Shown here one piece after another: positions 1 through 64,000 of a stretch of 64,000 nucleotides of DNA. Origin of the DNA: Acidithiobacillus acidisediminis. GTDB taxonomy: Bacteria > Pseudomonadota > Gammaproteobacteria > Acidithiobacillales > Acidithiobacillaceae. The position numbers and the translations under genes were made by a program. Where the stretch lies: the NCBI RefSeq assembly GCF_023277115.1, contig NZ_JALQCS010000001.1, forward strand, positions 1,668,001 to 1,732,000, in the 5' to 3' direction. The notes below the pieces were generated by a model. The model was not told the origin of the DNA and ran no database searches. It worked only from the letters and a program-made list of their open reading frames with translations. The stretch's first letter is position 1. Each line of letters opens with the position of its first letter.

Positions 1-567
1 ACCCCACGGGCCATAGACAGTGAAGAAGCGCAGACCGGTGCAGGGAATACGGTAGAGATGGGCGTAACTATGGGCCATCAGCTCCCCTGCCCGCTTACTC
101 GCCGCGTAAAGGCTGACGGGGTGGTCTACCGGATCGTGCACACTATAGGGCAACTGGCTGTTGGCACCGTACACCGAACTGGAGGAGGCAAAGAGTAAGT
201 GCTGGACCTGCTGTTGTCGGCAGCCCTCGAGGACGTTGAGGAAACCCAGGAGATTGCTGTCGGCATAATCATGCGGGGCCTTCAAGGAATGGCGCACGCC
301 GGCCTGGGCGGCGAGGGTGACCACAGCAGTGAACGGATAGCGGGCAAAGAGTGTGCTCATGCCCTCACGATTAGCCAGGTCAAGGCGCTGAAATTGAAAC
401 CCGGGATGGCTCTCCAGCAAGGCCAGACGCGCCTGCTTCAGGGCTGAGTCATAGTAGGCATTGAGATTGTCGATGCCGTACACACTGTAGCCTTCGGCGA
501 GGAGTCGGCGACTCAAATGAAAGCCAATGAATCCTGCTGCCCCAGTTACGAGTATCCTGCCATCCAT
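1..567 (-). CDS. UDP-glucuronate 4-epimerase-like NAD-dependent epimerase (3' end outside window)
   Basis: Partial: the first 189 codons are visible and the C-terminus lies left of position 1. It is an extended short-chain dehydrogenase: a Rossmann motif GAAGFIG lies at residues 9-15 after the start MDGRILVTG, and SSSVYG and a YAASK catalytic motif follow. The stretches NAYYD near residue 40 and FFTVYGPWG at the visible end are typical of UDP-glucuronate 4-epimerases (CapI/LspL type), which supply UDP-galacturonate for surface polysaccharide. The start ATG at 567 overlaps the end of the hldD-like gene by 4 bases, so the two are probably co-transcribed. Substrate specificity is inferred from these motifs only. 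Confidence 0.8.
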   Translation of the reverse strand, partial: MDGRILVTGAAGFIGFHLSRRLLAEGYSVYGIDNLNAYYDSALKQARLALLESHPGFQFQRLDLANREGMSTLFARYPFTAVVTLAAQAGVRHSLKAPHDYADSNLLGFLNVLEGCRQQQVQHLLFASSSSVYGANSQLPYSVHDPVDHPVSLYAASKRAGELMAHSYAHLYRIPCTGLRFFTVYGPWG

Positions 568-569
568 GC

Positions 570-1556
570 TCAATCCTTATCCTGTAACCATGCGATATAG
601 CGCCTAACCCCAGTCTGCACGTCGAGAAAGGGGGCGTGATAGCCAGCGCTGCGCAGGTTGCGGATATCTGCCTCGGTGAAACTCTGGTATTTGCCGTGCA
701 AGGCCTCAGGCATAGGCACGTATTGCAGGATCCCTTGTGCCTGCAGCTCGGCGCCGCTACGGATCGGGTTGCCCGCATTTTCGTCGATGGCCTGGATGAC
801 CGCGACAGCAACCTCGTTGAAGCTCTGCGCCTTTCCTGTCCCCACATTGTAGATACCGGATCGCGGCTGTTCGAGGAAATGCAGATTCACGGCAACGATG
901 TCATCGACGTGAATGAAGTCGCGCCGCTGCTCGCCATCAGCGTAACCATCGCTGCCGGCAAAGAGGCGCACCTGGCCTTCCTGGCGATACTGCCGAGAAA
1001 AATGCAACGCCACCGAGGCCATGCGTCCTTTGTGAAATTCCCGCGGTCCATAGACATTGAAAAAGCGAAAGCCATGCACGGGTGCGCGCAGTTCTGACCA
1101 CTGCGCTCGAAGATATTGGTCAAACTGAAACTTGCTGAAGGCGTAGACATTCAGCGGCTTCTCTGCAGAGCGGTCCTCGCTGAACTGGCCAGTCATGCCA
1201 TAAACCGAGGCGCTGGAAGCATACAAAAAGGGTACCTGATGTTCCTGGCACCAATGGAACAGCGCCTTGCTGTGGGCAAAGTTGTTCTCCATCACGTAGC
1301 GGCCATCGCTGGCCATGGTGTCGGAACAGGCCCCTTGATGGAAAATAGCGTCAATTTTCCCGAAGCGCCCAGCGAGAAGTGCTGGCAGAAAACTCTCCGC
1401 CTCAAAATAATCCCGAATGTCCAGATCGGCCAAATTGCGAAACTTGTCTGGCCGCTCTAGATGATCACTGACCAGAATGTCAGATATTCCCCGTTGATTC
1501 AGTGCGTGGACGAGATTGGCGCCAATGAATCCCGCGCCGCCGGTGACTATATGCAT
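570..1556 (-). CDS. hldD: ADP-L-glycero-D-manno-heptose-6-epimerase
   Basis: 328 residues, normal for HldD/RfaD, which epimerises the heptose used for the lipopolysaccharide inner core in the cytoplasm. The N-terminus MHIVTGGAGFIGANL is the NADP-binding Rossmann motif. HQGACSDT near residues 73-80 and the YAFSK catalytic motif (Tyr138, Lys142) are characteristic of the family. The reading frame is open 22 codons further upstream, but the ATG at 1556 places the Rossmann motif at the usual distance and follows an AAGGAGGG ribosome-binding site about 10 bases upstream. It lies upstream of the partial UDP-sugar epimerase and divergent from the antiporter gene, with only 54 bases between them. Confidence 0.93.
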   Translation of the reverse strand: MHIVTGGAGFIGANLVHALNQRGISDILVSDHLERPDKFRNLADLDIRDYFEAESFLPALLAGRFGKIDAIFHQGACSDTMASDGRYVMENNFAHSKALFHWCQEHQVPFLYASSASVYGMTGQFSEDRSAEKPLNVYAFSKFQFDQYLRAQWSELRAPVHGFRFFNVYGPREFHKGRMASVALHFSRQYRQEGQVRLFAGSDGYADGEQRRDFIHVDDIVAVNLHFLEQPRSGIYNVGTGKAQSFNEVAVAVIQAIDENAGNPIRSGAELQAQGILQYVPMPEALHGKYQSFTEADIRNLRSAGYHAPFLDVQTGVRRYIAWLQDKD

Positions 1557-1610
1557 ATCTGTAGGGCCCTCCTTTGCGCTATCATAGCAAAAACCCCCTG
1601 GTGAGGAGCT

Positions 1611-3608
1611 ATGCCCGATCAATCCTTATTGACCGTCGTCGTTTTGCTGGCTGCTGCAGTGCTCCTGGTTGCTACCGCCCGCAAGATACGCTTGCCGCCA
1701 ATCATTTCCTATCTGCTGGTAGGAATGCTGCTGGGTCCGCATGCGTTGGCTTTGGTGCCCGATGAAGAGCGGATGCGCCACCTGGCAGAATTCGGCGTGG
1801 TATTCCTCATGTTCAGTATCGGCCTGGAATTCAGCCTGGCGCAATTCGTTCGCATGCGCCGCTTGGTCTTTGGCCTGGGTGGGGTACAGGTCGTTCTGAC
1901 CGCCCTCGTCTTCCTGGGGGTCGCACTCTCCTTTTCCTTGTCTTGGCAAACCGGTGCTGCCTTGGGTGGCATCCTGGCCATGTCCTCCACGGCGATGGTG
2001 GTCCGTGCCCTTGCCGAGCGTCTTGAAACCCAGAGCCGGCACGGGCGGATTGCCATCAGTATCCTGCTTTTTCAGGATTTGGCGGTTATTCCCCTGCTCA
2101 TCCTCATCCCGGCCTTGGCCGGTTCGACAGAAACCCTCCCCCACGATCTGGCCATAGCGGGTGGCAAGGCGGTTTTAGCGCTGCTGTTGTTGGTGTTGAT
2201 TGGCAGACCATTGATCAGCCCCTGGTTTGAATGGGTGGCGGCGCGCAAGTCGAATGAGTTGTTCATGCTCAACCTCCTCTTGGTTACCTTGGGCCTGGCC
2301 TGGATTACCGAAGCTGCTGGACTCTCCCTGGCCCTCGGCGCCTTCATTGCCGGCATGCTCCTGGCGGAAACCGCGTACCGCTATCAGGTGGAGGCAGATA
2401 TTGCCTCCTTCCGCGACATTCTGTTGGGGCTCTTTTTTGTCACCATCGGCATGATGGTCAATGTGCCGGTCCTCCTGACCTACCTGCCTTGGGTCCTGTT
2501 GGTGCTGGCATTGATCTTTCTGCTCAAGGGGGGCTTGGTCTGGGCCATTTGCCGTCTCACCGGCTTCGAAAATGGCGTATCGGTTCGCAGTGCCGTGGTC
2601 CTGGCGCAAGCCGGAGAATTTGGCTTTGTGCTGATTTCTCTCGCGAGTCAGAAAAATCTTTTACCTGCAGACGTGTTGCAGCCAGTGCTCGGTGCCATGC
2701 TGCTTTCCATGCTGCTGGCACCGGTATTGGTGCAGTACAACGGACAAATTGCCCGCCTTCTCGCGCCGGCCTATCGCAACCGCCGCCAGCAGGTTCTGGA
2801 AGAGGTACGGCAGCAAGATATGCGGGAGCATGTCATCATCTGTGGCTATGGACGCGTGGGTCAGAGCATTGCCCGGGTGTTGGAGGATGAAGGCGTTCCC
2901 TATCTCGCCCTGGACCTCGACCCAACGCGTGTCCGTCAGGCACAGGCCGCTGGAGAGTCGATTTTCTATGGTGACGCCAGTCGCCGCGATATGCTGCAGG
3001 CCGCCGGGATTTTTCATGCGCGTGCTCTGGTTATTACCTATGGAAATGCGCAGGAATCAGCGCGGGTCTTGGCAGTGGCCAAAGAGTTGCGACCGCAGAT
3101 TCCGAGTGTAGTGCGCGCTCATGACGACAGTCAGATGGAAGCTCTGGAGGCTGCTGGTGCGGATGAGGTCATCCCTGAGGTGACCGAGGGGGCGCTGATG
3201 TTGGCCTCCCAGACCCTGCTGCAGATCGGCTTTCCGTTGAGCACGGTGCTTCGCCGGGTACGGCGTTTTCGGCAAGAGCGCTACAGTCTGTTCCGGGGAA
3301 ATTTTTGGGGCGGATCAGAGCCTGGTGAGGAGCAATCCTCCCCCCGTCTTTTTTCGATTTCCCTGGGTGAAACGGCGTATGCCGTCGGACGTCGATTGGG
3401 AGACTTGCCGTTGGAGAAGCTTGGCGTGCGGATTGCTGCGGTGCGCCGTTTCGGCATTCGTGGGCGGGACCCCTCCCCAGACACGTTGCTGCGCCAGAGG
3501 GATGTATTGGTGCTTTTTGGGTCGCCGGAATCCTTGACGGAGGCGGAGCGCTACGTGCTCCATGGTGATCAAGAGGAGAAACCCGCGGCCACGGTCGAGC
3601 CAGTCTAA
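1611..3608 (+). CDS. KefB/KefC-type monovalent cation:proton antiporter with RCK domain
   Basis: 665 residues. Residues 1 to about 385 are a CPA2-family membrane domain of roughly 12 hydrophobic segments; FLMFSIGLEFSL and ALGAFIAGMLLAE are typical family motifs. A TrkA-N (RCK) nucleotide-binding domain starts at about residue 405 with the Rossmann motif IICGYGRVGQ, and a TrkA-C domain lies at about 575-655. The family exchanges K+ or Na+ for protons across the inner membrane, often gated by NAD(H) or glutathione adducts. That fits pH homeostasis in an acidophile, but ion choice and gating cannot be read here. A GAGGAG ribosome-binding site lies 5 bases before the ATG. Confidence 0.88.
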   Translation: MPDQSLLTVVVLLAAAVLLVATARKIRLPPIISYLLVGMLLGPHALALVPDEERMRHLAEFGVVFLMFSIGLEFSLAQFVRMRRLVFGLGGVQVVLTALVFLGVALSFSLSWQTGAALGGILAMSSTAMVVRALAERLETQSRHGRIAISILLFQDLAVIPLLILIPALAGSTETLPHDLAIAGGKAVLALLLLVLIGRPLISPWFEWVAARKSNELFMLNLLLVTLGLAWITEAAGLSLALGAFIAGMLLAETAYRYQVEADIASFRDILLGLFFVTIGMMVNVPVLLTYLPWVLLVLALIFLLKGGLVWAICRLTGFENGVSVRSAVVLAQAGEFGFVLISLASQKNLLPADVLQPVLGAMLLSMLLAPVLVQYNGQIARLLAPAYRNRRQQVLEEVRQQDMREHVIICGYGRVGQSIARVLEDEGVPYLALDLDPTRVRQAQAAGESIFYGDASRRDMLQAAGIFHARALVITYGNAQESARVLAVAKELRPQIPSVVRAHDDSQMEALEAAGADEVIPEVTEGALMLASQTLLQIGFPLSTVLRRVRRFRQERYSLFRGNFWGGSEPGEEQSSPRLFSISLGETAYAVGRRLGDLPLEKLGVRIAAVRRFGIRGRDPSPDTLLRQRDVLVLFGSPESLTEAERYVLHGDQEEKPAATVEPV

Positions 3609-3635
3609 GAATTTTATGCGTAAGGAGAGATTGTT

Positions 3636-4487
3636 ATGCGTTGGAGTTTGATGGAAATCGCCAAAAGGCCGGAAATTGTAGTCTGGCGCGATGAGAACGC
3701 TTATCTTCTGAGCGATCTGGGCAAGGATTTTAGCCCTGCCGAGGTATTGCATCCCAGCGCCCGGCTGTTGGACTGCTGGCAACAGGATTGCTGCTGGTCG
3801 AATCCGGTGGATCTGCGCGAAGGACGCTATCTGCCACCGATATTGGGGCAAAAAATTCTTTGTGCTGGCCTGAATTACCGCGATCATATCGAGGAAACCA
3901 AGAGTAAGGCGCCGGCATTCCCCAACCTCTTCATACGCTACCCGGATTCTCTGGTGGGCCACGAGCAAGCCATCGAAATTCCGTCGCTATCTTCTCAGTT
4001 GGACTACGAAGTCGAACTGGCAGTTGTCCTGGGTCGGCCACTATCTGGCGCTCTCAGTCGGGAAGAGGCCTTGGCGGCAGTCGCCGGTTATAGCATTTTC
4101 AATGATGGTAGTGTTCGCGACCTTCAGTTTCGCAGCAGTCAGTGGACCTTGGGTAAGAATGTGGCTCATACGGGGGCAATGGGCCCCTGGGTGGTCAGTG
4201 CTGACGAATTACCGGAGGCAGGCAGAGGCTTGACGCTGCAGACCTGGATTGAGAAGGAATGTCTTCAGGATGGCAATACGGCAGATCTGATCTTCGACGT
4301 AGCCGACCTACTGATCGCCATCGCTGCCGCCATTCCTCTCGGTGCTGGCGATGTGTTAGCCACCGGTACCCCAGCCGGAGTGGGATTCAGCCGGCAGCCT
4401 CCACGATTTCTGCAGGCAGGAGAAATCTGCGAGCTGCGCATTGACGGGATCGGTGCTTTGCGGAATCCCATCCGGCAGGCAGGATAA
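3636..4487 (+). CDS. Fumarylacetoacetate hydrolase-family protein
   Basis: 283 residues. The C-terminal two-thirds is a FAH catalytic fold. LCAGLNYRDH opens it near residue 75, the metal-binding acids lie in DYEVELAVVLG (Glu125, Glu127) and GYSIFNDGSVRDLQ (Asp157), and GPWVVSADEL follows. Family members cleave C-C bonds or decarboxylate/hydrate 2-keto acids such as oxaloacetate and acylpyruvates using Mg2+. The exact substrate is unknown. Residues 1-70 resemble the short N-terminal domain of bacterial FAH proteins. TAAGGAGAG gives a good ribosome-binding site. The gene is 27 bases after the antiporter and may share its transcript, and it converges on speA with 9 bases between them. Confidence 0.85.
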   Translation: MRWSLMEIAKRPEIVVWRDENAYLLSDLGKDFSPAEVLHPSARLLDCWQQDCCWSNPVDLREGRYLPPILGQKILCAGLNYRDHIEETKSKAPAFPNLFIRYPDSLVGHEQAIEIPSLSSQLDYEVELAVVLGRPLSGALSREEALAAVAGYSIFNDGSVRDLQFRSSQWTLGKNVAHTGAMGPWVVSADELPEAGRGLTLQTWIEKECLQDGNTADLIFDVADLLIAIAAAIPLGAGDVLATGTPAGVGFSRQPPRFLQAGEICELRIDGIGALRNPIRQAG

Positions 4488-4496
4488 GCTCTCTTT

Positions 4497-6386
4497 TTAC
4501 TCCAGGTAGGTATAGCCCTGCAAGCCGTCGCGGAAATCACGCAGAAAGGTTTCCCGTTCCGAGGCCGGGATCTGGCTACTGTGTGCAAGCTTTCTCTCGA
4601 ATTGGCGCAACAATTCATCTGCCGAAAATTGCACATACTGCAATACCTCGGCCACGGTATCTCCCGGTACGGCACCTTCCAGGCGGACGGCGCCGTTGGG
4701 CTCACAAAGCACATTGACGGCATCGGTATCGCCAAAGAGATTATGCATGTCACCGAGTATTTCCTGGTAGGCGCCAACCAGAAATACGGCAAGGTAATAC
4801 GGCTCTTCGGGCCGCAAGGAATGTACTGGCAGGGTGGGACTCAGACCGTCCGCGGTGACGTAGGCATCGATGCGGCCATCGGAGTCGCAGGTAATGTCCT
4901 CCAGTCGGGCACGACGATCCGGACGCTCTGTCAGCCGTTGTATGGGCATGATGGGAAAGACCTGGTCGATGGCCCAAACATCCGGTAAGGATTGGAACAG
5001 CGAAAAATTGGCAAAATATTTGTCCAGGAGTTTTTCTTCCAATTCGTCGAGGATCTCCCGGTGGGCGCGCTTGGCCGGATCCAGCAGGGCGCGACAGCGC
5101 CACATCAAGTGCGCGTACAGTCGCTCCGCCTGTGCCCTGCCCGCCAAATCGAGCAGACCCAGTTTGAATTCCTGTTGCTCCTCGCCCAGTCGAAAAACGG
5201 CCTCTTGGTAGACTTCCAGGGCTGTGCGCGCGTCGGGACTGTGTTGGACGCGTGCGAGCAGTCTGACCCACGGATTACTGTGATCCTTGGGAAGATCATT
5301 TTCCGCCAGGGACTCCCCGGCTGCTGCTTCGACATCGATGACATCAAATAAGAGCACGGCATGATGCGCTGTCAGGGCACGTCCTGATTCTGAGATGATC
5401 TGAGGCTCGGGTAGTGCCTCCTGGCGACAGATCTCGGCCAGACCGCCCACCACGGCCTGGGCGTAGTCCTCGAGGCGATAATTGGTGGAGCAGTAGGCCC
5501 GGGAGTGCGTTCCTTCATAATCGACGCCCAAACCCCCGCCGACGTCAACCACACGCAAATCCGCCCCGAGGCGACGCAATTCTGCATAGAGCCGCGCGCA
5601 CTCGCGCATACCGCCATGGATGTATTGAATGTTGGGGATTTGCGAGCCCAGGTGAAAATGCAGCAACTGCAGGCAATCCAACGCATCTGCGGCAGCAAGA
5701 TCGGCGACAAGGCGCAGAATTTCTGTAGACGAGAGACCAAATTTCGATTTTTCGCCGCCGGTGTTCTGCCATTTTCCGGCACCGGCAGAGGCCAGGCGGG
5801 CCCGCACACCAATACGCGGCTGCACTTGCATCTCGCGGCTGATCTGCAGGATGCGCGGTAATTCAGCACTCTTTTCGACGACGAGATAGACCTTCAGGCC
5901 CAATCGTTCGCCCATCAAGGCCAGACGGATATACTCTGCATCCTTGTAGCCATTGCAGATCACGGTGCCGCCGACCGGCATCAGGGCCAGGACCGTCAGG
6001 AGTTCGGGTTTACTGCCTGCCTCGAGGCCCAGACATCCCGCACCGGCATGGAGAATCTCCTCGACGACGCGGCGTTGCTGATTGACCTTGATCGGATAGA
6101 CCGGCGTGTAGCCGGCGCCATAGTTCTCACGCTGCATGGCCTGCGCAAAGGCCTGTTGCAGTGCCTGTAAACGCTGCTGAAGGATTTGCGGGAAACGCAA
6201 TAGACAGGGCAAACCCAGGCTTTGGCCGCGTAGCCGCGCGATAATGTCGGCGAGTCCAGCACGCGCCGGATCTGAGGCACCATTGGGCCGTACCCAGAGC
6301 TGGCCGTCATTGCCGACCTCGAAAAATCCCTCGCCCCAATGGGCAAGATTATAGAGATTACTCGTATCTTCCGGCGCCCAATCCAT
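4497..6386 (-). CDS. speA: Biosynthetic arginine decarboxylase (PLP-dependent)
   Basis: About 629 residues. SpeA decarboxylates arginine to agmatine for putrescine and spermidine synthesis and consumes a proton. It is a fold-III (alanine racemase-like) PLP enzyme: YPIKVNQQR holds the PLP lysine (about Lys100), HFHLGSQIPN and VDVGGGLGVDYEG are conserved barrel motifs, and the C-terminus matches the family. The frame extends to a TTG at 6440, but the ATG at 6386 has an AGGGGAG ribosome-binding site 6 bases upstream and gives the usual start (MDWAPEDTSNLYN). It follows the phoH-like gene by a short gap, so co-transcription is likely. A role in acid tolerance is inference. Confidence 0.93.
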   Translation of the reverse strand: MDWAPEDTSNLYNLAHWGEGFFEVGNDGQLWVRPNGASDPARAGLADIIARLRGQSLGLPCLLRFPQILQQRLQALQQAFAQAMQRENYGAGYTPVYPIKVNQQRRVVEEILHAGAGCLGLEAGSKPELLTVLALMPVGGTVICNGYKDAEYIRLALMGERLGLKVYLVVEKSAELPRILQISREMQVQPRIGVRARLASAGAGKWQNTGGEKSKFGLSSTEILRLVADLAAADALDCLQLLHFHLGSQIPNIQYIHGGMRECARLYAELRRLGADLRVVDVGGGLGVDYEGTHSRAYCSTNYRLEDYAQAVVGGLAEICRQEALPEPQIISESGRALTAHHAVLLFDVIDVEAAAGESLAENDLPKDHSNPWVRLLARVQHSPDARTALEVYQEAVFRLGEEQQEFKLGLLDLAGRAQAERLYAHLMWRCRALLDPAKRAHREILDELEEKLLDKYFANFSLFQSLPDVWAIDQVFPIMPIQRLTERPDRRARLEDITCDSDGRIDAYVTADGLSPTLPVHSLRPEEPYYLAVFLVGAYQEILGDMHNLFGDTDAVNVLCEPNGAVRLEGAVPGDTVAEVLQYVQFSADELLRQFERKLAHSSQIPASERETFLRDFRDGLQGYTYLE

Positions 6387-6446
6387 CGCACTCCCCTTTT
6401 CGGCAGGCCACAGTCTAGGGCCTGCAGGAATAGCGCTCAAGATCAG

Positions 6447-7844
6447 CTACAGCGCTTCGTTGGCGTAGTCTGCCAGGCGCGAGCGCTCGCCACGACGGAG
6501 GGTGATGTGGCCACTGTGCTCCCAGTTCTTGAAACGATCCACCACATAGGTCAGGCCTGAGGTGGTCTCGGTGAGATAGGGGGTATCGATCTGCGCGATA
6601 TTGCCGAGGCAGACGACCTTGGTGCCAGGCCCGGCGCGGGTGATGAGGGTCTTCATCTCCTTCGAGGTGAGGTTCTGTGCCTCATCGACGATGACAAATT
6701 TTTCCAGGAAGGTACGCCCGCGCATGAAGCTCATGGACTTGATCCGCAAGCGCTTGCCGATCAGATCCTGGGTAGCGCTACGGCCCCAAGCCCCTGCCCC
6801 CTCGGGACCACGGGAGAGGATTTCCAGATTGTCCTCGATGGCGCCCATCCAGGGCTGCATTTTTTCTTCTTCTGTGCCGGGCAAAAAGCCAATCTCGTCG
6901 CCAACGGGCACTGTTGCTCGGGTAATGATAGCCTCGCTATAGCGTTTTTCCTCGAAAATCTGCTGTAACGCTGCTGCCAGGGTGAGCAGGGTCTTCCCAG
7001 TGCCCGCTGGCCCGAGGATGCTGACAAAATCAATCTCCGGATCGAGAAGCAAGGCCAGGGCATAATTTTGTTCGCGATTGCGCGCGCGAATACCCCATAC
7101 CGCATTCCGTTCTGTGCGGTAATCATTGATCCGCTCGATGATGGCGTGATCCGGCGCGACCGTGCGGATGATCGCAGAAAAATCTTCGCGCTGATCTCCT
7201 TGCGGGCTGAGCTGAATGAATTGGTTGGGATGCCAGTACTCCACCGCCGGGCCGCGCAGGCGATAGAAACTACGTCCGTTTTCCTGCCACGCGTCGAGAT
7301 CGCGACTGTGATGGTCCCAGAAATCGGGCGCCAGGTTGTCTACGCCGGTATAGAGCAGATCGGCATCTTCCAGGGCGCGATCGTTCTGGTAGTCTTCAAC
7401 ATGGATTCCCAGGGTGCGACCCTTGATCCGCAGGTTGATGTCCTTGCTGACCAGAATCACTTCGCGGTCGGGGCGTAAATTCTGCAAGGCCAGGGTAACG
7501 GCGAGAATCTCGTGGTCGGCCTTGCCGCCGGCCAGATCTTCTGGGAGTTTCTGCTGGTAGGCGGCGGTTTGAAAGAAAAGGCGACCCTGGGCATACGGTA
7601 ACGGCAGGCCTGCCTCGAGATCACTATCGTTAGCGAGCATTTCGTCCAGGTGCCGACTGACCTGGCGCACATTGCGCGCCTGCTCGCTCAGCCCCTTTTT
7701 ATGCTGATCGAGCTCCTCCAGGACAATCATCGGCAGGAGGATGTCGTGTTCCTGGAACCGGAACAGCGACGCCGGATCGTGCATCAGGACATTGGTGTCG
7801 AGAACGTAGAGGCGCTGCTGTCGCGCAACCGATTCCGCTGTCAT
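6447..7844 (-). CDS. PIN-domain/PhoH-family ATPase (YlaK-like)
   Basis: 465 residues in two domains. Residues 10-150 are a PIN ribonuclease-like domain (LYVLDTNVLMHD with Asp16, and VLEELDQHKKG). Residues about 255-465 are a PhoH ATPase with Walker A GPAGTGKT (278-285) and Walker B VIVDEAQN near 390. PIN-PhoH fusions have been linked to RNA unwinding and cleavage in other bacteria, and the role here is inferred from that. The start ATG at 7844 overlaps the stop of the upstream peroxiredoxin gene by 4 bases (ATGA), so the two are translationally coupled, with speA following downstream. Confidence 0.9.
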   Translation of the reverse strand: MTAESVARQQRLYVLDTNVLMHDPASLFRFQEHDILLPMIVLEELDQHKKGLSEQARNVRQVSRHLDEMLANDSDLEAGLPLPYAQGRLFFQTAAYQQKLPEDLAGGKADHEILAVTLALQNLRPDREVILVSKDINLRIKGRTLGIHVEDYQNDRALEDADLLYTGVDNLAPDFWDHHSRDLDAWQENGRSFYRLRGPAVEYWHPNQFIQLSPQGDQREDFSAIIRTVAPDHAIIERINDYRTERNAVWGIRARNREQNYALALLLDPEIDFVSILGPAGTGKTLLTLAAALQQIFEEKRYSEAIITRATVPVGDEIGFLPGTEEEKMQPWMGAIEDNLEILSRGPEGAGAWGRSATQDLIGKRLRIKSMSFMRGRTFLEKFVIVDEAQNLTSKEMKTLITRAGPGTKVVCLGNIAQIDTPYLTETTSGLTYVVDRFKNWEHSGHITLRRGERSRLADYANEAL

Positions 7845-8317
7845 TCGGCGAGCTTTTGGACGATGCCCAGAATTTTTTCTGCGTGTCCTGCAGCCTTCAC
7901 CTTGCGTTCGATATAGGCAAGTCGACCATTGCGATCGATCACGAAGGTGCTGCGCTCGATGCCCAGGTACACCTTGCCATAATTCTTCTTTTCCTGGATC
8001 ACATCGTATGCGCGACAGAGCGCTTCATCGGGATCGGAGAGCAAGGAGAAGGGAAATTCGTACTTGCAGGCAAATTTCAGATGACTGGCAACACTATCCC
8101 GGGAAACTCCAAGGATTTCGGCGCCCGCGGCCTGAAATTGGGGATAAAGCCCGGTAAATTCCTGTCCTTCGGTGGTACAGCCCGGTGTATCGTCCTTGGG
8201 ATAGAAGTAGAGCACCACGATCTTGCCACGCAGGTTTTTGGAGTCTATGGATTCATCACGCTGATTTTTTGCGTTGAACTCTGGGGCTACTTGACCGAGT
8301 TCCAATGGTTCTGCCAT
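7841..8317 (-). CDS. bcp: Bcp/PrxQ-type thiol peroxidase
   Basis: 158 residues, single thioredoxin-fold peroxiredoxin domain. The peroxidatic cysteine is Cys47 in YPKDDTPGCTTEG. Typical 2-Cys Bcp/PrxQ proteins carry a resolving cysteine five residues later, but Gly51-Gln52 occupies that place here. The remaining cysteines are Cys84 (KFACKYEF) and Cys101 (ALCRAYD), so it is either an atypical 2-Cys enzyme using one of these or a 1-Cys enzyme. It reduces peroxides in the cytoplasm. The gene is divergent from a Fur-family regulator about 100 bases away, which suggests oxidative-stress or metal control, but no operator was identified. Confidence 0.9.
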   Translation of the reverse strand: MAEPLELGQVAPEFNAKNQRDESIDSKNLRGKIVVLYFYPKDDTPGCTTEGQEFTGLYPQFQAAGAEILGVSRDSVASHLKFACKYEFPFSLLSDPDEALCRAYDVIQEKKNYGKVYLGIERSTFVIDRNGRLAYIERKVKAAGHAEKILGIVQKLAE

Positions 8318-8417
8318 TTCTTTGTTCCCCTCAATTGCGTTTTGATGAATCTAACGCGAGCCTCGCGTAGCTGTCCAGTTGCTTTGCTGCAACCCCGCAG
8401 CGCGGTACCATGGGCAC

Positions 8418-8897
8418 ATGGCACGGGCATTAGACATAACGGCACAAACGACAGAAGCGGAGAACAGAGTCCGGGCGGCGGGGCAGCGGCCAACCCGTGC
8501 TCGCCTGCAAATTCTGCAAGCCCTGCTCGATTTGGCGCAGCCGGTCAGTCATACCGAGATTCAGGAGCATATTCAGAGCCGTTGGGCAGAGAATATCGAT
8601 CGGGTCACCCTCTATCGCGGCTTGGAATGGCTGGTGCAGCATCAGCTCAGCCACCGCATCACCGCCGACGACAGAGTCTGGCGCTTCAGTGCCATCAATC
8701 CCGAGCATCCGTCTCATCCGCACTTTCATTGCGTGCGCTGTGGTCAGGTCCTCTGTCTTCCGGAGAGCCAGCTCCCAGCACCACAGCTTCCTGCGGACTA
8801 TCGGGTAAAAGAAGTCGAGGTCGTGGTCAACGGTATTTGTCCCCATTGCCAGCGTTCGGCCCCGGAATGGCCGGGGCATCATCCATCGGGCGATTGA
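8418..8897 (+). CDS. Fur-family metalloregulator (Fur/Zur/PerR type)
   Basis: 159 residues. An N-terminal winged helix (RPTRARLQILQALL, then DRVTLYRGLEWLV as the recognition region) precedes a C-terminal dimerisation domain with histidines (PHFHCVRCGQ) and two CxxC pairs (Cys95/98 and Cys131/134) that would form the structural zinc site. It is a cytoplasmic DNA-binding repressor; whether it senses Fe, Zn or peroxide cannot be decided by eye. I take the ATG at 8418 as start. An in-frame TTG at 8379 would add an unlikely 13-residue Cys-rich extension. It is divergent from the peroxiredoxin gene, a plausible target. Confidence 0.85.
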   Translation: MARALDITAQTTEAENRVRAAGQRPTRARLQILQALLDLAQPVSHTEIQEHIQSRWAENIDRVTLYRGLEWLVQHQLSHRITADDRVWRFSAINPEHPSHPHFHCVRCGQVLCLPESQLPAPQLPADYRVKEVEVVVNGICPHCQRSAPEWPGHHPSGD

Positions 8898-8922
8898 GAA
8901 GATCCATACCGGACAAGTGGCC

Positions 8923-9681
8923 TCAGCCCCGGGTGAACCAATGTTGCAGCAGGACGAGATCGGTGACGACTTCTCGACCGGCCTCTGGTCCCTCGAGGAC
9001 TTTTCCTGGTGCACCAGGCTCGCCCAGCTGATCCAGCACCCGGAGGGCACCAGAAAAATCCTGGCCCGCAGTGTAATCCGTCTGGGTGATCAAGACCGGC
9101 AACTGAGCACCCAGGGCCGACCGCAAGCCATTCTCGGAATCCTCCAGGGCTAGACATTCACCTGGCAAAAGCTCCAGACGCTGCAGGACGTGCGTGTAGA
9201 TGTCCGCCGCTGGCTTTTTGTGTGGAACGATGTCCCCGGCACCAATGTAATCAAAGCGGCCCCATCCCTCTTCCCCCAGATTGCTCTGCAATAAGGCCGC
9301 GACATTGTCTGGTGTGGTCGTGGTGGCAATCGCCAGGCGTAGTCCAGCTGTCTCTGCTTCTGCGAGGAGGCGGTGGATGCCCGGACGCAGGGGAGCAACC
9401 CCCTGGGCGATGATCTCTCCATAAATCAAGGTCTTGCGTTGGTGTATCGCGCGAATGTCGGTGGCGCTCAGTTGTGGATACTGCGGATGATCAGCGAGAA
9501 AGCCGCGCAGGCGTTCCTTGCCACCGGTGATCTTGAGGTACTTGCCGTAGGTAGGGACATCCCATTGGAAGGGCAGAGAAAATTCCGCGAAGGCCTGGTT
9601 GAAGGCCACGCGATGCGCGTCGCGCTCTGTATCGGCCAGAGTTCCATCGACGTCAAAAATGAGGGCGCGCAGATGAGACAT
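8923..9681 (-). CDS. HAD-superfamily phosphatase, CbbY/beta-phosphoglucomutase-like
   Basis: 252 residues. The first HAD motif is FDVDGTLADTE (nucleophile Asp10, acid/base Asp12). Motif II is in IATTTTPDN, the lysine of motif III in HKKPAADIY, and motif IV in LALEDSENGLRSAL. The residues after DGTLADTE and the long helical cap match CbbY, a xylulose-1,5-bisphosphate phosphatase that clears a Rubisco inhibitor in autotrophs. That function would suit a carbon-fixing organism but is not proven, and no cbb genes lie nearby. The gene ends 25 bases from the convergent Fur-family gene. Confidence 0.85.
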   Translation of the reverse strand: MSHLRALIFDVDGTLADTERDAHRVAFNQAFAEFSLPFQWDVPTYGKYLKITGGKERLRGFLADHPQYPQLSATDIRAIHQRKTLIYGEIIAQGVAPLRPGIHRLLAEAETAGLRLAIATTTTPDNVAALLQSNLGEEGWGRFDYIGAGDIVPHKKPAADIYTHVLQRLELLPGECLALEDSENGLRSALGAQLPVLITQTDYTAGQDFSGALRVLDQLGEPGAPGKVLEGPEAGREVVTDLVLLQHWFTRG

Positions 9682-9769
9682 CTTGAATTTTCTCCTATGG
9701 TAGTGTGTGTAATCCGCATGCGTGCTGGTAGACGGATCGGCCGGTAGCTTACACCGGAACCGTCTCTGT

Positions 9770-9798
9770 TTGCCAAAGGGCAGAAACTCTGCTAAACC
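9770..9798 (+). promoter_or_regulatory. Candidate sigma-70 promoter of dksA
   Basis: TTGCCA at 9770-9775 and TAAACC at 9793-9798 are separated by 17 bases, and a TG lies just before the -10 (TGCTAAACC), as in an extended -10 element. It is about 40 bases upstream of the dksA ATG. Identified by eye from spacing and consensus; the -10 is weak. Confidence 0.35.
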
Positions 9799-9838
9799 AT
9801 GCCGGATTTTTCTTCATACCCAAACAGGAACAGACACC

Positions 9839-10294
9839 ATGACGGATAGCGCTGCGGCAATCACGCCCAAAAACCCGCAAGAGCTTCAGGCCTTCACCCC
9901 GTATCAACCGGGAGCCGATGAAGAATACATGAGCGCCGGCCAGATCGCGCACTTTCGTAAGATTCTGGAAGACTGGCGTAGCGAGTTGATGGCGGAAGTC
10001 GACCGTACGGTGCAGAACCTGCAGGTGGAAAATGTCAACTATTCCGACCCGAATGACCGGGCTAGTCTGGAAACCGATATGGGGCTGGAACTGCGGGCGC
10101 GGGACCGCGAGCGCAAGCTCATTCGCAAGATCAACCAAGCACTCGGGCGCATTGATGCGGGGGAATATGGTTACTGCGAGGCTTGCGGTGTAGAGATCGG
10201 CCTGCGGCGTTTGGAAGCACGGCCCACGGCAACCTTGTGCATCGACTGCAAAACCCTCGAAGAGAAACGCGAACGGCAGATGGCCCCGGACTGA
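9839..10294 (+). CDS. dksA: RNA polymerase-binding transcription factor DksA
   Basis: 151 residues, the normal DksA length. DksA inserts a coiled coil into the RNA polymerase secondary channel and works with ppGpp in the stringent response. The coiled-coil tip shows the DPNDRA motif with the two conserved aspartates and alanine near residue 60-66. The C-terminus carries the four-cysteine zinc finger (CEACG and CIDCK). The frame is open 39 codons upstream, but the ATG at 9839 gives the family N-terminus. It stands alone between the divergent cbbY-like gene and convergent tilS. Confidence 0.95.
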   Translation: MTDSAAAITPKNPQELQAFTPYQPGADEEYMSAGQIAHFRKILEDWRSELMAEVDRTVQNLQVENVNYSDPNDRASLETDMGLELRARDRERKLIRKINQALGRIDAGEYGYCEACGVEIGLRRLEARPTATLCIDCKTLEEKRERQMAPD

Positions 10295-10315
10295 GGGCGT
10301 TCACCGCATTCACCG

Positions 10316-11677
10316 CTAGTCGCTGGCCAGCACGACCCACAGAAGCTCCGTGCTGGTCTCCTGCGGCGGCGAGCGCTGGTAGAACCCGGGAATCCAGAGA
10401 ATCTCTTCAGCAGCCGAAAAAAGAATGGGGATATGGCTACGCAAGAATGGTGGCACCCCCAGTTCCAGGAGTAGCTTTTTGATTGGGCGATGCTGGCCGG
10501 CTGGGTTCCGGTAACCCAGCCCCGGCGCGCGCAGGGACCAGGACAGGCGGCTGTTTTTCAGCTCTTCGCCGCCAATCGCCACGGCGTCCCCTCCCATCCC
10601 AGGTGGCGGCACCCTGCCCTTTCCCCAGCACCATCGAAATCCCTCCCCCTGCCCCTCCGGATACCCAGGCTGCCAGTCCTGTTCAGTGATACTGTAGGCG
10701 GGTAACTGCGGCCAGAGTTGCAACTGCTCGCCCTGTCGCCAAGCATGAACGCCCAGAAATTCGATACTCTTGCCGCCTTGTTGCGCGCCACAGAGTTGCC
10801 GCAGGCGTTCCAGCATGGCCTGATCCGGGACGGGCAGATCTTGGTCCCGTAACCAGTGACGGAGAAATACGCGCTGCAAGGCCGGTGCGAGCTGCGTGAT
10901 CTCGCCCACGCTGAGCTTGTGCGCGACAACGGGACTCTGGGACTGAGGGGGTTGGGTCAGGGATGCATACCAGGCATCTTCTACTGCTAATTGATCGGCA
11001 ATGTTGGCGGCAGAACGCGCGATGCACTCGGCAGCCTGAGGCCAGCCCAGATCCTCCAGCAAGGGCCAGATGCGACGCCGCAGGCGTACTCGGGCATAGC
11101 GTAGGTCGTCATTGGCAGGATCCTCCAGCCAGTGTACGCCGCGCTCCTGCAGATATTGGCGCAACTGGAGGCGAGAAAGGCCCAGAAAGGGGCGAGCCAG
11201 TATGCCTGCACCCAGGCGGCGTCGCTCCGGCATGGCGGCTAAACCGGCGATCCCGGCACCGCGCAACAACTGCAAAAAAAGGGTCTCCGCCTGATCGTCA
11301 CGATGCTGGGCGGTCAGCAAGCAGTCTCCTTTCCCCAACTGTGCGGCGAGTAAGGCATAACGTCCACGTCGCGCGCGATCCTCTGGCCCTTCTCCGTCCT
11401 GATCAGCGACAAGGTCCAGCACCTGGCAGGAGTAACCATGGCGCTCAGCCTGTTCCTGCGCGTACGCAGCCCACTTGTTGCTGTCCGCGTGCCAGTGGTG
11501 ATTGACGTGGAGCAGTCGTAGTTGCAGACCCAGGGCGTGGGCCGCGAGCATCATGGCCGTGGAGTCCGCGCCGCCACTGAAAGCAAGAAAAAACGATTGC
11601 TCTGGCGCGTAGCCCCATTCCACAAACAGCTTTTGCCGTAGCTGCGCTTCCGGCTCAGGCTGCGCCGACGACACCAT
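10316..11677 (-). CDS. tilS: tRNA(Ile)-lysidine synthase
   Basis: 453 residues. TilS ligates lysine to C34 of the CAU-anticodon isoleucine tRNA using ATP. The PP-loop ATPase motif SGGADS is at residues 34-39, followed by [12 protein letters not shown] and the conserved [19 protein letters not shown] region. C-terminal substrate-recognition domains fill residues about 240-453. The start ATG at 11677 lies 23 bases inside the end of accA, so the two are translationally coupled. It is the last gene of the long minus-strand train. Confidence 0.95.
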
Positions 11678-12605
11678 AGTGCATCAGGCGCTCGTAGCGA
11701 TGACTGAGCAAGCGCGCGCTTTCCATACCCTGCAATGCCTGCAGTTGCTGCGCGAAAGACTCCGCTACTCGACTAAAGACCAACTGGGGATCACGATGGG
11801 CGCCCCCCAAGGGTTCGTCGATGACTTCGTCGACCAAAGCCAGGGCCTGCAGGCGCCGCGCCGTGATTCCCAGGGTCTCCGCAGCCTCGGCTGCCTTGCT
11901 GGCATCTTTCCAGAGGATGGAGGCGCAGCCCTCAGGAGAAATGACCGAATAGACGCTGTGCTCCAACATGAGCAAGCGGTCGCCGACGCCAATGGCGAGA
12001 GCGCCACCGGAGCCTCCTTCGCCAATCACCAGGGAAAGGATGGGTACGGCAAGGTCCGACATAACCGCGAGGTTGCGGGCAATGGCCTCACTCTGACCCC
12101 GCTCTTCCGCCCCGATTCCCGGATAAGCGCCGGGGGTGTCGATAAAAGTGAGCACCGGTAAGTGAAAACGCTCCGCCAAGCGCATCAGGCGCAAGGCCTT
12201 GCGGTATCCTTCGGGGCGAGGCATGCCGAAATTGCGTTGAATTTTTTCCTTGGTATCGCGCCCTTTTTGCTGACCAATCCAGAGGATCCCCTGTCCCTGA
12301 AAACGGGCTAGACCGCCAACAATGGCGGCATCATCCGCGAAACTGCGATCGCCGGCGAGAATTTCTACCTCGGTAAAGAGCGCATTCACGTAATCCAAGG
12401 TATAGGGGCGCTGCGGATGGCGCGCCACTTGCACGGTTTGCCAGGCACTGAGCTTGCTGTAGATCCGCTGCAATTCCTTGCGCGCCTTGTTCTCCAGGCG
12501 TTTGATGTCATCCTGAATGCCGGGCTGATTAAGGGCCTTCAGTTCTTCCACCTTGCCTTCGAGTTCGGCGATGGGTTGTTCAAAATCGAGATATTGCAGC
12601 TTCAC
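11655..12605 (-). CDS. accA: Acetyl-CoA carboxylase carboxyltransferase subunit alpha
   Basis: 316 residues, as in other proteobacterial AccA. It forms the carboxyltransferase with AccD and transfers CO2 from carboxybiotin to acetyl-CoA, the first step of fatty-acid synthesis. [17 protein letters not shown] is the classic N-terminus. [20 protein letters not shown] and the oxyanion-hole region [11 protein letters not shown] are the crotonase-fold active-site motifs. The start is GTG at 12605 with AAGGAG 6 bases upstream. It sits between dnaE and tilS, a linkage common in gamma- and betaproteobacteria. Confidence 0.96.
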
Positions 12606-12617
12606 CCGTTCTCCTTC

Positions 12618-15600
12618 TCATGCTGAGCGTTGGCGCCGCTGCCGTTCCTCACTCAGGGAAACGACATTGGCAAGCAAGTTCGTCGGCGGCGCATATTGCC
12701 ATTCTTGTTGTTTCGGGTCGAGCAAACGGTCGAGGGCTGCGCGAAATTCGGCATTCGCAGCAATTCCCTGGGGGCAGTCCAGCACGGCCAACGCCTGCCC
12801 TGCGGCAACGGGCAACAGGATGCGCAAAATTGTCGTGCCTGGATGCGCAGTGACAAGCCCCTGTAGTTCCGCGACGGGAAAATCTGCCTCCGGAATGCGC
12901 AACACCAAGAGCCGTGCCAAGCCGATATGCGCTTCTTCCACACTGAGCAGCTGCTGCGCCGTCAGGCGCAGTCCTCCAGCATAACTGTCTTCACTTGCCT
13001 CCCCCAAAATCAGTAAGGCCTGTTCATCGCTGATCTGACCCGAGTAGCGCCGCCAGGTCTCGGCAAAGACGACCGCCTCCACGCGTCCGGTCTCATCCTC
13101 GAGGGTCAGGAATAACATCCGGTCCCCGCGTTTGGTGCGCATGCTCCGTCGTGCTACCACCATGCCGGCGATCAGGACCTGCTCACCAGCAGCTAGGCGA
13201 GCGATTTCGATGACCCCCAGTTGTTGTAGGCCAGGTCGAGCGATGCGCAAAGGATGGTCGCTCAGATAGAAGCCCAGGGTTTCTCGCTCGCCAACGAGTT
13301 GGCTGCCCGCTTCTTCCGCAATGGGTGCCAGCTCTGGACTGGCATAGTTCTCAGCGCCCCCCTCCTCAGCAAACAAGGAGGACTGCGCGCTGGCGGCAGC
13401 ACGCTGTTGCTGCTGCGCCGCTTCCAGAAAATTGTCCAAAGAGGCAAGCAGCTGTGCACGCGGAATTTCGAGGGCATCGAGCGCCCCAGCCTTGATGAGC
13501 GCCTCAACACTGCGGCGGTTCAGTCGCTGTCCATCAATACGGCAGAGAAAGTCATAAAAACTGCGAAATTGGCCTTTTTCCATCCGCGTGTCGAGGATCG
13601 CCTGCACTGCTCCGCGCCCGAGTCCCTTGATGGCACCGAGCCCATAGCGCAGGCCTTCTCCTTCTGGACGGAAGGCCAGCTCACTGCGCTGGATACAAGG
13701 AGGCAGGATTGCCATCCCCATCCGCCGACATTCGCTGATCATGGCGACCACCTTATCAGTGTGATCCATATCTGCAGTCAGGACGGCGGCCATGAAGTGC
13801 CGGGGATAATGGGCCTTTAGATACGCCGTTTGATACGAAACCAAGGCATAGGCCGCAGAGTGCGACTTGTTGAAACCATATTCGGCAAATTTTTCCATCA
13901 AATCGAAGATCGCCGTCGCCTGATGGACTTCGATGCCGTTCTTTGCCGCACCGGCAAGAAAGATCTCGCGCTGCTTGGCCATCTCTTCTGGTTTTTTCTT
14001 GCCCATGGCACGGCGCAGCAGGTCGGCACCGCCGAGAGAATAGTTCGCCAAGATTTGCGCGCACTGCATCACCTGCTCCTGATAGACAATCACTCCGTAG
14101 GTGTCCTTCAGGATAGGTTCGAGTAGAGGATGGGGGTATTGCACCTTGGCCTTGCCGTGCTTGCGGGCGATGAAATCATCAACCATTCCCGACTGCAGCG
14201 GACCAGGACGAAACAGGGCTACGAGGGCAACGATGTCCTCGAAATTGTCAGGCTGCAGACGACGAATAAGGTCACGCATACCAGAAGATTCGAGCTGGAA
14301 TACCGCCACCGTATCTGTGGATTTCAGCAGTGCAAAGGTTTCAGAATCGTCCAAAGGCAGACGCGCCATGTCCAGAGTTTCCGCGCCAGCAAGCTGACGT
14401 TCGGCATTGATAGCGCGCAAGGCGATGTCGATGATGGTCAGGGTCCGCAAACCGAGAAAATCGAATTTCACCAGTCCCATCTTTTCGACATCATCCTTGT
14501 CGAGCTGGGTGACGTTACCGCTGCCCTCGGAGCCGTCGGTGAAGAGCGGCAGGCGATCGGCCAGAGGTTCGGGGGAAATCACCACCCCTCCCGCATGGGT
14601 CGAGGCATGACGCGGCAGACCCTCCAGGCGCAGAGCGATGTCGAGCAGTTCGCGCACATCGTCTTCTTCCTGTTGCCGTCGTCGCAGTTCCTCCGATTCT
14701 TCCAGCGCCTTAGCCAGGGTCATGCCGAGATCCCTCGGTACCAGCTTGGCCAGCTGATCGACAAAACCATAAGGGAGATTGAGCACTCGCCCTACGTCGC
14801 GAACCACCGCCCGCGCTTTCATGGTGCCGAAGGTGATGATCTGGCCCACGCGATCGCGGCCATATTTTTCGGCGACATACTGAATGACGCGATCGCGCTG
14901 ATCCATGCAGAAATCGACGTCAAAGTCGGGCATGGAGACGCGCTCCGGATTCAGAAAACGCTCAAAGAGCAGGGCATTGGCAATCGGATCCAGGTCAGTG
15001 ATACGCAGGGCGTAGGCCACCAGTGAGCCCGCACCAGACCCGCGTCCCGGACCTACCGGCACGCCATGGTCCTTGGCCCACTGGATGAAATCGGCAACGA
15101 TGAGGAAGTAACCCGGAAAACCCATTTGCAGGATGACATCGACCTCCCGCAGCAGCCTTTCCCGATAGGGCAAGGTCTCGCGTTCGGGAAGCGCAAGCGC
15201 CTGCAGTCGCTCTTGCAGGCCTTGCTCTGCTGCCTTACGAAAGTAGCTCTCAATGGGACTGCCATCGGGGGTGGGATAGTCCGGCAGGGTGTAATGGCCC
15301 AGTTGTAGGGTAACGTTGCAGCGTTTTGCGATCTCTATGGTATTGGCGCAGGCCTCTGGAAGATCTGCAAAGCGCTCGAGCATCTCTTCCGCACTCGACA
15401 GACGATGTTCGGGGGTGAAGCGGCGGGGGCGCCGCTCATCCGCCAAGGTGTAGCCAGCGGCGATACATTGGCGGGCATCGAAGGCAGGAAAATCGTCGGC
15501 ATCCAGAAAGTGGGCATTGTTGGTCGCCACCAGGGGAAGGCTCAGCTCCAAAGCGAGGGCGATGCTGGCCTCGTTCAAGGCATCCTGCTCTACCTCGCCA

Positions 15601-16115
15601 TTGCGTTGTATCTCCAGATAAAGACTGTTTGGAAACAGATCAACGTAACGCTTTGCCAGTTGCCGTGCATGCTCCGGATCGCGCAGTACCGCCTGTCCGA
15701 TTTCCCCCTGCCCTGCTGCCGAAAGGGCAATCAATCCGCTACGGTCTTCCTGCTGCAACCAGGCACGCCGAATGCGCGGCTTGCCATCCTGCAGGCCCTC
15801 CAGAAAGGCGCGCGAGAGAAGATGGCTCAAGGCGCGAAATCCGCTGTGATCCCGACAGAGCAGGACCAGGCTTGCACTAGGATCAGAGGGGCTTTCGCCT
15901 TGCAGCCAAAGTTCGGCCCCGATGATGGGTTTGATGCCCACCGCCCGGGCGGCATTATAAAATTTGACGAGGGCGAAGAGATTGCCGTGATCGGTGACGG
16001 CCACTGCCGGCATTTGCAACTCCGCACAGCGCTGCACCAGCTTTTTGACGGGAATGATTCCATCCTCGAGGGAATACTCGGAGTGTACATGCAGATGGAC
16101 AAAACCGGGTGTCAT
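12618..16115 (-). CDS. dnaE: DNA polymerase III alpha subunit
   Basis: 1165 residues, close to the E. coli length of 1160. It is the replicative polymerase subunit. The N-terminal PHP domain begins FVHLHVHSEYSLEDG. The palm domain carries the catalytic aspartates in MPDFDVDFCMDQRDR near residue 400 and a further conserved aspartate downstream. GRGSGAGSLVAYAL and GKKKPEEMAKQREIF are family signatures, and an OB-fold and C-terminal domain follow. The start ATG overlaps the rnhB stop by 4 bases. Confidence 0.97.
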   Translation of the reverse strand: MTPGFVHLHVHSEYSLEDGIIPVKKLVQRCAELQMPAVAVTDHGNLFALVKFYNAARAVGIKPIIGAELWLQGESPSDPSASLVLLCRDHSGFRALSHLLSRAFLEGLQDGKPRIRRAWLQQEDRSGLIALSAAGQGEIGQAVLRDPEHARQLAKRYVDLFPNSLYLEIQRNGEVEQDALNEASIALALELSLPLVATNNAHFLDADDFPAFDARQCIAAGYTLADERRPRRFTPEHRLSSAEEMLERFADLPEACANTIEIAKRCNVTLQLGHYTLPDYPTPDGSPIESYFRKAAEQGLQERLQALALPERETLPYRERLLREVDVILQMGFPGYFLIVADFIQWAKDHGVPVGPGRGSGAGSLVAYALRITDLDPIANALLFERFLNPERVSMPDFDVDFCMDQRDRVIQYVAEKYGRDRVGQIITFGTMKARAVVRDVGRVLNLPYGFVDQLAKLVPRDLGMTLAKALEESEELRRRQQEEDDVRELLDIALRLEGLPRHASTHAGGVVISPEPLADRLPLFTDGSEGSGNVTQLDKDDVEKMGLVKFDFLGLRTLTIIDIALRAINAERQLAGAETLDMARLPLDDSETFALLKSTDTVAVFQLESSGMRDLIRRLQPDNFEDIVALVALFRPGPLQSGMVDDFIARKHGKAKVQYPHPLLEPILKDTYGVIVYQEQVMQCAQILANYSLGGADLLRRAMGKKKPEEMAKQREIFLAGAAKNGIEVHQATAIFDLMEKFAEYGFNKSHSAAYALVSYQTAYLKAHYPRHFMAAVLTADMDHTDKVVAMISECRRMGMAILPPCIQRSELAFRPEGEGLRYGLGAIKGLGRGAVQAILDTRMEKGQFRSFYDFLCRIDGQRLNRRSVEALIKAGALDALEIPRAQLLASLDNFLEAAQQQQRAAASAQSSLFAEEGGAENYASPELAPIAEEAGSQLVGERETLGFYLSDHPLRIARPGLQQLGVIEIARLAAGEQVLIAGMVVARRSMRTKRGDRMLFLTLEDETGRVEAVVFAETWRRYSGQISDEQALLILGEASEDSYAGGLRLTAQQLLSVEEAHIGLARLLVLRIPEADFPVAELQGLVTAHPGTTILRILLPVAAGQALAVLDCPQGIAANAEFRAALDRLLDPKQQEWQYAPPTNLLANVVSLSEERQRRQRSA

Positions 16116-16690
16116 ATTCCTTGTTCCAGTATGCGTGCGACCGGCGCAAAACCGCGCCGATGCAGAGGGGTCACCCCAAAACGCTGCAGGGACTGCAGGT
16201 GCCGTGCGGTACCGTAGGCCTGGTGCTGCGCGAAACCGTAGAGTGGATAGTGCTGGTCCAGCAGCAGCATTTCCCGATCGCGGGCAACCTTGGCCAGGAT
16301 GCTGGCCGCAGCGATGGCATCGACCTGATCATCCCCCCCTACCATAGCCTCCGCATTCCAGCTCGGCAAGACGCGATTCCCGTCCACGAGAATGCGTCGC
16401 GGCCGTACCGGTAATGCGCGAAGGGCGCGGCCCATGGCCTGCAGGGTGGCGGCAAGGATATTGTCGCGTTCAATCTCCCAGGTGCTGGCGGAGACGATAG
16501 CCCAGGCACGTGCCTCGCGACGAATTTGTGCTGCCAGGAACTCGCGTTGCCGTGGGCGCAGTTTTTTGGAGTCGCGCAAGCCCGGTATCGGCCGTGCCAG
16601 CATGACCGCCGCTACCAGCACTGGACCCGCCAAGGGTCCGCGGCCCGCCTCATCTACCCCGGCAACCTCTGGCCCGAGGTGCTCCATCAC
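16112..16690 (-). CDS. rnhB: Ribonuclease HII
   Basis: 192 residues. RNase HII cleaves RNA in RNA-DNA hybrids and removes single ribonucleotides from DNA. VAGVDEAGRGPLAGPV near residues 10-25 holds the DE metal ligands, and further acidic residues lie in DQVDAIAAASILAKVARD. It overlaps lpxB upstream and dnaE downstream by 4 bases each (ATGA junctions), keeping the usual lpxB-rnhB-dnaE order. Confidence 0.95.
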   Translation of the reverse strand: MMEHLGPEVAGVDEAGRGPLAGPVLVAAVMLARPIPGLRDSKKLRPRQREFLAAQIRREARAWAIVSASTWEIERDNILAATLQAMGRALRALPVRPRRILVDGNRVLPSWNAEAMVGGDDQVDAIAAASILAKVARDREMLLLDQHYPLYGFAQHQAYGTARHLQSLQRFGVTPLHRRGFAPVARILEQGI

Positions 16691-17808
16691 CCGCTGGTTC
16701 CCTGCAGGATCCGCCGTAAGGCCGTTGCGATACTTTCCTCATCATCGCCTTGCAGGAGTCCGCGCAGGGGCCGTAAGGCCTCCCGTTGGGCCGCTACAGG
16801 CAAATTTTCCAATTCCTGAAGCAGACGTTGCGGGGTGATCTCTTCCTGCAGAATCTCTGGATAGACGCGTTTCCCCAACAAGATATTGGGCAGGGCAATA
16901 TGGGGCACGCGTACCAAGCGCTTGGCAATAGCGAAGGTCAGTCTCTGCATGGCGTAGAGCACAACGGCTGGCCGCCCCAGCAATGCGGTTTCCAGTGTGG
17001 CGGTACCCGAGGCGACGAGTACCCGGTCTGCAGCAGCAAGCAGCGTGGTACTCTGGCCACAGATTTCCTGAATGGTCCCCGCCGCCGTCCCCACCTCCCG
17101 CCGCCAGAGTGGGCGGAGTTCCGCACGCGCCAAGGCAACGCTCAACTGCCATTCTGGATGGGATTGTTGCCAGAGTATTGCGGCTTCTGCCATTGGCCGC
17201 GCCAAGCGTTGGATCTCGCCCTCTCGACTACCGGGCAACAGTGCCAATATTGGTGCATCGGGCAGCTGCAATTGGGCGCGCGCGCCCGCGGCATCGGGAG
17301 CCGCTGCCGTTTGCGCCAGCAATGGGTGGGGCAAGACTTGCGCGGGCACGCCTGCCTGGGTGTAGATCGATCGCTCGAAGGGAAAAAGCAGGAAGATTTC
17401 GTCGATCCGCGCTCGAATCTGTCGGATCCGATCCTGGCGCCAAGCCCAAATTTGTGGGCCAACCACATAGAGCACGCGGATCCCGAGGCGCTTTGCCTCA
17501 CGCGCGATGCGGAGATTAAAGGCGGGATGATCGATCAGCACCACGGCATCCGGGCGCGTCTGCCGCAGATACTCGCGAATCCGATAAAAAAGCCGGCGTA
17601 ATTGCCCGTACACCCGGGCGACTTCGACGAGACCCATCACCCCGAGCGCGTCGCCAGCGGCAATATTGTGTACGCCAGCGGCTTGTAAACGCGTACCCAC
17701 GACACCTTCCCATTGCACCTCAATCTCGGCCGCCCGACAGCGCGCCAAGATATCCAGCCCTAGGTTTTCCCCGGAGCGCTCAATGGCAATGAGAAAAGCA
17801 CGTGTCAT
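16687..17808 (-). CDS. lpxB: Lipid-A-disaccharide synthase
   Basis: 373 residues. LpxB joins UDP-2,3-diacyl-sugar and lipid X to form the tetraacyl disaccharide 1-phosphate at the inner membrane. The N-terminal region has the SGENLG motif (AIERSGENLGLDIL), and VLIDHPAFNLRIAREAKR and VGPQIWAWRQDRIRQI are conserved glycosyltransferase-B fold segments. LLPGSREGEI marks the nucleotide-binding half. It overlaps gnnB upstream by 4 bases. Because gnnAB lie immediately upstream, the natural substrate is probably an acylated GlcN3N derivative. Confidence 0.95.
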   Translation of the reverse strand: MTRAFLIAIERSGENLGLDILARCRAAEIEVQWEGVVGTRLQAAGVHNIAAGDALGVMGLVEVARVYGQLRRLFYRIREYLRQTRPDAVVLIDHPAFNLRIAREAKRLGIRVLYVVGPQIWAWRQDRIRQIRARIDEIFLLFPFERSIYTQAGVPAQVLPHPLLAQTAAAPDAAGARAQLQLPDAPILALLPGSREGEIQRLARPMAEAAILWQQSHPEWQLSVALARAELRPLWRREVGTAAGTIQEICGQSTTLLAAADRVLVASGTATLETALLGRPAVVLYAMQRLTFAIAKRLVRVPHIALPNILLGKRVYPEILQEEITPQRLLQELENLPVAAQREALRPLRGLLQGDDEESIATALRRILQGTSG

Positions 17809-18911
17809 CCGTTATGTACATGCGCACGAATGACTCGACCAATCCGCTCCACCTGCGCCTCCTGCAGTTCCGGAAACATCGGCAATGACAGCACGTTTTC
17901 TTTCAAGCTTTCCGCGACTGGGCAATGGCTCTGCGGGAGGTCCGCAAAGGCCGTCTGTTGATGACAGGGAATCGGATAATAAACACCGCTGGCGATTCCT
18001 TCAGCCTGCAGTTTGGCGCGCAGGGCATCCCGTTTTTCCACCTGGATCGTGTATTGATGGAAGACATGCTCCGCACCCGGACGCCGCGCGGGAATTTGCA
18101 GGCGTAAATCGCCGAGCGCGGCATCATACAGCGCAGCAGCCCGCTGCCGACCCGCATTGTAGACATCCATCTGGCGGAACAGTTTGCGCAGAATCAGTGC
18201 CTGAATTTCATCGAGGCGACTGTTATACCCCAGCACCTCATGGTGATAAGTCTGCCAAGAACCGTGATTGCGCAGCCCGCGCAGCCGCTTGGCCAAGTCT
18301 TCATCCTGGGTGAAGACCATGCCACCATCCCCTGCCCCACCCAGATTTTTGCTAGGGAAAAAGGAAACACAGGCCAGATCGCCAAAGCTGCCCACCCGCT
18401 GTCCGTCCAGACGGGCGCCGATTGCTTGCGCCATATCTTCAATGATGGGGATATGGTGTTTTTTGGCCAGCGCCAGTAATTCTGGCATCGGTGCCGCCTG
18501 GCCATAGAGGTGGACGGGGATGATGGCTCGCGTACGCTCATTGATTAATGGCTCCACACTGGCAGCGCTTACACAGAAATACGCAGGCTCGACATCGGCA
18601 AAGACCGGGGTGGCCCCTACATAGCGTACCGCCTCGGCAGTGGCGATGAAGGTAAAGGTGGGCACAATGACCTCATCTCCGGGGCCAATGTTCAGCGCGC
18701 GTAGGGCCAGGAGCAGGGCATCGGTACCGGAGGCGCAACCGACCCCGTGGGTCACGCCCAGATATTCGGCCAGTTCTGCCTCCAACGCGCGTCCTTCGGC
18801 ACCCAAGATAAAGCTCGATTGATCGAGAATCTGCCCGATGCCGGCCAGAATTTCCGCACGCAGCGGCGCAAAATGGGCGCGCAAATCGACCATAGGGATC
18901 GCTTGATCCAT
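17805..18911 (-). CDS. gnnB: UDP-GlcNAc 3-amino transaminase GnnB (DegT/DnrJ/EryC1/StrS family)
   Basis: 368 residues, PLP-dependent sugar aminotransferase. GVGCASGTDALLLAL binds the cofactor phosphate, IIEDMAQAIGA holds the conserved Asp, and SFFPSKNLGGAGDGG holds the PLP lysine (Lys188). In Acidithiobacillus ferrooxidans GnnB aminates the 3-keto sugar made by GnnA to give UDP-GlcNAc3N, the substrate of LpxA. The assignment here rests on family plus position between lpxA-gnnA and lpxB. A long upstream extension is open but overlaps gnnA. The ATG at 18911 shares one base with the gnnA stop (TAATG), and that is the start I use. Confidence 0.88.
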   Translation of the reverse strand: MDQAIPMVDLRAHFAPLRAEILAGIGQILDQSSFILGAEGRALEAELAEYLGVTHGVGCASGTDALLLALRALNIGPGDEVIVPTFTFIATAEAVRYVGATPVFADVEPAYFCVSAASVEPLINERTRAIIPVHLYGQAAPMPELLALAKKHHIPIIEDMAQAIGARLDGQRVGSFGDLACVSFFPSKNLGGAGDGGMVFTQDEDLAKRLRGLRNHGSWQTYHHEVLGYNSRLDEIQALILRKLFRQMDVYNAGRQRAAALYDAALGDLRLQIPARRPGAEHVFHQYTIQVEKRDALRAKLQAEGIASGVYYPIPCHQQTAFADLPQSHCPVAESLKENVLSLPMFPELQEAQVERIGRVIRAHVHNG

Positions 18912-19885
18912 TATTGTTCTCCCTTGAACTGTGCGGCATGAGACGATACTGCAAGGAACTCTGCGACCGCGTGGCGTACGGCCAGGGCGGCGGCCAGGGC
19001 GTCTCGTCCTTCTTCTGCCTGGCACAGCACTTTGCCGTGTCCGGAGATGGCGTCAAGAAACGCCGATATTTCATGGTCCAGTGCGTCTACGGGTTGCAGA
19101 TCGATGACTTCCTCTTTGACTCCGGGGATACCCGGGACTTGTCCCGCGCCGCGACGATAAAAGGTCAACCGATTCTGGAGAAAGTCGACAGAGGCATACC
19201 GATCGGGCCAAAAAATCCGCATCCGTCGCACGGCCTCGCGCACCACCCGGGACGCCGCCAGATTGGCAACACTGCCATTGCTGAGCGTCACCCAGGCATT
19301 GGCCATGTCTGCTTGTTCAGTGACTGCAGCTACACCCACGGCGCGGACTTCCTGCAGGGAGGAGTTGCCTAGCATGAGCACAAGGTCAAGATCATGAATC
19401 ATGAGATCCATGATCACGTCCACGTCGAGGGAACGCGGCTTGAACGGCGCAAGACGCTCCGCTTCGATATAGCGTGGCGGAGGGAATCCCTGGCTGCGCA
19501 GGTGTTGCATCACGATCTGGGCACGTTCGATCTGTCCTACTGCGAGTATGGCGCCCTGCGCTTTTGCCTGTTGAATGAGATCGTCTGCTTCTTCCAACGT
19601 GAAGGTAAAGGGTTTCTCTACCAAACAATGTATACCCCGCGCGATTGCCGCTTTGGCGACGCGGTGATGATGGAGAGTAGGCGTGACGATAGAGATCGCA
19701 TCGACCTCGCCAAGCAGTGTCTCTAGGTCATCGTAGGCACGGCAGCCAAGTTCCTGGGCAACGCTATGGGCGCGCTCGATATCGGTGTCGTAGAGCCCCT
19801 GCAATTGGGAAATGCGAGCATATTTCTGGGCGTGAAAGCGGCCGAGATGACCGACGCCGACGACTCCCGTACGCAGTTCCGTCAT
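18911..19885 (-). CDS. gnnA: UDP-GlcNAc 3-dehydrogenase GnnA (Gfo/Idh/MocA family)
   Basis: 324 residues. An N-terminal Rossmann domain (TGVVGVGHLGRFHAQKY) precedes a Gfo/Idh/MocA C-terminal domain with the EKPFTFTLEEAD motif around residues 90-101. The lysine is the usual catalytic base, and a conserved His lies in LMIHDLDLVLML. In A. ferrooxidans GnnA oxidises the 3-hydroxyl of UDP-GlcNAc with NAD+ so that GnnB can transaminate it. The start ATG overlaps the lpxA stop by 4 bases. Neighbours lpxA, gnnB and lpxB support this call over a generic oxidoreductase. Confidence 0.88.
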   Translation of the reverse strand: MTELRTGVVGVGHLGRFHAQKYARISQLQGLYDTDIERAHSVAQELGCRAYDDLETLLGEVDAISIVTPTLHHHRVAKAAIARGIHCLVEKPFTFTLEEADDLIQQAKAQGAILAVGQIERAQIVMQHLRSQGFPPPRYIEAERLAPFKPRSLDVDVIMDLMIHDLDLVLMLGNSSLQEVRAVGVAAVTEQADMANAWVTLSNGSVANLAASRVVREAVRRMRIFWPDRYASVDFLQNRLTFYRRGAGQVPGIPGVKEEVIDLQPVDALDHEISAFLDAISGHGKVLCQAEEGRDALAAALAVRHAVAEFLAVSSHAAQFKGEQ

Positions 19886-20664
19886 GGCCGTGTGATCCCC
19901 CGTTTGCTGCTCCGGATGAAATCGAGTAAGCGCTGGGTCTCTGCGCCATCCAGGCCCTCTGCCAGGACTTCCTGCATGGCCTCTTCCAGCAATTTTCCGG
20001 AGCGGAACAGGATCCGGTAAATCCGTTTCAACGTGTGGATCTGCTCCTTGGAAAAGCCGCGTCGACTGAGGCCACGAACATTGATGCCGTGCAGTTGCGC
20101 GTGATTCCCTGCCGCCATCATATAGGGAGGAATATCCAGAGGTGCCATGGTCCCACCCCCAAGAATGGCGTGTGCGCCGACCCGGGCGAACTGATGCACT
20201 GCCGACAGTCCACCGAGAATGGCATCATCCTCAACGATCACGTGTCCAGCCAAGGTTGCCGCGTTGGCCATCACTACCCGATCACCGATCTGGCAGTCAT
20301 GGGCAACATGGCAGTAGGCCATAAAGAGATTGTGCGAGCCGATACGCGTCGTGCCACCGCCTTTCACAGTACCACGATTGATGGTGACAAATTCACGAAA
20401 GGTATTGTCGGCACCAATCTCGAGTCGGGTCTCCTCCCCTCGATAGCCCAGATCCTGTGGTGCTGTACCAATGGAAGCAAACGGGAAGATGTGGTTGCGC
20501 GGCCCAATCGTACAGGGTCCCTCCAGGACAGCATGCGCATCCACCCGACAATTCTCCCCAAGGGCGACGCCGGCGCCAATGACAGCAAAGGGCCCGATAA
20601 CACAGCCATCACCAATCCGGGCATGTGGATCAATCGCCGCGCGTGCATCGATCACGGCGCTCAC
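19882..20664 (-). CDS. lpxA: UDP-(N-acetyl)glucosamine acyltransferase LpxA
   Basis: 260 residues, a left-handed beta-helix of hexapeptide repeats with a helical C-terminus. The catalytic histidine is His122 in [11 protein letters not shown], and [21 protein letters not shown] is the conserved C-terminal entry region. LpxA transfers a 3-hydroxyacyl chain from ACP to position 3 of the UDP-sugar. With gnnAB directly downstream, the acceptor is probably UDP-GlcNAc3N, giving an amide instead of an ester. The start is a GTG at 20664 whose GTGA overlaps the fabZ stop. Confidence 0.96.
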
Positions 20665-21107
20665 AGTTCACGCTCGCGCAAGGTTGCCATCAACAAGGCC
20701 GAAGCGACCACCGCGCCATCAACGGTCGCCACGGTTTCCATCTGCCACATGCCCGACTTGCGCCGTGCCACCTCCGCCGACAAAATCAGCTGATCACCGG
20801 GTGTCACCGGCCGTCGAAAACGCGCCTTATCGATACCAGCAAAATAGACTGCCGCATTTTCGCCATACTTGTCTTCCGAGACGAAGGCCAAAATTGCGGC
20901 TGCCTGTGCCAGGGATTCGATGATCAAAACCCCTGGCATGACGGGAAAGTCCGGGAAATGTCCCTGAAAGTGAGGCTCGTTCATGGTGACGTTCTTGATC
21001 GCACGCAGCCGCTTTCCTATCTCAATTTCGAGAATCCGATCCACCAGCAGGAACGGGTACCGGTGCGGCAAACGACGTAGGATCTGATGAATATCAAAAC
21101 CTTCCAT
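20661..21107 (-). CDS. fabZ: (3R)-hydroxyacyl-ACP dehydratase FabZ
   Basis: 148 residues, hot-dog fold. FabZ dehydrates 3-hydroxyacyl-ACP in fatty-acid elongation and competes with LpxA and LpxD for the same substrates. [20 protein letters not shown] contains the catalytic His50 and Glu64, and [12 protein letters not shown] is the typical N-terminus. The ATG at 21107 has a TAGGAG ribosome-binding site 5 bases upstream. A GTG two codons earlier is in frame but overlaps that site. It lies between lpxD and lpxA as in most proteobacteria. Confidence 0.95.
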
Positions 21108-21115
21108 GAACACTC

Positions 21116-22162
21116 CTAAGTGGAAGAGGAATTGGGCACGGTGCCGATCGCTCCGCGCAAACGGCGCAGAACGCTATCCAGACGATTCAGCTGCGCGACG
21201 GTGCGGCGCCAGCGTCGTGCCTCCTGGGCGGGAATGACACCAGAATAGACTCCCGCCTGACGGATATCATGGGTGATGGCGCTCTGCCCGGCAATCACCG
21301 TACCGTCGGCAATAACGATATGGCCGGCGAACCCAACCTGGCCACCAATACGACAATTCCGTCCGATACGGGTGCTACCAGCGATGCCGGTTTGCCCGGC
21401 GATCACCGTATCGGCACCGATCTCGACGTTATGCCCCACCTGCACTAGGTTGTCGATCTTCACGCCGTCGCCAATGATGGTATCTGCCAAAGCGCCGCGA
21501 TCGATACAGCTGTTGGCGCCGATCTCGACCCTTGTTCCCAGTAGAACGCGGCCAATCTGGGGGATTTTTTCATAGCCGGACGCCGTTTGGGCGAAGCCGA
21601 AGCCGTCAGCACCAATGACGGCGTTGCTGTGAATGATGCAAGCTTCGCCCAAACGCGATGCGGCCAAAACCTTGACCCCGGGGTAGAGGTGTGAATACGC
21701 GCCAATCTCGACATCCGCCCCAATCACCACCCCTGCCTCCAACCACACCCCGGCACCAATCTTCGCTCCGGCTGCAATCTCTACAAAAGCTTCGATGCGC
21801 GCGCTAGCATCGATCCTGGCGCTGGCGGCAACGCGCGCATCTGGCGAACGCCAGGGGGTTACGGCTGGCTCGGGATAGAGCAACTGCATGGCGCGCGCGA
21901 AACTCGCGTAGGGATTGTCGCTCCACAGTGCAGGACCAGAATAGTGTTCTGCATGCCCCGACGACAGGATCAACGCTCCCACCCTCGTCTCGGCGAGGAG
22001 CGGCAGATATTTCCCATCTTGCAGGAAGCTCAGTTCGTCTTCCCGCGCGCTTGCCAAGGGTGCAATGGCGCGCAGTTGCAGGGCTGGATCACCGCGATAG
22101 GCAAGTTCCAAGGCTTCAGCCAGTGTCCCGAGGGTATATTCTCGCCGTGCTGGAATGCTCAT
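21116..22162 (-). CDS. lpxD: UDP-3-O-acylglucosamine N-acyltransferase
   Basis: 348 residues. Residues 1-100 are the uridine-binding domain ([26 protein letters not shown]). A left-handed beta-helix follows with many hexapeptide repeats such as [14 protein letters not shown], the active-site His is in [11 protein letters not shown], and a C-terminal helix closes the protein. LpxD adds the second 3-hydroxyacyl chain, at N-2. It overlaps the skp-like gene upstream by 4 bases and is followed 8 bases later by fabZ. Confidence 0.95.
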
Positions 22163-22689
22163 TTTGCGGATCCCGTCTTCGGTTTTTCCATGGCTGCGAC
22201 CACTTGCTGGGTGAGATCAATGGCGCCACTGACATAGAGCACGGACTTGTCGTTGAGGATCAGGGTATAGTGTCCCTGCTTCCCGATCCGGGTAACCACG
22301 CGAACCAGCCGCGCCTGAATGCTTTCCAGGATCTGATTTCGTTGCAAGTTGATCTGATCTTGCGCTGTTTGTCGCATTTTCTGCAAGTCCATGACCATAC
22401 CCTGTAGCTGCGCCTCGCGCTTTTGCCGATCGGCGTTATTTAGCTTGGGAAAGTCCTCTTCCAGGGCTTTTTGAGTGCTGACAATCTGTTGCTGTTTCTG
22501 TTCGATGGCCTTTTCTTTTTCGGCGATCAGTTGATTGAGGGCCTTGGCCCCAACCTGTGCCTCCGGCAGTTCGCGCAGTGCCTTGTCCAGGTCAACAAAC
22601 CCAATTTTGGGCGTGTCCGCCAGCGTCCAAGGAGCGACCAAAAGGCCGCAGAACAAAACGACGATGTAGCATTTCCAGCAACCACGCAT
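22159..22689 (-). CDS. skp: OmpH/Skp-family periplasmic chaperone
   Basis: 176 residues. A signal peptide covers about residues 1-24 (hydrophobic core IVVLFCGLLVAP, likely cleavage after TLA). The mature part begins KIGFVDLDKALRELPEAQ, typical of OmpH proteins, and continues as long charged helices that form the tentacles of the trimeric chaperone. Skp holds unfolded outer-membrane proteins in the periplasm for BamA. Its start shares one base with the bamA stop, and lpxD follows with a 4-base overlap. Confidence 0.92.
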   Translation of the reverse strand: MRGCWKCYIVVLFCGLLVAPWTLADTPKIGFVDLDKALRELPEAQVGAKALNQLIAEKEKAIEQKQQQIVSTQKALEEDFPKLNNADRQKREAQLQGMVMDLQKMRQTAQDQINLQRNQILESIQARLVRVVTRIGKQGHYTLILNDKSVLYVSGAIDLTQQVVAAMEKPKTGSAK

Positions 22690-25031
22690 CAGAAGGCGTT
22701 ACCCACAGTAAATTGCAGCGGCTGGGTCAAATCGCCCGGCTTTTTATCCAAGGGGATGGCCAGAGACAGACGCAGTGGTCCGAGGGGGCTGATCCACAGC
22801 AAGCCGATACCGGCCGTCGTGCGCATTTCGCCCAGGCTGGGAAAATAGCTATTGGAGTACGCATAGTTGGTAGTGCTGCCGTTAACGGGATTGACACCAT
22901 ATACCCAACCACTGGCGACGAAGGCATTCATCCGAAAATTTTTGTTATCCTCGAGGCCCGGGAGGGGAAAATATAAGTTGGCATCAAGCAGTAGTTCGCG
23001 CGTACCACCCACCGGATACCCGTCAATCTGCGGGCCTACGGCATAGGTTTGGTACCCGGGCAAAGTGAGCGGGCCACCAAGATAGAAATTATTGAAGAAC
23101 GGCACCGGTTTACCGGAATAACTGTTGATGAAACCGTAGCGCAGACCCAATCCGCCACTCAACCAAGAAGTGAATGGGTGGTAGTAGTTGGCCTTCATTT
23201 CCGCCTTGTACCAGCGCAGGTTACCTGGTGGCACGGCCGCTTTAAGTGAGAGACTACCATAGAGCCCACTGGTCGGAAAAATGGGGGAGTTGGTGGTGTT
23301 GTATACGAGATCATTACCAATGGTGATCGAGTTGGTGCTGTTACCATAACTATTAATGTAGTTTTGATACAGCGGAATGGGATTGCTGGTATCGAGTGTG
23401 ATTCTGGTGTGGGTAAAGCCTACCGACATATAGTCGTAGACGTACTCCAAAACCGGAATTCCGAGGGTAACTGCTCCGCCCAGATCCACTTCCTGATAGG
23501 GCGCGACGGCCAAGGTCGAGAGATTAGTGTCATTGCGGAAAACGTTAAACCCTAGGCTAATACCATCCGGGGTGAAGTACGGATCGGTATAAGATAGGTT
23601 GAACGCGCTACCAAGACCGCCAACATTTGCCGAAAATGACAGGGCATTACCGGTACCCATGAAATTTTTCTGACTGATGGAGCCGTTGAAAAGAAAACCC
23701 TGCGCATTCGAGTAACCCACACCGACACTGAAGGAGCCAGTCGGGCGCTCGTCGACCGCAACATCAAGATCCAGCTGATCTGGATGTCCAGGTACCGGCA
23801 CCGTCTTGGTCGTGACATTCTGGTAAAAACCCGTTTGCTCGAGACGTAACTTGGATCGATCAATCAGGTTACGGTTATAGAGAGATCCTTCCATCTGGCG
23901 GAACTGACGGCGGACGACATAGTCCATACTGCGATTATTGTTGCTGATATCAATACGCCGAATGTACACGCGATGCCCGGGGTCCACCTGAAAATTCAGC
24001 GCTACTTCGTGGGTCTTCGGATCCACCGTTGGCACCGGCGTAGTGTTGGCGAAGGCATAGCCATAATCACCAAGCTCATCGGCAATTGCTTTATTGGTAT
24101 CAAGAATCTTTGATTTTGAAAACCGCTCGCCCGGATGGATCTGGACCAGATCTTCCAATTTCTTTCGAGGAAGAATGAGATCGCCAGTCAAATCCACCTT
24201 GCTGACATGATAAACATCGCCCTCATGGACATTTACCGTAAGATAGACGAAGCGACGATTGGGAGTAATTTGTACCTGCGTCGATTCGATCGCGAAATTC
24301 AGGTAACCGCGATCGAGATAGAAATTAGTGAGTTTTTCCAGGCTCTTGGAAAATTTCTCCTGCGAATATCTATCATTCTTGCTGAAGAACGAGAAGGCAT
24401 CCGGCGCGCCAATGGAGAATAGCCCACGCAGACGACTTTCACTGAAAGCATGGTTGCCGATGATATTGACCTGTTTGATGGTGGCCTGCTGCCCCTGCTC
24501 TACGGCAATGCGAATGGCAACCCGATTACGTGATAGCTTCTCAACGTGCGGTGTTATTTTCGCATCATAGTAGCCCATGCCCTCGTACTGCTGTTGTAGC
24601 CCCTGCACGACCTGATCGAGGGTAGCCTTGTTGAAGATATGGCGCACCTCCAGGCCGATCCCCTTGAGGGTGGACGCCACCTCATCTTTGGAGAAGGCCT
24701 TGATACCCTTGGTCTCAATACTGGCGATGATCGGTCGCTCCTTAACCACGATCACCAAATCACTGCCCGATCGGGCCACGCTCACATCCTGGAAGAAACC
24801 GGTGGAGTAGAGGTCCTGCACCGCCTTCTGCGCCAAGGCATCGTCGACAGATTCGCCGATATGGATGGGCAAATAATTGTATACCGTACCCGGGGTAATA
24901 TGCTGCAACCCCTTGATCTCGATATTCTTGACAGTAAAGGGAGAGAAGGCCCAGGCAGGTACCAAAGCAGAGGCACAGAACATCGCTGCCGACAGCGTGA
25001 TCACCCGGGTGGCTCGGGGAGAAAGGCGCAT
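22689..25031 (-). CDS. bamA: Outer-membrane protein assembly factor BamA
   Basis: 780 residues. A signal peptide at 1-28 ends PAWA. Five POTRA domains follow (the first begins FTVKNIEIKGLQHI), then an Omp85 beta-barrel from about residue 420. The C-terminus ends in phenylalanine (LQFTVGNAF), the outer-membrane beta-signal. BamA folds and inserts outer-membrane proteins. The frame is open 34 codons upstream into rseP, but the ATG at 25031, just after the rseP stop, gives a proper signal peptide and has a GAAGAAA purine stretch upstream. Confidence 0.95.
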   Translation of the reverse strand: MRLSPRATRVITLSAAMFCASALVPAWAFSPFTVKNIEIKGLQHITPGTVYNYLPIHIGESVDDALAQKAVQDLYSTGFFQDVSVARSGSDLVIVVKERPIIASIETKGIKAFSKDEVASTLKGIGLEVRHIFNKATLDQVVQGLQQQYEGMGYYDAKITPHVEKLSRNRVAIRIAVEQGQQATIKQVNIIGNHAFSESRLRGLFSIGAPDAFSFFSKNDRYSQEKFSKSLEKLTNFYLDRGYLNFAIESTQVQITPNRRFVYLTVNVHEGDVYHVSKVDLTGDLILPRKKLEDLVQIHPGERFSKSKILDTNKAIADELGDYGYAFANTTPVPTVDPKTHEVALNFQVDPGHRVYIRRIDISNNNRSMDYVVRRQFRQMEGSLYNRNLIDRSKLRLEQTGFYQNVTTKTVPVPGHPDQLDLDVAVDERPTGSFSVGVGYSNAQGFLFNGSISQKNFMGTGNALSFSANVGGLGSAFNLSYTDPYFTPDGISLGFNVFRNDTNLSTLAVAPYQEVDLGGAVTLGIPVLEYVYDYMSVGFTHTRITLDTSNPIPLYQNYINSYGNSTNSITIGNDLVYNTTNSPIFPTSGLYGSLSLKAAVPPGNLRWYKAEMKANYYHPFTSWLSGGLGLRYGFINSYSGKPVPFFNNFYLGGPLTLPGYQTYAVGPQIDGYPVGGTRELLLDANLYFPLPGLEDNKNFRMNAFVASGWVYGVNPVNGSTTNYAYSNSYFPSLGEMRTTAGIGLLWISPLGPLRLSLAIPLDKKPGDLTQPLQFTVGNAF

Positions 25032-25036
25032 TTTCT

Positions 25037-26395
25037 TCACGGTTTCAACATTCTCACAGTGTCGTTGTAAAGGGCTAGGAACAGGAGCATCAGGATCAGC
25101 ACTATACCGATCATCTGCGCTTTTTGCACCCATTCGGGAGGCAGTGGGCGCCCGCGCAGCATCTCCGCAAAGGCAAAGACGAGATGGCCGCCATCAAGGA
25201 CAGGCAAGGGAAAGAGATTGATCACGCCCAGGCTGATGCTGAGCAAGGCAAGAAAACTCAGGTAGGGGGCAAAACCCGCAGAAAAGCTTTGTCCAGCGAC
25301 CTCGGCAATGCCGATCGGCCCGCTGATGTTGCTCGTCGATATGGTTCCTTGCACCATGCGCCAGATCATTTCCAGGGATAGGCTGGTTACCACCCAGGTC
25401 TGCTGCGCGCCGTAGCCGATCGCCTCGGCAAGGCCGCGGCGATGCAGCACGATGAGCGATTTCGGCAGAGGGGCCAGGGTGATTCCTAAATAGCCCTCCG
25501 GTTTCCCCTGAGAGAGCACGGTTTGCAAGGCGATCTGCCCACTATGCACGATGCCCTGAGGATTCTGCCACTGGATCTGTACAGCCTTCGCCGGTTCCGC
25601 CGCGATGAGCTGTGCAAGCTCTTGCCAGCTGAACGTTTTTTGCTGTGCCACGGCAAGGATTTTATCTCCGGGCCGTATGCCAAGCTTGGCCGCTGGACTA
25701 TGCGGCAGGACCGTTCCCACAACGGGTGGCAAGTAGGGACCCATGCCCAGGACCTGCGACAAAAATCCCGTCCCGACGCTGTCCTGCGGCAACTTTCCCA
25801 GGGGTAGGCGCAGTGTCCGTCGCACCCCCGCCGGATCACTAACCACGATCTGCGCATTTTCCTGATTCACCGCTGCCGCCAGGAGACGCACTCGCACATC
25901 TTGCCAATTATGAATGGCTACGCCGTTGATTTGTTGTATACGATCACCCAAGCGCAGATCGCTGTGCTGGGCAATGAATCCCTGTGGACTGATACTGCCG
26001 ATGATCGGCGCAATACCGGGAATGCCCATGAAACCAACGGCGACATAGACCAAGATCGCGAGAAGAAAGTTTGCTCCAGGCCCCGCCACGGCAATCAGCA
26101 TTCGTCGCGCTGGCGCAAGGGTATTGAAGGCCCGCCCACGGTCCGCATCGGCCAGTGGCTGCTCCGGACTCTCCTCCAGCATTTTTACGTAGCCGCCAAG
26201 AGGGATGCTGGCGATACGAAATTCCGTTGCGTCCGCCCCAAACTTCCGTTCCCATAAGGCTGGACCGAAGCCGATGCTGAAACGCAGAATCCGCACACCG
26301 AGGGCGCGGGCAACGAGAAAATGGCCGGCTTCGTGAAAGGTCACCAAGATACTGATGGCGACAAGGAAAGCGACCAGGGTTGTCAGAAATTCCAC
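25037..26395 (-). CDS. rseP: Site-2 protease RseP (RIP zinc metalloprotease)
   Basis: 452 residues, polytopic. The zinc site HEAGH (His21, Glu22, His25) lies in the first transmembrane segment and the matching NLFPLPVLDGGHL motif in a later one. Two PDZ domains occupy roughly residues 110-300. RseP cleaves anti-sigma factors within the membrane in envelope-stress signalling. The start is a GTG at 26395. It lies between dxr and bamA as in most proteobacteria. No rseA or rpoE gene is in the window. Confidence 0.95.
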   Translation of the reverse strand: MEFLTTLVAFLVAISILVTFHEAGHFLVARALGVRILRFSIGFGPALWERKFGADATEFRIASIPLGGYVKMLEESPEQPLADADRGRAFNTLAPARRMLIAVAGPGANFLLAILVYVAVGFMGIPGIAPIIGSISPQGFIAQHSDLRLGDRIQQINGVAIHNWQDVRVRLLAAAVNQENAQIVVSDPAGVRRTLRLPLGKLPQDSVGTGFLSQVLGMGPYLPPVVGTVLPHSPAAKLGIRPGDKILAVAQQKTFSWQELAQLIAAEPAKAVQIQWQNPQGIVHSGQIALQTVLSQGKPEGYLGITLAPLPKSLIVLHRRGLAEAIGYGAQQTWVVTSLSLEMIWRMVQGTISTSNISGPIGIAEVAGQSFSAGFAPYLSFLALLSISLGVINLFPLPVLDGGHLVFAFAEMLRGRPLPPEWVQKAQMIGIVLILMLLFLALYNDTVRMLKP

Positions 26396-26403
26396 GGTTA
26401 CGG

Positions 26404-27567
26404 TCAGGCTGCACCCGCAAGAAGGATCTGTTGTTGCGCCTGCACTCGCGCTTCGGCATCGATGGCCATGACGGCATCGAGATCGGTGGGGCTGGCGGGT
26501 TGATAGGCATCCAGAGTAGCAGCGACGACCCGCGCGATGCCGGGAAAGGTCAGTTGTTCGTCCAGAAAGGCTTGCACCGCAACTTCATTGGCGGCGTTGA
26601 GCACGGCCGTCGTTGCCGAACCTCCCGCCAGGGCCTGGAATGCCAGAGCTAGGCAAGGGAAGCGCTGTAAGTCCGGCTCCTCAAATTGCAGTGCTGGACC
26701 GCGTGCCAGATCCAGAGAGGAGACGCCACTCTCAATCCGCTCGGGGTAGGCCAATGCGTGGGCGATTGGCGTGCGCATGTCAGGATTTCCCAGCTGCGCC
26801 AGCACCGAGCCGTCCAGATACTCGACCATGGAATGAATGATACTCTGCGGATGGATGAGTACGCTGATGCGTTCGACCGTGAGGTCAAAGAGCCAGCGGG
26901 CTTCAATGACCTCCAAGCCCTTGTTCATCATTGTTGCGGAATCCACCGAGATCTTGCGCCCCATCACCCAGTTGGGATGCGCGCAGGCCTGCGCTGGAGT
27001 AACGCGCTGTAGATCTGTGAGGGGAGTTTGCCGGAAGGGTCCACCAGAAGCCGTCAGGATGATGCGCCGCACGCCGCGAGCGTCACCAAAACACTGGAAA
27101 ATGGCATTATGTTCACTGTCTATGGGCAGTAGCGTGATCTGATGGCGTCGCACTTCCGCCATGAAGAGTTCCCCTGCCATGACTAGACATTCTTTGTTCG
27201 CCAGATAGATCTTTTTGCCTGCGCGCACTGCGGCCAAAGTGGGAAGCAGTCCAGCAGCACCGACAATGGCGGCCATGACCTCGTCTACGCCCGGGTATGT
27301 CACTGCAGCCTGCAATGCCTCTTCGCCGCCACTGACTTCAATATCCGGCATATCCGCCAGTTGCTCGCGCAAACGGCGCGCCGCTTGTGGGTCGCGCATG
27401 ACTGCCAGCTTGGGCCGATGACTGCGGCAGAGGGTGGCCATTTCCTCGACACGTTGGTTGGCCGTCAAGACCAGAACGCGAAATTGATCTGGATGTCTGC
27501 CGACCACATCCAGGGTGTTCTTGCCGATAGAACCGGTTGCTCCGAGGATGCAAATGCCGCGTGTCAT
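26404..27567 (-). CDS. dxr: 1-deoxy-D-xylulose 5-phosphate reductoisomerase
   Basis: 387 residues. Dxr converts DXP to 2-C-methyl-D-erythritol 4-phosphate with NADPH, the committed step of non-mevalonate isoprenoid synthesis. The NADPH motif [14 protein letters not shown] opens the protein. [15 protein letters not shown] holds the metal ligands Asp and Glu, and [17 protein letters not shown] is the substrate-binding signature. The ATG at 27567 overlaps the cdsA stop (ATGA) and follows GGGGGA. A TTG five codons upstream is less likely. Confidence 0.96.
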
Positions 27568-28367
27568 AGTTTCCCCCACCAATACAGCAGAATAACAAAA
27601 ACAGGTAACCCAGCCGTCATCGCATCGATGCGATCGAGAATTCCCCCGTGACCAGGCAGGATCTGACCACTATCCTTGCGCCCCGCAGCACGCTTGAGCA
27701 AGCTTTCGAAGAGATCTCCCACGACACCGGAAGATGCCACCACGAGACCCAGGCCCGCGCCCCGCAGGCAAGTCATTGCCTGCCAAGATATCAACAACCC
27801 TGACCCCAGTGTGCCGACAAGCACGCCAGCGAGCAAGCCACCCCAAAGTCCAGCCCAAGTCTTTCCTGGGCTGAGATGTGGCACCAGTCTGGACTTGCCA
27901 TAGCGTTTTCCCGCCAGCATGGCCAGCACATCGGTCATCATGATGATTGCTAGCCCCCATAACAGCCAAACCGGCTGCCACATTTGCAACCAACCTGTCA
28001 GCCAGAAGGCCGGTACCAGCACAGGCCAGGCACTCAGGCGCAGTGCCTGCGATGATGGCGTTGCCCCCGTGCGCGCCACCGTCAGCACCAGCATCAACGC
28101 AAGCAGCCAAAAGGCCGAGGCAAAAAGGGCAATATACGCTGGCCAGGTATCGGTTCGTGGCCAAAGCCAGACAAGGAGAAGAAACAAGAAAAGGGTCAGG
28201 ATCGTCCAGGGAAGCGGTTGCGGTACGCCTGCAAGTGTCCACCACTCCCATGCCCCTAGCCCCAATACTAGCGCCAGAATGGCCCAAAATAGCCAGGAAG
28301 TGCTGAACAGCACCAGTGGCACAAAGAGTGCCAAGAGGAGAAATGCCGTAATTAGTCGCTGACGCAA
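27564..28367 (-). CDS. cdsA: Phosphatidate cytidylyltransferase
   Basis: 267 residues, about eight transmembrane segments. CdsA makes CDP-diacylglycerol from phosphatidate and CTP at the inner membrane. The C-terminal signature is present as [14 protein letters not shown] and [19 protein letters not shown]. The start appears to be TTG at 28367, with AGGA 7 bases upstream and a 16-base overlap with the end of uppS. No better start gives the usual MRQRLITA N-terminus. It precedes dxr with a 4-base overlap. Confidence 0.94.
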
Positions 28368-29116
28368 GCATCGTCCTGGATCTGGTCGCCAGTGCGACCA
28401 AAACGACGCTGCCGCTGGGCGAAGGATTTCAGCGCCGATTCCAGGGCATTCCCATCAAAATCGGGCCATAGCGTGTCGGTAAAATAAAATTCTGTGTAGG
28501 CCAGCTGCCAGACAAGAAAGTTGCTGATCCGCTCTTCGCCGCCGGTGCGGATCAACAGATCCGGCGCTGGACTATCCGCCAGAGAAAGCTCCGCAGCAAT
28601 GTCCTCTTCGCTCAGCGATTCCAACGCCCTACCCTCGGCCAAGCATTTGGCCAACGCGCGTTGCGCCGCCATCGTCATGTCCCAGCGCCCGCCATAATTG
28701 ACGGCAAGGTTTAGGGTCAAGAGGCGATTCTCCGCCGTCAGTGTCTCTGCCTCGCGGATCATCGTTTGTAGGTCAGGCGCCAAAGTGCTTCGGTCACCAA
28801 TAATCCGTAGACGGACCCCATTTTCATGCAACTTTTTTACTTCCCGCCGTAGCATCAGGCGGAACAGATTCATGAGTAGGCGTACTTCCAATGCTGGACG
28901 CCGCCAGTTTTCGGTACTGAATGCGAACAGTGTTAAGTGGGGAATTTTCCAATCCACACAGCGTTGCACCATATCGCGCACAACCTCTGCACCCCGGCGG
29001 TGTCCGGCAACGCGCGGAAGATGGCGCCGGTAAGCCCAGCGGCCGTTGCCATCCATGATGATGGCAATATGTTGCGGCTGTTTGTTGGCTAGGTCAGTCG
29101 CTGGACTCTGAACCAA
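28352..29116 (-). CDS. uppS: Undecaprenyl diphosphate synthase (cis-prenyltransferase)
   Basis: 254 residues. UppS extends farnesyl diphosphate to C55 undecaprenyl diphosphate, the lipid carrier for peptidoglycan and polysaccharides. IIMDGNGRWA (catalytic Asp22) and LTLFAFSTENWRRP are the diagnostic motifs, and LLIRTGGEERISNFLVWQLAYTE carries the C-terminal Arg-containing motif. The start is TTG at 29116, with GGAGG 6 bases upstream inside the frr stop region. Confidence 0.95.
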   Translation of the reverse strand: MVQSPATDLANKQPQHIAIIMDGNGRWAYRRHLPRVAGHRRGAEVVRDMVQRCVDWKIPHLTLFAFSTENWRRPALEVRLLMNLFRLMLRREVKKLHENGVRLRIIGDRSTLAPDLQTMIREAETLTAENRLLTLNLAVNYGGRWDMTMAAQRALAKCLAEGRALESLSEEDIAAELSLADSPAPDLLIRTGGEERISNFLVWQLAYTEFYFTDTLWPDFDGNALESALKSFAQRQRRFGRTGDQIQDDACVSD

Positions 29117-29117
29117 G

Positions 29118-31272
<2,155 letters not shown>

Positions 31273-31283
31273 TTCTCCCTCCC

Positions 31284-32039
31284 TCAGTCGGCGTCGATCT
31301 CGATCACATCTTCATCCACTTCGACAAATTCGTCGAGCAGATCCGTTGCCACACCCTGTCGGCCCGCCAGAATGGCATCCGCAGCGAGGCTGGCGTAGAG
31401 ACGAATGGCGCGGCCCGCATCATCGTTGCCGGGGATGGGGTAATCAATAAGGTCGGGATTGCAGTTACTGTCGACGACTCCTACCACCGGGATACCCAGT
31501 TTTTTGGCTTCGGCAACGGCGATGTTCTCGTGACCAACGTCGATCACGAAAATGGCGTCCGGCACGCCCGTCATGTCCTGAATACCGCCCAAGCTGCGCT
31601 CCAACTTGTCGAGCTCGCGCTGCAAATCCAACGCCTCTTTCTTGGTGAGCTTTTCGATGGTGCCATCGCTGCGCATCTGTTCGAGTTCTTCCATCCGGCG
31701 TAAGGACTGACGAATGGTCTTGAAGTTGGTCAATGTTCCGCCCAGCCAGCGCTGGTTGACATAGAAGGCGCCACAGCGCTTTGCTTCCTCGGCAACGACC
31801 TCGCGTGCCTGACGCTTGGTGCCGACAAAGAGTACCCGTCCATGCTTGCGCGACAGCTGCTCCAAAAATGTCAAAGCCGTGCGTAGCATCGGCAAGGTGT
31901 GCTCGAGGTTGATGATATGAATTCTGTTGCGCTCGCCAAAGATGTAGGGCGCCATTTTGGGATGCCAGTAACGGGATTGATGCCCAAAATGTACACCGGC
32001 TTCGAGGAGAGAACGCATGCTCACGGTAGGACTGGTCAT
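31284..32039 (-). CDS. rpsB: 30S ribosomal protein S2
   Basis: 251 residues. [20 protein letters not shown] is the S2 N-terminus, [20 protein letters not shown] is a strong signature, and [21 protein letters not shown] lies in the core. The C-terminus is acidic. The ATG at 32039 has GGAG 5 bases upstream. It is the first gene of the long rpsB-to-tilS train, with a promoter about 120 bases upstream. Confidence 0.97.
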
Positions 32040-32150
32040 AGAAACTCCATAGATTTGGGTTGATAGCCTCCACTCACCCCCTCGCTGCCATCCCGCAGGA
32101 CACCCGGCAGTAGGTACGGGTCAGTGTGCGAATTTGGCCCGTGTGGGCCT
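32040..32150 (-). promoter_or_regulatory. rpsB leader with two short hairpins
   Basis: If transcription starts just after the -10 at 32158-32163, the rpsB mRNA has a leader of about 110 bases. On the transcribed strand it holds two inverted repeats: GCCC-ACAC-GGGC, and ACCCG/CGGGT (32102-32106 with 32117-32121). In E. coli S2 represses its own operon through the rpsB leader. A similar role here is inference from position only. Confidence 0.35.
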
Positions 32151-32157
32151 GCGGCGC

Positions 32158-32186
32158 GTTATAGCAAAAAAGCCGCGCTGCGGCAA
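32158..32186 (-). promoter_or_regulatory. Sigma-70 promoter of the rpsB train, nested in the dedA terminator
   Basis: On the minus strand TTGCCG (32181-32186) and TATAAC (32158-32163) are separated by exactly 17 bases. The spacer and -35 coincide with the terminator hairpin and T-tract that follow dedA. It is the only good promoter match I found before rpsB. Confidence 0.55.
32166..32184 (-). terminator. Rho-independent terminator after dedA
   Basis: On the minus strand GCCGC-AGC-GCGGC (32172-32184) forms a 5-bp GC stem with a 3-base loop and is followed at once by six T residues (32166-32171). It lies 44 bases beyond the dedA stop and would separate the pho/dedA genes from rpsB. Confidence 0.75.
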
Positions 32187-32227
32187 TCCATCGTGATGGC
32201 CCAACCCCCTGCCTGTCGATGATTGCC

Positions 32228-32842
32228 CTATTTCTTGCGTCCCTTGCCACGACGCGTCCACAGCACGTAGACGCCCACTAGCACCAACAGCACTAGAAAA
32301 AGGATCTGTACATAGCGAAGCTCACGCAGGATCAGGGGTAAGGACGCTGCAAGGAGATAACCGGCGGCACTGATCAGCACCGCCCAGAGCAGCGCCGCAA
32401 TCGGATTCATCCACAGGTAACGGCGCGGATGATAACGGTGGATCCCGAGGAGAATCGGGGTGATGGTACGGGTACCGTAGATGAAGCGAAACAACAGGGT
32501 GATGCCATCGCCGAAGCGACGAATCAATCCCTCCGCCCGTGCTATGTGGTGGCGCAGAAAGCGTGGCAGCCAGCGCAACAGGCGTTCGCCGTAGCGGTAG
32601 CCCAGAAGGTAGAGAATTTGGTCATTGAGAGTGCTTCCCGCCCAGGCAGCGAGAATGACCCCGGGCCAGGAAAGGATTCCTGCGTGTGCCAAGGCTCCAG
32701 CGATGACCACCACGGCTTCTCCCTCGAATAGGGTGCCGAGAAAGAGGAGACCGTAGCCATAGCGTCGCAAAAATTCGCTGACGTCGGCGAGGGTGACGGG
32801 GGCAAAGCCCAGATGGGCAAAAAGCCAGTTGAGGATTTCCAA
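32228..32842 (-). CDS. DedA-family inner-membrane protein
   Basis: 204 residues with four to six hydrophobic segments. The family signature region is visible as GTLFEGEAVVVIAGALA near the N-terminus and FLRHHIARAEGLIRRFGD with RFIYGTRTITPILLG in the middle. DedA proteins are implicated in lipid-carrier flipping and proton-motive-force maintenance, and this one is not assigned to a subgroup. The start is TTG at 32842 without a clear ribosome-binding site, so the N-terminus is uncertain. It is the last gene before a terminator. Confidence 0.85.
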   Translation of the reverse strand: MEILNWLFAHLGFAPVTLADVSEFLRRYGYGLLFLGTLFEGEAVVVIAGALAHAGILSWPGVILAAWAGSTLNDQILYLLGYRYGERLLRWLPRFLRHHIARAEGLIRRFGDGITLLFRFIYGTRTITPILLGIHRYHPRRYLWMNPIAALLWAVLISAAGYLLAASLPLILRELRYVQILFLVLLVLVGVYVLWTRRGKGRKK

Positions 32843-32857
32843 GCAAACGGTCGTTGA

Positions 32858-34366
32858 TTAAAAGAGAAGTTGAAATTCCGGGGACAACAGATCACGCTCA
32901 TCGTCCAACTCGGCCCGCAAGAGCGGGGCTTGCCGCTGCCAGTCGTGGGCGAAGCGCAGCTCTAGAGTCTTGCCGAGAAGTGATAGTTCCGGTGGGGAAG
33001 CGAGTTCGCCAGCTCCCCGCTGCAACAAGATCGCAAGCCGGAGAAGTACGGCCAGTTTGTGCAATGGGCTGACATCGTCGGTGGCGATACCCATGGACTG
33101 CAACTGGGTGGCCGTGAGTAGTTTTTTCCGCTGCAAACGGACCAGGGTGGCAATCAGATTCTGTTCTCGTCGGGAAAAACCCGCGATATCGCTATTGCGC
33201 CAGATATATTCACCATGCTTATGAAAGCCCGAATGGGCAATGTCCAGACCGATGTCATGGGTCATCACTGCCCAGCGCAGCCAACCGCGATGTCTTTCCG
33301 AAAGTTCCCATTCCTGCGCACTGGCGAGGAAAAGGCGTTCGGCCCAATGTTCAACCTCCTTATTGCGTTCCCGCTGACTGTGAAAGCGTTCCTGCAATCC
33401 TTGGACACTGATCTCCCGACTGTCCTCGTGATGTATACGCCCAAGAAGGTCATAAATGGCGCCTTCTCGCAATGCGCCCTCGGAAAAGCGCATCTCCTGC
33501 AACTGAAAGGCGTCGAATATGGCGCCGAGAATAGCGAGCCCTCCTGGAAAAACTGCAGCGCGATCGCTCTTCAGGCCCGCAAGGCGAGAGAGTGTGCGAA
33601 AGTTTCCGAGCGCGAGCATCTCCTCTTGCAACCAATGCAGACCGGGCGCGCTGATCCGCAGTCCGCGGCCATTCTCCTGCAGGATGCGGGAAATCGCCTT
33701 GATGGTTCCAGAGGAGCCTACGGCCTGATCCCAGCCGAACTGGCGATAGTCGCGTAAGGCCGGCTCAATCGCGAGGCGAACGCGCCGCTGGAGTGCTGCA
33801 TAGGCATCTCGACTGATCTTGGCGTCGGGGAAATACTCGCGCGTGGATTGCACGCAGCCAAAATGCAGGCTCTCGCGAATTCCTGGACTGAAGCCACGAC
33901 CGGCAATGATTTCGGTGCTGCCACCGCCAATGTCGACCACCAGACGCCGTTCTTCGGGCGCCAACGCCAGACTGTGGGCGACGCCGAGATAGATCAGTCG
34001 CGCTTCTTCGCGACCGGCAACGATTTCTACGGGTACCCCGATGGCCGTCTCAATGTCTGCGAGAAAGGTATCGGCGTCACGGAGCATGCGGAGCGTGTTG
34101 GTGCCAATTACCCGAATCCGCTCGCGGGGGACGGACCGCAATCGTTGGCCAAAGCGTTGCAGACATCCGATGGCGCGCTCCGCTACCTCGTTCTTTAGTC
34201 CGCCCTCGGGACACAAGCCCTCCGCCAGGCGCACCCCCTCGCGCAAGCGGTCCAGCAGACGCAACTCACTGCCCACCTCTTCGGCAATGACCATATGGAA
34301 GGAGTTGGAGCCCAGATCAACGGCGGCAAGAAGATTTGGCTGCAGCAGATGCTCGTCGCTGGGCAT
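32858..34366 (-). CDS. ppx: Ppx/GppA-family exopolyphosphatase/pppGpp phosphatase
   Basis: 502 residues. The acetate/sugar-kinase-like fold opens with AAVDLGSNSFHMVIAEE. LVVDIGGGSTEIIAG is the second phosphate-binding motif, and a C-terminal HD-like helical domain holds VMTHDIGLDIAHSGFHKHG. The family hydrolyses polyphosphate end groups or pppGpp. It lies directly downstream of pstB-phoU, which favours exopolyphosphatase. I choose the ATG at 34366 because CAGGA lies 9 bases upstream. The TTG at 34375 overlaps the phoU stop and has no room for a ribosome-binding site. Confidence 0.9.
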   Translation of the reverse strand: MPSDEHLLQPNLLAAVDLGSNSFHMVIAEEVGSELRLLDRLREGVRLAEGLCPEGGLKNEVAERAIGCLQRFGQRLRSVPRERIRVIGTNTLRMLRDADTFLADIETAIGVPVEIVAGREEARLIYLGVAHSLALAPEERRLVVDIGGGSTEIIAGRGFSPGIRESLHFGCVQSTREYFPDAKISRDAYAALQRRVRLAIEPALRDYRQFGWDQAVGSSGTIKAISRILQENGRGLRISAPGLHWLQEEMLALGNFRTLSRLAGLKSDRAAVFPGGLAILGAIFDAFQLQEMRFSEGALREGAIYDLLGRIHHEDSREISVQGLQERFHSQRERNKEVEHWAERLFLASAQEWELSERHRGWLRWAVMTHDIGLDIAHSGFHKHGEYIWRNSDIAGFSRREQNLIATLVRLQRKKLLTATQLQSMGIATDDVSPLHKLAVLLRLAILLQRGAGELASPPELSLLGKTLELRFAHDWQRQAPLLRAELDDERDLLSPEFQLLF

Positions 34367-34371
34367 AAGAT

Positions 34372-35085
34372 TCAATCCTGAAGCTGTTGGCTGACTTCCT
34401 CTAGGGGAATATGACGGACGTTGACGCCTTTGACAAGGTAGATTACGTATTCGCAGAGGTTGCGCGCGTGATCACCGACGCGCTCCAGCGCCTTGGCAAC
34501 GAAGAGGGCATCAATGGCTGGGGTAATCGTGCGTGGGTCTTCCATCATGTAGGTAATAAGTCGGCGCATGGCAGCGCGATATTCCTGGTTTAGCTCTTCA
34601 TCACCCTTGGCGATTTCGATCGCCGCTTCGGCATTACCGTTGGCTAGGGCGTCCATGGCGCGGTGGAACATGCCCAAGGCATAATCTCCCATCATCTTGA
34701 TATCACGCAAGAATTTGCTGTTTACGCTGGCGCCGCTGCGTTGCATTGATAGGGTCATACTGGCGATTTTGACCGCTTTATCGCCAATCCGCTCGAGATC
34801 GGCAATTGACTTGATCAGGGTCATCACCAAGCGTAGGTCGCTGGCGGCAGGCTGGCGCCGCACCAGAATGTTGATGCACTCCTCCTCGATGCGAAGCTCG
34901 TAATCATTGACGATAGAATCGCGACCGATGATCTCGTTGGCCAGGTCTTCGTTCTGCTGCAATATTGCGGTCAAGGCGTTGCGCATCTGCTCTTCGACCA
35001 CCCCTGCCATACGATGCACCAGCTCGTGTACCGATTGCAGCTCTTCGTCAAAGCGTTGCGAAACATGGGGATTCGAATTCATCAT
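34372..35085 (-). CDS. phoU: Phosphate transport regulator PhoU
   Basis: 237 residues, two three-helix PhoU repeats. The metal-binding motifs E/DxxxD are seen in LIKSIADLERIGDKAVKIA and LFVAKALERVGDHARNLCEY. PhoU restrains PhoR activity when phosphate is plentiful, through the Pst transporter. AAGGA precedes the ATG. It lies 11 bases after pstB and ends 6 bases before the ppx start, in one operon. Confidence 0.95.
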   Translation of the reverse strand: MMNSNPHVSQRFDEELQSVHELVHRMAGVVEEQMRNALTAILQQNEDLANEIIGRDSIVNDYELRIEEECINILVRRQPAASDLRLVMTLIKSIADLERIGDKAVKIASMTLSMQRSGASVNSKFLRDIKMMGDYALGMFHRAMDALANGNAEAAIEIAKGDEELNQEYRAAMRRLITYMMEDPRTITPAIDALFVAKALERVGDHARNLCEYVIYLVKGVNVRHIPLEEVSQQLQD

Positions 35086-35096
35086 GGTGCTATTCC

Positions 35097-35864
35097 TTAG
35101 CCGTAACGACCGGTAATGTAATCTTCTGTTTGCTTCTTCTGGGGATTCGTGAAGAGTTGCTGAGTCGGTCCATACTCCACCATCTCTCCAAGATACATGA
35201 AGGCAGTGTAGTCAGATACCCGAGCTGCCTGTTGCATGTTGTGGGTGACGATGATAAGGGTGAATTGTTCTCGTAACTCTGCAACCAATTCTTCGATTTT
35301 CAAAGTGGCAATAGGATCGAGAGCCGAAGTTGGCTCGTCCAACAGAATCACATCGGGCCGCACCGCCACGGCGCGCGCAATACATAGGCGCTGCTGTTGC
35401 CCACCCGACAGACTCAGGCCGCTCTTTTTCAGGTTATCCTTCACTTCATCCCAGAGGGCTGCCTGGCGCAGAGCCTGTTCGACCCGTTCGTCCATTTCTA
35501 CTTTGCGAAGTTTCTCATAGAGCTTGATACCAAAAGAAATATTGTCGTAGATCGACATTGGGAACGGGGTCGGCTTCTGAAACACCATACCCACTCTCGC
35601 ACGCAAGAGGTTTACGTTAAAGCTGGGCGCAAGAATATCCTCCCCATCGAGCAAGACCTGACCGGTGGCGCGTTGACCAGGGTAAAGAGAGTACATGCGG
35701 TTGAATACCCGCAGCAGAGTCGACTTACCGCAGCCGGAAGGCCCGATGAAGGCGGTGACCTGATTGCCGAGCAGCTCCAGGTTGATACCCTTCAGCGATT
35801 TGATCTCTCCATAATAGAAATCCAGATTCCGAACGGAGATTTTGGCGTTTTCAGCCACAGACAT
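35097..35864 (-). CDS. pstB: Phosphate ABC transporter ATP-binding protein
   Basis: 255 residues. Walker [10 protein letters not shown] at 41-49, signature [14 protein letters not shown] and Walker [14 protein letters not shown] are all present. PstB energises high-affinity phosphate import with PstS, PstC and PstA, none of which is in this window. I choose the ATG at 35864. An in-frame ATG at 35882 would leave a leader of only a few bases after the Pho-type -10 at 35896-35901. phoU and ppx follow. Confidence 0.94.
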
Positions 35865-35895
35865 AGATAGGCCCCCAGTCATTGGACTCGCACAT

Positions 35896-35929
35896 AGTAT
35901 ACGTGATGATTATGACACTTTAATGACAT
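35896..35929 (-). promoter_or_regulatory. Pho box and -10 element driving pstB-phoU-ppx
   Basis: On the minus strand the 18-mer at 35912-35929 reads ATGTCAT-TAAA-GTGTCAT: two 7-base Pho half-sites with the standard 4-base spacer. TATACT (35896-35901) follows 10 bases later, the spacing seen when PhoB replaces the -35 contact. The box overlaps the last codons of phoR. It implies a separate phosphate-starvation promoter for pstB-phoU-ppx. Confidence 0.8.
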
Positions 35930-37262
35930 TGGGCAGCGTTGTCTCTTGCCAGTAGTTACCGCGCCGCGCCAGACTGCCCGGTAGCTGAATGACAAATTCC
36001 GAGCCCCTACCCACTTCACTGAACACCTGCAAACGCCCGCCATAGCGCTCTGCCGTGTGACGCACGATCGAGAGCCCCAGGCCCGTACCGCCTACCCGAC
36101 GGGATCGCCCCTTGTCGACGCGGTAAAAACGCTCGGTGATACGCTGCAGGTGCTCGCGCGGGATGCCATCCCCCGTATCGCGCACGCGTAAGACGAGACG
36201 ATCTTCCTCAGTCGACCATGCCACATGAATATCCCGACCCTGGGGGCAATATTTCACAGCATTTTCCAGAAGGTTCTGCACAATACTGTGAATATCCATC
36301 GGTTCCGCGAAAACCCCGAGGCCAAAATCCAAATTCAGGTGGAGAGAGAGGTTTTTGCTGAGGATCGTGGGAAGAAGACTTTCCCGCGCCCGCTCGACGA
36401 TCTGGGCCATGAAAAGGATTTCTGAACGTCTGGGGTCTGGCTCGGCGCTCTCAATACGAGCAAGGGAAAGGAGATCCTCGACCAAGGATTGCATACGTCT
36501 GCCTTGTTCCTCCATGAGGCGCAGTTGCGGTCCTGCCTCCGCATCCTGTCCCAGGGGGCCATCCAGGAGATTCTCGATAAAGCCCCGAATCACGGTCAAG
36601 GGGCTGCGCAGTTCGTGCGAGACATTGGCTACAAAGTCCTGACGCACCTGTTCCAATTGCCGCAAACGGGTGACGTCGCGAAAAAGTACCAAAGCACCGG
36701 CTCCACCGAGGGGATAGCGCAACACCTCGTAGGCCGAATCCGGTCGATCAGGAAAGGTCATCGCCAGATTGCTGGTACCGGCGCCACCCAAAAAGTCTTG
36801 CATCTCTGGCAAGCGTAACCAGAGGGACAATGGTTTGCCGAGGTCTTCCGGGTAATGCAGATGGAGAAGCTCGACGGCAGCGGGGTTCATCCATAACAGA
36901 CGCCCTTCATCATCCATGAGCAATAATGCATCTGGCAAGGCTTGTAATGCATCCCGCAACTGCATGATTTGATAATTGAGTTTTTGTTGGTGCACTTCCT
37001 GACTGCGACGCCAGTGATACCCTTCGGCGAACGTCTCTTCCCAGATGCCACTACTCAAGGGCGGAATTCTTGTCTGTTTTTCTCGAAACCAGACTCGGAA
37101 GCGTAAAGCCTCCTGGCGATGCCAGCCAATCCACAAGGCATAAAATGCGAGGGCGAGCCAGAGAAATACCTGCAGCGAACTAGTGGACGCGCCCAGGAAA
37201 TTCCATAGCAACAGCATCGCCAGGGGCAGCAACGCTGGCACCCAGGCACGAAGAAGATTCAT
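35910..37262 (-). CDS. phoR: Phosphate-regulon sensor histidine kinase
   Basis: 450 residues. Two hydrophobic segments (about 7-24 and 30-46) anchor it without a large periplasmic domain, as in PhoR. A PAS domain lies at about 100-200 (DALLLMDDEGRLLWMNPAA). The phosphoacceptor is His216 in FVANVSHELRSPLTVI. The ATPase domain shows N (LLENAVKYCP), G1 (RDTGDGIP) and G2 (GGTGLGLSIV) boxes. It phosphorylates PhoB when phosphate is low. The ATG at 37262 overlaps the phoB stop by 4 bases. Confidence 0.94.
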   Translation of the reverse strand: MNLLRAWVPALLPLAMLLLWNFLGASTSSLQVFLWLALAFYALWIGWHRQEALRFRVWFREKQTRIPPLSSGIWEETFAEGYHWRRSQEVHQQKLNYQIMQLRDALQALPDALLLMDDEGRLLWMNPAAVELLHLHYPEDLGKPLSLWLRLPEMQDFLGGAGTSNLAMTFPDRPDSAYEVLRYPLGGAGALVLFRDVTRLRQLEQVRQDFVANVSHELRSPLTVIRGFIENLLDGPLGQDAEAGPQLRLMEEQGRRMQSLVEDLLSLARIESAEPDPRRSEILFMAQIVERARESLLPTILSKNLSLHLNLDFGLGVFAEPMDIHSIVQNLLENAVKYCPQGRDIHVAWSTEEDRLVLRVRDTGDGIPREHLQRITERFYRVDKGRSRRVGGTGLGLSIVRHTAERYGGRLQVFSEVGRGSEFVIQLPGSLARRGNYWQETTLPNVIKVS

Positions 37263-38002
37263 GGGGCTTCGCTGACCACTTCCGATTGCTGCGGCAAAGG
37301 ATTGCAACGATAGCCCTCACCACGCACGGTTTCGATAATATGCGCGTAGCCCACTTTCTCGAGGCAACGACGCAAGCGGCGGATGTGGACATCGACGGTG
37401 CGCTCCTCAACATAGGTTTGGCGCCCCCAGATGATGTCAAGCAAGGCTTCGCGACTGTAGACCCGATCTGGGTTGGTGACAAACAGTCGCAAGAGACGAA
37501 ACTCTGTGGGGCCCATGGCTACCAGCTGATCCTGCAAAGTGACCCGATGCGCCTTAATATCGATATTCAGCGCACCAATCCGAATCCGATTGGGAGTGAG
37601 ACCGCCGTAACTGCGACGCAAAAGTGCCTGCACCCGGGCGACCAATTCGCGCGGCGAAAACGGCTTGGTCAGATAATCGTCGGCACCGGATTCGAGACCA
37701 TGCACCCGATCGCCCTCCTCTCCCCGCGCCGTCAGCAAAATGATGGGGATACTCTGCAGAGAATCACGTCGGCGCAGATTGCGGCACCAAGCGATGCCAC
37801 TTTCGCCGGGCAACATCCAGTCCAGCACGATTAGGTGCGGCGCTGGATCATGCAGCAGGTCTTCCGCGGCCTCCGTGCTTGCAGCGCAAACGACCTCAAA
37901 GCCATGCTTCTGCAGGCTTAGGCGCAAAAGTTCCTGGATGCCTTCCTCATCCTCAACCACCAGGATACGAAAGATTTGTTGCTCGCTTGCCTCTTCGGCC
38001 AT
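37259..38002 (-). CDS. phoB: Phosphate-regulon response regulator
   Basis: 247 residues. The receiver domain has the acidic pair in VVEDEE, the phosphoacceptor Asp61 in LIVLDWMLPGESG and Lys in DDYLTKPFSPREL. An OmpR/PhoB winged helix follows, with recognition helix region VEERTVDVHIRRLRRCLE. The frame stays open for 64 codons into mnmA, but the ATG at 38002 with GGAG 8 bases upstream is the normal start. Adjacent phoR and the downstream Pho box support PhoB over other OmpR-family members. Confidence 0.94.
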   Translation of the reverse strand: MAEEASEQQIFRILVVEDEEGIQELLRLSLQKHGFEVVCAASTEAAEDLLHDPAPHLIVLDWMLPGESGIAWCRNLRRRDSLQSIPIILLTARGEEGDRVHGLESGADDYLTKPFSPRELVARVQALLRRSYGGLTPNRIRIGALNIDIKAHRVTLQDQLVAMGPTEFRLLRLFVTNPDRVYSREALLDIIWGRQTYVEERTVDVHIRRLRRCLEKVGYAHIIETVRGEGYRCNPLPQQSEVVSEAP

Positions 38003-38024
38003 ATCTACGCTCCCGCAGCTGCGA

Positions 38025-39089
38025 TCATTCTGGACCAGAGCTGGAGCATTTGCCAAGTCTTTGAATGATGCCGCCCCCCAGTAAGCGCTCGCCTTGATAA
38101 CATACCGCAGCTTGCCCTGGGGTAATGGCGCGTTGCGCGACATCGAGAACCAGACTGGCATGGCCATTTGCTCGCAGACGTAAGGTCGCGGCAACCGCTG
38201 GGGCGGCGTAACGGAGCTTTACCTCGACGCGGAGCTCTGGTTGCGATGCCGCGTCGGTCAGCCAGTGACAATCACCTATTTCCAGTTCCTTCTGGAGGAG
38301 CTGCTCGGCTGAGCCAATCTGCACGCGCTGGTTACTGGCATCAACGGCAACGACATACTGGGCGCTGCGGCTACCGCCGCCAATACCGCGACGCTGACCC
38401 ACGGTAAAATTGATGATCCCGGTATGATTCCCCACCGTGTTGCCCTGCAAATCGACGATTTCCCCAGGCTGCTCCACTACCCCCTGTGCCCGCAGGAACT
38501 GGCGATAATCTCCCCCCACAAAGCAGATGTCTTGCGATTCCTGTTTCCCGGCGATCGGTAAGTTACGCTCATGGGCGATGCTGCGCACCTCTTCCTTACG
38601 CAGCTCGCCTAGAGGGAAGCGCAGATGCGGCAAGAGTTCGCGCTCGATGGCGTAGAGAAAATAGGATTGATCCTTGCGGGTATCGACACCCCGCCAGAGT
38701 TGCGGTTCTGGACTCGATTGCAGCCGCACGTAATGCCCGGTGGCCAGGAATTCGGCGCCCAACGCCTGCACCTCATGCCAGAGCGCAGAAAACTTCAGGA
38801 TCTGGTTGCAGCGGGTGCAGGGATTCGGGGTGCGCCCATCCTGATAATCGGCAATGAAGGGCGCAACGATTTCGCTGCGAAACCGCTCCCGATAGTCCAA
38901 CACCTGGTACGGGATGCCAAGTTGCGCACAAAGCTCCGCTGCATCTTCGATGTCTTGCTCGTCGCAGCAGCGACTCTTGGGCCAAAGGCGCATGGTGACG
39001 CCGAATAATTCATAACCTGCCTCTTGCATCAGCAATGCCGCAACCGCGGAATCCACCCCTCCAGAGAGGGCAATGGCAGCTCTAGGCAT
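38025..39089 (-). CDS. mnmA: tRNA-specific 2-thiouridylase
   Basis: 354 residues. MnmA thiolates U34 of Lys, Glu and Gln tRNAs using ATP and sulfur relayed from IscS. The PP-loop SGGVDS is at residues 9-14. The catalytic cysteines lie in TPNPCTRCNQ and QDICFV. The ATG at 39089 is used; a TTG at 39104 overlaps the iscX stop. Placement directly after the isc genes matches its dependence on IscS. Confidence 0.95.
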   Translation of the reverse strand: MPRAAIALSGGVDSAVAALLMQEAGYELFGVTMRLWPKSRCCDEQDIEDAAELCAQLGIPYQVLDYRERFRSEIVAPFIADYQDGRTPNPCTRCNQILKFSALWHEVQALGAEFLATGHYVRLQSSPEPQLWRGVDTRKDQSYFLYAIERELLPHLRFPLGELRKEEVRSIAHERNLPIAGKQESQDICFVGGDYRQFLRAQGVVEQPGEIVDLQGNTVGNHTGIINFTVGQRRGIGGGSRSAQYVVAVDASNQRVQIGSAEQLLQKELEIGDCHWLTDAASQPELRVEVKLRYAAPAVAATLRLRANGHASLVLDVAQRAITPGQAAVCYQGERLLGGGIIQRLGKCSSSGPE

Positions 39090-39100
39090 TGCCCGAAGCC

Positions 39101-39295
39101 TCAATCGCGCTCGGCAAGCCAGGCCATCTGGATTGCTTCGAGGATGTGCTCACTGGACTTTTCTGGGTCATCCTCAAAATCTGGTAGGTCGACAATCCAA
39201 CGATGCAGATCCGTGTAGCGCAAATGCTGTACGTCGCAATCTGGGTAGGCCTCATCCAGAGCGATAGCGATCTCTTGGGTATCCGTCCAGCGCAT
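39101..39295 (-). CDS. iscX: Fe-S assembly protein IscX
   Basis: 64 residues, the usual size of IscX (YfhJ). It is an acidic winged-helix protein ([19 protein letters not shown], then DLPDFEDDPEKSSEHILEAI) that binds IscS and iron and modulates cluster assembly. Its ATG shares one base with the fdx stop (TGATG), and it ends the classic isc operon before mnmA. Confidence 0.95.
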   Translation of the reverse strand: MRWTDTQEIAIALDEAYPDCDVQHLRYTDLHRWIVDLPDFEDDPEKSSEHILEAIQMAWLAERD

Positions 39296-39633
39296 CAGTG
39301 TCGCTCCTTTTCCAGGTTGATGGTGTATTTGGGAATCTCGACCACAAGATCAGCATCCGCTACCTTGGCCTGACAGCTGAGGCGAGAACAGGGTTCTAAC
39401 CCCCAGGCTCGATCCAAGAGATCCTCTTCCTTTTCCTCGGCCGGCTCCAGGCTATCAAAACCTTCACGCAGAATGACATGGCAGGTGGTACAGGCGCAGG
39501 ACATCTCGCAGGCATGCTCGATGGCAATGCCATTGCGCAGTGCCGCATCAATGATGCTCTCTCCTGTCTCGGCAGTGATCTCGGCGCCCTCCGGGCAGAT
39601 TTCTGCATGCGGTAAAAAGTGAATTTGCGTCAT
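39295..39633 (-). CDS. fdx: ISC-type [2Fe-2S] ferredoxin
   Basis: 112 residues, adrenodoxin-like. The cluster ligands are in [12 protein letters not shown] plus a later Cys in EPCSRLSCQ. It supplies electrons for cluster assembly on IscU. The ATG at 39633 overlaps the hscA stop by 4 bases. An ATG four codons earlier inside hscA is possible. Confidence 0.95.
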
Positions 39634-41501
39634 GGTTTGCTCCATTCGTCGATGGAATGTCCAGCCATGGCCTTTCGCAGCGCTTGATTCATACGCCGTT
39701 CGACCAGCACCTCGGCTGCCTTTTCCACTGCCTCTGCCGCTTTCTGTAGGGCCTCTACCGAGCCGCCGCCAAGAACATGCAATAGATGCTCGCGTTCTCG
39801 ATCAATCTGCGCCCGCTCCGCTGGCGTCAGCAGGGAGGCATCACTGGCGAGGGCCGAGTCCAATGCCTCACGTACCCGCTCGGCTTCCAGTCTCGCCTCG
39901 GCGAGTCGGCGTTGCTCGACGTCTTCCTTGGCATGTTGCAGGGATTCCTGCAGCATGCGGGTAATGACCGCATCATCCAGGCCGTAAGAAGGCTTGACCT
40001 GCACCTCCGCACGCACCCCTGTGCTGGTCTCCTCGGCACTGACCGCTAGCAGCCCATCGGCGTCGACTTGAAAGGTAACCCGAATTCGGGCCGCACCTGC
40101 GACCATCGGCGGAATCCCGCGCAGGCTGAAACGAGCCAGAGACCGATTGTCTTCCACCTTGTCGCGCTCGCCTTGCAGCACGTGAATGCTCATGGCCGTC
40201 TGGCCATCCTTGAAAGTGGTGAATTCCTGCGCCTTGGCTACGGGAATGGCGGTGTTACGGGGGATAACCTTCTCGACCAAGCCCCCCATGGTTTCCAGTC
40301 CGAGGGAGAGCGGCAACACGTCCATGAGCAAAAGATCATCACGTTGATTGCCGGCGAGAGCATCGGCCTGAATCGCAGCGCCCAGGGCAACCACTTGATC
40401 CGGGTCGATATCGGCAAGGGGCTCGCGCCCAAAAAATTCGGCGACGAGACGCCGCAGCAGAGGAACGCGAGTTGCCCCGCCTACCAACACGACACCATCG
40501 ATTTCAGCTGACTGAATACCGGCGTCGCGCAGGGCGCGGCGACAAGGGGCAAAGGTTTTGCGGATCACTGGTTCGATCCAGCTTTCCAGCTGATCCCGAT
40601 GCAGGTGCCAGTCCACCGCTTCCCCGTTGGGCAGCTGCAGGGCAACACTACCCTCCTCCATCTCGCTCAACCGCTCCTTGATGGAACGTGCCGCGAGCAA
40701 TGCTTGGCGGTGCCACTCCGGACTGCTGTCCACCCGGTCAGCGAAATGGGCCAGAATTCGTTCAGCGATCAGATGATCCATATCATCGCCACCGAGAGCC
40801 GCATCTCCCGCGGTCGCCAGCACTTCGAATACTCCTTTCTGTAGGCGTAGCAGCGAAAGATCAAAGGTGCCACCACCCAGATCATAGATGGCATAGAGCC
40901 CTTCCGCGCCCTTGTCCAGACCGTAGGCCACCGCCGCAGCCGTGGGCTCGGCAAGCAGGCGCAACACCTGGAGGCCGGCGAGACGCGCGGCATCCTTGGT
41001 TGCCTGTCGCTGCGCATCATCAAAATAAGCCGGCACCGTAATGACCGCGCCAGTCAACTCTCCGCCCAGACTCTCCTCGGCGCGTTGGCGCAGGACGCGC
41101 AAGATCTCTGCCGAGACTTCGACGGGGCTTTTATCTCCCTGCGCGGTATGGAGGCGAACCATACCCTCCCCAGCAACGACTTGGTAGGGCAGTTCTCCTG
41201 CCAGTGTTGTCAGCTCCTCCGCACCACGCCCCATCAGGCGTTTGACCGAGGCAATGGTGTTGTGCGGATCCATTGCGGCCTCTGCACGCGCCTCTTCGCC
41301 GACGCGCAAGGTTCCGTCGGCGCGGTATTGCACGACCGATGGCAGCAGATAACGCCCTGCCGTATCGCGGAGTACCTCGGCTTGAGCGGAGCGGACCGTC
41401 GCAATCAGGGAATGCGTCGTGCCGAGATCAATACCAACCGCCAAGCGGTGCTCGTGGGGAGCCGTGGATTGTCCCGGCTCAGCTATCTGTAACAACGCCA
41501 T
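39630..41501 (-). CDS. hscA: Fe-S cluster assembly Hsp70 chaperone HscA
   Basis: 623 residues, similar to E. coli HscA (616). The ATPase domain begins [17 protein letters not shown], and [16 protein letters not shown] and [21 protein letters not shown] are Hsp70 motifs. HscA binds the LPPVK peptide of IscU, which is present in the IscU encoded here, and drives cluster transfer with HscB. It follows hscB after 29 bases. Confidence 0.95.
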
Positions 41502-41530
41502 GTAAGCTCCTCAGCGCGAACCGTGGGGCT

Positions 41531-42142
41531 TCAGGCAAAATCCCACTGCTCTTCGCTTTGATCGATTTCCGCCAGAAATTTGCGCAGATACTGCCATTCC
41601 TGCAAAAGTGGGGCAATGACCTCGGCTACCGGATCTTGGAAGGCCTGCGCAATGCCCTCATGGAGCTGCCGCTCCTCCGCCTTGGCCTGCGCTCGCAGGC
41701 TGTCCAGCACCGCGGGGTCTTTTGCATTGGCCGCCTCTTCTAAGGCCTCTCGCCTCTCCATCTGCCGCACCAACAGCTCGGGATCGCGTATGCTACCCAT
41801 CTCCTCACCTAGGGCCGAGTGCCCAAAGTGCTGCGTGAACAGGTAATCCGCCCGCCGCAACGGATCACTGAGTACGGCCTGGGCTTCATTGATGCGCGTG
41901 CTCCACTCCAACGATTGTCGTTGAGATGCGCCGTCGGCTTGGGCGAAGCGATCTGGGTGCAGTGCTCGCATGCGCTCCAAGACTTGGCTGCGGATTTGGG
42001 CTGGATCAACGGAAAAAGCCACTTCCAGCCCGAGCACCGCAAAGAGGGACAGAGAGGGATCAAAGGGTTGCAGCGCCCCACACTCTGGGCAGATGGCCAC
42101 CCCTGCTCCAAGCTCTGCCTGACAGGACCGGCACCGCGTCAT
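41531..42142 (-). CDS. hscB: Fe-S co-chaperone HscB with N-terminal CxxC...CxxC module
   Basis: 203 residues against about 171 for E. coli HscB. Residues 35-105 are a J domain with the HPD motif (ALHPDRFAQ), and the C-terminal three-helix bundle binds IscU. The extra N-terminal part holds two CxxC pairs (Cys4/Cys7 in TRCRSCQ and Cys18/Cys21 in ICPECG), which look like a zinc ribbon. Human HSCB carries a comparable N-terminal tetracysteine module, while E. coli HscB does not. The ATG lies one base before the iscA stop. Confidence 0.92.
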   Translation of the reverse strand: MTRCRSCQAELGAGVAICPECGALQPFDPSLSLFAVLGLEVAFSVDPAQIRSQVLERMRALHPDRFAQADGASQRQSLEWSTRINEAQAVLSDPLRRADYLFTQHFGHSALGEEMGSIRDPELLVRQMERREALEEAANAKDPAVLDSLRAQAKAEERQLHEGIAQAFQDPVAEVIAPLLQEWQYLRKFLAEIDQSEEQWDFA

Positions 42143-42143
42143 G

Positions 42144-42467
42144 TCAGACCGTAAAACTCTCGCCGCAACCGCAGGTATCCTTGACGTTCGGGTTATTGAA
42201 GCGAAACCCCTCGTTCAGACCTTCGCGGGTAAAATCCAGCTCCGTGCCATCTAGGTAGAGCATGCTCTTGGGGTCGACAAAGATTTTCACGTCGTCCTGG
42301 GCACAGATGACGTCTTCCGCTTGTGGCTCGTCGACAAATTCCATGACATAGGATAGACCTGAGCAACCGCTGGTTTTGACCCCAATCCGGATACCTTGCC
42401 CCTTGCCGCGCTTCTCGATGCTTTTGCGCACCTGCCGCGCGGCGGCTGCCGTCATCGTCAATGCCAT
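42144..42467 (-). CDS. iscA: A-type Fe-S carrier IscA
   Basis: 107 residues. The three conserved cysteines are in TSGCSGLSY and the C-terminal DTCGCGESF. IscA-type carriers receive or bind iron and clusters from IscU. The ATG at 42467 gives the usual [13 protein letters not shown] start; the longer frame overlaps iscU. It lies between iscU and hscB as in standard isc operons. Confidence 0.95.
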
Positions 42468-42477
42468 ACGTCGCCCC

Positions 42478-42876
42478 TCAGTGTGTCTCAGCGGTAGCGC
42501 CAGACTTCTTGCGATAGTCTTCGATGGCCGCCTTGATGGCATCTTCGGCCAAGACCGAACAGTGGATCTTCACCGGCGGCAATTCGAGTTCTTCCGCAAT
42601 CTGACTATTTTTGATGGTCATCGCCTCGTCCAGGGTTTTGCCCTTGACCCATTCCGTCACCAAGGAGCTCGAAGCGATGGCCGAGCCGCAGCCATAGGTC
42701 TTGAACTTGGCATCTTCGATGATGCCTTGCTCGTTAACCTTGATTTGCAGACGCATGACATCACCACAAGCGGGCGCGCCCACCATGCCGGTGCCGATAC
42801 CTGCATCCCCTTTCGCAAAACCACCAACATTGCGGGGGTTCTCATAATGATCGATGACCTTTTCACTGTATGCCAT
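42478..42876 (-). CDS. iscU: Fe-S cluster scaffold IscU
   Basis: 132 residues. Cluster ligands are Cys37 (GAPACGDVM), Cys63 ([11 protein letters not shown]) and Cys106 ([10 protein letters not shown]), with the conserved Asp39. The LPPVK motif that HscA recognises is at about 99-103. It accepts sulfur from IscS and builds the cluster. It follows iscS after 24 bases. Confidence 0.97.
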
Positions 42877-42900
42877 GACTCGTCTCCTCTATTCGCAGAA

Positions 42901-44154
42901 TCAGTGTGCAGCCCATTGCACGGAATTCAGGTCGATGCCTTCCAGATGCATCTCCCACAAAGGCGAAAGCTCACGCAGTTTGCCGACCTTGGAAGCGACC
43001 AGTTCGATGGTCTCGTCAATTTCTTCCTCAGTGGTGTAGCGTCCAATGCCGAAGCGGATGGAGCTGTGGGCCAGTTCATCGGATTTCCCTAGAGCACGTA
43101 GCACATAGGAGGGCTCCAGGCTGGCCGAGGTGCAGGCAGAGCCGCTCGATACAGCAATGCCCTTCAGGGCCATGATGAGCGATTCCCCTTCGACAAAGGC
43201 AAAGCTCAGGTTGAGATTGTGGGGCACCCGATGTTCCATATCCCCGTTGATATAAACTTCCTCCACCCGCTCCATGATGCCGTGCAGCAGGCGATCACGA
43301 AGCTGACGAATGCGCCGCCCATCGCTCTCCATACTTTTCACTGCAAGCTCCGCGGCTGCGCCCATACCGACGATCTGATGCGTCGGCAAGGTGCCGGAAC
43401 GCATGCCGCGCTCGTGACCGCCGCCGTGAATCTGTGCCTCGATGCGCACCCGAGGTTTCCGTCGCACATAAAGGGCGCCTATTCCTTTGGGGCCGTAGAT
43501 CTTGTGTCCTGATAGACTCATCAGGTCGGCCTGGATGGCTTCCACATCTACCGGCACCTTGCCCAGTGCCTGCACCGCATCTACATGGAAGATAATCTTT
43601 CGTTCCCGCAAGATCTTGCCAATCTCTTCCATGGGCTGAATGACACCAATCTCGTTATTGACAAAGAGTATGGAGGCCAGAACCGTATCGGGTCGCAGCG
43701 CCGCACGAAAGGCATCGAGGTCGACGAGGCCATTTTCCTGCACCTCCAGGTAGGTCACTTCAAAGCCTTCGCGCTCTAATTGACGACAGGTATCCAGGGT
43801 CGCCTTGTGCTCGGTGCGCAGGGTGATGAGATGCTTCCCCTTGCCCGAGTAGAAATGCGCCGCACCCTTGATCGCCAGATTACTGGCCTCGGTCGCACCC
43901 GAGGTCCAAACGATCTCTTTTGGATCGGCGTGGATGGCGGCCGCGACTTGGCTACGCGCCGTCTCAACCGCCTCTTCCGCAGACCATCCGTAGCTATGGG
44001 AGCGGCTCGCCGGGTTGCCAAAATTTTGCGTCAAATAAGGCAGCATTGCCTCTACAACCAAGGGATCGACGGGCGTCGTTGCCTGGTAGTCCAGATAAAT
44101 GGGCCGCTCCCGCACTGCAGGGCTGTGTACCGTGTTTGACTGTACTGCGCTCAT
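42901..44154 (-). CDS. iscS: Cysteine desulfurase IscS
   Basis: 417 residues. IscS takes sulfur from cysteine for Fe-S clusters and tRNA thiolation. [27 protein letters not shown], the PLP lysine in [15 protein letters not shown] and the mobile-loop cysteine in [17 protein letters not shown] are diagnostic. The frame is open 61 codons upstream into iscR, but the ATG at 44154 follows GAGG closely. It is about 13 residues longer at the N-terminus than E. coli IscS. Confidence 0.96.
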
Positions 44155-44165
44155 ATCCACCTCGC

Positions 44166-44654
44166 TTACCCATGCGCTGGGCGTTGTTGCCGCCCGCGCT
44201 CCGTCATTCGTAATGGCAGGGAACTCTGCCTGTGCAATTTCAATTGCTGTTCCTGCACCAGCTGCGCCAGCGTGATTCCACTCAGAAAGCGGCTGATCTC
44301 CTGGCCCAGGGCCTCCCAGAGATCGTGGGTCAAACATTGTTGCCCTTCACCCTTGCAACACTGCACCGGATCACCACCGCACTGTGTGGTGTTGATGGAC
44401 TCGTTTACCGCGCGAATGATCTCATCAACGGCCACATCAATGCCCGCGGGTCCCAAGCGATATCCTCCTCCCGGGCCCCGCACACTTTCCACCAAGCCAT
44501 GCTTGCGCAAGCGCCCGAACAGTTGCTCCAAGTAGGCAACAGAAATTTGCTGACGCCGCGAAATGTCTGCCACGGTCACCACCTCGTCCTCCGCATGCAG
44601 CGCGAGATCGAGCATTGCAGTTACCGCGTAGCGACCTTTGGTCGTCAGTTTCAT
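44166..44654 (-). CDS. iscR: Fe-S cluster-sensing transcription regulator IscR
   Basis: 162 residues, Rrf2 family. The winged helix ([19 protein letters not shown]) carries the recognition region [10 protein letters not shown]. The cluster ligands correspond to Cys92, Cys99 or Cys100, Cys107 and His110, matching E. coli Cys92/98/104 and His107. With a [2Fe-2S] cluster it represses its own operon, and a type-1 operator lies directly upstream. AGGAGGG is the ribosome-binding site. Confidence 0.96.
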
Positions 44655-44679
44655 TGTCTGGCCCTCCTGGTTGGATGCT

Positions 44680-44711
44680 ATCCTACTATCCCTACTGAAT
44701 TAGTCAACTAT
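44680..44711 (-). promoter_or_regulatory. isc operon promoter with IscR type-1 operator
   Basis: On the minus strand the 25 bases at 44687-44711 begin ATAGTTGACTAATTCAGT and match the E. coli IscR type-1 consensus at about 21 of 25 positions by eye. The -35 TTGACT (44702-44707) lies inside the operator and a -10-like TAGGAT (44680-44685) follows after 16 bases. Autorepression by holo-IscR is the natural reading. The site overlaps the last codon of cysE. Confidence 0.75.
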
Positions 44712-45441
44712 TCCCAGGCAGGGTTCCGTCTGCACTGCTTTCGAGGGAGCAGTCGGGGCTTTCCGCAATTGAGATGGCGCCTGCTTGGGGGCGCAGTTCT
44801 GCCAGTTGCTCCCGCAATTCCGCCAGTTCCTTGTCCTGGTGTTGCATGTGCTCGAGCATGCACTCGACGGCTCGCGCCACGGGGTCTGGCATCTGCCCTG
44901 TCAGGCCGTAGGCATCAAAGTGTGCATTATCGCTGCTTTTGTTGATGACGCGACCGGGAATGCCAACAACGGTGACCCCGTCAGGCACATCCTTGACGAC
45001 GACGGCATTGGAGCCGATTCGGGCATTGTCGCCTACGCGCAAGGGACCGAGGACCTTGGCACCGGCACCGACAATCACGCCATTTCCGAGAGTTGGATGT
45101 CTCTTTCCCGGTTGCCAGGAAGTACCGCCCAAAGTCACACCGTGATAGAGGGTGCAGTCATTGCCAATTTCTGCCGTTTCGCCGATTACCACCCCCATGC
45201 CGTGGTCAATGAAAAAGCGGGCGCCGATCTTGGCGCCGGGATGAATCTCAATGCCCGTCGCCCAGCGGCCAATCCCGGACAGGATGCGCGCCCCCAGGCG
45301 CCAGCCATGGCGCCAGGCCCAGTGCGAGATGCGATACAGCAGCAGGGCGTGAACCCCGGGATAAGTCAGCAAGATCTCAAATCGGTTGCGCGCAGCGGGA
45401 TCGCGGGCAAAGATCGAGTCGAGATCATCGCGCAGGGACAT
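44704..45441 (-). CDS. cysE: Serine O-acetyltransferase
   Basis: 245 residues. CysE makes O-acetylserine, the carbon skeleton for cysteine. The N-terminal helical part is followed by a left-handed beta-helix with [21 protein letters not shown] and [16 protein letters not shown], which hold the active-site His residues. Its start shares one base with the trmJ stop. It lies immediately upstream of iscR, as in many isc loci, linking cysteine supply to cysteine desulfuration. Confidence 0.94.
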
Positions 45442-46229
45442 TATCGTTCCTCAGGTAGACGAGCTGCGGCGCCGGCCCAGCGGGTCATTTCGGTCAAGAT
45501 GCCACGCAAGATATCAATCTCATTCCGACTGGGGTGCGCGCGGTCAAAAAGTCGACGCAGGCGGCGCATCATATGCTCTTCCCGCGGTGCCTGGAGAAAA
45601 CCGCTGGCCAGCAATACCGACTTCATCTGCGCGTAAAAACCCTCCCGATCCTGCACACTGGCCTCCTGCTCGGGAAATCCGTCGCTGCGAGGGGACGTCG
45701 GCCCGGCAGCCAGGTGTAATTCGTAGGCAATGATCTGTACCGCCTGAGCCAGGTTCAGGGAGTGATACAAGTCCCCCGTGGGAATCTGGATCAGGGTTTG
45801 GCAGAGATCGAGCTCAGCGTTGCTCAGTCCACTGCTCTCGCGCCCAAACAATAGGGCAACCGGGGCATGATGGGTATGGGCAAGCATGTCCGGCGCGGCG
45901 CTACGGGCGTCCATCTGCGGCCATTGAATGTGGCGATCACGAGCGGTAGTGCCATACACGCGTGCACAGTCGGCAATCGCGGTCCGGAGGTCATCGACCA
46001 CCCGGGCTTGCTGCAACACATCTTCTGCCCCAGACGCAAGGGCGGTAGCCTCCGGATGGGGAAATAGTTGCGGGCGCACCAGAACCAGCCGAGTGAGGCC
46101 CATGACCTTCATCGCTCGGGCGGTCGAGCCGATATTGCCAGGATGGCTTGGCTCGACCAGAACAAGATGAATCTGATCCAGCCCCTGCGCACCGTGCAGG
46201 GACCCCTGCTTTTCTCTATACTCGCTCAT
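45441..46229 (-). CDS. trmJ: tRNA (cytidine/uridine-2'-O)-methyltransferase TrmJ
   Basis: 262 residues. It is a SPOUT methyltransferase that modifies position 32 of tRNAs. [42 protein letters not shown] and [17 protein letters not shown] form the trefoil-knot SAM site. A C-terminal helical extension (about 190-262) is typical of TrmJ. It is divergent from suhB with 26 bases between starts. Confidence 0.93.
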
Positions 46230-46255
46230 GTGTTGAATCCCGAGCCAAGGTTGTC

Positions 46256-47047
46256 ATGCAACATCCCATTCTTGTAACTGCGATCCGCGCGGCCCGCAAG
46301 GCCGGCGACATCATTAACCGCAATATCGACCGCGTCAATGAAATCCGTGTAGGCAGCAAGGGCCCGCACGATTTTGTCACCGAAATTGATCAACGCGCCG
46401 AGGCCGCCATCGTCGAGATCATCCAGCGCGCCTATCCCGAGCATGGCATTCTCGCGGAGGAAGGAACCCGCATCGAGTCGCAGGACTATGAATGGATCAT
46501 CGATCCCCTCGACGGCACGACCAATTTCATCCACGCCGTGCCAAGCTTGGCGGTTTCCATTGGGGTGCGTCGGCAGAACCGCCTGGAACACGCGGTGGTA
46601 TACGACCCGCTGCGCAATGAACTGTTCACGGCCAGCCGAGGCGGCGGTGCCCATCTCAATGACCGGCGCTTGCGGGTGAGCCAACGACGCGATTTGGACG
46701 ACAGTCTCATTGCCACGGGTTTTCCCTTCCGCGATTTCAGCTATCTCGATGAATATCTGGCGATCTTCAAGAATCTGATGCAAAAAACGGCAGGTTTGCG
46801 CCGTGCGGGTTCCGCAGCCCTCGATCTCGCGTATGTGGCAGCGGGCCGCTACGATGGCTTCTGGGAGTTTCACCTAAAGCCTTGGGATGTCGCTGCAGGC
46901 GCTTTGCTCATTCAGGAGGCGGGGGGGCTCGCCACGGACTTCCACGGCGAGCAGGACTTTCTCCAGTCGGGCAATATCGTCGCCGGCAACCTACGCATCC
47001 ATGCCTTACTGCTGCAACACATCCAGAAGGAGTTGCCACGTAGTTAG
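46256..47047 (+). CDS. suhB: Inositol-1-monophosphatase SuhB
   Basis: 263 residues, Mg2+-dependent phosphatase. Metal-binding motifs are DFVTEIDQRAEAAI, ILAEEG and WIIDPLDGTTNFIH, and the C-terminal WDVAAGALLIQEAGG completes the site. In E. coli SuhB also joins the rRNA antitermination complex. I start at the ATG at 46256 (AAGG upstream). A longer frame would overlap trmJ. A TATACT -10-like hexamer at 46217-46222 may belong to its promoter, but no clear -35 was seen. Confidence 0.94.
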   Translation: MQHPILVTAIRAARKAGDIINRNIDRVNEIRVGSKGPHDFVTEIDQRAEAAIVEIIQRAYPEHGILAEEGTRIESQDYEWIIDPLDGTTNFIHAVPSLAVSIGVRRQNRLEHAVVYDPLRNELFTASRGGGAHLNDRRLRVSQRRDLDDSLIATGFPFRDFSYLDEYLAIFKNLMQKTAGLRRAGSAALDLAYVAAGRYDGFWEFHLKPWDVAAGALLIQEAGGLATDFHGEQDFLQSGNIVAGNLRIHALLLQHIQKELPRS

Positions 47048-47050
47048 GGG

Positions 47051-47917
47051 TTACCGCGCCGTCGCAAGGCGCCGACTCCCTTCCCAATGGCGGGCAAAAT
47101 GCTGCGCTACCCGACCACTGCGGGAGCCGCGCTGCAAGGCCCAACGTAATGCTTCTGCCCGCCATTCCTCCTCCCCATCGTTGTTTCCCAGCAGCTGCAG
47201 ATGTTGCGCAACGATGGCGAGATACTGCTTTTGGTCAAACGGGTAAAATCCGAGCCATAAGCCAAAACGCTCGGACAAGCTGATCTTTTCCTCGGCCGTC
47301 TCGCCGGCAATGATTTCCTCGCCATGACGATGATATTCCTCATTTTCGGAGAACTGCCGCGGCAGGAGATGGCGACGATTACTGGTGGCGTAGAGGAGCA
47401 CGTTGCTCGGTCTGGCCTCGACACCTCCATCGAGCAGGGATTTCAGGGAGCGGTAGCCGGGATCGTCGGCGCCAAAGGACAGATCATCACAGAACAAGAG
47501 AAAACGATACGCTCCAGCCGAATCGGCGCGCCCGATGGCGGTGAGAACGTCGGGAAGGTCGAGGATAGCTTGGCTATCGATCTCGACGAGGCGCAGCCCC
47601 TGCTCCGAAAAGGCGTGCAACAGGGCCTTGACGATGGAAGACTTGCCTGTCCCCCGGCCACCCCACAACAAGGCGTCGTTGGCAGGATAGCCGGCTACAA
47701 ACTGGCGCGTATTCTCGAGCAGGATCGACTTGATCTCGTCGATTCCCAGAAGGTCATCCAGCCTGGGGAGATCCAGACGCTCGATGCCCTCCAAGCGTCC
47801 ACCGAAGCTGCGATGTCGCCAGCGAGCGGCATGGACGCGCGAGAAATCCGGTAAGTTTTCCGCCCCATTACCGCCTACAGCGCGCAGTAGTTGCAACATC
47901 CACTCTTCTTGTTCCAC
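47051..47917 (-). CDS. DUF815-family AAA ATPase
   Basis: 288 residues. It has Walker A GGRGTGKSS near residue 87, a Walker-B-like FLLFCDDLSFG and sensor-type YATSNRRHLLPR. The region LDDLLGIDEIKSILLENTRQF before the P-loop is typical of DUF815 proteins, soluble ATPases whose function is not established. The start is GTG at 47917. It converges on suhB with 3 bases between stops and is divergent from yciB. Confidence 0.85.
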   Translation of the reverse strand: MEQEEWMLQLLRAVGGNGAENLPDFSRVHAARWRHRSFGGRLEGIERLDLPRLDDLLGIDEIKSILLENTRQFVAGYPANDALLWGGRGTGKSSIVKALLHAFSEQGLRLVEIDSQAILDLPDVLTAIGRADSAGAYRFLLFCDDLSFGADDPGYRSLKSLLDGGVEARPSNVLLYATSNRRHLLPRQFSENEEYHRHGEEIIAGETAEEKISLSERFGLWLGFYPFDQKQYLAIVAQHLQLLGNNDGEEEWRAEALRWALQRGSRSGRVAQHFARHWEGSRRLATAR

Positions 47918-47979
47918 TAGGCAAGCTCTCCTGCACCTCGATACACTAGCACCCTTACCCTACCCGGAATGGCGTCGCC

Positions 47980-48537
47980 GTGAAACTGCTCATCGATTTT
48001 TTACCGGTCATCCTCTTCTTCATTGCTTACAAGATCCACGGCATTTATTTTGCCACCAAAGTGCTTATCGTCGCCTCGGTGCTGCTCATGCTATGGCAAT
48101 GGCGGCGCCAAGGACGGGTGGAGAGCATGACGTGGATTTCCACCCTCCTGATTTTGGTTTTCGGCGGACTCACCATCTACTTTCATAACGCCACCTTTAT
48201 CAAATGGAAACCCAGCATCCTCTACCTGCTTTTCGCGCTGGCCTTGCTGTGGACGCATTGGCGAGAAACCCCCTTGTTGCAACGTCTGATGGGCGCGCAA
48301 CTGCCTGCGAGCCTGCCCAATAGTTTCTGGCGACGGCTGAATCGCTACTGGATCCTGTTCTTTGTGGTTCTGGCGGCCTTGAACCTATTGATTGCCTATA
48401 CCTTTCCCACCGCCATCTGGGTTGACTTCAAACTTTTCGGTCTTCTGGTTCTCACCGTGCTTTTCGTGATCTATCAAGCCGTTCTGATTAGCCGAGCTCT
48501 GCCTCCTGATGCCCTGCGAGGCAAGGATTCGCAGTAG
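47980..48537 (+). CDS. yciB: YciB-family inner-membrane septation protein
   Basis: 185 residues, about five transmembrane helices. The family signatures are LLIDFLPVILFFIAYK at the N-terminus, IKWKPSILYLLFA in the middle and WRRLNRYWILFF near residue 115. YciB is linked to cell-envelope synthesis and septation in enterics. The start is GTG at 47980. It leads a short plus-strand operon with yciI, bolA and argA. Confidence 0.92.
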   Translation: MKLLIDFLPVILFFIAYKIHGIYFATKVLIVASVLLMLWQWRRQGRVESMTWISTLLILVFGGLTIYFHNATFIKWKPSILYLLFALALLWTHWRETPLLQRLMGAQLPASLPNSFWRRLNRYWILFFVVLAALNLLIAYTFPTAIWVDFKLFGLLVLTVLFVIYQAVLISRALPPDALRGKDSQ

Positions 48538-48582
48538 ATCGGACTATGCTAGACTAGAGCGCCTCAGACAGCGAGGGCCGTT

Positions 48583-48879
48583 ATGTATTACTGCATCATA
48601 GGTATCGATAACCCGGGCTCACTGGCCCTGCGCAAGCAGGTGCGCACGGAACATCTGGCACGGCTGCATCAGTTGCAGGAGGAAGGACGCTTGCTGACTG
48701 CTGGTCCGTTTCCGGCGGTCGACAGCGAAGATCCGGGCGAGGCGGGTTTCAGCGGGAGTTTGATTATCGCGCGTTTCGATACCCTGGCCGATGCGCAACA
48801 CTGGGCTGCAGCAGAGCCGTATTTGAGTCACGGCGTCTATGCGGATGTCAGCGTGCGTCCCTACAAGGCGGTGTTCTGA
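48583..48879 (+). CDS. yciI: YciI-family protein
   Basis: 98 residues, ferredoxin-like alpha-beta fold. MYYCIIGIDNPGSLALRKQVR carries the family start, HLARLHQLQEEGRLLTAGPF includes the conserved His/Asp-type site region, and a C-terminal VSVRPYKAVF ends it. The biochemical role is not known. GAGGG precedes the ATG. Its stop shares one base with the bolA start. Confidence 0.88.
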   Translation: MYYCIIGIDNPGSLALRKQVRTEHLARLHQLQEEGRLLTAGPFPAVDSEDPGEAGFSGSLIIARFDTLADAQHWAAAEPYLSHGVYADVSVRPYKAVF

Positions 48880-49187
48880 TGAATAAGGAACTCATTGAAA
48901 ATGCAGTACGTGCCGCCCTGGAACCGCAGGAATTGCAAATTCGCGACCGTAGCGAAGCCCATGCGGGCCATGCAGGGGGCGGAGATGGTGGCCATTATGA
49001 GTTACGCATCGTAAGTGAACGCTTTGCCGGGCTCCCTCCCCTCGCCCGCCATCGCTTGGTCTATGCCGCGGTCGATGGCATTGGCGAGAGTATTCATGCC
49101 TTTGCCCTGCAGACCCTGACCCCCGAGGAAGCGGAAACACAGCGGCAAAAGCGACCTCCGCGGCGCGGTATTCCCATCGTTTCCTGA
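48879..49187 (+). CDS. bolA: BolA-family protein
   Basis: 102 residues. The BolA fold is recognised by SEAHAGHAGGGDGGHYELRI and the HRLVYAAVDG...HAFALQTLTPEE tail, with the conserved HA before the last strand. BolA proteins bind [2Fe-2S] clusters with monothiol glutaredoxins and affect morphology or iron homeostasis. The start overlaps the yciI stop (TGATG), and argA follows 8 bases later. Confidence 0.9.
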   Translation: MNKELIENAVRAALEPQELQIRDRSEAHAGHAGGGDGGHYELRIVSERFAGLPPLARHRLVYAAVDGIGESIHAFALQTLTPEEAETQRQKRPPRRGIPIVS

Positions 49188-49195
49188 CGGTTCTG

Positions 49196-50509
49196 ATGCC
49201 GAAAAGCGCCTTCGTTCGCCATTTCCGCGAGTCCTCACCCTATATCCACCGCTTTCGTGGACAGACCTTCGTCATCAATTTTGGCGGCGATGTCCTTGTC
49301 GAAGGTCATTTTTGGCATATCGCCCAGGATATTGCGCTCCTGAACAGCCTTGGGATCAATGTGGTTCTGGTCCATGGCGCTGGACCACAGATCGATGCGG
49401 CCCTGGCCCGCGATGGCCTCAGTTCCGAGCGGGTAGAAGGCCGTCGAATTACCACAGAAGCCATTATGGAGCGTCTGATTGCGGCGGTGGGCGGGGCACG
49501 TTTGCAGGTTGAGGCGATACTGTCCGAGGGGCGTCTGGACTCACCGATGGCCCATGCCGGGCTGCAGGTGAGTAGTGGCAATTTCATCATTGCCCAGCCC
49601 ATCGGAATTTTGGCGGGCGTCGATTACCAGTACACGGGAGAAGTGCGCCGCGTAGCCATCGAGGCCATCAATCGCCATCTCGCCGCTGATGAGGTGGTTC
49701 TCCTCTCGCCCATCGGCGTTTCTCCCACCGGAACTCTGTTCAATATCCGTGCTGAAGATATTGCCGTGGCCGCCGCCATGGCTCTGAAGGCAGCAAAATT
49801 GATTTTCTATGCGGATTTTCCTGGCGTTGTTGACACAGAAGGCGCACTACTGCGCCAGATTGTCCTGTCCGAGATTCCTGCCCTTCTTGCATCCTCCTTA
49901 CCTGATGCGATTCGCGAGCATCTCCTTAGCGCGGAAAAGGTCTGCCGTGCCGGTATAGAGCGGGTACACGTTATCCCGCGCCGGGAAGATGGCGCGCTGT
50001 TGCGGGAACTGTTTACCTGCGATGGTTTGGGTACGATGATCTCCCGCGATCCCTTTGAGCACCTGCGTCCGGCGACGCGCAGCGATGTCCCCGGCATCAT
50101 GGCGCTGATTCGCCCCCTGGAAGAAGAGGGGATCCTGGTACGGCGCGGACGCGAGCGCCTGGAACGGGAAGTAGAGCAGTTCACAGTCATGGAGCGTGAT
50201 GGCAAAACCATCGGCTGCGTCGCCCTCTATCCCTATCCGGAATATGGCATGGCAGAGATTGCCTGCCTTGCGGTGGATGAGCAGTATCGGCAAGAGGGGC
50301 GCGGCGAGCAGCTGCTGGATTACGGTATAGCCACGGCGCGCAAGTTGGGCCTACAAGAAGTCTTTGTACTGAGCACGCAAAGCAGTCATTGGTTTCTGGA
50401 GCGCGCCTTCCGACGCGGTAATTTGAAGGAGCTTCCCATCCCCAAGCAGGTGCTGTACAACCTGCAGCGACGCAGTGGTATTTTCTTGCGTCGCCTACGC
50501 GATAACTGA
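49196..50509 (+). CDS. argA: Amino-acid N-acetyltransferase (N-acetylglutamate synthase)
   Basis: 437 residues. The N-terminal amino-acid-kinase domain (TFVINFGGDVLVE, NVVLVHGAGPQI, LSPIGVSPTGTLFNI) serves arginine feedback binding. A C-terminal GNAT acetyltransferase domain from about 290 shows IACLAVDEQYRQEGRGEQLL. It makes N-acetylglutamate, the first step of arginine synthesis, which also feeds SpeA. It is the last gene of the yciB operon. Confidence 0.94.
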   Translation: MPKSAFVRHFRESSPYIHRFRGQTFVINFGGDVLVEGHFWHIAQDIALLNSLGINVVLVHGAGPQIDAALARDGLSSERVEGRRITTEAIMERLIAAVGGARLQVEAILSEGRLDSPMAHAGLQVSSGNFIIAQPIGILAGVDYQYTGEVRRVAIEAINRHLAADEVVLLSPIGVSPTGTLFNIRAEDIAVAAAMALKAAKLIFYADFPGVVDTEGALLRQIVLSEIPALLASSLPDAIREHLLSAEKVCRAGIERVHVIPRREDGALLRELFTCDGLGTMISRDPFEHLRPATRSDVPGIMALIRPLEEEGILVRRGRERLEREVEQFTVMERDGKTIGCVALYPYPEYGMAEIACLAVDEQYRQEGRGEQLLDYGIATARKLGLQEVFVLSTQSSHWFLERAFRRGNLKELPIPKQVLYNLQRRSGIFLRRLRDN

Positions 50510-50520
50510 GGCGATTTCGG

Positions 50521-51498
50521 TCAGTCTTCCGTCGCGGATGCTGCGACCAAACTTCCGGCTGGCTGCGAGTTCTCTTCCGGCTCTTCCGACCTGACCTTGG
50601 CTGGTAGCAACTCCATCTCGCGATGGTCTAGGCGTGGAGCGGCGTTGTACTTTCCATCGTAGCGATAGACCACGGTACAGCGCTTGGCGACGAAACCCCC
50701 GCGCTCCATCTCGCTGGATTCGAGGTCAAATTCAAGCACAATGTCGCGGCTGGGGAGATCAGAGACATCCAGCTCGCGGGGCAAATCGGAAATATGCACA
50801 AAGGCCGAACTATAGGGGGAGTCATCCTGCCGCGTATCGGTCACCCAGAGGCGAGCACTGAGCTCCCGTTGGAAGCGGATGAAACCAAAGCCACGTTCGG
50901 CCTCCCAGCGACTACAGATCCCGCGCACGCGAGAACCGAAATCACCCCACTGCACCTTGCCATCGCCGCGCGCAGGGAGCAGGCCGGGAATCAGATAGCC
51001 CGAATAAAAGGCATCTGCCTCATGCTGTAATTGCTGGGAAACATTGCGAAAACCCAATACCTCGACGCGACAACCGCGATTCTGCAAAGCGCGGACAACC
51101 TGCAGAAAATCTCCATCTCCAGTGAGCAGGAGCACCTGATCGAGACGCTCCGATTGCAGCATGACGTCCACCGCTAGGTCGAGATCAGCATTGGCCTTGG
51201 CCACGGCGTTGCCCTCTTCATCGGTAAACCAGCGCACGGGCTTTTCGATGATCTTCCAGCCGAGGTCCCGCACCGCCTGCTGATACGCGCGAATCCGATC
51301 ACGGTAGTCGCTGTCGATTCGTGTTCTCTGTCCATCGACGGCCATGTAGGTGTTGAGCCGGATCAGCTGCGTCGCAATGTTCTCATCGCCACGCGCGGCG
51401 AAGCGGCGCAGGACGTCGTAGCGCATGGCGTAGCCGCCGTTATAACGAACATTTTCAGCATCCACATAGACGCCGACCCGCAACGAAGAAACAGACAA
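50521..51498 (-). CDS. NYN-domain (LabA-like) putative ribonuclease fused to a cold-shock-like domain
   Basis: About 325 residues. Residues 6-170 are a NYN/PIN-like domain: VGVYVDAENVRYNG, KANADLDLAVDVML and LLLTGDGDFLQVVRAL carry the acidic metal ligands. Residues about 190-280 look like a cold-shock OB fold, with RNP1-like RGFGFIRF and RNP2-like AFVHISDL, followed by an acidic tail. The mix suggests an RNA-binding, RNA-cleaving protein, and this is inference. I prefer the TTG start at 51498 because GGAG lies 7 bases upstream. An ATG at 51531 is in frame but inside ilvD. Confidence 0.8.
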   Translation of the reverse strand: MSVSSLRVGVYVDAENVRYNGGYAMRYDVLRRFAARGDENIATQLIRLNTYMAVDGQRTRIDSDYRDRIRAYQQAVRDLGWKIIEKPVRWFTDEEGNAVAKANADLDLAVDVMLQSERLDQVLLLTGDGDFLQVVRALQNRGCRVEVLGFRNVSQQLQHEADAFYSGYLIPGLLPARGDGKVQWGDFGSRVRGICSRWEAERGFGFIRFQRELSARLWVTDTRQDDSPYSSAFVHISDLPRELDVSDLPSRDIVLEFDLESSEMERGGFVAKRCTVVYRYDGKYNAAPRLDHREMELLPAKVRSEEPEENSQPAGSLVAASATED

Positions 51499-51499
51499 A

Positions 51500-53176
51500 T
51501 CAGGACTCCAGAATGGCGCCCATGGCGGCATTGGTGACGAGCTTGCGATAACGGCGCAACCAAGGGGATTTCAGAGGCTTTTCCACCGGTACCCAGCTCT
51601 CTCGACGTTTGGCCAGTTCTTCATCGCTGACACGTAGCTGCAGGCTGCCATTATCGAGGTCGAGCTCGATGATGTCACCGTCGCGAATCAGGGCGATAGG
51701 TCCTCCCTCAGCTGCCTCCGGCGAGATATGGCCGATACAGGCCCCGCGGGTTGCGCCGCTGAAACGCCCGTCGGTGATCAGGGCAACACTTTCCCCCAAT
51801 CCCATACCCATGATGTTGGCCGTAGGGGTAAGCATCTCCGGCATGCCCGGCCCACCCTTCGGTCCTTCATAGCGGATGACCACGACCTGCCCGGCCTCGA
51901 CTTCACCAGCCAAGATCCCCTCGGCAGCGCTCTCCATACTCTCAAAAATCTTTGCAGGTCCGGAAAATTTGCGCATCGCGGGAATGACGGCACCGATCTT
52001 GACGATGCCGCCTTGCGGCGCCAAGTTGCCAAATACTGCCCGCAGACCGCCCGTCGGGGAGATCGGATCCGTAGCCAAGTGGATGATCTTACTGTCGCGT
52101 ACCTCGGCACTCTCGACGATTTCACGCAGGCTCCGGCCACTGACGGTGGGTTTATCGAGGTGTAGCACCTCAGGGTTACGCTTGTGCACCTCATGCAGGA
52201 TGGCGGGAATGCCGCCAGCCCGACCGATATCCTCGATATGCACGGTGGACAGCGCCGGCGAAACTTTTGCCAAGTAGGCAACCTTCTGTGCCAGTTCGTT
52301 GAGCCGGGCCAAGGGATAGTCAAATCCGGATTCGCGCGCAATGGCCAGGGTATGTAGAACGGTATTGGTAGATCCCCCCATCGCCATATCGAGGATGAAG
52401 GCGTTGTCGATGGCCTCAAAGTCGACCAATTGCCGCATCGTTGGGCCGCCCGCCGTGACCAGAACCATGATCCGCTCTGCTGCTTTACGCACCAAGTCGC
52501 GACGCTCCCGGGCGGTGGCCAGCACCGTGCCATTTCCCGGCAGAGCAATACCCAGGACCTCCATCAAACAGTTCATGCTATTGGCGGTGAACATGCCAGA
52601 GCAGGAGCCACAAGTTGGACAGGCCTTATCCTCGATCTCCTTCAGGCGTATCTCGCTGATTTGCCCACGCTTGAACTGACCCACGGCTTCGAAGGCCGTG
52701 ACGAGATCCACAGGGGTGCCATCCTCCAGCTTGCCCGCTTCCATCGGCCCGCCCGAAACGAATACCGTGGGAATATCGCAACGCAGGGCACCCATGATCA
52801 TGCCTGGAACGATCTTGTCGCAGTTAGGAATACACACGAGACCATCGAGGTGATGAGCCTGTACGACCGTTTCGATGGAGTCGGCAATCAGCTCCCGACT
52901 GGGCAGGGAGTACCGCATGCCATCATGGCCCATGATGATTCCATCATCGACACCGATGGTATTGAACTCAAAAGGAATACCTCCGGCGGCACGGATCGCG
53001 TCTTTGACGATTTTGCCAAACTCCTGCAGATGGACATGTCCCGGAATAATATCGATGTAAGAGTTGGCAACACCGATGAAAGGTTTATCCATATCGGCAT
53101 CGGTTACGCCACAGGCCTTCAGCAAAGAACGGTGAGGGGCTCTCTCGAAGCCCTTTTTGATCATATCGGAACGCAT
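51500..53176 (-). CDS. ilvD: Dihydroxy-acid dehydratase
   Basis: 558 residues. IlvD makes the 2-keto acids of valine and isoleucine by dehydration and needs an Fe-S cluster. Cluster and metal motifs are [28 protein letters not shown] and the Mg2+/active-site region [11 protein letters not shown] near the C-terminus. GAGGTGACC precedes the ATG. A promoter lies 50-75 bases upstream, and the NYN-CSD gene follows at once. Confidence 0.96.
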
Positions 53177-53221
53177 TGGTCACCTCGAAGTATTGGGCGC
53201 AGCGGCCTTGTTCATGGGCTC

Positions 53222-53250
53222 AGTATAGAGCCCTCTTGCGCAAAGACCAA
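53222..53250 (-). promoter_or_regulatory. Sigma-70 promoter of ilvD
   Basis: On the minus strand TTGGTC (53245-53250) and TATACT (53222-53227) are separated by 17 bases, leaving a leader of about 40 bases before the ilvD ATG. No leader peptide or attenuator is visible in that short leader. Confidence 0.55.
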
Positions 53251-53274
53251 GGCAAGACGGGTGAATGCCTCGCC
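53251..53274 (-). terminator. Possible weak terminator hairpin after the AI-2E-type permease gene
   Basis: Immediately after the stop codon, GGCGAGGC and GTCTTGCC can pair over 8 bp (two G-T pairs) around an 8-base loop. The following TTGGTCTTT is only partly T-rich and doubles as the ilvD -35 region. A weak or attenuating terminator is possible. Confidence 0.35.
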
Positions 53275-54327
53275 TCAGTCCGTGGTCCTGGGCAAAGTCT
53301 CAACATAGCGCTGCCATAGCGTCAGCGCTACCGCCAACAGCACTGGCCCGAGAAAAATGCCGAGAAAGCCAAAAGCCAAAATGCCGCCCAGGACACCAAA
53401 CATCACCAGCAGAAACGGGAGATGCACGGCAGCGGAGATGACCCAAGGGCGAATAAGGTTGTCGACCCAACTCACGACTAGCGCTCCCCAGAGGAAGAGA
53501 CCGACGCCGGCATAGTAATGGCCCTGCCAGAGCAGCCAGAGACTGGCTGCTCCCCAGACCAGCGGGGTGCCGAAAGGGATCAGGGAAAAGAGCATGGTGA
53601 GCAGAGTCAGCAGAATCGGTGCGGGCATGCCGCTGACCCAATATCCGATACCAGCCAGCAGCCCCTGGGCAATGGCGGTGGCAAAAATTCCGTAGACTAC
53701 GGCACGCAATGTATTCCCCACCGTCTGCAGGATTTGCGGAAATTGCGGTCCCAGCAGGCTCGCTGCGACCTTTTGTGTCTGCTCCAAAAAGGTTTCGCCA
53801 TGCCGGTAAAACACCAGGCTACTGATCCAAATCAAGCCTAAGCTGCCAAATACCTTGCCCAATCCCCCAGCAAAGACCCCCACGCGTGTCGCCCAGGCCT
53901 GTAAATCGGGACTAAGGGCGCCGGGATAGAACGAACTCCGCCAGGCCGCGGGCAGTTCCCGCCAGATTGCCGTGAACCAAGGAAATTTCTGCAGCGCGAT
54001 CAGCGGCTGCCAGTGCCAATCTTCCTGACTCCAGCTGCGTAGCAACGCCTGGATTTCATGAAACAGTTGTACGCTGAAGAACAGGAACGGGAGCAGAAAG
54101 ACGAGGGAAAAGAAAACGGTCATCACGATTGCGCTGGGCCAAGCCGGCAAACGCCGACAGAGCCAGCGACGCAAGGGCCAGGTGATGTAGACGATGATCG
54201 TGGTCCAGACCAAGACCGCAAAGAAGGGAGCGAGGACCTGCCAGAGAAGAACCGCAAATAGCGCCAGGACAAACGCGACAACGGCGAGGCGCCACAGATC
54301 GCGAACCGCTAGATCCGCGATGCGCAT
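53275..54327 (-). CDS. AI-2E/PerM-family membrane transporter
   Basis: 350 residues, about eight transmembrane segments. There are clustered hydrophobic helices at 12-35, 40-75, 140-170 and several from 200 to 335, with the family-like IPFGTPLVWGAASLWLL and VSWVDNLIRPWVIS. Members include autoinducer-2 exporters and cation or proton antiporters, and the substrate here cannot be told. It begins 5 bases after the malic enzyme gene. Confidence 0.85.
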   Translation of the reverse strand: MRIADLAVRDLWRLAVVAFVLALFAVLLWQVLAPFFAVLVWTTIIVYITWPLRRWLCRRLPAWPSAIVMTVFFSLVFLLPFLFFSVQLFHEIQALLRSWSQEDWHWQPLIALQKFPWFTAIWRELPAAWRSSFYPGALSPDLQAWATRVGVFAGGLGKVFGSLGLIWISSLVFYRHGETFLEQTQKVAASLLGPQFPQILQTVGNTLRAVVYGIFATAIAQGLLAGIGYWVSGMPAPILLTLLTMLFSLIPFGTPLVWGAASLWLLWQGHYYAGVGLFLWGALVVSWVDNLIRPWVISAAVHLPFLLVMFGVLGGILAFGFLGIFLGPVLLAVALTLWQRYVETLPRTTD

Positions 54328-54332
54328 TTGCC

Positions 54333-55556
54333 CTAGATCCGTGCGACGCCGCTGTCTCGTGCCGCCTGGGCCACCGCACCGGCAACGAATTCACGCAAGC
54401 GGGGGTCGAGAGGTTTGGGAATGATATACTCAGGACCAAACTGTAAAGCACCCGGCGCAAGGCCGTAGGCTGCACAGAGCTCTGCCGGCACTTCGGCCCT
54501 ACTCAGGGCCGCCAAGGCCTCAACGGCTGCTGCCAGCATGGGCGCGTTGATGGTCCGGGCGCGCACATCCAGGGCGCCGCGGAAAAGGAAAGGAAACCCC
54601 AGGACGTTGTTGACTTGGTTGGGGAGGTCCGAGCGCCCGGTGGCAATGATGGCATCGGGCCGCAAGTTACGGGCCTGCCAGGGGTCGACTTCCGGATCTG
54701 GGTTCGCCAGGGCAAAGATCACCGGGCGCGGCGCCAGCTGCGCCAAAAGCTGCATGGGAATGGCTCCGCGCACCGATACACCAATCAGTACATCCGCATC
54801 GGTAATCATCTCGCGCAGGGTCCAACCCTCTGGCGCCAGGGCATGGGGTCGATGCCATTCACTCAAATCCTGGCGACCCCCGTGCAGGACTCCGTGGACG
54901 TCACTCAGGTAGCAGCGCTGCGCCCCCAGGGTCCCGAGGATGTTGGCAATGGCGAGCCCGGCGGCACCCGCGCCCACAATCGCGATCTTGATGTCGGAGA
55001 GATTCTTTCCTTGCAGTTCGAGCGCATTGCGCAGGGCGGCAGCAACGATCACCGCCGTGCCGTGCTGATCATCATGAAAGACGGGGATGTCGAGACGCTC
55101 TTGCAGCGCCCGTTCCACATGAAAACAATCCGGGGCGGCAATATCTTCCAGATTGATGCCGCCAAAGCCCGGAGCAATTGCGGCAACGACGTCGATCAGG
55201 TGCTCGGCATCTCGCGTTTCCACTTCAATGTCGAAGGCGTCAATGTCGGCAAAGCGCTTGAACAGGACGGATTTGCCTTCCATGACCGGCTTGCCCGCCA
55301 GTGGGCCCACCTTGCCCAAGCCAAGCACCGCAGTGCCGTTGCTGACTACCGCGACAAGATTTCCCTTCGCCGTGTAGTCATAGGCCTTGTCCGGATTGAC
55401 GGCAATCTCCCGCACCGGTTCCGCCACCCCAGGCGTATAGGCCAGGGTGAGATCATCCTGACTCGCGCAAGCCTTGCTGGGAACTACGGAAATCTTACCT
55501 GCCGGTTTCGCGGCGTGGTACGCCAAGGCGCGCTCGCGTAGGCTCTCCGTAGTCAT
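54333..55556 (-). CDS. NAD(P)-dependent malic enzyme, short form
   Basis: 407 residues, the short form without a phosphotransacetylase domain. It decarboxylates malate to pyruvate. [16 protein letters not shown] holds the catalytic Tyr region, [19 protein letters not shown] the Lys and metal Asp, [20 protein letters not shown] the metal site, and [15 protein letters not shown] the NAD(P) Rossmann motif. The ATG at 55556 lies just after the rpmE stop. The longer frame runs into rpmE. Confidence 0.92.
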
Positions 55557-55561
55557 AACGC

Positions 55562-55762
55562 TTACTTGCCGTAGCGCTTGCGGAATTTCTCCACCTGGCC
55601 GGCCGCAGAAACCGCACGCTGCTTGCCCGTGTAGAATGGATGGCACTCGGAGCACAAGTCGATGTGCAGATCTCGCGCCGCCGTGGAGCGCGTCTTGAAG
55701 GTGTTGCCGCAACTGCAGGTTACGGTGACTTCTTCATATTTCGGCTGAATTTCGAGATTCAT
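55562..55762 (-). CDS. rpmE: 50S ribosomal protein L31, zinc-binding form
   Basis: 66 residues. Four cysteines in CSC and CSECHPFYTGKQ make this the zinc-containing (C+) L31. The ATG at 55762 gives the usual MNLEIQPKYEEVTVTC start, three codons inside the longest frame. A strong promoter lies upstream, and the malic enzyme gene follows 5 bases after the stop. Confidence 0.95.
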   Translation of the reverse strand: MNLEIQPKYEEVTVTCSCGNTFKTRSTAARDLHIDLCSECHPFYTGKQRAVSAAGQVEKFRKRYGK

Positions 55763-55794
55763 GGTAAACACTCTGTATTTTCAGAAAGGGACGG

Positions 55795-55823
55795 ATTATA
55801 AGCAGTGCACTGCGCAGGGTCCA
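55795..55823 (-). promoter_or_regulatory. Sigma-70 promoter of rpmE
   Basis: On the minus strand a perfect TATAAT (55795-55800) is preceded by TGGACC (55818-55823) with a 17-base spacer. It lies between the rho stop and rpmE and leaves a leader of about 25-30 bases. Confidence 0.7.
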
Positions 55824-55829
55824 GTCTCA

Positions 55830-57200
55830 TCAACGATTCATGGAATCGAAAAATTCCGCGTTGGTCTTGGTGGCACGTACCTTGTCCAGCAGGAACTCCA
55901 TCGATTCCATGGGATCCATGGGGGCAAGAAGCTTGCGCAACACCCAGATCTTGTTGAGCAGCTCTTGAGGGATGAGCAACTCTTCGCGCCGAGTACCTGA
56001 TTTGTTGAGATTGATCGCGGGGTACACGCGCTTCTCCGCCAGACGGCGATCCAGATGTACTTCCATGTTGCCGGTGCCCTTGAACTCTTCAAAGATCACT
56101 TCGTCCATTTTGGAACCAGTTTCGACGAGCGAAGTCGCGATAATCGTCAGGCTGCCGCCCTCTTCGATATTGCGCGCTGCACCAAAGAAACGTTTAGGCT
56201 TTTGCAAAGCATTGGCATCCACACCACCGGTCAACACCTTGCCCGATGATGGCACCACGGTATTGTAGGCGCGGGCCAGGCGGGTAATGGAATCGAGCAG
56301 AATGACCACGTCATGCTTGTGCTCCACCAGTCGCTTGGCCTTCTCCAGGACAATCTCCGCTACTTGCACGTGACGAGTGGCCGGTTCATCAAAGGTAGAG
56401 GAGACCACTTCGCCCTTCACGGAACGCTGCATCTCCGTTACTTCTTCCGGGCGCTCGTCGATGAGCAGAACAATCAGGTAGCATTCCGGATGATTGCCGG
56501 TAATGGCATGGGCAATCTGTTGCAACAACACCGTCTTACCCGTCTTTGGCGGAGCCACAATGAGGCCGCGCTGGCCTTTGCCGATGGGCGAGATCAAATC
56601 AATAATGCGTGCTGACGGTTCGCCATACACCACTTTGTCCGATTCCAGACGCAATGACTCTTCAGGGAATAGCGGCGTCAAGTCGTCAAAATTGACCTTG
56701 TTGCGCGTTGCTTCCGGACCCTCGAAGTTGATGCTCTCTACCTTGAGCAGAGCAAAGTAGCGCTCTCCTTCCTTGGGTGGGCGAATCTGACCCGATACCG
56801 TATCGCCAGTCTGCAAGTTGAAACGCCGCACCTGGGAGGGTGATACATAGATATCATCCGGCCCCGCCATATAAGAGCCCGACGCAGCGCGCAGGAAACC
56901 AAAGCCATCCTGTAAAATCTCCAGAACGCCGTCCCCGTATATGGCATCGCCATTCCGGGCATGCGCCTTGAGAATATTGAAGATGAGCTCCTGCTTCTTT
57001 TGTCGTGACGCCCCCTCAATACCCAAACCCTGGCAGAGCAAAGCCAGCTCCGTCGCCGTTTTGCGCTTCAGTTCACTGAGATTGACTGATGCTGCGCCCG
57101 GAGCGGGACAAAACGCCTCCTCTTCTTCAAGCAGAAGGTCTTCGTTGGGAAAGGATTTGGGAGTTCTTTGCGGCTTACGACGGGGTCTTGGGGTATTCAA
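55830..57200 (-). CDS. rho: Transcription termination factor Rho with N-terminal extension
   Basis: 456 residues against about 419 in E. coli. The core begins near residue 39 with [19 protein letters not shown]. Then come the RNA-binding cold-shock-like region ([16 protein letters not shown]), Walker [22 protein letters not shown] and the Q/R-loop [18 protein letters not shown]. The extra N-terminal stretch is basic then acidic (LLLEEEEAF). The only start that fits is TTG at 57200, which overlaps the trxA stop by 4 bases, so translation is probably coupled. Confidence 0.94.
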
Positions 57201-57523
57201 AGTTGACTATCCAAAAAGGCAGTGAGCTGCGCCTTGCTGAGGGCACCAACCTTGCTAGCTTCCAGCTTGCCAGCTTTAAACAAAAGCAAGGTCGGAATGC
57301 CACGGATGCCATATTGTGGCGGGGTGCTGGGATTTTCGTCGATATTGAACTTGGCAACTTTCATACGATCGGCGTACTCACCAGCCACTTCTTCGAGTAT
57401 GGGGGCAATCATTTTGCAAGGGCCACACCACTCCGCCCAAAAGTCAACCAAAACAGGTTTGTCAGCCTGCAGGACTTCCGCCTCAAAACTCTCGTCGGAT
57501 ACATGAAGAATAGCGTCACTCAT
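57197..57523 (-). CDS. trxA: Thioredoxin
   Basis: 108 residues, single thioredoxin domain. The active site WCGPCK is at about 32-37 and the cis-proline loop is [11 protein letters not shown]. It is a general cytoplasmic disulfide reductant. GGAG precedes the ATG. rho follows with a 4-base overlap, the trxA-rho order common in proteobacteria. Confidence 0.96.
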
Positions 57524-57565
57524 TGGAGAAAACTCCTCTGCACAAGATACAGATCAGGAATTTAG

Positions 57566-57630
57566 CCCTGGAACCAGGGACACAAGATAGGACCTTTAGA
57601 TATTGTCTTAACCCTATACCGCACGTGCGG
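57566..57630 (-). other. Inverted repeats upstream of trxA
   Basis: Two dyads lie between tRNA-Ser and trxA. CCCTGG-AA-CCAGGG (57566-57579) would form a small hairpin in the leader. CCGCACGTGCGG (57619-57630) is a perfect 12-base palindrome. The palindrome could be an operator or the stem after tRNA-Ser; it is not followed by a T-tract. Confidence 0.3.
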
Positions 57631-57663
57631 CATAATCAAGCGTTTGCAACCTCCAGGTGGAAC

Positions 57664-57756
57664 TGGCGGAGAGAGAGGGATTCGAACCCTCGATGGAGTG
57701 TTTAGCCCCATACTCCCTTAGCAGGGGAGCGCCTTCAGCCTCTCGGCCATCTCTCC
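57664..57756 (-). tRNA. tRNA-Ser (anticodon GCT)
   Basis: 93 bases including an encoded CCA. The acceptor stem GGAGAGA/TCTCTCC, the long variable arm typical of class II tRNAs, the TTCGAAT T-loop and the anticodon loop CTGCTAA (GCT) are all present. It decodes AGC/AGU and lies upstream of trxA on the same strand. Confidence 0.95.
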
Positions 57757-57766
57757 GTGGGGCGGA

Positions 57767-57795
57767 GTGTAACGCGGAGTTTTGGTGTACGTCAA
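57767..57795 (-). promoter_or_regulatory. Promoter of tRNA-Ser(GCT)
   Basis: On the minus strand TTGACG (57790-57795) and TTACAC (57767-57772) are 17 bases apart. The tRNA 5' end is about 11 bases past the -10, and a GC-rich CGCCCC discriminator follows. The -35 is strong and the -10 weak. Confidence 0.5.
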
Positions 57796-57854
57796 AATCG
57801 CGGCAGGACGAAATGCGAAGGCGCCCAAGTCTGGCAGCTACAGATCGCATGTCC

Positions 57855-57860
57855 TACAAT
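57855..57860 (+). promoter_or_regulatory. -10 element of tRNA-Arg(TCT)
   Basis: TACAAT ends 10 bases before the tRNA 5' end. CTGGCA (57831-57836) 18 bases upstream is a weak -35 candidate. Confidence 0.45.
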
Positions 57861-57870
57861 ATTATCGTCT

Positions 57871-57947
57871 GCGCCCATAGCTCAATCGGATAGAGCAACG
57901 GCCTTCTAAGCCGTAGGTTGGGGGTTCGATTCCCTCTGGGCGCGCCA
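57871..57947 (+). tRNA. tRNA-Arg (anticodon TCT)
   Basis: 77 bases with encoded CCA. The acceptor stem GCGCCCA/TGGGCGC, the D-loop CTCAATCGGATAGAGCAA, the anticodon loop CTTCTAA (TCT) and the GTTCGATTC T-arm are all present. It decodes AGA/AGG and is divergent from tRNA-Ser. Confidence 0.96.
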
Positions 57948-58030
57948 AGTCTATGCCCTCCGTCTTTGGCTTCCGGACCGCAGCCCGCAGGAGTCGCATG
58001 CTGGAGATGGGAGCCAACAAGGAGTGAGTC

Positions 58031-59266
58031 GTGAATAGCTATACCGCTCATCCCCGCCAAGGGGACAAATCGAATTCTGTGTTTTTTGAGGAATGGTTGC
58101 CGCGTCTTCTGGAAGAGCGCGATCGCATGGGGCTGACAGAACTGATCCGCCGCATCGATGCGTTAATGATCACTCTGGAGCCGGGACATTCCGCCGCTTA
58201 TATCCGCGAGCTGTGTCTGATGACACCGTACAATTATTTGGTGACCCTGGATACGGATCAGCATCTGACGCACATCTTGCGGATCAACATGAATTTTCCT
58301 GATGTCTTGGTGCGCGAGGTCAAGGATCCCGATCTGCGCGGAATCTTTCGCAGTTTGAACGAGGTATATCCGATCGGCTCGAAAAGGCCAAACTCTCGTT
58401 ACATGGGAGAGATATTTCAAGTCAGCAATCTCCATGAGGTGGTAGAAATACAAAAATCGAGGGAGGTCCGATTTTTCAATCAGGAGCAGATTCGGCAGAT
58501 GGAGCTGCCCGGAAACATGGCCATCGTCAAGCCATCTCCATACACCCACAATGTCGTTGGCTATTGGGAACGCCCCGATGACGATATCCGCGTCTATGCT
58601 TTGGGTAATTCTGGAATCGATCCGCAAATGCAAGAGGCCTTTGAACAGGCGCAGGCACTGCGAGAACAGCTCAAGATCAGCGAGCTCCTCCTCCCTATCG
58701 ATCATTTGGCAACGCGGGTATACAGCCAGAACCGGGAAGTAGCGATCCTCGAGTACCTTGGCCTGTCTAGTTACTATTATTGGGGTTCGTATGACATTCC
58801 CGATCAAAATTCTTCCACGAATGTTACTAAGAGCCTGCATTTTGACGATGTTCTCTACAGCCCGGCGAAAGTCTTTACCGCGGCTGATCATCCCTACTTC
58901 TGTAACCACCTGTTGCAGGTGCCGTCACCCACAGAGTCCTTCGTGCGGAACTTTGGGCCACGCTTGCACCATATTGCCGTTGCCGTTCAGGATGGGGAAA
59001 CCGATGGGAAAACCAACATCGACTATGTCGTGTCACGCCTCGCAGAGTGCGGGCAAGAATTTCTGTTGCAGGTTATCGGTTCTGAGCAGGAAGGACTGAA
59101 GCAAATATTCTCGCGTGCCTCGACCCATACCTCGCTGATCATCGAATACGTCCAGCGCTTTCATGGGTTTCAGGGCTTCTTTGCGAAGCAAAACGTGGCA
59201 GATCTCACGGCTGCAGCCGGCGCTGATGAAAGTTTGCGCAGCCTCGAGGCGGAGGCAAAAAAATAG
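58031..59266 (+). CDS. VOC-superfamily protein with HPPD-like C-terminal half and unrecognised N-terminus
   Basis: 411 residues. Residues about 215-385 resemble 4-hydroxyphenylpyruvate dioxygenase. A 2-His-1-Glu metal triad can be placed at His225 (PIDHLATRV), His313 or His314 (RLHHIAVAV) and Glu372 (SLIIEYVQR), and the end LKQIFSRAS...GFQGFFAKQNVADL follows the HPPD pattern. Residues 1-210 are not recognised and make it longer than HPPD. No tyrosine-degradation genes are nearby, so the substrate is unknown. The start is GTG at 58031 with AAGGAG 8 bases upstream. It may be transcribed with tRNA-Arg, 83 bases before it. Confidence 0.6.
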   Translation: MNSYTAHPRQGDKSNSVFFEEWLPRLLEERDRMGLTELIRRIDALMITLEPGHSAAYIRELCLMTPYNYLVTLDTDQHLTHILRINMNFPDVLVREVKDPDLRGIFRSLNEVYPIGSKRPNSRYMGEIFQVSNLHEVVEIQKSREVRFFNQEQIRQMELPGNMAIVKPSPYTHNVVGYWERPDDDIRVYALGNSGIDPQMQEAFEQAQALREQLKISELLLPIDHLATRVYSQNREVAILEYLGLSSYYYWGSYDIPDQNSSTNVTKSLHFDDVLYSPAKVFTAADHPYFCNHLLQVPSPTESFVRNFGPRLHHIAVAVQDGETDGKTNIDYVVSRLAECGQEFLLQVIGSEQEGLKQIFSRASTHTSLIIEYVQRFHGFQGFFAKQNVADLTAAAGADESLRSLEAEAKK

Positions 59267-59364
59267 CTTCCTATTGATTGTATGGGGGTGAGCAGAGGAA
59301 AGGATGCTTCCCACACACGCCGCACCCCCTCCCCTGCGGTAATCCTTCTTATACATTCCTTGTC

Positions 59365-59859
59365 TCAGTAAACGGGAACAAGAGCATACCCTTTCTCCTG
59401 ATAAGCAATGACGGAAATAAAACCACTCTCGACCGGATGCACATCAGGAATCAAACTGTTTGGCTGAACATCCATTCCGTGCATGGCGACACCGCAAGCT
59501 TGAAATTCAATCCCCAGTTTGCTGAGATTCCCGATCTCCTTTTGCAGGTCAGCTATCGGCCTTTCATCCATATAGGAAATGCCGCGCCGATCCTTGGTCA
59601 AAAATGCCACGTCTGGACCAATGAATACAACGATAAAATGGGGTGTAACATGCTGTTGTAAAAACTGTTTCCTGGTAAGGCCGATCACGCGTACCAAATG
59701 ATCGACTGCCATGGGATTATTGATATTCACCAAAAACACGGCCTTCGCAGAGTGTAATCCTGACAACGCTTGCGCGTCGCTTAGGGTAGTAGCGGCAGCG
59801 TAAGAAGACAGAGAGAGCAGCAATACTAAAGTAGATACTACTATTCTAAATAATTTCAC
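59365..59859 (-). CDS. Periplasmic DsrE/DsrF-like protein
   Basis: 164 residues. A signal peptide at about 1-23 ends SYAAA. The rest fits the small DsrE-like fold: a conserved single cysteine (Cys122 in FQACGVAMHGMDV) sits before the last strands, and the C-terminal ESGFISVIAYQEKGYALVPV matches COG1416-type proteins. Cytoplasmic DsrE-like proteins carry sulfur on such cysteines. An exported sulfur-carrier or sulfide-linked role in a sulfur oxidiser is inference. The start is GTG at 59859 with GAGGAG upstream. It is divergent from the cytochrome P460 gene. Confidence 0.7.
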   Translation of the reverse strand: MKLFRIVVSTLVLLLSLSSYAAATTLSDAQALSGLHSAKAVFLVNINNPMAVDHLVRVIGLTRKQFLQQHVTPHFIVVFIGPDVAFLTKDRRGISYMDERPIADLQKEIGNLSKLGIEFQACGVAMHGMDVQPNSLIPDVHPVESGFISVIAYQEKGYALVPVY

Positions 59860-60088
59860 GCGCGTTTCTCCTCGTTATGACGCCACAGGAACAGAGCTGT
59901 CGCCGACAAAATAGGGCAGCACAACATCACAATCGAGTATAGTGCATTTAGATTCGCCTTGGATAACGTACCTGCCTCTAGCTATGCGATAGCTCTCCGG
60001 TCTCGCGCGCCAGTGTAACTGTCAACTATTTTCCAGCGATAGAAAACGGAGTACAGTCAAGATAGGATTGCAGGACGGGAGAGACATC

Positions 60089-60685
60089 ATGTATCGAATC
60101 AGCGTGTTACCCATCGGAATCGTGGCACTACTTTTCGGAATTGGCTCAGCTTTCGCGGACAATGCTCAGGTTCCAAGCCCCCAAGTCCTCTGGCAGCAGA
60201 TCCAAGTGTTGCAGAAGTACCATGCCTTTTTGCCAGAGAGTCATCCGTTCCAAGTGGGCTCGCGGTCCGTGGATGTCTACACAACGGATCTCGCCAATAC
60301 TCCTGCAATCCAATCTATAAAAAGATCTGGAAGTATCGTCAGAGTGACCAGGTACGAGGACGGGAGCCTATTAGTAAAGGAAAATTTTAACAAAGAAAAG
60401 AAATTGACAGGCATTACCGCCATGCTCAAAGCCAAGGGCTATGATGCAGGAGACCGCAACTGGGTCATGGCTGCTTACAAGCCAGATGGCTCGGTGGCCG
60501 CGTTTGGCAAGGTGGGCTCCTGTATTGCCTGCCATGTGATGGTGACAAAGCAAGACTTTATCTTTGCACCGCCTCCCCAGCAACTGCTCTCCGTAAGCAC
60601 ATGGAAAGCGTTTTTTCCCAAACAAAGCATGAATCCAGCCTACGTGGCCTTGATCCAAACTCACCCAAAGTCAGTGCTACGCTAA
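60089..60685 (+). CDS. Cytochrome P460-family c-type haem protein
   Basis: 198 residues. A signal peptide at 1-23 (ending AFA) exports it, and CIACH at 145-149 is the covalent haem motif. The central SIVRVTRYEDGSLLVKENF and RNWVMAAYKPDGSVAAFGK, followed by the CxxCH, follow the P460 fold order. Characterised P460s oxidise hydroxylamine and carry a lysine-haem crosslink, and related proteins handle NO. The activity here is unknown, and the crosslinking lysine cannot be assigned by eye. I start at the ATG at 60089 with GGGAGAG upstream. A short gap separates it from the next small gene. Confidence 0.72.
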   Translation: MYRISVLPIGIVALLFGIGSAFADNAQVPSPQVLWQQIQVLQKYHAFLPESHPFQVGSRSVDVYTTDLANTPAIQSIKRSGSIVRVTRYEDGSLLVKENFNKEKKLTGITAMLKAKGYDAGDRNWVMAAYKPDGSVAAFGKVGSCIACHVMVTKQDFIFAPPPQQLLSVSTWKAFFPKQSMNPAYVALIQTHPKSVLR

Positions 60686-60709
60686 TCTGTATCAGCTAGG
60701 TAGGGAAGA

Positions 60710-60919
60710 ATGAAAAAACTCATCGCTACAGTAACCCTCATCATTGGGATCCTTATGGTCCTTTTCGGCCTGTTGTTTTTTCTGCAGGGCTTGGGGTGGT
60801 TTCCCTACCCAAGAAGCAGTTTCATGATTGATAAACAAGTTTGGGTCACCAAAGGTGCCATTCTGTTTGCATTAGGGTGGATCCTGATCTACCTGCGTCG
60901 GAGGTTCTCGCGCCGCTGA
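60710..60919 (+). CDS. Small two-helix membrane protein of unknown function
   Basis: 69 residues with two hydrophobic segments (about 5-28 and 45-63) and a basic C-terminus (LRRRFSRR), giving a predicted helical hairpin with both ends in the cytoplasm. I do not recognise a family. AGGGA lies 5 bases before the ATG. It starts 24 bases after the P460 gene and is probably co-transcribed with it. Confidence 0.6.
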   Translation: MKKLIATVTLIIGILMVLFGLLFFLQGLGWFPYPRSSFMIDKQVWVTKGAILFALGWILIYLRRRFSRR

Positions 60920-60924
60920 CTCTG

Positions 60925-61182
60925 GCAATAACCACAGAACCTCCAGCTCGAGTTTGGGAGCTGCAGGCCGCAAGCGGTTCGGCCTATGTAGCGGCAGGAG
61001 CGGGCGCTTGCCCTTACGAGAATTCGGGCGGCATTCCTGACTACCAGCAGTTTTTGGACGCCTGCCGTGAGAATCCCAAGAGCAAAGAGGCTCGGGAATT
61101 CCTCCGCTAGGCCGAAGAGGACTTTGACCCCAATGGCTTTGATCGTTATGCCGCCAACGCGGCATTGTTACGGTTAGCTTGG
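60925..61182 (+). pseudogene. C-terminal remnant of a pRiA4b ORF-3-like gene
   Basis: Without any plausible start, this frame encodes GACPYENSGGIPDYQQFLDA and, after an in-frame TAG at 61108, continues as EEDFDPNGFDRYAANAAL. Together these match the end of pRiA4b ORF-3-family proteins, whose usual form is GACPPED.GGIPGY followed by EDFDPE.FD. The N-terminal half is missing and replaced by the small membrane gene. It is a decayed mobile-element-associated gene. Confidence 0.6.
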
Positions 61183-61250
61183 AATAGCTGGATCTGGCGG
61201 AGTTTTTTCCGTTCCCCGGCGGAGGAATGGGATAGCGTTCCACTGGGAAA

Positions 61251-61279
61251 TTGCCCTCATCCAGGAAGCGGACTAAACT
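61251..61279 (+). promoter_or_regulatory. Promoter of the toxin-antitoxin pair
   Basis: TTGCCC (61251-61256) and TAAACT (61274-61279) with a 17-base spacer lie about 30 bases before the antitoxin ATG. GCAGGAG is the ribosome-binding site. Antitoxin autoregulation is usual for such modules, but no operator palindrome was clear. Confidence 0.45.
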
Positions 61280-61307
61280 GGACCAAGTTGAGCCGCAGGA
61301 GTAGCCC

Positions 61308-61550
61308 ATGATTACCGTGAACATCCACGAAGCCAAAACCCAGCTCTCCCGGTATGTGGACCAAGCTGCTGCCGGCGAAGAGATCATCATTGCTCGGGCG
61401 GGTAAGCCTGTGGCTCGTCTCACCGCCTTACAGGCGCCCAGGCAGCCTCGTCCATTGGGTCTAGGAAAGGACAGGTTCTCCTATCCAGAAGATTTTGACG
61501 GATACGCTCAGGCAGAGCTGGAGTCCCTCTTCTACGGCAAAAGCGAATAA
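61308..61550 (+). CDS. Phd/YefM-family antitoxin
   Basis: 80 residues. The N-terminus ITVNIHEAKTQLSRYVDQAAAGEEIIIARAGKPVARL is split here only by reading order; in short, VNIHEAKTQLSRYVD, GEEIIIARAGKPVARL and a C-terminal toxin-binding tail (FDGYAQAELESLFYG) define a Phd-type antitoxin. It would neutralise the adjacent PIN toxin and repress the operon. AGGAG lies 7 bases before the ATG. The toxin starts 4 bases after the stop. Confidence 0.88.
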   Translation: MITVNIHEAKTQLSRYVDQAAAGEEIIIARAGKPVARLTALQAPRQPRPLGLGKDRFSYPEDFDGYAQAELESLFYGKSE

Positions 61551-61553
61551 GGT

Positions 61554-61958
61554 GTGGCACAGCGTTTTCTGCTGGATACCAATGTGCTCCTGGCCCTGTT
61601 GCTACAACCCGAGCGGCTGCCTTTCGATGCTCAGGAAGCTATCCGTAATCCGGAGCATCTGGTGTGGTTCAGTGCTGCCAGCATCTGGGAGATTGCCATT
61701 AAGTGTTCTCTGGGCAAGGCCCAGTTTTCCTTCCGTCCCGAGGACATTCATCAGTTGGCCTTGGACTCTGGATTGACGGAATTGCCCATACGCTCTGAGC
61801 ATACCTATCAAGTGGCCCAGTTACCCTGGCACCACCGAGATCCCTTCGATCGCCTGTTGGTGGCCCAGGCCATCTGTCTGCCCTCTCCACTGTGGACCAC
61901 AGATGCTTCCCTCGCCGTTTATTCCCCTCTCGTCCATATCCTGGCTTGGGCATCCTGA
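61554..61958 (+). CDS. PIN-domain toxin (VapC-like)
   Basis: 134 residues. The PIN acidic residues can be placed at Asp8 (LLDTNVLL), Glu46 (SIWEIAIK), Asp96/Asp99 (RDPFDRLL) and Asp117 (TTDAS). The pattern of SAASIWEIAIK and PWHHRDPFDRLLVAQA is typical of the PilT/VapC group paired with Phd-type antitoxins. Such toxins are Mg2+-dependent RNases that often cut tRNA. The start is GTG at 61554, closely coupled to the antitoxin gene. All catalytic residues are intact. Confidence 0.88.
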   Translation: MAQRFLLDTNVLLALLLQPERLPFDAQEAIRNPEHLVWFSAASIWEIAIKCSLGKAQFSFRPEDIHQLALDSGLTELPIRSEHTYQVAQLPWHHRDPFDRLLVAQAICLPSPLWTTDASLAVYSPLVHILAWAS

Positions 61959-61959
61959 C

Positions 61960-62376
61960 CCGGCCATCCATGACGAAATTGTCCTCGAAGCCGAAATCTG
62001 CAGCGACCTTGCTTCCCAAGGCTGGCTCTACACACCACCTCAAGGCACCACCATCAGCCCAGATGATCATCGCTATGATCGCGATCAAGCCCTCTTCCCG
62101 CCGGATCTGCTGGACTGGATACAAGAGACCCAACCCCAGAGCTGGGAGCGCTTGCAGAAGGCCCTCAGCCGGGACAAGATCATTGCCTGCACCCTGCAGA
62201 CCTTTCCGACCTTGCTGAAGAAAATCCGTAAGCTGAACGAGGCAGAGGCCTCCCGGGGGGAACGGATACGCCGTTTTTGGGACCCGCGGGTCTGTATGAG
62301 GCAGTGCGGGGCAGGGCGGAATAACAGACTGGTGGAGCGTAGAGTGATGCACCATGGACGAGTCTACTGGTACTAG
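61960..62376 (+). pseudogene. HsdR (type I restriction) N-terminal remnant
   Basis: From about 61966 the frame reads IHDEIVLEAEICSDLASQGW, YDRDQALFPPDLLDWIQETQ and PQSWERLQKAL, the beginning of type I restriction endonuclease HsdR. After about 62175 the similarity stops, and an unrelated tail runs to a stop at 62376. The usual nuclease and helicase domains are missing, and no hsdM or hsdS is present. There is no good start. It is probably the scar of a deleted restriction system. Confidence 0.6.
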
Positions 62377-62465
62377 TCCACGACGCTACAAGCAGCTGCA
62401 GATTTCTCTTGTACTCCGATAAATGGAATTGGACGCCAAGCGCCTACCATGTGTCTACCGGATAG

Positions 62466-62497
62466 AAAAATGGCACCCAGCTTATTTGCTGAGTGCC
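62466..62497 (-). terminator. Rho-independent terminator of tRNA-Arg(ACG)
   Basis: On the minus strand GGCACTCAGC and GCTGGGTGCC pair over 10 bp (one G-T) around a 6-base loop and are followed by ATTTTT. It begins 10 bases after the tRNA 3' end. Confidence 0.8.
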
Positions 62498-62506
62498 TGT
62501 TTTATA

Positions 62507-62583
62507 TGGTGCGCTCGGAGAGATTCGAACTCCCGACCTACTGATTCGTAGTCAGTTGCTCTATCCGGCTGAGCTACGAGCGC
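62507..62583 (-). tRNA. tRNA-Arg (anticodon ACG)
   Basis: 77 bases with encoded CCA. The acceptor stem GCGCTCG/CGAGCGC, the D-arm GTAGCTCAGCCGGATAGAGC, the anticodon loop ACTACGAAT (ACG, whose A34 is normally deaminated to inosine) and the GTTCGAATC T-arm are present. It decodes CGU/CGC/CGA. It is a stand-alone gene with its own promoter and terminator. Confidence 0.96.
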
Positions 62584-62595
62584 TACGGTCCGCGA

Positions 62596-62624
62596 AGCAT
62601 ACCTACCACTACCGCCGGAGTCAA
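62596..62624 (-). promoter_or_regulatory. Promoter of tRNA-Arg(ACG)
   Basis: On the minus strand TTGACT (62619-62624) and TATGCT (62596-62601) are separated by 17 bases, and the tRNA 5' end lies about 12 bases downstream. The insertion-sequence end begins roughly 35 bases upstream of the -35. Confidence 0.75.
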
Positions 62625-62658
62625 TGCGCCGTAGAAGCTCTTGTTAGCCCCAAGCAGT

Positions 62659-62694
62659 AATGTCCCCTTTGTCCAATTCTAGAATGTCCCCTTT
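62659..62694 (+). repeat. Direct repeats at the left end of the insertion sequence
   Basis: AATGTCCCCTTT occurs at 62659-62670 and again at 62683-62694, 24 bases apart. They sit just before the transposase gene, as transposase-binding repeats or part of a terminal inverted repeat would. The right end is outside the window, so the inverted repeat cannot be confirmed. Confidence 0.5.
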
Positions 62695-62732
62695 TGCGTT
62701 GTGGGGGCGGCATGGGCGAGGAGTACAACACG

Positions 62733-64000
62733 ATGAGCTATCGAGAGATGGATCGACTGGAGTTGCTGCAGGCTCTGATGGGTAAGCAGCTCCGGCAACG
62801 GGAGGTCGCCGAGCGGCTGAGTCTGAGCGTGCGCCAGGTCAAACGCCTTGTCGCACGGTATCGGGCCGAAGGGGCCGCCGGGCTGGTGTCCCGGCAGCGC
62901 GGCAAGCGGCCCAACAACCGGATTTTGGACTCGGTCCGTGAATCCGCCATCCAGTTGGTGCAGACGCACTACGCAGACTTTGGGCCAACGCTGGCTCGGG
63001 AGAAATTGGAAGAACGACATGGCTATCAGCTCTCTACGGAGACGTTGCGCCAGTGGATGATGGCCGAAGGTCTGTGGGTGGCGAAGCGGCGCAAGGCGGC
63101 CCGTATCCACCAACGACGGCCCCGACGCCCTTATCTCGGTGAACTGGTACAGATCGACGGCTCGCCCCACGACTGGTTCGAGGAGCGTGGCCCCCGCTGT
63201 ACCCTCATCGTCTTCATAGACGATGCTACTAGCCGCCTGATGGCTTTGCATTTCGTACCAGCCGAGACTACCCAAGCGTATATGGAGACGCTGCGAGCGT
63301 ACCTGAAAGCGCATGGTCGCCCGGTAGCCCTGTACTCCGACAAGCACAGCATCTTTCGCGTCAATCACCCCGATCAGGAGGGAGTACCCACCCAGTTCAC
63401 TCGCGCCCTGCAGACCTTGGATATCCAAGCCATCCACGCCAACAGCCCGCAAGCAAAGGGGCGGGTCGAACGGGCCAATCAGACTCTACAAGATCGCCTG
63501 GTCAAGGAGCTACGCCTGCAGGGCATCTCCGATCTGGAGGCTGCCAACGCCTTCCTGCCGGAGTTCCTGGCCGATTACAACCGGCGCTTTGCTGTCTCCC
63601 CGCAACATCCCCAGGATGCGCATCGTCCCGTACTGCACAACCCAGAAGAATTGTCCCTGATCTTCTGCCTGCAGCACACCCGCAAGCTCTCCAAAAACCT
63701 GAGTTTTCGCTTCCAGAACCGCGAATACCAACTCACGAATTACAGCAGTGGCTACCGCCTACGCGGTGCCAGTGTAACCGTCTGCCAAGCCTTCGACAGC
63801 AGCATTACCTTGCTGTATCAGGGACAGCCCCTAACCTACCGGATCCTCGCCGAGGGTGAGCCCCCCATCCCCTTGGACGATGAGAAAAGCCTGCACTTAC
63901 GTATTGAGCAAGCTGTGAAGGAGCAGGCCCAACGGAGCCACTGGAAACCCGCGCCCGACCATCCCTGGCGACGATACCCTCAGTCTAAGCCCGCTCACAC
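62733..64000 (+). CDS. IS1202/ISNCY-like DDE transposase (3' end outside window)
   Basis: 422 codons are visible without a stop. An N-terminal helix-turn-helix (about 20-45, REVAERLSLSVRQVKRLV) is followed by an integrase-type catalytic core. Asp142 lies in VQIDGSPHDWFE, Asp203 in ALYSDKHSIFRV and Glu246 in AKGRVERANQ, a full DDE set. The phrases DGSPHDWFEERG and YSDKHSIF are typical of the ISNCY/IS1202 group. The ATG at 62733 has GAGGAG upstream; an ATG seven codons earlier is also in frame. The gene looks intact, so the element may be active. Confidence 0.85.
   Translation, partial: MSYREMDRLELLQALMGKQLRQREVAERLSLSVRQVKRLVARYRAEGAAGLVSRQRGKRPNNRILDSVRESAIQLVQTHYADFGPTLAREKLEERHGYQLSTETLRQWMMAEGLWVAKRRKAARIHQRRPRRPYLGELVQIDGSPHDWFEERGPRCTLIVFIDDATSRLMALHFVPAETTQAYMETLRAYLKAHGRPVALYSDKHSIFRVNHPDQEGVPTQFTRALQTLDIQAIHANSPQAKGRVERANQTLQDRLVKELRLQGISDLEAANAFLPEFLADYNRRFAVSPQHPQDAHRPVLHNPEELSLIFCLQHTRKLSKNLSFRFQNREYQLTNYSSGYRLRGASVTVCQAFDSSITLLYQGQPLTYRILAEGEPPIPLDDEKSLHLRIEQAVKEQAQRSHWKPAPDHPWRRYPQSKPAH

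Follow-up and report, generated by a model that had tools for sequence, protein, structure and literature searches.

A strongly diverged HPPD-type protein of Acidithiobacillus acidisediminis, putatively an iron dioxygenase, has relatives encoded beside Anbu operons

The closest described systems to the protein discussed here are 4-hydroxyphenylpyruvate dioxygenase (HPPD; TIGR01263, structures 3isq and 1cjx) and hydroxymandelate synthase (HMS; structures 2r5v, 3zgj and 7yvv). Hydroxymandelate synthases work in natural product pathways, and VOC folds also serve isomerases and lyases. A further system, brought in by analogy, is the DUF1338 2-oxoadipate dioxygenase HglS, which likewise combines a VOC fold with a His-His-Glu triad and Fe(II) 2-oxo-acid chemistry, as given in the excerpted part of its description (PMC7286885). 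On the genomic side, the system that matters most is the Anbu operon, presented in the excerpts of two papers as four genes, with no oxygenase mentioned in these excerpts (PMC5666114, PMC6376114). Its products are a circularly permuted ATP-grasp (CP-ATP-grasp), Alpha-E, a transglutaminase/DUF2126 amidoligase and the protease homologue Anbu. Anbu is cited there as rising upon nitrogen limitation (PMC5666114, PMC6376114), and according to an excerpt of one of them the functional hypotheses for the operon were still unconfirmed in 2017 (PMC6376114).

Here we show how a single open frame in A. acidisediminis, of 411 codons plus stop, compares with these systems. It lies within the window, i.e. the whole stretch of 64,000 nucleotides that was analysed. 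The gene, its putative start signal and the two halves of its product, P0001, are as follows.

58031–59266, + strand: coding sequence of a 411-aa protein of predicted HPPD fold, P0001 (from the ORF, relatives, model and structure match)
58019–58024, + strand: Shine-Dalgarno-like AAGGAG, 6 bases 5' of the GTG start (read from the sequence, function putative)
58031–58642, + strand: N-terminal module pair, residues 1–204 (modules at about 39–97 and 122–195), without HPPD-type metal ligands (from the model)
58643–59263, + strand: C-terminal module pair, residues 205–411 (modules at about 220–285 and 314–376) plus C-terminal helices, predicted to bind metal (from the model and alignment)

Searching GTDB genomes with exact peptide patterns matched 217 stretches, and a relative of P0001 is encoded in 180 of them. 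The best 80 of these 180 relatives (L002–L081), to which all locus-based counts on n=80 below refer, are near full length and share 67–91% identity with P0001. Compared with its close relatives L002 and L003, the protein shows a dN of about 0.06 at saturated synonymous sites (pS about 0.8), and the gene is under strong purifying selection. The open frame had originally been put forward as a gene from its letters alone, and the 180 relatives together with this pattern of substitution establish that it is real. Among viral contigs, 27 pattern matches contained no relative, and on plasmids only four matches to P0001 were found, all weak and partial.

The original prediction saw in this protein an HPPD-like dioxygenase half, attached to an N-terminal domain of 210 residues that resembled nothing recognisable. 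The predicted structure overturns the second part of that description. An AlphaFold2 model built from 81 sequences (pLDDT 77.4, pTM 0.82) contains four beta-alpha-beta-beta-beta modules, at about residues 39–97, 122–195, 220–285 and 314–376, so that two tandem VOC domains span the modelled protein, as in the HPPD/HMS structural superfamily. Using VIA-align 2, two structures tie at the top of the matches listed: hydroxymandelate synthase 2r5v (model residues 38–401, Z 23.1, 307 residues aligned, 3.7 A, 17% identity) and human HPPD 3isq (residues 28–403, Z 23.1, 316 aligned, 3.7 A, 15% identity). The HPPD of P. fluorescens, 1cjx, follows with a Z of 21.2, and every one of the 50 structural matches listed is either an HPPD, an HMS or a fusion protein with HPPD. 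Foldseek agrees with this outcome (E 1.3e-14, probability 1.00, TM about 0.5–0.6), and an earlier model from 48 sequences, of lower confidence (pLDDT 63.4), gave concordant structure matches (Z 16.2). Because the match to HPPD and HMS in the predicted structure runs over nearly the whole length, P0001 is, as modelled, an entire, strongly diverged HPPD-type protein rather than half of one. Likewise, residues 1–210 are in the model no foreign domain; they are a strongly diverged HPPD N-terminal VOC pair that has drifted beyond recognition by sequence. Low-confidence stretches of the model cover residues 104–122, 299–312 and 388–409, the last two of which contain Pro300 and Asn388, discussed below.

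The extent of this divergence is evident from sequence comparisons. Pfam offers no family for P0001, its best match being Glyoxalase_4 at an E of 0.1; 20 of 48 family members match that same entry, at best with an E of 0.013. NCBIfam gives no match to P0001 at E up to 1, so that the cut-off of 277 bits of TIGR01263 is not reached, and the protein does stand outside the named families, as originally proposed. P0001 and the HPPDs have 14–15% identity in structural alignment, and for hydroxymandelate synthase, which has the same fold and the equal best structural score, the figure is 17–18%. A direct comparison by HHalign of the family profile with 18 HPPDs is weak (probability 4%, P 0.01), with a register that is correct at the second His, the Gln of LLQIF and the Glu. 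A firmer sequence bridge from P0001 to HPPD is provided by L144, a protein of 167 aa that the profile of the P0001 family finds at an E of 1.1e-7, and whose own best NCBIfam match is the 4HPPD model TIGR01263 (E 3.5e-22, with a score far under the cut-off). L144 and two similar proteins from Sinorhizobium plasmids all have TIGR01263 as their best NCBIfam match, with E between 8.6e-22 and 1.7e-26 and below the cut-off. The placement of P0001 thus came solely from structure prediction and the L144 bridge, the searches of Pfam, NCBIfam and the PDB sequences having returned nothing significant for it.

Short proteins with an HPPD C-domain (L144, L149, L150) are the nearest sequences outside the family, and have the His-His-Glu and GL-Q-F motifs in common with it. 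Those of Sinorhizobium are 34% identical to P0001 over approximately residues 290–392, at a tblastn E of just 0.07–0.1. Unlike P0001, the short proteins consist of one HPPD-type domain in 165–181 aa, one of them being fused to chorismate mutase, and their neighbours are aminotransferase or NRPS genes (by annotation for L149 and L150, by eye for L144).

Within the C-terminal half, seven positions can be set against HPPD by alignment.

58703–58705, + strand: His225, predicted Fe ligand 1, on the His of HPPD DHLT
58970–58972, + strand: His314, predicted Fe ligand 2, on the His of HPPD QHIA
59144–59146, + strand: Glu372, predicted Fe ligand 3, on the Glu of HPPD FFE-IQR
58967–58969, + strand: invariant His313, standing where HPPD has the Gln that precedes the second His (AtHPPD Gln307)
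58928–58930, + strand: Pro300, invariant, in place of the Gln of HPPD SQI (AtHPPD Gln293 by spacing)
59102–59104, + strand: Gln358, kept, on the Gln of HPPD LLQIF (AtHPPD Gln379)
59192–59194, + strand: Asn388, kept, on the Asn of HPPD GNF (AtHPPD Asn423), the next Phe being Val389

In the joint alignment His225, His314 and Glu372 are in register with the ligand columns of HPPD, and these three, as well as His313, are invariant in 81 of 81 aligned sequences, as are Gln358, Asn388 and Pro300. Judged from the sequences, a 2-His-1-Glu site can therefore be assigned to this half, and on this point the first reading holds. It had left the second ligand undecided between His313 and His314; the alignment selects His314, with His313 occupying the position where HPPD has a Gln. 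From the aligned positions we infer that His225, His314 and Glu372 would converge in space.

What surrounds this putative site differs from HPPD. Positions of AtHPPD were assigned in P0001 by spacing from the ligands, and of the catalytic hydrogen-bond network Ser267-Asn282-Gln307-Gln293 two out of four residues are replaced, by His313 and Pro300; Asn282 may correspond to Asn292, and Ser267 cannot be placed. Changing these residues to Ala in AtHPPD lowers its efficiency approximately 12-fold for Ser267, 160-fold for Asn282, 99-fold for Gln307 and 3722-fold for Gln293, as reported in the excerpted part of that study (PMC6750108). Since the ligands, Gln358 and Asn388 are kept and the positions of Gln293 and Gln307 are replaced, it looks from the alignment as though an iron site able to bind a 2-oxo acid has been retained, and the pocket for 4-hydroxyphenylpyruvate has not.

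Could P0001 nonetheless be a true 4-hydroxyphenylpyruvate dioxygenase, replacing the canonical enzyme in tyrosine catabolism? Its predicted HPPD fold over the whole length and its identical set of metal ligands would be in keeping with that. TIGR01263 has no match in the whole genome of the window, which speaks for such a replacement insofar as the canonical HPPD is absent, and against it insofar as P0001 itself goes unrecognised by the HPPD model. PF04209, homogentisate dioxygenase, is not matched anywhere in that genome either, which extends an initial observation that no homogentisate genes are nearby, nor is it found in any of 27 chosen carrier genomes, and the homogentisate route was rejected on these grounds. 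With two of the four network residues replaced, and homogentisate dioxygenase absent in 27 out of 27 carriers, classical HPPD function is very unlikely.

Human HPDL suggests, by analogy, another role: an enzyme resembling hydroxymandelate synthase might supply the 4-hydroxybenzoate ring for ubiquinone instead of chorismate lyase. Hydroxymandelate synthase being tied for the top structural match would fit this. However, 25 of the 27 chosen carrier genomes, the window's own included, encode a chorismate lyase (PF04345; the misses being G561 and G563), and ring supply was rejected as a result; moreover, the recurrent genomic context of the family, unlike that expected of a hydroxymandelate synthase, is the Anbu operon. 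We give this role very little credence. The counts for PF04209 and PF04345 taken together render the two obvious known HPPD-like roles unlikely.

The weak Pfam matches to Glyoxalase_4 raise the further option that P0001 keeps the fold yet is a VOC enzyme other than an oxygenase, or serves the Anbu system as a binding or regulatory subunit. Against this stand the His-His-Glu set, Gln358 and Asn388, which belong to the oxygenase branch and are invariant in the family, and a predicted fold of the two-domain oxygenase type, and we regard the option as improbable. As for HglS, its ligands His70-His226-Glu294 are spaced differently from 225-314-372 in P0001, going by the published numbers in the excerpted source (PMC7286885). 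Neither P0001 nor any of 48 members of the family matches PF07063 (DUF1338) at E values up to 1, and HglS/DUF1338 lies outside the 50 structural matches listed, by which a likeness is not excluded.

The new finding came from the gene neighbourhoods, whose examination had been suggested as a check. When the fetched stretches of the 80 loci were searched by tblastn with the proteins of the Anbu system, 55 of them matched Alpha-E, 54 CP-ATP-grasp, 36 transglutaminase and 20 Anbu. In 54 of the 80 relatives a system match comes within 400 bases of the gene, a distance taken to where the tblastn match ends and not to a called gene. At least 31 of the 80 loci carry a same-strand system gene at no more than 120 bases, nine of these overlapping by 4; this count underestimates the neighbours, since in the ORF clustering on which it relies some genes had given way to antisense shadow ORFs. 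The 4-base overlap involves the transglutaminase/DUF2126 gene in six Methylomonas loci, and in L020, L025 and L050 it is the Alpha-E gene that overlaps the start of the P0001-type gene by 4 bases. Representative neighbours are labelled by Pfam as PF14403, PF04168, PF08379/PF01841/PF09899 and PF00227, and by these labels the recurrent neighbours constitute the Anbu operon.

The window itself does not share this arrangement. Here the gene stands by itself, its neighbours being a pair of oppositely oriented thioredoxin and rho genes and one gene unrelated to the system, and among L002–L014, mostly Acidithiobacillus, 12 of 13 loci are standalone too, some of them with short flanks. An intact run of Anbu, CP-ATP-grasp, Alpha-E and transglutaminase/DUF2126 genes is nevertheless found on the same contig, at approximately 1,178,700–1,185,500 (L090 6684–13499). 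Upstream of this operon, beyond one intervening ORF, lies what we take to be an amtB-like gene for an ammonium transporter; downstream, again after one other ORF, come what we take to be ntrB/ntrC-like and glnA-like genes.

A rival reading is that P0001 is an iron-dependent dioxygenase acting on 2-oxo acids in the general carbon metabolism of chemolithotrophs and methylotrophs, and that its link to Anbu stems from a common nitrogen regulation or from hitch-hiking in the operon rather than from a single pathway. The standalone position in most Acidithiobacillus-type loci is consistent with this, and so is the presumed nitrogen-related setting of the operon in the window's own genome. Where the 80 loci carry a group name, this is for the most part Acidithiobacillus, Thiobacillus, other Hydrogenophilales or Thiobacillaceae, Gallionellaceae, Methylotenera, Methylomonas, other Methylococcales, Ectothiorhodospiraceae, and Halothiobacillus or Acidihalobacter, with further loci being from unclassified bins. 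These carriers we take to be largely sulfur-, iron- or C1-oxidisers, which would also suit an enzyme of general metabolism. In line with nitrogen regulation of the operon, in nitrogen-limited cells of a Burkholderia cenocepacia ntrC mutant the DUF404/407 gene shows a log2 change of -8.2 and the DUF403 gene one of -9.4, according to the excerpted data (PMC5491218). However, no sigma-54-like site with up to two mismatches occurs at 57524–58030, 5' of the window gene, which argues against shared regulation; over the whole window there are 22 such sites vs 14.2 expected. Hitch-hiking, furthermore, hardly explains why the genes lie next to each other in 54 of the 80 loci, why some overlap by 4 bases, and why the ATP-grasp partners are only 51% identical to one another. 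A role in general metabolism is, as such, unlikely, if less so than the alternatives above.

The association is also apparent where the genes are not adjacent. In 25 of the 80 loci no system gene lies in the fetched stretch, and in 23 of these 25 genomes an ATP-grasp is encoded elsewhere, that is, outside that stretch. Taken together, 78 of the 80 relatives have the system near the gene or an ATP-grasp elsewhere in the genome, the co-occurrence to be expected of an accessory gene. Searching 33 carrier genomes, chosen for having no ATP-grasp beside the gene in the first clustering, recovered PF14403 (CP-ATP-grasp) in 31, two of them partial (G539, G555); among these 33, the carriers L015 and L074, both metagenome bins, gave no match. 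All 25 loci just mentioned belong to the 33. In a phylum sample, a P0001-type gene is present in 7 of 398 proteobacterial genomes and Alpha-E in 212, including 7 of the 7 carriers; a smaller sample of 100 genomes gave CP-ATP-grasp in 60. Within the class of G064, 17 of 78 genomes match CP-ATP-grasp at E up to 0.001, with 14 above the cut-off and 13 full-length. All five carriers in this class are among the 13 (hypergeometric 6e-5, relatedness ignored). With the Anbu system so much more widespread than the gene, the latter is no core part of it.

Comparing two sets of loci (6 by 12), the oxygenase is on average 76% identical, whereas the ATP-grasp is only 51% identical. The first set has ATP-grasps 45–58% identical to that of the window's genome (Methylomonas, Methylotenera and one Gallionellaceae), and the second has ATP-grasps more than 66% identical to it (Acidithiobacillus sulfuriphilus, Hydrogenophilales and others). 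A tree of ATP-grasps started from 115 loci, of which 101 had a match and 97 were usable (62 carriers and 35 non-carriers); carriers are enriched in it by choice, L029 and L147 are one gene counted twice, and L050, L062, L159 and L161 are left out for length or a stop. The ATP-grasps of L023, L075 and L078 are of a second type, longer and divergent. Carriers are spread over several clades, with 6 label changes, at least 5 of which are forced by starred branches, vs 28.9 in shuffles, a comparison that takes no account of relatedness and treats gains and losses alike. This suggests that the gene, as read from these sequences, entered Anbu operons of separate lineages on several occasions. The contrast in identity could also stem from replacement of the operon around the gene, or from rates that differ between the two.

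The explanation we favour, and consider reasonably probable, is that P0001 is a mononuclear Fe(II) dioxygenase of HPPD/HMS architecture that serves the Anbu-operon system in an accessory role. Starting from a fold obtained by prediction, ligands conserved in the alignment and a tight genomic coupling established by counts, we infer iron, O2 chemistry, a 2-oxo-acid substrate and a place in the pathway. In such an enzyme Fe(II) would be held in the C-terminal one of the two tandem VOC domains by His225, His314 and Glu372. By analogy with HPPD, HMS and HglS, the 2-oxo-acid group of the substrate would bind to it in bidentate fashion, after which O2 would be activated, CO2 lost and the same molecule hydroxylated. 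Given the genomic coupling, the product may then either enter what the amidoligase makes as a building block, or arise from it by modification.

What, then, might this accessory enzyme contribute? A tentative answer, to which we assign a clearly lower probability, is the oxidation step of an Anbu-amidoligase pathway that makes a peptide or amino-acid conjugate, in which it would either provide a hydroxy-acid unit for the CP-ATP-grasp, or tailor the ligated product. A 2-oxo acid, perhaps derived from transamination under nitrogen control, would be oxidatively decarboxylated in this step. If true, it would offer the first chemical handle on the product of an operon that the phylum sample shows to be widespread. 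A dedicated oxygenase that accompanies different versions of the operon would narrow down the chemistry in its hosts, with oxygen and Fe(II) taking part and a 2-oxo acid probably doing so too, and would make a hunt for the substrate by metabolomics of single-gene deletions realistic.

The enzyme superfamily is known, and what appears to be new is the genomic partnership of an unnamed branch of the HPPD superfamily with the Anbu operon: among the literature matches listed, no paper linked an HPPD-like protein with the operon. Iyer et al. 2009, which is cited for this operon, lies outside the papers covered. To the small group of 2-oxo-acid oxygenases formed by HPPD, HMS and HglS, P0001 would add an unnamed branch, and its family, without an entry in Pfam or NCBIfam, is very conserved among sulfur-, iron- and C1-oxidising proteobacteria. 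At lower ranks, a P0001-type gene is present in 5 of 78 genomes in the class of G064, and in 8 of 150 in the order of G360, in addition to the distant L144. The genome searches returned a full score or none, the exceptions being L144 and L088, whose copy ends at residue 266.

Outside the family of the 411-residue HPPD-fold protein, the HPPD C-terminal domain is also found as a separate protein of 167-181 aa, encoded at L149 5770-6315 and L144 1471-1974 (minus strand). TIGR01263, the NCBIfam 4HPPD model, is the top NCBIfam match for these two proteins, with a score far under the cut-off, and an aminotransferase gene adjoins each of their genes (by eye in L144); together they form an HPPD-like group of half size. 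On the Sinorhizobium meliloti plasmid accessoryA (L150, 5521-6303), a lone HPPD C-terminal domain is joined to chorismate mutase, and the fusion is annotated as chorismate mutase only. The cluster that holds it also includes genes for NRPS, aminodeoxychorismate synthase, prephenate dehydrogenase and an aminotransferase.

The run of Anbu, circularly permuted ATP-grasp, Alpha-E and transglutaminase/DUF2126 genes lies intact in the same genome as the window, at L090 6684-13499 (about 1,178,700-1,185,500 of the window's own contig). Its flanks, which by eye we take to be an ammonium-transporter-like gene on one side and ntrB/ntrC/glnA-like genes on the other, point to nitrogen control of this run. 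As for L060, titled as a Rhizobium sp. MAG, its ATP-grasp groups in the tree with that of L049 (titled Thiobacillus denitrificans), and the two loci have neighbour clusters in common; the L060 bin is therefore probably mislabelled.

The window carries three further ORFs, described by eye:

60068-60685 (+), 205 aa with one CxxCH motif and probable export, possibly of cytochrome P460 type
61554-61958 (+), resembling the gene of a VapC-type toxin with a PIN domain
62694-63998 (+), coding for a transposase-like integrase that has an N-terminal helix-turn-helix, and continuing past the window end
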